30,687 bases of DNA, taken from Saccoglossus kowalevskii (lineage: Eukaryota; Hemichordata; Enteropneusta; Harrimaniidae). Made by a program: the position numbers and the translations under genes. A model generated the notes under the pieces. That model had not been told where the DNA came from, did not search any database, and was given only the letters and a program-made list of their open reading frames with translations. Shown piece after piece: positions 1 through 30,687 of this stretch. Position 1 is the stretch's first letter, and every line of letters starts with the position of its first letter. The stretch is taken from positions 10,089-40,775 of the forward strand of contig NW_003146300.1 of assembly GCF_000003605.2 (NCBI RefSeq), written 5' to 3'.

Positions 1-998
1 GCAAGTGGAAGCAGAATGGGTGGCAAATGAATGTGGACTGGGTGGCAAATGAAAGAAACTGGGTGGCAAATGAAAGCAGACTAGGTGGCAAGTGAAATGA
101 GACTGGGCGCAAGGGAAAGCAGACTGGGTGGCCAAAGAAAGCAGACTGGATGGCAAGTGGAGGCAGAATGGGTGGCAAATGAATGGGGACTGGGTGGCAA
201 GTGAAAGCAAACTGGGTGGCAAGTGAAAGCAAACTGGGTGGCAAGTGAAAGCAGACTGGATGGCAAAAGAAAGCAGACTGGATGGCAAGTGAAAGCAGAC
301 TGGGCGGCAAGTGAAAGCAGACTGGGTGGCAAGTGAAAGCAGACTGGGTGGCAAGTTAAAGGAGACTGGGTAGCAAGTGAAAGCAGACGGGGTGGCAAGT
401 GAAAAGAGAATGGGTAGCAATTGAAAGCAAACTGGGTGGCAAATGAAAGCAGACTGGGTTACAAGTGAAAGCAGACTGGATGGCAAGTGAAAGCAGACTG
501 GGTGGCAAGTTAAAGGAGACTGGGTGCCAAGTGAAAGCAGACGGGGTGGCAAGTGAAAAAAGAATGGGTGGCAAGTGAAAGGAGACTGGGTAGCAATTGA
601 AAGCAAACTGGGTGGCAAATGAAAGCAGACTGGGTTACAAGTGAAAGCAGACTGGATGGCAAGCGAAAGCAGGCCTGGTGGCAAGTGAAAGCATACAGGG
701 TGCCAAGTGAAAGCAGACTGGGTGGCAAGTGAAAGCAGACTGGGTGGCAAAAGAAAGCAGACTGGGTGGCAAGTGGGAGGCAGAATGGGTGGCAAATGAA
801 TGGGGACTGGGTGGCAAATGAAAGAAAACTGGGTGGCAAGAAAGCAAACTGGGTGGCAAGCGAAAGCAGACTGGATGGCAAAAGAAAGCAGACTGGGTGG
901 CAAGTGAAAGCAGACTGAGGGCCAAGTGAAAGCAGACTGGGTGCCAAGTGAAAGCAGACTGGGTGCCAAGTGAAAGCAGACTTGGTTGCAAGTGAAAT
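1..998. repeat. 22-bp minisatellite (left edge)
   Basis: Tandem repeat of a 22-bp unit close to GGTGGCAAGTGAAAGCAGAC plus TG, about 45 diverged copies, running off the left edge. There is higher-order structure: the variant TAGCAATTGA occurs at 415 and 591, which is 176 bp or eight units apart, followed by the same series of variants. Few stops occur on the minus strand, giving artefactual repeat-rich reading frames. It probably lies in an intron of the arrestin gene or just upstream of the visible exons. Confidence 0.95.
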
Positions 999-1910
999 GA
1001 AAATTTTATTAATTCTAGCTCAAGACTAAAACTCTGTTTGCTACCATAAGACAACATAAACATTTTGAGTATAGGACTCTGTGGAAAACCATTATAGTGT
1101 TGTTCCATAATTGTGTCAATGTTATAGTACAATACAGTTGATTTTATTTTATTGATTTCAACCTTAAAGCCTGGGCACATATTTTGCCACCTTTCCTTTT
1201 CCAGTACAAAACATAAAATATTCAGAAACTGTAGTTCTGTAATGGCAATTTAAATATTGCATGCACCTTAAACACCACAGCTACTGTGATTGGATGAATG
1301 GGTTTCACTGCTTTAAATTGTTATTTTACTATATGCAAATGAATGTAAGGAATAGGTAATGTGAAATAATTGTATAACTTTTATCTAATTCATGAAATGG
1401 TTAAATTGGTATATAACAATAATAGTGATTGAATATTATAAAGATGTTACCATAATTATTGCTAATGAATGTGGATACAATGTTACGTAATGTCCGAATG
1501 CTACACTGTATTATCACTGGTTTCTAACCTCAATAGCATTCTGATCTGTTTGTTTGGTCATCATTCATGCTTAAAAAATCCAGTAATGACAGGTAGAAAA
1601 TGAACAAAAAAGGTCAGAATATACGCAAAATAAATCCCAATATGTTTGATCTATAACAAGGTTGTATTTACTGCATGAATAATGAGACAGTGTGAATATA
1701 ACTGTCACATGTATGGTAATAATATATTCATTTTTCTCTGTATCAAAGTTGAATAAATCTTTCAGACTGCAGGTACACCAGAAAGGAAGGCAGGCTCTTT
1801 CCAAACTAACAAATCACTTTTTCTGACACTTTTCTGATCTTTTATTTATAGCATTGCTCTCTAACTATAATAATTATTAATTTAATGTATTTAATTTGTC
1901 TCTTTCATAG
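999..1910 (+). other. Arrestin-gene intron, no exon seen
   Basis: AT-rich, CpG-poor DNA ending in the acceptor TCTTTCATAG at 1901-1910. I looked for the preceding arrestin exon, which should encode the end of the first arrestin sheet, and found no matching segment. The N-terminal exons therefore lie upstream of the window. Confidence 0.6.
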
Positions 1911-1989
1911 ATGAAAATGAGGAAGGAACCAATCCAACGTTGCGAGCTGGACGACACGAGCTGTCTTTTCGATTTCAGATCCCGATGGG
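1911..1989 (+). CDS. ARRDC3-like: ARRDC exon a (Arrestin_N, part)
   Basis: 79 nt between TTTCATAG and the donor GTGAGT at 1990. It enters after the first base of a codon and encodes ENEEGTNPTLRAGRHELSF and onward to IPM; the last two bases share a codon with the next exon. GRHE(L/F)xFxF is a conserved alpha-arrestin motif. Confidence 0.9.
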
Positions 1990-4900
1990 GTGAGTATATG
2001 ATATAGCTGTATTTTCTTCTTTTATCTCTGAATGGTTATTTTTCCAGTAGTATTCTTTCAAAGGCTGTTTTTCCAGCATTACACTTTAGAAGACTGTTTT
2101 TTTTCAGCCTTTATAATCATTGGAAGGCTGGTTTTCCAGCAGCAATCTATTGTAGTTGTCTCTGGAAGGCTGGATTTCCAGCATATTCTCTGGAAGATTC
2201 AATTTCATGCTTTAATCTCTGATGGCTAGATTTGCAGTATTAATCTCTGGAAGGCAAGATTTTTGACTGGTCTTACTATTCAAAAAAAGAGTAAAAGAAA
2301 AATTAGTGACATTAAAAGCATTGTATGTTTAATCTCGACTGTGCACAGATTTATATTAACTAGTAAACCCAATCTGTATTGAAATACAACCACATTGCTA
2401 GCAGCTGCAATGTAACTAATTAACTGTGATGGAAAGTAGTGATACCTGCACTGTTGTCATAGTGATGGCAAGTAATATAAACCTCTTGATTATATAGGCC
2501 ATCTTCAAGTGACTGAAATTTATAGTTTTATACACATAAGTGTATTTAGTTGTAATTGAAACTGGATTGGTATATGATCAGAGATACACGGTGCTAGTCT
2601 GATGAGGTTGAGGTGGTAGATTGGATAAGTGCTATACATGTAATCAAACAGATGATTAAGTACCTCTTCCAGTACAGAATGTGGATTCAATTTACTTATT
2701 GTCTTTTTACAGACGAGTGGCAACTTCCTTTGAAGGCAAATATGGAAGAGTAAGATATTGGTTGAAAGCTGAAATTGACAAACCATGGGCTTTTAATAGC
2801 CGTACTAAAAAGGCTTTTACTGTAATTGATCATATTGATATTAATACGCCGTCATTGATGGTGAGTATCAATGGTTGATGAGATCCGCTAGCCTTGTTCA
2901 ATATTAATTATAGACATATGATTATACAGCTGTCAAATATGAATATTGTGCATATATGAAGATTTGAAATTGGTGTTTGTCAGGTTGTCAAGAACAACCC
3001 CATTTGCCATTGGACAACCAGATCTTGATTGGCTGTGCATTGGACAACCAGATCTTGATTGGCTGTGCATTGGACAACCAGATCTTGATTGGCTGTGCAT
3101 TGGACAACCAGATCTTGATTGGCTGTGCATTGGACAACCAGATCTTGATTGGCTGTGCATTGGACAACCAGATCTTGATTGGCTGTGCATTGGACAACCA
3201 GATCTTGATTGGCTGTGCATTGGACAACCAGATCTTGATTGGCTGTGCATTGGACAACCAGATCTTGATTGGCTGTGCATTGGACAACCAGATCTTGATT
3301 GGCTGTGCATTGGACAACCAGATCTTGATTGGCTGTGCATTGGACAACCAGATCTTGATTGGCTGTGCATTGGACAACCAGATCTTGATTGGCTGTGCAT
3401 TGGACAAATTGTCGACTCTTGTGTGCGAAGCACACAATGGGTGTCTTTGCGGTAAGTGTGTCTGTGTATTTGTCTGTCTGTGTGTGCGTCTGTTCCACTG
3501 ATATCTCAAGAATCAATTATCAGATTTCAATGAAACTTGGTGTATATTTGCTCTGGGTTAATGCTCAGACCTGATTATTTTTTGGTTGAAATCTGTGCAT
3601 ATTAATTACTTGTTATTAGTTTCATGTGTATTCCTTAATAATATGCATAACTGTAATGTACTAAGTACTGTTGAAGATAGGGACAAGCTATATGAATAAA
3701 ATATGACCTCATCATATATGGTCATTATTTCATTAAATATTTATAATTGTTAAACCATAGCTACTTGGAACCATCCTGATTATTGCTTGCAGTTATATTT
3801 TTAAATACTGTATTTGCTCTATTAGAAGCATGTTAGAAGTGCTTTGTGTGAAAATATAGTACAAAATGAATCATATTTCAATGATTTTGCATGCACTAAA
3901 CACAATTTTTGCTTAATGTGTATTGTAGATGTGTATATAATACAGTATTTGTACTTCATGCCTCCAATACCTTCAGCACACAGGAGTTCTTTCTAAGTTT
4001 TCTTTCTTCAATTTTTTTTTTTAGAAATCAAAATTTGTATATGCAACATTTCAATATTTGTAGTCTATTGCAGTATTATTTTACTGGAAAAAAGTTCAAT
4101 TTTAAACTTTTTGTCAATAGTGAAATTCATTGTATGTGTCTTACAAGCAGCAGCATCAAAATGTGTTTACTTATGAATTTTTTGAAACAATACTTTTGCT
4201 AAAAATATTTAGAATTCTTTTTTTTTTTCAAATCTTTCCTTGTATCACCATTCAATATTTGCCTACCCTTACAGTTAAATGTGCAAAATAATAATAGAGG
4301 GCGCCATACTGTAGATTGAGAACTACCGGCATGCTGAAATGTGTGCTGACACTATTTGAATCTATTGAATACAGCAAGGGTTCTGACATGTCAACCTATT
4401 GTATTAGTTATCTCGCATGTTTTGTTTTTTCAAAACACTTGATTTGAAAAAGTTTCACTATATGTTATTTACAGACACCTGTTGGAGGAGAAAAAGAGAA
4501 AACCGTGTGTTGCTGGTTTTGTACTTCAGGTCCGATAACCATGAATGCCCGTACTGACAGAAAAGGATACTGCCCAGGTTATTCAATTTATTATTTACTT
4601 CCTACCAAATAATCACAAGGTCTTGGTCTTTTGTAATAATGTAAATGTAAAAAAAAAGAATAATGTAAATTGACATACTGTAGTTTCCAGCAATTCCAAA
4701 GAAACATACACCCCATTTTTTTCATTTCTCTCTGATCGCTTATCAAAACACAAGCTGACAGTGTGTCAACATCTGTTGAATACTAATTGGTGATGTCAGA
4801 GAACACAATGTGATTTTCACAATTAAGATATTTTGGAATTGCTTTTGGTGGCATGCATAGTTGTGTTGTATGGACGGTAAAATTTAAGTTTGTGACACAT

Positions 4901-7900
4901 GTTTTAAAACCAAATGCTTGACACTTTTTTGTAACTTTTTTTCTCTATAATCAGGGGAATCCATTGCAATAATTGCAGAATTTGAAAACTATTCCACCAG
5001 GAGGATTACACCGAAAGCTATGCTCTTTCAACGTACTGTATTTTATGCTGGGGGAAAGTCGCGTTCTGTTCGGAACAGTGTGGCCAGTGTTCAGGGGGAG
5101 GTGATACCAGCTGGCAGAATGGCCAGGTGGGATAATAAGCTGTTGAAAATACCTGCTGTTACTCCCTCACTGATAAACTGTGGAATTATAAAAGTGGAAT
5201 ACATTTTAACAGTAAGTGTTGTATTACAACCTTGTATTTCACATCAAGATATTTTCACTGCACAAGTTTTCTATCATTTTCACTTAAATTTCATCAGTCA
5301 AATTGCATGTAAAAAAATGCTTTATTTAATCATTACTATCATTACAGTAAATATTATTCTGACTAGAATTGTGACTGTGACTTAAAAAACTACTCACTGG
5401 TCAGTGCTTTAAGGTAGCTTTAATTAGTCTGTTCATTTCAAACCAGTGCCCCTGCTTCTATGATGTGACTATGCTCTAACAGTGGTATTTCAATACATTT
5501 TGTATTTGCTCTTTAACAGTGTCTCTATAGTCAAAATATGTTATATTTTAATAAACCCAGCAAACAAGAAATGCAATTGATAGAGCCAATATTATTGTAC
5601 ACTAAGATCAATTACAAGTATCTCATTGTTTTTTTTTTCAGATTTATTTAGATATTTCTGGTGCTATGAATCTTTACCTCCATCTACCAATAGTTGTAGG
5701 TACTGTGCCACTTAGAGCACCTCCATACAGCCAGTTTGATCCATTAGCTACCTTAGGAGATGTCTTTCTTCATCTTGCCGAGAGAAATAGAATTCCACCT
5801 CCTCCTCCTGTTGCTCCAGTACTTCCACCACTCAATGAAGGTAAGCATATATATATATATGCATAAAATTGGTTACCATGGTTATGAAATAATGCAGGGC
5901 TCGAATGTCACTCATTTGCAGTTGAATGTTAAAAGCAAGTAAAATGTGGTCCAAAAGTTCTGAGTGAAATGTAATGATAGCTCATCATTTCTTTGAACCT
6001 GCACTAAAAAACGTTTTCTTAAACTTCCAGCACCTCCTAGTTACGCAGAATGTGTTTTTGGTGCCACAGATATTAGAGACAGTGAAGATAACCAGTATAC
6101 AATTGGAGATACAATGTTTACACCCATGTACACCTATGTGCATGACTACAGGTTTATTCCACCTGTACCCCCACCAGAATATTCTAGGGTAAGAATACGA
6201 ATAAGTATTAAAACACATCTAACACACATTGTTAACTTTTCTGATGCATCCATGAATAAACAGAAAATGGGATTCTCTAGGGACTGGTGGATCATATTTT
6301 ATTAATCACAGTAATTTCCAAGATAATTAACTAACTATAATAGCCTGCATCAATATAACTATGCAATCTGAACCTGGTAATTAACTTAATCTTTGGAAGG
6401 TATATACTTAGTAATAGTGATTGATACTCAAGTTTTCTCACATGCAGTGATAAAAATAAAATAAATTTTACAGGGATTTGATTAAAAACCATCAATATGT
6501 TTATAACCAAGGACGTATGAGATAAGGGCACTCAACTGATGAGTCATGGGATGAAGATCCTAATCTTGAAGTCACATGACTTGAGATGATAACAAATCAT
6601 GTATATTTATAGAAATACTGAGTGTGTCTATGAATACGTTTTTCTTGTGTATTCTTTATTATTTGCAAAGCATGCATTTTGTGCTGGTGCTTTTTATTAC
6701 CTTCGCTGTTGACTTCGTCAAGCGAAGCTCATCATATGAGTGATTGTCCGGCGTCCGTGTCAATGTTTTACTATTTCGACTTCTTCTTGAAAACTACAAG
6801 CCTGAATGCTTTGATACTTGGTGTATATGTACCTTGGGTAGGCTTCTCTTAGATTTGTTCATTTCATGATGATATCTTCAATTCTCTAATTTTGATGAAT
6901 ATTTTTGTCATTTTTGGTAAAAAGTGATATTTTCGACTTCTTATTAAAAACTGCAAGTCCAATTGCTTTGATATTACATATATAGGTACTACATGTGGAC
7001 CTCTCTCAGATTTGTTCATTTCATGATGATATCTTTAATTCTCTAATTTTCATGAATATTTTTGTAATTTTTGGTAAAAAGTGATATTTTCAGCTTCTTG
7101 TTGAAAACCACAATCATTTATGGTGAAAAATTATATTTTTGAATTCTTGTTGAAAACAGCAAGTCTCATAGCATTGATACTATGCATATTGCATATCCAA
7201 TTGCTTTGATATTACATATATAGGTACAACATGTGGACCTCTCTCAGATTTGTTCATTTTGTGATAATATCTTCAATTCTATAATTTTGGTGAATATTTT
7301 TGTTATTTTTGGTAAAAAGTGATATTTCTTGTCCAATTGCTTTGATACTATACATATTGTTCATTTTCTAATGATATCTTTAGTTCTTTAATTGAAATGT
7401 GCATTGCTAACAGCAAAGCTATCTCAGCCAACTGGCTGCTTGTTGAATTCATTGATTACTTCTCTCATTTCTGGTTCCCTTTCCAAGCATCCAGGGTGTT
7501 CTGCAATGCCATTTGACTGAAATGTACATAAGATTGATGTACACATGGTAATGAGATCTCAATCCCATATCACTGCATAGACACATACCCTTGTCTTTTG
7601 TTATTGGTATAGCATACATGACATATATGTACATTACATGTAAATGTAGACCAAATTAACCTTTGGGTGATAGATGGTTGATTTATAATACAAATCTGCA
7701 TAAAGAAAACAAATTCTATTGGGGGAATTACGGAACCATCATATTTAAAAAAAAGATAAAAAACATGAACCAACTGAAAAAAGAAAAGCCCTTGAAAAAA
7801 TTATTGAAGATAATGAAAAAGTGAAAAAAATGAGACAAAACTCATTTTAGATACTAATTCTCAGAGTTACTGTAAATGTTTCTCATCTTGGGTAAGGTTT

Positions 7901-8043
7901 GAACTCTTTAATTACATCTTACCACATGCAAGACTTCCCTCTGCAAAGTATTCATTTGAGACTGTTCCATTTTGTTGCAGGTGGATCCGAACCAAATATC
8001 TATTCAAACTCAAACAGAAGACAACAGGGAACATTTCTCATGA
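1911..8043 (+). CDS. ARRDC3-like: Arrestin domain-containing protein 3-like (alpha-arrestin), 5'-partial
   Basis: Join 1911-1989, 2713-2860, 4475-4577, 4955-5211, 5642-5840, 6031-6188, 7981-8043; 334 residues are visible and all junctions are GT-AG and in frame. Alpha-arrestins are cytosolic/endosomal adaptors that bring NEDD4-family ubiquitin ligases to membrane proteins. Diagnostic segments are GRHELSFRFQIP and ATSFEGKYGRVRYWLKAEID (end of Arrestin_N), HIDINTPSL, CCWFCTSGPI (start of Arrestin_C), KGYCPGESI, and LLKIPAVTPSLINCGIIKVE. The tail has a proline run and two PPxY WW-binding motifs, PPSY (6033-6044) and PPEY (6171-6182), then VDPN before the stop. About 90-100 N-terminal residues are missing because the gene starts outside the window. 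It resembles ARRDC2/3/4 more than TXNIP, but an invertebrate gene may predate that split, so the symbol is approximate. Confidence 0.94.
2023..2270 (+). repeat. Degenerate ~29-bp intronic minisatellite with TTTCCAG cores
   Basis: About eight imperfect units of roughly 29 bp (spacing 28-42), of the form ATCTCTGGAAGGCTG then TTTTCCAGCAT. It starts 34 bases after the exon a donor. Acceptor-like CAG ends lie at about 2047, 2076, 2107, 2139, 2181 and 2237. Confidence 0.7.
2713..2860 (+). CDS. ARRDC3-like: ARRDC exon b (end of Arrestin_N)
   Basis: 148 nt between CTTTTTACAG and the donor GTGAGT. It encodes VATSFEGKYGRVRYWLKAEI and continues through KPW to HIDINTPSLM, the most conserved stretch of the alpha-arrestin N domain. 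It ends on a codon boundary. Confidence 0.95.
3009..3408. repeat. Perfect 30-bp tandem repeat, 13 copies plus 10 bases
   Basis: Thirteen copies of a 30-bp unit with no mismatch that I can see, then a 10-base partial copy, within the intron between arrestin exons b and c. The unit runs ATTGGACAACCAGATCTTGA then TTGGCTGTGC. It holds an AGATCT site and two ATTGG (inverted CCAAT) pentamers. Because 30 is divisible by 3 and the unit has no stop, several frames stay open on both strands; these are not genes. Confidence 0.98.
3409..3600 (+). repeat. Hairpin-headed dispersed repeat, copy 1
   Basis: Directly after the 30-bp array is a perfect hairpin, TTGTGTGC-GAA-GCACACAA (3419-3437). Then comes a TGTSTG-rich stretch and a segment (ATTTCAATGAAACTTGGTGT, 3523-3542) like one in the element at 6701-7440 (TTGATACTTGGTGTATATGT, 6809-6828). 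The shared order suggests one non-autonomous dispersed family. The right boundary is uncertain. Confidence 0.45.
3601..4474 (+). other. ARRDC intron b-c, remainder
   Basis: AT-rich, CpG-poor intron DNA with homopolymer T tracts. No exon, RNA gene or further repeat was recognised. It ends in the acceptor TTATTTACAG. Confidence 0.6.
4475..4577 (+). CDS. ARRDC3-like: ARRDC exon c (start of Arrestin_C)
   Basis: 103 nt encoding TPVGGEKEKTVCCWFCTSGP then ITMNARTDRKGYCP, plus one base of a shared glycine codon. CCWFCTSGP is a near-invariant signature of ARRDC2/3/4. The donor GTTATT is weak but gives the only in-frame join to the next exon. Confidence 0.93.
4955..5211 (+). CDS. ARRDC3-like: ARRDC exon d (Arrestin_C core)
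   Basis: 257 nt after TATAATCAG, ending before GTAAGT. It encodes GESIAIIAEFENYSTRRITP through MARWDNKLLKIPAVTPSLIN and VEYILT, the central strands of the second arrestin sheet. Confidence 0.94.
5642..5840 (+). CDS. ARRDC3-like: ARRDC exon e (end of Arrestin_C, linker)
   Basis: 199 nt. IYLDISGAMNLYLHLPIVVG closes the arrestin C domain. The rest begins the tail, including a five-proline run (IPPPPPVAPVLPPL). One base of the next codon lies in this exon. Confidence 0.93.
6031..6188 (+). CDS. ARRDC3-like: ARRDC exon f (PPxY tail)
   Basis: 158 nt holding both WW-domain ligands: PPSYAECVFG at the start and PPPEYSR at the end. The order PPSYAE...PPxYS...DPN matches vertebrate ARRDC3 tails. Confidence 0.93.
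6701..7440 (+). repeat. Hairpin-headed dispersed repeat, copy 2, internally repeated
   Basis: It starts with a hairpin at 6701-6727: CTTCGC pairs with GCGAAG, TTGAC with GTCAA, loop TTC. Three diverged internal repeats then share AGATTTGTTCATTT at 6851, 7008 and 7246, each followed by TCTAATTT-like and TTTTTGGTAAAAAGTGATAT segments. It ends near AGCCAACTGGCT. No coding capacity is seen. It lies in the last arrestin intron. Confidence 0.6.
7981..8043 (+). CDS. ARRDC3-like: ARRDC terminal exon
   Basis: After the acceptor TTTGTTGCAG (7971-7980) it encodes VDPNQISIQTQTEDNREHFS and a TGA stop (8041-8043). Joined to exon f it gives PPPEYSR-VDPNQ, as in alpha-arrestin C-termini. Confidence 0.88.
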   Translation: MDPNQISIQTQTEDNREHFS

Positions 8044-8093
8044 AACCAATGCTTTCTATTAGATTTTATTTTATGGGACCACTTATAAACAAA

Positions 8094-8303
8094 GATATTA
8101 CAGCGTTGTTAGTCACTTCATATATGGTCATGGAAGATATCACAGCGCTGTTAGTCACTCCAAATATGGTCATTGAAGATATCACAGCACTGTTAGTCAC
8201 TCCATATATGGTCATAGAAGATATCACAGCGCTGTAAGTCACTCCAAATATGGTCATTGAAGATATTACAGCGTTGTTAGTCACTCCAAATATGGTCATG
8301 GAA
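8094..8303 (+). repeat. Five 42-bp repeats with CArG-like boxes in the ARRDC 3' UTR
   Basis: Five 42-bp units start at 8094, 8136, 8178, 8220 and 8262, 51 bases after the stop codon. Units two to five carry CC(A/T)6GG: CCAAATATGG at 8160, 8244 and 8286, and CCATATATGG at 8202. Unit one has TCATATATGG at 8118. Both strands stay open over the repeat, which explains a 14-residue-periodic frame that is not a gene. Confidence 0.95.
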
Positions 8304-8320
8304 GAACTTTGTATTCCAAA

Positions 8321-8326
8321 AATAAA
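8321..8326 (+). terminator. Candidate poly(A) signal of ARRDC
   Basis: AATAAA about 280 bases after the stop codon, followed by a T-rich tract. A longer 3' UTR using a later signal, for example AATAAA at 12567-12572, is also possible. Confidence 0.45.
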
Positions 8327-8340
8327 ATCTATTTTTTTTT

Positions 8341-11300
8341 TTTTATCTCAAAATTTTATATTTGGGAATGCATCTAAATTAACTGGAATGACATGTGTAT
8401 TATGATAGTCTTACTTTACAGATAGTCTATATGATGAATTATTATTATTATTTTTTCAATATGCTTGGCCTCATTTCCTCTTTCACTGGTCTGGAAACTG
8501 TGAATATCACGATTAGTGCAGGTATCTGCAAAATGCTGTGATACATTAATTGTAAAATCCTGGAATCAGATTTTTTTGCATCAGGTTCATGTGATAGGCA
8601 GGTTTTGACACAGTCATTGTAATTTCATGTTACAAAATTGAATTTGTAGATGAGTGGTGAAAATGATGAAAAAAACTCCAGATAATCTTTATACAGGAGG
8701 GTATGTGAAGAATGAATTTGAGATGTTCACCATCACTAATTTTGTTTAATTTGAGTTTCACTGTTATTTATGCTATTAGATGTGCATATCCTAAAAATAC
8801 AACCAACATTTGAATTTATTAAAATGTAACTGGCTTTGTCTATAGACATCATTTATATAATCACATGCACTAATAATAGCGCAAATATGATATTATACAT
8901 GACTCATCATTTTATGGAGATCAAAATCAATCTAAAAAAAAAAGACTTATTGTGAGGCTGATCTATTAAAGGACTGTGGTTTGCATGTATGTTTGTTTTC
9001 ATATCTATGCTAATTAGCACTATAAATTTGTGTAACCATGGTGATTTAAACAAGGTGCGAGTCTCATTGAAACAATGCGCACAATCACAAATTCACAAAA
9101 TTCTTCATCAAATTTTCAAACTGTTTCTGAAACAAAGTGTGTTTACATGTGTGCTGTGAAATCCTCCATTACAAACATATCACTCAAAGTTATTACTTGG
9201 GGCAGTGAGGTTCCTGCTAAATGATGTGATGTAGATTCTGATGTTTCCAGATAAAGCTTCTAACTCAGAATATTTTCCAGAGTTAGATTTATTCTTATAA
9301 CATTTTGGTGCAGAGTGCTTCCAAAACAATGGAGATGATTGCTCACCACATCTGTCAATTGTATTGTCATATAAAGGTAACTTCTTAAGTAGATGTGGCT
9401 AGAAAAAAAAAAATTTCTTACTTTTTTTTAAAAAAGAAATCTGCTATTTCTGTCTTTTCTTACTGCCAATTTAAATGTTAAAAAATCAGAGCATATTTAT
9501 TCATGAAAAACAACCTTTTTTCAATATAAAAATGATATTTTCAAAGAATTTAAAAAGAGGCTCTTACAACTGGCTATTTCTGATACCCTGTTGTAATGTA
9601 GTTGCATTTAACCAACAGTTTTTGTAAATCAATTACTGTAAATGAATTAATTGTTCACTGGGTTTTAATTTTGCTATTTTTGCTGATAAGTAAAATCTGC
9701 TAAATCTATGTCAACATGTAAAATAACATTAACACTCATTGTTTCCTTCACAAAATAATGATTTTAAAACACAGTGAATATGCACAAAACATCAAAATAG
9801 TGAAATTAAACATTGGTGAAAATAAATTGTTTTACAGTATTGCGTAATTGATAGATGGTTTTGTCCTCTGAACCCTTGCATTTCCATCTTTTAATAGTGT
9901 TTAAACAAACTGAATATTCACGAAAAGAAACCTGTGAAATTATCAATGCTACTAATTGTCTGATACTCCGTGACATTTGTAAAAATTCATGTCAAGTTGT
10001 GGCAAAGTTTTTGTCTAAATTATCATAAATTCCTGTAGAGACAATTATGATTGAATTTTCAGCTTGGGATATGTAAAAATAAATGATTACATAATGCTTA
10101 ATTCAGTGTAATTTTCCCTCATTGAACACCCCATGTCTTGTTTATCTTGTTTATCTTGTTTATCTGTGAACATAAAATTTGTCATTACTTGTTCTATGAC
10201 CAGGAAATTCACAAATGTCTTAATTTGCTTTAAAATTATTCAATACCTGGCTTTCCTTGCAAAATATAGCAGACAATACTACTTTGAAGCAATTTCCACA
10301 ATGAATGCTGCATTGTGGGTATCGGTTGTTAATAATGTTGTCAGTTGGTTATATCTGAACAACCATGCCTTTTGAAACATTTATTTGTTCTGTCAAACAA
10401 TTTTGCACTTATTTTTTTTAAACTTTCTGAAAAAAATACTTAATGATAAAATGGACCAAAACAACAATTTTTTTTTATTTCACCTGTTTTAAAAGTTTTG
10501 ATGATTGAAAAAAGTCATGAATATTGAATTAATTAGTATTGTGCACATAATCCAGAGGCGATGTTGATGTTTTTTCACATATGATCAAGTGCACTTGAAT
10601 AACTAACACATGCTAGCTGTTACAAACCAGAAGTCAGGTCATCACAGTTTTGTTGTTTGAGACTAGGTTGAGTAAATACACATCCTTAAGGGCTTGCTGT
10701 TTATTACTGACTAGTCATTGTAGACACAGCTATCAAATTGAAAAAAAAAAAATGTGGATGACAATTTTGATGTTCAAAACAATATTTGTATGTACCGGAG
10801 AGTATTTTTAATTAGTGTATAAATGATCATATTATAAGAGGCTGAAAACTTGAAAACAGAGTTGTTATTACATATCTGCATGGTGTTGATTACTGTTTAC
10901 AAATCATGTCAGGTCTATATTATATTTACACAACTAGTAGATTATGTGGGTTTGCAGCTTCCCCTCTCACATGACATCCATTCTATATCAGTCAAACCAT
11001 TACTTGTAAAATAATAAATAAATCACACCTACATCCAACAAAATCGGTCATTTAAATTATAAATTCACTACAAGTCATTCTGTTTTACTAACATTTCTAT
11101 TAACTGACTAGACTTTGTTTTATTATTGATTATGGCTGCCTGTTATTTGCTGCAGACCCATCTATAGTAGTTTGTTATTTTACTTAAAACAGTATTCTTA
11201 TTGTATTTATTCTTACAACCTTTATTTCACTATTTCTTGATATTACCATTCTGTTTTTAGTTTATAGTTTAAACAGACAGTGTATTTTTTCTCAAGATGA

Positions 11301-12670
11301 GAAGTTTGTTTCATTTTCTGCTGACAATGTACAAGCTTCATATTTGTTGAAAGTGACTGTTGTAGTCACATTTATTTTTAAAATACTTCTTTAAAGTTCA
11401 TACTTTTAAGCATCATATTTTTTCAGCTGAAATTATGGTGCCCAATTTGTCTGTTTTTATGTATTTTTCTATGAATCGTTTTGATAATTTTTGGACCCAA
11501 TTTTTTATTGGCTAAAATTTTTGATCAAAATATTGGAACAAATTATGTGGGTTTTATTTGTGAATTGTGGAAAAACTTAAACATTCAAACTGAAAGAATG
11601 TCTCCACTTAGATTTCAACAGTTGAAAAACATTTTCTGTACAAGTTTTTGGGTTGAACTTTGACCTGGTCGATAATACATATGGTCATTTGAGACTTAAC
11701 AAGCTGTGCTCTACAGTCAAACTATTTTTACCTGAATTTGAAAACTCATTTAGTTACATACTAACAAGTATCGCTAATAATTTAGTTTATTTATGGCAGT
11801 TGCTGTTATAAATAATGAGTTGAAAATGCATCTTTTCTCTTTATTTGATAAAAGTTATTAAAAAGTATTTTTTTTAGACCACCACCCCATCCATGAAACA
11901 CCTCTGCATGTTTGTTTATGTAAATGTATTTATTTATTTATTTGAAAAATATTTATTTTAGTAACTTATTATTTTTGTTACATTAATAGCACCTATTAAA
12001 ATTAATATTGACGTGTAATCTTATTTTTTGAAGCTCAGATGGAAAAAATGAACTCTTTAACAGAGTATAACAGAGAATGTATTATTGTGGAGATAAACGT
12101 CCCTTCTTTTTGATGCGGTGTGTTGCTATGAATTGTATGCAAATGCCGCCTCATCAACAACAATAACTTTGCGTACAAATTGTATTCAGTGTCACATTTT
12201 ATGTAATGTTTCTGTGTGAATGTTATTGTAATAGAATGCATTGGTCTTCTATCACATGGCAGTCTGGATAAGAGATCTTGCAAAAATTTTGTCTAGAAAT
12301 GGTATAGCTCAAGTGAGTGGATAATCCGCATACATTAACTGATATGTGTAAACATAACTCACATTGAATTATAATGTAATCTGACTGATGGTAGAAGGAT
12401 GTAGTTAATTTTTTTAATAGCTAAGTCATCTAGCACCCTCTAGTCTTCATAACTACCAAATTATAATTCATCATTGAGTGCAAGATTTTTGGAATTTTGC
12501 TGAATGAGAGATTTTGTACATTTCATTTGAATAATGTTACACCCAACAAGTGTACATTCTTTTCTCAATAAAGTATGTGACAGTCAAACAATAGACATGT
12601 GTTAATTGTCTTTACATGTCACTGTGTGGGTTATCCCTCCACTGGGGGACTCTGTCATTGTAAGTAAAGT
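8341..12670. other. AT-rich, CpG-poor DNA without recognised genes
   Basis: About 4.3 kb with long A and T tracts. I found no convincing coding exon, tRNA-like box or transposon end. The short frames at 10133-10375, 11481-11663 and 12035-12283 look random. Minor items are three copies of a TCTTGTTTA 9-mer at about 10135-10165 and AATAAA at 12567. It may be a long arrestin 3' UTR or intergenic DNA. Confidence 0.55.
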
Positions 12671-12682
12671 TTTTCTTTGGTT

Positions 12683-15600
12683 ATTGTGGGTTGCATTGTT
12701 ATATACCAGGTTTTTCAGTCAATGTGGGTTGCAGTGTTATATACCAGGTTGTTCAGTAAATGTGGGTTGCATTGTTATATACCAGGTTGTTCAGTAAATG
12801 TGGGTTGCATTGTTATATACCAGGTTGTTCAGTCAATGTGGGNNNNNNNNNNNNNNNNNNNNNNNNNNNNNNNNNNNNNNNNNNNNNNNNNNNNNNNNNN
12901 NNNNNNNNNNNNNNNNNNNNNNNNNNNNNNNNNNNNNNNNNNNNNNNNNNNNNNNNNNNNNNNNNNNNNNNNNNNNNNNNNNNNNNNNNNNNNNNNNNNN
13001 NNNNNNNNNNNNNNNNNNNNNNNNNNNNNNNNNNNNNNNNNNNNNNNNNNNNNNNNNNNNNNNNNNNNNNNNNNNNNNNNNNNNNNNNNNNNNNNNNNNN
13101 NNNNNNNNNNNNNNNNNNNNNNNNNNNNNNNNNNNNNNNNNNNNNNNNNNNNNNNNNNNNNNNNNNNNNNNNNNNNNNNNNNNNNNNNNNNNNNNNNNNN
13201 NNNNNNNNNNNNNNNNNNNNNNNNNNNNNNNNNNNNNNNNNNNNNNNNNNNNNNNNNNNNNNNNNNNNNNNNNNNNNNNNNNNNNNNNNNNNNNNNNNNN
13301 NNNNNNNNNNNNNNNNNNNNNNNNNNNNNNNNNNNNNNNNNNNNNNNNNNNNNNNNNNNNNNNNNNNNNNNNNNNNNNNNNNNNNNNNNNNNNNNNNNNN
13401 NNNNNNNNNNNNNNNNNNNNNNNNNNNNNNNNNNNNNNNNNNNNNNNNNNNNNNNNNNNNNNNNNNNNNNNNNNNNNNNNNNNNNNNNNNNNNNNNNNNN
13501 NNNNNNNNNNNNNNNNNNNNNNNNNNNNNNNNNNNNNNNNNNNNNNNNNNNNNNNNNNNNNNNNNNNNNNNNNNNNNNNNNNNNNNNNNNNNNNNNNNNN
13601 NNNNNNNNNNNNNNNNNNNNNNNNNNNNNNNNNNNNNNNNNNNNNNNNNNNNNNNNNNNNNNNNNNNNNNNNNNNNNNNNNNNNNNNNNNNNNNNNNNNN
13701 NNNNNNNNNNNNNNNNNNNNNNNNNNNNNNNNNNNNNNNNNNNNNNNNNNNNNNNNNNNNNNNNNNNNNNNNNNNNNNNNNNNNNNNNNNNNNNNNNNNN
13801 NNNNNNGGTTGCAGTGTTAATACCAGGCTTTTCAGTCAATGTGGGTTGCAGTGTTTTATACCAGTCTTTTCAGTCAATGTGGGTTGCAGTGTTATATACC
13901 AGAGTTTTCTATCATTGTGGGTTGCAGTGTTATATACCAGTCTTTTCAGTCAATGTGGGTTGCAGTGTTATATACCAGAGTTTTCTGTCATTGTAGGTTG
14001 CAGTGTTTTATACCAGTCTTTTCAGTCTATGTGGGTTGCAGTGTTGTATACCAGAGTTTTCTGTCATTGTAGGTTGCAGTGTTTTATACCAGTCTTTTCA
14101 GTCAATGTGGGTTGCAGTGTTATATACCAGAGTTTTCTATCATTGTGGGTTGCAGTGTTATATACCAGAGTTTTCTGTCATTGTAAGTTGCAGTGTTATA
14201 TACCAGTCTTTTCAGTCAATGTGGGTTGCAGTGTTTATATACTAGAGTTTTCTATCATTGTGGGTTGCAGTGTTTTATACCAGAGTTTTCTGTCATTGTA
14301 AGTTGCAGTGTTATATACCAGTCTTTTCAGTCAATGTGGGTTGCAGTGTTATATACCAGAGTTTTCTTATCATTGTGGGTTGCAGTGTTTTATACCATAG
14401 TTTTCTGTCATTGTAGGTTGCAGTGTTATATACCAGTCTTTTCTGTCAATGTGGGTTGCAGTGTTATATACCATTGTTTTCTGTCATTGTGGGTTGCAGT
14501 GTTATATACCAGGCTTTTTCAGTCAATGTGGGTTGCAGTGTTATATACCATAGTTTGTAGTCATTGTGGGTTGCAGTGTTATATACCAGAGTTTTCAGTC
14601 ATTGTGGGTTGCCGTATTATATACCAGAGTTTTCTATCATTGTGGGTTGCAGTGTTATATACCAGAGTTTTCAGTCATTGTGGATTGCAGTGTCATACAC
14701 CAGTGTTATATACCAGAGTTTTCTATCATTGTGGGTTGCAGTGTTTTATACCAGACTTTTCAGTCAATGTGGGTTGCAGTGTTATATACCATAGTTTTCT
14801 GTCATTGTGGGTTGCTGTGTTATATACCAGGCTTTTTCAGACAATGTGGGTTTCAGTGTTATATACCATAGTTTTCTGTCATTGTGGGTTGCAGTGTTAT
14901 ATACCAGGCTTTTCAGTCAATGTGGGTTGCAGTATTATATACCAGGCTTTTCAGTCAATGTGGGTTGCAGTGTTATATACCAGACTTTTCAGTCAATGTG
15001 GGTTGTTGTGTTATATATACACCAGGCTTTTTCAGGCAATGTGGATTGCAGTGTTATACACCAGTCTTTTTCAGGCAATGTGGGTTGCAGTGTTATATAC
15101 CAGGGTTTTCAGTCAATGTGGGTTTGAGTGTTATATACCAAGGTGTTCAGTCAATGTGGTTGCAGTGTTATACACCAGGCTTTTCAGTCAATGTGGGTTG
15201 CAGTGTTATATACCAGGCTTTCCAGTCAATGTGGGTTGCAGTGTTATATACAAGGCTTTTCAGTCAATGTGGGTTGTAGTGTTATATATACACCAGGCTT
15301 TTTCAGTATATGTGGGTTGCAGTGTTATATACCAGGCTTTTCAGTCAATGTGGGTTGCAGTGTTATATACCAGGTGTTTTCAGTCAATTTGGGTTGCAGT
15401 GTTATATACCAGGTTTTTCAGTCAATGTGGGTTGCAGTGTTATATACAATGTTTTTCAGTCAATGTGGGTTGCAGTGTTATATACCAGGCTTTTTCAGTC
15501 AATGTGGGTTGCAGTGTTATATACCAGGCTTTCCAGTCAATGTGGGTTTGTGTGTTGTATACCAGGGTTTTTAGTCAGTGTGGGTTGCAGAGTTATATAC

Positions 15601-17470
15601 CAGGCTTTTCAGTCAATGTGGGTTGCAGTGTTATATACCAGGCTTTTTCAGTCAATGTGGGTAGCAGTGTTATATACCAGGCTTTTTCAGTCAATGTGGG
15701 TTTGAGTGTTATATACCAGGGTTTTCAGTCAGTGTGCGTTGCAGAGTTAAATACCAGGTTTTTCAGTCAATGTGGGTTGCAGTGTTATATACCATAGTTT
15801 TCTGTCATTGTGGGTTGCAGTGTTATATACCAGGCTTTTTCAGTCAATGTGGGTTGCAGTGTTATATACCATAGTTTTCTGTCATTGTGGGTTGCATTGT
15901 TATATACCAGGCTGTTCAGTCAATGTGGGTTGCAGTGTTATATACCAGGCTTTTCAGTCAATGTGGGTTACAGTGTTTTATACCATAGTTTTCTGTCATT
16001 GTGGGTTGCAGTGTTTTATACCAGTCTTTTCAGTCAATGTGGGTTGCAGTGTTATATACCATAGTTTTCTGTCATTGTGGGTTGCAGTGTTATATACCAG
16101 GCTTTTCAGTCAATGTGGGTTGCAGTGTTATATACCAGACTTTTCAGTCAATGTGGGTTGTTGTGTTATATATACACCAGGCTTTTTCAGGCAATGTGGG
16201 TTGCAGTGTTATATACCAGTCTTTTTCAGGCAATGTGGGTTGCAGTGTTATATACCAGGGTTTTCAGTCAATGTGGTTGCAGTGTTATACACCAGGCTTT
16301 TCAGTCAATGTGGGTTGCAGTGTTATATACCAGGCTTTCCAGTCAATGTGGGTTGCAGTGTTATATACAAGGCTTTTCAGTCAATGTGGGTTGTAGTGTT
16401 ATATATACACCAGGCTTTTTCAGTAAATGTGGGTTGCAGTGTTATATACCAGGCTTTTCAGTCAATGTGGGTTGCAGTGTTATATACCAGGTGTTTTCAG
16501 TCAATGTGGGTTGCAGTGTTATATACAATGTTTTTCAGTCAATGTGGGTTGCAGTGTTATATACCAGGCTTTTTCAGTCAATGTGGGTTGCAGTGTTATA
16601 TACCAGGCTTTCCAGTCAATGTGGGTTTGTGTGTTGTATACCAGGGTTTTTAGTCAGTGTGGGTTGCAGAGTTATATACCAGGCTTTTCAGTCAATGTGG
16701 GTAGCAGTGTTATATACCAGGCTTTTTCAGTCAATGTTGGTTTGAGTGTTATATACCAGGGTTTTCAGTCAGTGTGCTTTGCAGAGTTAAATACCAGGTT
16801 TTTCAGTCAATGTGGGTTGCAGTGTTATATACCATAGTTTTCTGTCATTGTGGGTTGCAGTGTTATATACCAGGCTTTTTCAGTCAATGTGGGTTGCAGT
16901 GTTATATACCATAGTTTTCTGTCATTGTGGGTTGCATTGTTATATACCAGGCTGTTCAGTCAATGTGGGTTGCAGTGTTATATACCAGGCTTTTCAGTCA
17001 ATGTGGGTTACAGTGTTTTATACCAGGCTTTTCAGTCAATTTTCTATCATTGTGGGTTGCAGTGTTTTATACCAGTCTTTTCAGTCAATGTGGGTTGCAG
17101 TGTTATATACCATAGTTTTCTGTCATTGTGGGTTGCAGTGTTATATACCAGGCTTTTCAGTCAATGTGGGTTGCAGTGTTATATACCATAGTTTTCTGTC
17201 ATTGTGGGTTGCAGTGTTATATACCAGGCTTTTCAGTCAATGTGGGTTGCAGTGTTATATACCAGGCTTTTCAGTCAATGTGTGTTGCAGTGTTATATAC
17301 CAGGCTTTTCAGTCAATGTGGGTTGCAGTGTTATATACCAGAGTTTTCAGTCATTGTGGGTTGGCGTATTATATACCAGAGTTTTCAGTCATTGTGGGTT
17401 GCAGTGTTATATACCAGAGTTTTCAGTCATTGTGGGTTGCAGTGTTATATACCAGAGTGTTCAGTCATTT
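12683..17470. repeat. 38-bp minisatellite with higher-order repeats, ~4.8 kb
   Basis: The unit is GGGTTGCAGTGTTATATACC followed by AGGCTTTTCAGTCAATGT, 37-39 bp. About 100 copies are visible on the two sides of the gap. Two subtypes recur: AGGCTTTTCAGTCAATG, and AGAGTTTTCTRTCATTG or ATAGTTTTCTGTCATTG. They alternate in places (13840-14500). Rare variants recur in the same order about 1.04-1.16 kb apart, for example GCAGAGTTAA at 15741 and 16781 and GGTTGTTGTG at 15001 and 16156. The 115-bp difference between the two spacings equals three lost units. The unit has no CpG and no stop in the three forward frames. Confidence 0.97.
12843..13806. other. Assembly gap (964 N)
   Basis: A run of N inside the 38-bp array, with the same repeat on both flanks. 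True array length is unknown. Reading frames crossing the gap have no support. Confidence 1.
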
Positions 17471-20005
17471 CTGCATGGCATAGCCTTAACCTGTAAGCCC
17501 TTGACTTATCTTGACAGGCACCCACCATCAATTGATTCATATTGCCGATATTAACCATTATGAAAATGCATGAATCAAGATTAGCATTAGTTGAAATACG
17601 ACTGAGTAGCCGTAGCTTATAGAATGACAAGAATTCCCCGCTGATGGTCCAATCCCTCACTGAGGTGTTTTACACGCTATTTAGCCATTTTATTTAACAC
17701 GCATATTTCCCTACATCAAAATTGTATATTATTCCAAATTATTTCATATTGCCAGTGGAACGACTCATTTGAAACATAATATCTGAGTAGAAAGGCAGCA
17801 ATGAAACTCACATATAAAAATGATTACTTGTTAGAATTAAGTAAACTGTAGGCTCAAGGAATCTTTTAAAACTTAAATAAGATGTAGTTTGGGTTAATTC
17901 TCTATCTTTGTTTTCTAATCTCTAGTATCTTTAATAAATTCAGATAAAAATATTTCTTTAATCACAATTTCCTGAACTATTCAGACGTGTCAATTGTTTG
18001 CTATTTCCATGATGTGTGTCTGCCCAAAACAACACAAGTATACAAAACAACACAAGTATACAAAATAATACAAGTTTTATTCGGGATTCTATTCAGGGGT
18101 ATTTCAAGTAACGTTTACAACGCCCCATATGCAATTTAGAAGACAGTGTTGACGTCATTACTAAGCTTCTGTAGCAGAATCGGCAAAAATTATGATCAAA
18201 TCGTCACATCCTGCGTTTTATAGTTGTGTATGCATGTAACCAGTATTACTGAATACAGAATTGAATATTTCGATGAGCTTGTGTCCTTGTCAACTTCTCT
18301 TTTCATAAAAAAACGCTTATAGCTTTAAGTGTGCACTCTAGTTAACATTGTTGTTACAAAACCACAGAATAATTGTATTTTCCTTCAGAATTTGACGTAA
18401 AAGTATTAATAAATGTGTTAAATGTTAACAATATTACATCTGGCGACAATGAGGAAGTACTATATTCGTAGCGGGTGGTTGCCGGCAGTGTCAGGTGGCA
18501 TAAATATGTGGGGTGGAGGGAACGAACCATGGCGATAAACTAAAAGTTATACTTGTACAACAGGCTATTACTAACTGGCTGATTAAATCGTTCTTCGTTT
18601 TTTTAATCAAGGAAACTTTCTACCTTCGTCACAATCTCTCTGTGGCGCGCGGCCGAAGTAGTCTGACGCACAGTCCCCAAAACGATTTGTACGTCCTTGC
18701 ATCAATTGCCACGTGTTACTATCAAAACGAACGCAGACCCACGTAAAGTAGTACAATAATGTTTCGTTAGTAGGTAATTTTGGAGTAATTATAAAGGCAG
18801 CAGCTGAAGGCAACACTGAAATGCCAACGTGGAACGAACCCCAGCATAATAACTGTGTACGCAGATCGGTAACACCATTTATCTCAGCTTCGTTATTGGT
18901 CGCACATTTCCTACGTATTGGTATGTTATTTTTTTCTGTCTCATAATTTATAGAAGCTCATGAAATTTCAATACAAATAGTTTTACTATTTCCATTATAG
19001 TGTTTTGTAAGTATGGCATGTTTTACACCTGAGTAGAGTTTCTGTACAATACGTGTCTGCATTAATTCATGGATGCCCTATTTTACGAATGTATTCAGAA
19101 GATAATTACTGATTGTGCTGTTGTGCATGCGTGCAATATACACATTTATTCTTGAACAGCCACTTCCGGGCAGAAGTCACGTAATTGAGAACTGTTTTTT
19201 TATGTATACGTTGTGTTTACTGAAATATCCCCGATGTTTACTGCCACTTTAGATGTTAGCGTTTGCCAATTTTGGTTACTATCACGAACTGTATTAAGCG
19301 TGTTTCCCAGGACTATTTTCCATTTTTTTATTTGTCTTCGCATTCCTATATACTGTACGTGTAGTTGCCCGTTATTTTGGATATGTTCATTTTTTAACGT
19401 GGCTGAACTAGGACAATGTCACTTATGAGATCAATTGTACGCGGTTCGTGCTGCCGATCTTCGCATTATACGTTGTATACTTAGATAGCGATGTACAACG
19501 TCTGTGTCTAGTTATAAGAGGTCAGGTTATCAATTGCGCCCTCTATATCGAAAAGCAATATGTCATTGAACGAGGATAATTCATTTGGTGTAACATGGAT
19601 TTCACTTCATGGTTTGACAATGCATCCTTCAATTGGTTGGTACTTTAATGCAATCTCTCTGTTTATCCCACTATGCAGTTCGGTGCAGTTTCACTGTGTT
19701 TTGCCAAGCGTTGCTCCCGTTTCTAGACATTTTTTTTTATATCGTAACTGCGCTCTCATCTTCTTCCATAAATTTTCACTAAATCTTCTATGTGCGCGGT
19801 TTAATTTTTTTTAGAGATGAAATTGTTGGCTGGTATGCAGTTTATTCGAATAAATTATACAATTAACCCTGATATATCGTCGTTTAATGAATGGTCGTCA
19901 CTTAATGTGATTAGTGGCACAGGTGTTGGGGTACATGAATGGGATGATGTTTAAGCAGACCACGCTACACCCGTGTTAACCCAATCTTGTTTTCAGATAT
20001 ACACA
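17471..20005. other. Intergenic DNA and upstream flank of the cyclophilin
   Basis: CpG frequency rises sharply here compared with everything to the left. No gene was recognised; frames at 18513-18746, 19213-19428 and 19560-19814 show no domain or plausible splice structure. CTTGTTTTCAG at 19986-19996, nine bases before the start codon, looks like a splice acceptor, so a non-coding 5' exon may lie in this stretch. No TATA box could be assigned. Confidence 0.5.
18026..18075. repeat. 18-bp short tandem repeat
   Basis: Two exact copies of AAAACAACACAAGTATAC and a third, diverged partial copy. Confidence 0.85.
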
Positions 20006-20281
20006 ATGCGTTTAAGAATACCTGCCGGTATTTTATTTGCGATGACGTGTGCTATCATTCCCACACAAGGAGGTTTCCAGGCTTACCAAAAACCTCAGTA
20101 TCTGAGGAAGAAAACAGGGCGTGACACCAGCCGTGACTTGCTAGTTACAAAGAAAGCCTGGTTTGACATAGAAGTGGACGGTAAACCAGCCGGCAGAATA
20201 GTAATAGGATTGTTCTGCGAGACAGTACCAGTGACATGTCAAAACTTTGCCGCCTTGGCCAGAGGCAACTGGAGAAATGAC
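20006..20281 (+). CDS. PPIB-like: Cyclophilin exon 1
   Basis: Signal peptide, a basic linker ([17 protein letters not shown]) and the first cyclophilin strands ([20 protein letters not shown], then [17 protein letters not shown]). It ends on a codon boundary at GAC before GTGAGT. Confidence 0.93.
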
Positions 20282-23200
20282 GTGAGTTGATCTAATATCT
20301 GTTATGTACGCCGCTCATAATTTATAAATTCCCGAATCGTCAATTGAGGGCGCAATACACAATATTTTTAAAAATGGGCGAGAGGGTACTAATGTAAATA
20401 CTTATTTCATGATTCAACAGATGTAGCCCGATGTCTGCCAGCATTGACGGGCGCATCATTGGCAACCAATGTTGATTCGGTTATGTGTGTGTGTGTGTAC
20501 GTGCGTGCCATGACTTGTACATGTCGAGTACATTATAAGCGTTGAGTACTTGCCAACCAATGAACGTTCTACATGACGTAAATCCCAAGCTGTGGAGAAA
20601 TCTACAGCCGTCGACAAAGAGCATTGAAAATAACTCCACGTACTATGCGCACCATTTCTTTTACTGATGTTTCTATTATCACCTCCTCAACCGTCACAAC
20701 TAATTATCCAATTTATATTTAATGAGTTTGTACTCTGACGTAGTATACGATCCCGGAGTCACGAATTCACCATTTGCTGCAATGTCATCTTTGTTCAGTC
20801 ATGGCATCTTGACCCAGTGTGAACCGATTACATATCATGGCTGTCGGGATACTTGTTTTTGTCCTAATTTATTGTTCTTATACCGTGATTTACGTTAATA
20901 AAATATTTTTTTTCCTCTACAACGTGTTTTTAAAATAGAAATTGAAGCATATTTTTTAATCGGCTCGCAAACAATCTGCAATACGTGGAATGTAAAGCGA
21001 ATATTGTTTATAAATGTATCTGTATACAATCATAATCATAACGTGGCTAATATAACACCGCTTACTGTATTTTTTGCGAATTTTTGTAAGATTTTGTGTG
21101 CTGTTTGGATAGTATAATGGTTGTGATAGTGAATGACTGATCGCCCACAGTGTGAAATACTACAGTAGCTATGGCGTGAGTTTTAAACCAATTTCATTAT
21201 ATATTTTTCTTGTAGGAGAAGTTTGGTTACAAAAATACCATAATTCATCGTATTGTGCAGGACTTCGTGATTCAGGCTGGCGATATTACAGTCGGAGACG
21301 GAAGTGGAGGTAAGTGGTCGATCAGCTGTTACTTAACAATCGCATATCTCGGCGCCGTCCCGCCGATCAAATTGTGGGAGGTCTATTTTATCCATGCTCA
21401 AACCGAGCCCCCCACGAAGTGTTAGCTACCGTCCCGAATGATGCGTCTTTGAGTTGTCGTATGATTATAATAATGCGTGTTATTAAAAGTTAATTTCATA
21501 ATTATAACAGTTGTAACAGTACTTATTTATATGCCTGTGTTTGCGAGAGAGCAGTAATTGCACAAGTCGGCACACCACATATCGTTGCAAAATTTTATTT
21601 ATTTGAAATGCACCGTACAATTCAGCAACTTCACAATTTCATTGACCGTACATAGAAATAATAATCCTCCCACACACTACATTTTACCATGCTAACAGTC
21701 CGCGTGTATACGCCCATGTTAAACATTATCCAGTGTATATGTATCATATTATAATATATAGTAAATAATATTCGGTAATCGTTGTCTATAAGCAACTTTA
21801 AAATAGTAAAAGTAAAATAGCTAGACGTTCCGATCAGTTTAAAACCTCATTTCAGTCTCAGTATACTTCATATTAGTTTAATACGATTCACCTAAAAATA
21901 TCTAGCAGTGTGGATAAAATACAACTATGTCAGAAGATAATGTAAACTTCATATTTTGAAATGTACGTTTCATATTCAGTAGAAAAATTTAATTTCTGAA
22001 TAAACATGTCAATTTCTTTCATATCTGTCTAGTAATAGGTGATGCCATAATAGATAAAATAAAGTGTGATATAACTTGACAATCTCACTCAATAGTAACA
22101 ACCAACCATGTACAGTGTTTTACGTCATCTCTATTATTTGTTATTTTTGAACTTTCTTATTACAACATAATGAAAGGAACATGTTAATGATAACTGTACA
22201 CCAGCTCTTCAACGACCGTTCTAGTTAGATTGCAATGTGTTTTCGTGTTTAGTAATGCTTTAAAAAGTTACATTGTTAATTCCCGATTCCATACAAAGAC
22301 TTCTAGAACTCTCGTTCTTAAGACTCTGGATTTTCTAATTCGCGCCTTATTATTGTACTTTTAATTATGACTGTTATAAGTTATGGAAGTTAAAGTTGCA
22401 AAGCCACTCGCCATGTTCTATAACACTACATTGTGAATATTGTTCAGAAATATCGGTGAGCCTTCACCACCACATGTATGCACATCGGTGTTGACTAATT
22501 CAGTCAGTAAGTTGTTGTGGCCGTTATTTGTTGCTAGCTGGTTTGGCAGTGAATGAATTTGATTGTTTGTTGAAGGTTGACCTTTAAAGAGGCGGAGTTG
22601 TCACCTGCGCATGCGTCGGATGGCTATAGCGTGTCATTGTTTACAAACAAGCGTCTACCCATGAACCTTTGCGTTTTTAGCGTGTGTTGTTATTGTCGCT
22701 TGGGACTCAATTCCTGTGCGTGCGCAGGGGACGAACCTCCCGCTTTAAGATGAAAGTATTTTAACACTGTCCCATCTCCAGTCTAGAATAAAGCGACACC
22801 TATGTTTTCTGCCAACAGTCTCTCAAATTTAATGTTCGATGTTTAATCAGAAAAAAATCTTATGACATGGTTTACAGTATTTCTGAATTATAAGTTTACA
22901 TTTTAAAGAAAATAGAATACAAATGTATAAGTTTTAGGCAAATTAGTGCAGTAGCCTGTTACTGGCTGTCATAGACTTAAATATTCACATCAAAACAACA
23001 TACATCATCCAGGAAAGTGGATCTATTTAACAATTCGTATCTGCCTTTTCAGGCAAGTTAGTCAATCTTTCCAGGAAGGTCGATCCATTCAAATTCGTAT
23101 CTGTCTTTCCAGGAAAGTAGATTTATTTAAATTCATATCTGTCTTTCCAAGAAAGTAGATCTATTCAACAATTCGTATCTATGTTTTCAGGAAAGTTGAT

Positions 23201-24219
23201 CAATTTAACACTTTGTATCTATCTTTCCAGGAAAGTCGATCTATGGGCCTTACTTCATGGATGAAAATTTTTACTTAAGTCACAATGGACCGGGGTGGGT
23301 TTCCATGGCAAATTCTGGTCCGGACACGAACAATTCTCAATTCTTTATCACATTAAACACGGCCAGGTGGTTGGATGGTCAACATGTGGTTTTTGGCAAG
23401 GTAATCGAAGGAATGGTAAGTCAGCTAAGTTCAATAATGTATTATGATGCTCTGATCAGACGTGTGTGCATACATGTTAACACTGTATACGGTGTGTTTG
23501 TTCCATAGGACGTCTTGTACAAACTCGGCGATTTACAAGTAACTAAATACGCATTTCCTAAAAAAACTGTGCGATTTTCAGACACGGGAGTAGAGCACGT
23601 GGAAAAGCCTTATGTATTAGAGTTACCTGCTAAAAAGTAAGTTTTTTTTTTATAATAAAGTAAAATCATTTATTTTCACTGACATTTAATTTTAATATTT
23701 TGATGTTTTGAGCATATTCACTGGATTTTAATTTCATGAATTTATCAACGAAATAATGAGTGTTATTGTTATTTACATGTTCACATAGATTTAATAGAAT
23801 AATTAATGCAAACTGTACTGATCGTCCCCTTCTTACTCTTGTCGTGCTTTGCTATTCACTACACTACACTACACTACACTACACTACACTACACTACACT
23901 ACACTACACTACACTACACTACACTACACTACACTACACTACACTACACTACAATACAATACACGACACGACACGACACTACACTACACTACACGACACG
24001 ACACGACACGACACCGTGCGAACAAACGTATGAATGAATTCATGCCCGTTGTCTATATGTTTTTACACTGACACAATGCAAAACTAGTTCCTCTATATCT
24101 AATCTTCATCAGTTTTGTGAATAAATGATATGAATATATATGGTATAATTTTCACTCATTGTCACTGTGTTTTTCTACATAACATTAGGTCGCCTGAGCC
24201 GAAGAAGAAAAGTAAATAG
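20006..24219 (+). CDS. PPIB-like: Secretory-pathway cyclophilin (peptidyl-prolyl isomerase B-like), complete
   Basis: Join 20006-20281, 21216-21309, 23231-23415, 23509-23636, 24189-24219; 237 aa. Cyclophilins catalyse proline cis/trans isomerisation and act as folding helpers; the signal peptide ([18 protein letters not shown], cut near residue 25) places this one in the ER or outside the cell. The domain spans about 46-220. Catalytic/ligand residues are present: R104, F109, Q112, A150, Q160, F162, W170 and H175 (CypA R55, F60, Q63, A101, Q111, F113, W121, H126). [24 protein letters not shown] and VEKP match the CypB type. Oddities are V110 where CypA has M61, QAGD instead of QGGD, and a C-terminal SPEPKKKSK tail without a KDEL-type signal. 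An in-frame GTG at 19973 lies before the acceptor-like TTTTCAG, so ATG 20006 is the start. It is convergent with the Trunk-like gene. Confidence 0.95.
20282..21215 (+). other. Cyclophilin intron 1
   Basis: 934 bases, GTGAGT to TTCTTGTAG. It holds a short TG/CG-rich tract near 20485-20506. No exon or mobile element was recognised. Confidence 0.8.
21216..21309 (+). CDS. PPIB-like: Cyclophilin exon 2
   Basis: 94 nt encoding [20 protein letters not shown] then [11 protein letters not shown]. It carries the catalytic arginine and the F/Q pocket residues and ends one base into a glycine codon. Confidence 0.95.
21310..22583 (+). other. Cyclophilin intron 2, left part
   Basis: AT-rich intron DNA with normal CpG frequency. 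I see no exon, RNA gene or clear repeat in it. Confidence 0.6.
22584..22748. mobile_element. MITE-like foldback element with TTAA flanks
   Basis: A 165-bp segment bounded by TTAA at 22584-22587 and 22745-22748. The 28-bp ends are imperfect inverted repeats (19 of 28 match), starting AG(A/C)GG inside the TTAA and sharing CCTGCGCA(T/C)GC. TTAA duplication is typical of piggyBac-type and related MITEs. The core is GC-rich relative to the intron. There is no coding capacity. Confidence 0.45.
23009..23245 (+). repeat. ~39-bp tandem repeat containing the exon 3 splice acceptor
   Basis: About six diverged units of CGTATCTGTCTTTCCAGGAA followed by AGT-GATCTATTTAACAATT. CAG or AAG ends lie at 23012, 23052, 23074, 23112, 23151 (CCAAG), 23190 and the real acceptor at 23230. 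Successive intervals are 40, 22, 38, 39, 39 and 40 bp. The last unit overlaps the first bases of exon 3 (GAAAGTCGATCTAT), so repeat and exon share sequence. Confidence 0.85.
23231..23415 (+). CDS. PPIB-like: Cyclophilin exon 3
   Basis: 185 nt encoding [20 protein letters not shown] then [20 protein letters not shown] and the [19 protein letters not shown] block with the W and H pocket residues. Phase 1 in, phase 0 out (GTAAGT). Confidence 0.96.
23509..23636 (+). CDS. PPIB-like: Cyclophilin exon 4
   Basis: After TTGTTCCATAG it encodes [20 protein letters not shown] then [20 protein letters not shown] and AK. Reading through the donor would give an immediate TAA (AAAAAGTAA), so either splicing or intron retention ends the protein within about ten residues. 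Confidence 0.9.
23856..24013. repeat. (ACTAC)n pentanucleotide microsatellite
   Basis: About 19 perfect ACTAC-type pentamers to about 23951, followed by ACAAT and ACGAC variant pentamers, in cyclophilin intron 4. It leaves all three forward frames open; these frames are not genes. Confidence 0.98.
24189..24219 (+). CDS. PPIB-like: Cyclophilin exon 5
   Basis: After the acceptor AACATTAG, the exon completes a lysine codon and adds SPEPKKKSK and a TAG stop. The short basic tail lies beyond the PPIase fold; its role is unknown. Confidence 0.8.
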
Positions 24220-24288
24220 ACCAGGGACATATTTTTGTTTTATAATTCATCACAGTCGCTTAAAGCAGTATGATTGTAATCATTTTAA

Positions 24289-24302
24289 AATAAATAAATA
24301 AA
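24289..24302 (+). terminator. Poly(A) signal of the cyclophilin
   Basis: Three overlapping AATAAA hexamers (24289, 24293, 24297), 70 bases after the stop codon. Confidence 0.75.
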
Positions 24303-25851
24303 TTGGGCTAATATTATAATTACGTTATTCATGGATTTTAGACACTGTGCAACATGATGCCACATAACAGCGAAACAATGTGTGTTTGTGAACGCCAAAG
24401 CGTCTAGTTAACAAACACGCGTGTTGATATACACACATGCGCAATGACATGCGGGTACGTACTATTAATTCAAAGTGCATGCCCTATGAAATACGGGTAC
24501 GTACTATTATTTCGAAGAGCGTTCGTATTTTGTTGCGTAGTGCATCGTCATATGAATCACATATCTTATGCAAACACATTTTGCCAGTTTACAACAAATC
24601 ACAATCCCGTATATTTAGAATGATTATAATTATGACGTCACAGTTGTTGGTATCATGTACACCGGCTTACTTAGAACACGCGAACATACTGACTTAAATA
24701 GAGATATGCTGACATATTTATTATACAGAACTTAAAACCTTTTTACAAACTAAATGAGCATTATATGATTGATGTTTGCATTGGTTGGTGTACATGTCCA
24801 GAGTAGTGCACATCGACTCGGAAATTTCCTTTAAAAATAACCTAAATGCACAATTCAAATAAATTGCAGCGCCTCGATTCTGTGATGTAGAAATGACGTA
24901 TATAGATGAAGGCAATGCCATTCAAATCGACAAGTTATTCGTCACCTACAACAATATAGTAAAATCTCTCAAAATGTAATATCCATTGATGGATGACTAC
25001 AGATCATAACAATGATTACTTCGCAGACGCACGTCGACACCAGAGGGCGCAATTTACAGAATAAGTGTATTAAATCCGTTATAAATCGTGCAAATAGAAA
25101 AAACATTGCCGGCCTCGTTTGGCAAATTCCGTCCTGCTAGACAACTGGTTCATTGAAATAAACAACGATGTCAAATAATACTCCAAAATAGTATGGATAC
25201 TGAGAAATACAGACATCCAATAATTAAATATATTATTTACATCAGTTTCAATTAGTATTTCACGCAAATAAATAACAAATAACTGAAATTAAAATAAGCA
25301 AAAAAAGTTACTATGGTGCTTAAGGTTAAATGTATTATCTTCAAAAATAATATTGAATGCTGGAATATATGAATTATGCAATATCAACTTTTCCAGCAGT
25401 GGCCATCTTTGTCTGAAAAGGAACAACTTTGTTGTTACTATGTATATGAAGTACATGCGTATTTGTGCATGTTGCCTAGCAACAGGGAATACAGAATAAT
25501 AATTAGTTTATTATTAGGACATCCTTCACAAGTTACTATACATGTAACTATAGCGACGTCGATATTGTCGGGAAGCTGTCGTCCAAGGGAACACGACATA
25601 GTCAGACACAAGTCGCATAAATTTAGTATGGAAATTTTGATGGGCTTCGATTTGTAATTGAGTGTGCTAAGACCAAATCACGATAGCCTACGTAAATTGT
25701 AAAATGCGGATCGTTTCCATGGTTTAATATTCGTATTATTCTCAGATAATCATGATGTATCCTACAGTAACCGTGATGTATTTATAGTAACCGTGATCGC
25801 CCAAACAATAAATGAAATGAAACTAGTACGAAGAAGTTTTCCACTAAACAG
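24303..25851. other. Convergent intergenic region
   Basis: It lies between the 3' ends of the cyclophilin and the Trunk-like gene. It includes a 41-bp duplication around CGGGTACGTACTATTA (about 24453 and 24494). On the minus strand an AATAAA (TTTATT at 25507-25512 on +) lies about 340 bases after the Trunk-like stop. Frames at 24437-24697 and 25376-25657 look random. Confidence 0.5.
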
Positions 25852-26484
25852 TCAATCGTTTCTTCCACATTCGCAAGCAACCGATATAGTATAGTCCATC
25901 TCTTCCCAATCTTCTCCATCGTTAAAAAGGCGTTTCAATACTTTGACAGTCACTTTGACAGACTTGCATGTGAAATGCCCGTAGTAACAGTTTTCTTGAG
26001 TACACTTTGTAACCTGCATGTATCGTGGAAATATGTCAGGTCCAAGAAACTCCCATTCCTTTCTGTTTCTACAATGCCATGGCAAAGGCTCGTTTGGATG
26101 AGGAACGCGAAAACTCGGTCGTTTCTGTAACTTGTTTTCACCATGTTTCTCTATACTCCCCGAGTTGTACGAATGTCCCGATGTTAAATTTAAGTTTGGG
26201 TTTGTAACTTGTTTATGAAAGTCATTTTCATCGACATAAGCGACTGCTACGGGGTAAAATGAAGCTATAATGTCTTTTAATTTTTTGTTCGATAAATTTA
26301 GATTGGACTTGCCACTTTTCATTCGATCTCGACTCCGTCCGTGCATTGCCGCCTGTAGAACATCTACAAGTGTTTTCAGTCCGCCATCTTCATTCTTTGA
26401 TTGCGTCAGAATGACGTCGTTAATGACGTCATTTCCTGTGCTAGAAGCAGCACACTGGCTTGAAACGAGCAGTGTCAGCGTCAC
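25852..26484 (-). CDS. trunk-like: Trunk/PTTH-like (noggin-like) secreted cystine-knot protein, main exon
   Basis: Open frame of 210 residues ending in TGA (25854-25852). The first codon, GTG at 26484, follows a minus-strand acceptor CTTTTCAG, so the start ATG is in an upstream exon. VTLTLLVSSQCAASS at its start looks like the end of a signal peptide. Next come a hydrophilic pro-region with N-x-S/T sites at residues 63 and 99, and a dibasic KR (121-122) suitable for convertase cleavage. The C-terminal domain reads WHCRNRKEWEFLG, FPRYMQVTKCTQENCYYGHF, TCKSVKVTVKVLKR and ACECGRND. Cysteines are at 138, 161, 166, 173, 204 and 206. The PRY-x3-x2-C-x4-C-YGH-x2-C pattern and the CxC end are those of insect Trunk and PTTH, the Torso ligands, and resemble noggin. 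Family membership is clear; the receptor and role in this animal are unknown. Confidence 0.85.
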   Translation of the reverse strand: MTLTLLVSSQCAASSTGNDVINDVILTQSKNEDGGLKTLVDVLQAAMHGRSRDRMKSGKSNLNLSNKKLKDIIASFYPVAVAYVDENDFHKQVTNPNLNLTSGHSYNSGSIEKHGENKLQKRPSFRVPHPNEPLPWHCRNRKEWEFLGPDIFPRYMQVTKCTQENCYYGHFTCKSVKVTVKVLKRLFNDGEDWEEMDYTISVACECGRND

Positions 26485-26746
26485 CTGAAAAGTACAAACG
26501 AGTGTATTAATGTTAAAATTGCGCTGTTCACATTTGTTAGAGTGCCACTCATCATCGTGCCCTTTCGGAAACTTGAAAATCGTATTAAATGGCCTAGGTA
26601 TATTAATATCATCTCAAAATAAATATGCTTTATTTGATTTTCAATTTGCTAAGTCTATTTCTTCCATCAGCAAACTGTGCGTATGCTTTATTGGTTTTTG
26701 GTCAATAATTGAAAGGCCAATTGATGTATATTAAAGTGATTGAACA

Positions 26747-26896
26747 ATGGCATTAGAGCGTTTACCACATACGTTTCCAACGACAGTCTGCTATTTTACG
26801 CTGATTATGTACAGTGTCTGCGGCAACATAGGTGTGTGCGTAGGAAGCTATGAGTGTTATTTAATAGAAGACAACCCATCTAAGCCGAGTACCCAC
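26747..26896 (+). CDS. Possible first coding exon of an unknown gene
   Basis: An ATG in ACAATGG context opens 50 codons (MALERLPHTFPTTVCYFTLI, then a cysteine-rich hydrophobic stretch, then DNPSKPSTH). They end at a good donor, CAC before GTAAGT, and intronic TAA follows in frame. The hydrophobic part (about residues 14-33) could be a signal peptide or membrane segment. I recognise no family and found no second exon, so this may be chance. Confidence 0.22.
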
Positions 26897-29039
26897 GTAA
26901 GTTAATTTTACACGTGGAGTGTTGCAATGAGTGTTTTGTTGGATTGCTATTAGCTAAAGGCATGTCCGGGAAAGCCTAGTCACCGACGTGTTTGAATTCA
27001 ACCACACTATCGGGCACAAAGCAGTTGTCTGGCACTCTAGTACCTGTAATAACGCAATACTAGAGTAAATCTCCATTGACTTTAAGAATGCTTTTCCGGA
27101 GATCATTTTGAAATACAAAGTAAAATAGTTTAAATATATATACATATATTTCAACACATTAACTATGTACACTATAGTGGCGCTTTTCAATAAATTGCCG
27201 CCATTTACGTGAACACGCTCTGACGTGCGAATACTAAGTACATTCCCCATTTGACCACATATTTTCCTTTCTGCCCAATACTATGAACTTAATGGGCTAT
27301 CACGAATATCCTAAATTAGTCAAATACATTGCAAGTTAGCCCATTAAATTTCTATTTTTAAAAAGTCATCAGCGCTTAACCACTTGTATGAGGCACGTGG
27401 CTGTCACTGGCCAATTGACGTAAACTTCTACAGATACATTCCCAATATGAATCAATGGAAGTGGCAAGCTTTATTAATAGGTAATACGTTCTTTTAAACT
27501 CGAAGGTGAGTTTAGTAACAGTCAATTTGGTTAGCATAATATGGTTCTTTAATGTGATTAGGGATGTTTAAGTCGTGTATTTTGAATTTCCGATAGACGT
27601 TTCTAATATAACGTGAAACATTTGCAATCTTTCCTTTCTCTGAGAGAAAATAGTGTTAACATATGCGTAATAAATCCCGAACATGGGCCACCATTTAAAA
27701 CGCGCCAATTAGCACTGCTGTGAAGAAAAATCTTGCAAAATTTATATTTCACGCATAAAAAAAAAACTAATACAGAAATAAACATTGTTGACTTTATCCA
27801 CGAGTATTTCGTACAGATTGCCGATGGCTTTAGTACTGAAATAAATTGTTATTAATACTATATTATAATATTACCTGGTTCTATTGAATCAGCTTTCTAT
27901 ATCTTTGTTATAGCTATTGAAAAAGCAGAGTGCTAGAGTGATAAACGTTTACCGCGGTTTGTGTGGGAGAAATGGATATCATTGAAGTGATGACACGTAC
28001 TATATGAATTTTAGTGCCTATACGCAGCGAAAATCAGCGCAGTTTTTCAATTGGGCAGTGACGCGGTTTTATATTTCATTAAATGAGCAAAGGAATAAAG
28101 TAGTGTCTGGACATAACATACACTGACTTAAAGAAAGTCAGAGACAATGTAGCACATGGTTATTATCCACATGGTTGATTACACTAAATGCAAGAAGTCA
28201 CTTTAGTAATCACGCGGTGTTGATTAACACACGCCACCAGTTTGATACAACAGTATACCGGATGTACATTCAATTATTGTTTGCAGTAAAACACTATACA
28301 CAACCACATGTTGCACGCGGTTCATGTCAAAATGTCGCGTCGCATCAATGTTTTTTTTAATTATTATTTAGGAATATATTTGTAAAATGACCCTTTCTTT
28401 GTGGATGTATTTGAGTTCAAGGACTTTTTCACATGAATCATAATTTTGCAGAATCGGTAACCATAGTAACTACATGATACATCTATTTTCCAAGACGGTT
28501 GTATAATCTCCCCATTTAATGAGTAGTGTCATTTAAATGACCAGGTCAAATCACTTACCAGTTCAATTATTACACGCCTTTGTTATTTAAAACGTGTTTT
28601 TTTCATACGAGTACAAATGTTAAGCCAACACATCGGTATTAACGTGACAGACAATTCCATGATAATACCTTTATCGTTTGCGAGATTGACCCTTTTAGGA
28701 CAAAATACAATACGGCATGGCAACGCACAAACAACTAGTTTCTAAACCAATTGTTTTCCAACATATAGTTGTTAAAGGCATCAAATGCCTCCATTAAATG
28801 CACATAATGATTCAATTACGACAGCTGATTAACTTTAATTAAATTACCGTAAAAATACCAAGTGATGGCCATTGACGTTAATATACAGAGATGATTTATT
28901 TTATTTTCTACGTTTAAATAAAGACTGTATGCTCTAATAATTAGGATGACATTGTCTCCTTGGTTAAACATTGAATCACTATTTGGTGGGTTTTCATGTA
29001 ATGGGACATTAAATATCATCAAAAATGTTAATTAAACAT
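26897..29039. other. No recognised gene
   Basis: CpG-normal, AT-rich DNA. Frames at 26954-27250, 27603-27785, 28175-28360 and 28816-29022 lack recognisable domains. The start of the 27785-27603 minus frame could be the missing Trunk-like signal-peptide exon (see findings), but its donor is weak. Confidence 0.5.
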
Positions 29040-29501
29040 TTTGGTAACACCGCAGATTTAATTGGCGACATCACAAATTTAATTGATGGCATCACAAACT
29101 TCATTGGTGGCAGCCCAGAATCAATTGGTGACGTCATGGGTTTCATTGGTGGCACCACAGATTACTTGGTGAAATCACGAATTTAATTGGTGGCACCACA
29201 GATTACTTGGTAAAATCACGAATTTAATTGGTGGCACCACACGATTAGTTGGTGAAATTACGAATTTAATTGGTGGCATCACACATTGAAACCGTTACAT
29301 CACATATGTAATTGGTGGCATCACACATTTAATTCGTGGCGTCACATATGTAATTGGTGGCATCACACATTTAATTCGTGGCATCACAAATTTAAATCAT
29401 GGCATAACAGATTTAATTTGTTGCATCACATATGTAATTGGTGGCATCGCAGATTTAATTCGTTGCATCACACATTTAATTTGTGGCATCACACATTTAA
29501 T
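29040..29501. repeat. 21-bp minisatellite, ~22 copies
   Basis: The unit is close to ATTGGTGGCATCACACATTT plus A. Nearly every unit is exactly 21 bp, with two of 20. Subtypes alternate in places as 42-bp dimers (ATTGGTGGCACCACAG then CTTGGTGAAATCACG). A 7-residue-periodic open frame (WHHTFNS type) results from the 21-bp period and is probably not a gene. Confidence 0.93.
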
Positions 29502-30497
29502 CTTCATATTAACGTAGTAGTACTTATTCAACGTTTAGGTTTGACTCAGTTTTCAACATGAAGCTTGATACCCCCACATACTACACACGAGGCTGGGCAC
29601 TATAAATAAATGCATAGTACAATGATACAGACTAGGTTTCAATCCAGGTAACCTTGTGCATATTACTAACGGCAACCGGGTATCCATGACAGGAATGCAC
29701 GTACACAGATCACGTGAAATTGCACTAATTTATTAGGCACAATAGCGTGGAGATTGTTCTATAGAGAGTGATGACGTTCTATCGTGGATGAAAGTGACGT
29801 CACGCCGGGAACCTCATATCCTGAAAGTATTCACATTAAATCAGTCTGCAATTGGACTGTTGACGCTGTATTTGGTTTACGAGACCAACAATTGAGCGAT
29901 CTTTCAACGCAGGTTTAATCATATATAATAAAACAAGCCTTTTGGAAATGTTGGCAGCTGTTTAAATGCACCGCGTGTATGTACATTAGTAGAGTTTTCA
30001 AACACAGCCAAACATTTCACCACTTTAAGCAAACTGTGTGGGGGCGATGGAGTATAATAATATCCCTATGTACGGGGAAAAGTATTACCGTAATTTTATA
30101 ACGGGATCTAAATCGACATACAGATAAAGCGCTTAGAGAAGTGTAGTGCGACTGCAGCAGGTTTTTACCAGATATTACAGCAGGATAATTGACGAGACAT
30201 GCTAGCACCGATACATATAACACTTACACAATGGTAGTAGGTTGTCGTAGGCTTTGGTGACCCTCCTACTACTACTTTTTAGATAACGCAATAAGTGTTG
30301 TCTATTGTGATGTGGTGTGCCTATGTATATGCAACAAGCCACAAGTCATGTTTAAGCAATAAATATACACTATTATTTCTAAATGAATGGATAAATTCAT
30401 TGTTTTCATTCAACCCAATTTAATTATAAGCGAATCCAGTTAATTTTATTCAGTTTGACGTGGAATTGACACGATCGTCTTTGTTCATACGTATCGG
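29502..30497. other. No recognised gene
   Basis: Unique-looking intergenic DNA. GGTAGTAGG near 30233 and CCTACTACTA near 30266 could pair as a hairpin. No coding exon or RNA gene was identified. Confidence 0.5.
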
Positions 30498-30605
30498 ACG
30501 TAACAGACTGCAATTTATCTACGTAATGGACTGCAATTTATCTACGTAACAGACTGCAATTTATCTACGTAATGGACTGCAATTTATCTACGTAATGGAC
30601 TGCAC
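30498..30605. repeat. 23-bp tandem repeat, 4.7 copies
   Basis: Units of ACGTAAYRGACTGCAATTTA plus TCT start at 30498, 30521, 30544, 30567 and 30590. Two subtypes (AACAGAC and AATGGAC) alternate in the first four. Confidence 0.95.
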
Positions 30606-30655
30606 TGGAACAAAACGGACTCCAAAGTATATGTGTCGCAACAACGGGTTCCAAT

Positions 30656-30687
30656 CAGTGGCGGATCCAGCGGGGGGGGGGGGGGGG
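30656..30687 (+). mobile_element. Possible DNA-transposon terminus and poly(G)
   Basis: CAGTGGCGGATCCAG (30656-30670) resembles the CAGTGGCG-type terminal inverted repeat common in hAT-like elements of animals. It is followed by C and a run of G to the window edge. The element body, if any, lies outside the window. Poly(G) at the end may also be an assembly or sequencing edge effect. Confidence 0.35.

Follow-up and report, generated by a model that had tools for sequence, protein, structure and literature searches.

A probable Trunk gene in the acorn worm Saccoglossus kowalevskii, read from its main cystine-knot exon

INTRODUCTION

Does an open reading frame of the acorn worm Saccoglossus kowalevskii encode a ligand of the Trunk/PTTH family, and would such a copy outside the arthropods change the view of how old that family is? 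The frame lies in a stretch of 30,687 nucleotides of contig NW_003146300.1, which was analysed as a whole and is called the window here. Insect PTTH and Trunk are reported to signal via Torso (PMC9071555). PTTH proper, the insect moulting hormone, is considered insect-specific, and trunk has been reported from hemichordates, amphioxus, many lophotrochozoans, corals and a ctenophore, with Torso receptors in deuterostomes (PMC6660194, de Oliveira et al. 2019, where Jekely 2013 is cited on non-arthropod Trunk). Xenoturbella has been added to the trunk list (PMC11521371), and further reports cover nemerteans, brachiopods, phoronids, molluscs and the oyster (PMC8557429, PMC6425005, PMC8398477).

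The second half of the question is therefore already answered in print: because trunk reaches a ctenophore, the family is older than the bilaterian ancestor on the account given in PMC6660194. An earlier sequence-only reading of this DNA held that the copy informs the age of the Torso-ligand family, an expectation overtaken by that publication of trunk across Metazoa; the exon does not change the published answer. It is a real Trunk/PTTH-type ligand gene in a phylum from which trunk was already known, and it is ordinary because Trunk outside arthropods, hemichordates included, had been described (PMC6660194). The name Saccoglossus is absent from the main text of that paper. In the accessible portions of the literature on hemichordate and Saccoglossus PTTH, trunk and torso, including PMC3675644, no experiment on this gene was found.

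THE EXON AND ITS GENE MODEL

The gene model comprises the following features.

25852..26484, minus strand: last (main) coding exon of a Trunk/PTTH-type precursor (open frame, splice acceptor, translation)
26485..26499, minus strand: 3' splice acceptor with pyrimidine tract, GTTTGTACTTTTCAG (sequence reading)
25723..25728, minus strand: candidate poly-A signal ATTAAA (motif only)

A stop-to-stop open frame of 253 amino acids runs from 26613 to 25852 on the minus strand. The exon start was placed at 26484 because a splice acceptor lies there and the frame holds no methionine 5' of that position. The junction reads GTTTGTACTTTTCAG/GTGACG (near end TTTTCAG/GTGACG) and sets the exon at 26484-25852, which amounts to 210 codons and a TGA stop. 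Acceptor and stop thus return, on the minus strand, the coordinates at which the sequence-only reading had placed a ligand exon. The exon translation is referred to as P0001; the acceptor's CAG supplies its residue 1 (Q). Downstream, the candidate ATTAAA lies 126 nt 3' of the stop-codon start, and an AATAAA at 25512 follows at 342 nt.

The assembly that was searched holds 572,110,611 bases in 4830 contigs. Among the best candidates scored, a six-frame query with the exon gave one genomic match at E<=0.001, namely itself. Parts of the contig examined beyond the window read N.

A start-methionine exon was sought as any ATG-to-GT exon joining in phase to VTLTLL within the 4203 bases upstream. Three rows were returned from two donors, with starts at window position 29615 for one and at 27106 and 27076 for the other. 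In nine control stretches, each 3648-4203 bases long, such rows numbered 1, 0, 3, 4, 2, 5, 3, 4 and 6. Since the controls range from 0 to 6, the upstream candidates are no better than chance, and those at both donors were rejected; no start-methionine exon was identified in the 4203 bases, none of the candidates rising above the nine controls. This null result is what speaks for taking the exon as the remnant of a pseudogene or as an open frame that arose by chance. We consider that explanation most improbable: the frame runs unbroken between acceptor and stop, all six cysteines of the knot are kept, and its 253 codons exceed the longest frame in every one of 200 dinucleotide shuffles of 17601-30687 (mean of the longest frames 123.7, maximum 202).

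SETTING IN THE WINDOW

Two other genes, both on the plus strand, were seen in the window, and neither has an evident link to the Trunk-type exon. Exons of an arrestin-domain protein occupy 4951-6302 (Arrestin_C at 4951-5382, E=8.7e-15). This gene's open frame at 5997-6302 is without a Pfam match and carries PPSY and PPEY motifs. A cyclophilin-type prolyl isomerase with a hydrophobic leader has its exons at 19955-23505, with PF00160 found in 19955-20287, 21216-21422 and 23209-23505.

Tandem repeats were noticed as well. Positions 1-997 are filled by a 22-base unit repeated about 45 times and rich in G on the plus strand, and a 30-base unit is repeated 13.3 times at 100 percent identity in 3008-3407, an array that is open in several frames because its unit is a multiple of three. 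A 38-base unit, which also shows up as units of 76 and 114, forms a large array across 12685-17467; within it, 964 bases in a row are N (12843-13806). Strand skew is strong at 14-17 kb of the window.

LAYOUT OF THE PRECURSOR

Three parts can be told apart within the exon.

26119..26484, minus strand: probable signal-peptide end and propeptide (two N-glycosylation motifs; hydrophobic start)
26119..26124, minus strand: Lys-Arg, candidate convertase site before the knot (P0001 residues 122-123; predicted cleavage)
25855..26118, minus strand: 88-residue cystine-knot domain (cysteine pattern, PDB and Pfam comparisons)

The exon begins with hydrophobic VTLTLLVSSQCA, and P0001 accordingly opens with hydrophobic VTLTLLVSSQCAASS before the propeptide. 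Judged from this hydrophobicity, the exon start is probably the end of a signal peptide. The earlier claim that the exon carries the precursor from the signal-peptide end onward is made plausible by this opening, and the part of it that would need the start-methionine exon is left without its counterpart upstream. The family precursor is described as having a signal peptide, an N-terminal domain and a proteolytic site ahead of the knot (PMC8398477). Of this layout, the propeptide and a dibasic site are present: N-glycosylation motifs stand at residues 64 (NLS) and 100 (NLT), and the Lys-Arg at 122-123 precedes the knot, as had been read before. The knot domain itself contains another KR, at residues 185-186.

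Six cysteines fit the knot, at P0001 residues 139, 162, 167, 174, 205 and 207. The motifs that had been named as FPRY, YGHxxC and a CxC end recur as FPRY, YGHFTC and a terminal CEC, so that the exon product has a C-terminal six-cysteine knot ending in CxC as in Trunk and PTTH. The cysteine pattern applied in this comparison combines the general pattern of the family with the PTTH alignment described below. A single-sequence AlphaFold model of the knot domain had a mean pLDDT of 43.7 and is uninformative.

SIMILARITY TO PTTH, NOGGIN AND IL-17

Compared with 177635 distinct PDB sequences, the knot domain had a single match at E<=10, the PTTH chain 5aoq_L (E=0.0013), which we take to be Bombyx PTTH. 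The whole exon matched PTTH at E=0.0078; three further rows, with E from 0.054 to 1.6, belonged to unrelated proteins. Local alignment of the knot domain to the matched PTTH stretch scored 76. Full shuffles reached a maximum of 51 (n=5000), and shuffles with the cysteines held fixed reached at most 59, with 0/5000 attaining 76. Because cysteine-fixed shuffles never reach the observed score, the likeness to PTTH exceeds what cysteine spacing alone would give, and it constitutes similarity to a named family member beyond the cysteines. The Trunk/PTTH identity proposed from the letters alone is borne out to the extent that PTTH is the sole PDB match of the domain and that the six cysteines fit the knot.

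Profile searches, suggested earlier as a check, gave a divided answer. Neither the exon nor the knot domain had a Trunk or PTTH match in Pfam, and the two families that did match, Noggin and IL17, scored below their cut-offs. The absent Trunk/PTTH match and the sub-threshold Noggin and IL17 matches are the main result against a clean assignment.

In Pfam, the knot domain matched Noggin (PF05806) best (E=0.00025, 21.4 bits), which raises the alternative that the exon encodes a diverged Noggin, or a BMP antagonist like Noggin: an extracellular BMP binder that activates no kinase receptor. We also count for Noggin the motif W..LG....PRY, common to the exon product and vertebrate Noggin. The score lies under the cut-off of 24.1 both for the knot domain and for the whole exon (19.2 bits), and the match covers no more of PF05806 than positions 132-210 of 211, so that the first 131, on the side of the BMP-binding clip, go unmatched. 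The exon therefore shows neither a curated PF05806 score nor the N-terminal part with the clip. The first exon sought upstream could supply only what lies before 26484. Noggin structures exist in the PDB, and the search at E<=10 matched PTTH and no Noggin chain; moreover, a long propeptide and KR precede the knot here, unlike in Noggin. An aphid Noggin-like protein is reported to have both activities, BMP block and MAPK activation (PMC9071555), which counts towards Noggin. On balance, we judge a Noggin identity unlikely.

A second alternative, a divergent cytokine of the IL-17 family, takes its case from a Pfam match of IL17 (PF06083) to knot-domain residues 27-85 (E=0.00051, 20.8 bits), from a tie between IL17 and Noggin on the whole exon (both E=0.0012), and from the IL-17 fold being of the same class as the Trunk/PTTH knot. 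The IL17 scores nevertheless fall under their cut-off of 24 (20.8 bits for the knot domain, 19.6 bits for the whole exon). The match begins past the first knot cysteine, a residue that the exon product has, and no IL-17 chain was matched in the PDB at E<=10, where IL-17 structures exist. An IL-17 cytokine is thus a very improbable reading of this exon.

HEMICHORDATE CONTEXT FROM THE MITOCHONDRIAL GENOME

The genome style had been called non-insect, and the mitochondrial genome of the assembly, which is of hemichordate type, agrees. A mitochondrial contig of 17,037 bases was found via COX1; cox1 was named by that search, the other genes by eye from their translations, and tRNAs by ARAGORN. The order is cox2, atp6, cox3, nad3, nad4L, nad4, nad5, cob, trnP(-), nad6(-), trnF and a presumed rRNA region, followed by nad2, nad1 and then cox1 on the opposite strand. 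Thus nad5 adjoins cob, nad6 is on the minus strand, cox1 is inverted and nad2 stands ahead of nad1. Tandem repeats with a 191-base step occupy 16243-17037 of this contig and were seen as repeated translated stretches at its end.

Codon meanings were read against the best-matching PDB COX1, 7o37_a. Nine of the 10 ATA codons of cox1 fall in the part compared, in columns where 7o37_a has Ile (5/9), Val (2/9), Leu (1/9) or Met (1/9). The cox1 AAA codon aligns to Lys, and the remaining mitochondrial AAA sites look to us like Lys sites. Eight mitochondrial open frames together hold 6 AGA codons and a single AGG, which sits ahead of the likely cox3 start. Published accounts place nd5 beside cob in hemichordates and Xenoturbella and give ATA as Ile in hemichordates and echinoderms (PMC2697986). 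For Saccoglossus kowalevskii itself, AUA is reported as Ile, AAA as Lys, AGG as absent and AGA as Ser, with COX1 inverted and ND1 or ND2 moved (PMC3121625). Because gene order and codon meanings match this published description, the context is hemichordate and not insect, most likely that of S. kowalevskii or a near relative. A lancelet source was rejected, since neither the mitochondrial order nor the ATA usage fits one; a search for the GFP family likewise gave no match, although its controls gave none either.

PROPOSED FUNCTION

Very probably, the exon belongs to the acorn-worm Trunk gene and encodes a secreted precursor that is cut at Lys-Arg to yield a knot ligand, most likely for a Torso-type receptor kinase. 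By analogy with the family, the precursor would enter secretion through its signal peptide, and a convertase cut after Lys-Arg (122-123) would free the 88-residue cystine-knot ligand, in which three knot disulfides would form. The mature ligand may then act on a Torso-type receptor tyrosine kinase and, through it, on the Ras/MAPK cascade.

Receptor-type kinases are present in the assembly. The kinase family PF07714 has at least 114 genomic matches at E<=1e-10 (best 142 of 521 candidates scored), and a motif scan of 30 loci and 20 short regions among the PF07714 matches found receptor types, including what we take to be one FGFR-like and one RET-like kinase; none of the 114 matches was assigned to Torso. 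Two kinase genes resembling each other, on contigs C4444 and C3461, have HGDLAARN in the catalytic loop in place of HRDLAARN; judged from this loop, these kinases are possibly weak or inactive.

A fly trunk mutant is reported to be rescued by aphid Noggin-like 2 as well as by aphid PTTH, and aphid Noggin-like 1 to combine BMP block with weak MAPK activation (PMC9071555). Because the latter does both, the exon product may have a BMP role too. By extension from the aphid case, the hemichordate ligand might even retain the two functions of its ancestor, activating a Torso-type kinase and restraining BMP signals, and might control developmental transitions or the ends of the axis in a deuterostome that does not moult; we regard this as quite unlikely. 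If read correctly, the exon is an experimental handle and not a discovery, and it could help to show whether the ancestor of Trunk and Noggin had a single function or two.

COMPARISON WITH KNOWN SYSTEMS

One close comparison is with PTTH (5aoq), to which knot-domain residues 13-70 align, including LG....PR[YF]. The first two knot cysteines are 23 residues apart in the exon product and in PTTH alike, whereas the second-to-third spacing is 5 in the exon product and 8 in PTTH, and the third-to-fourth 7 and 6, respectively. Where PTTH has PCTC, the exon product has PWHC, so that Trp takes the place of the cysteine that PTTH has two residues ahead of its first knot cysteine. This cysteine just before the PTTH knot, the first of PCTC, joins the two PTTH chains; a dimer of the acorn-worm ligand, should one exist, would therefore have to be held differently. 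PTTH also ends in CxC, beyond the point at which the printed alignment stops.

Noggin (PF05806) resembles the exon product in its C-terminal knot region, where the match is below threshold, and differs in that the propeptide and KR belong to the exon product and not to Noggin. Oyster precursors are described as carrying, besides the cysteine-rich part, an extra peptide with potential dibasic sites (PMC8398477), likewise found here; they come from another phylum and are likened by description. With the Trunk proteins of non-arthropods (hemichordates, amphioxus, annelids, molluscs and others), likened through the phylum list published in PMC6660194, the exon product has in common a C-terminal cystine knot of Trunk/PTTH type.
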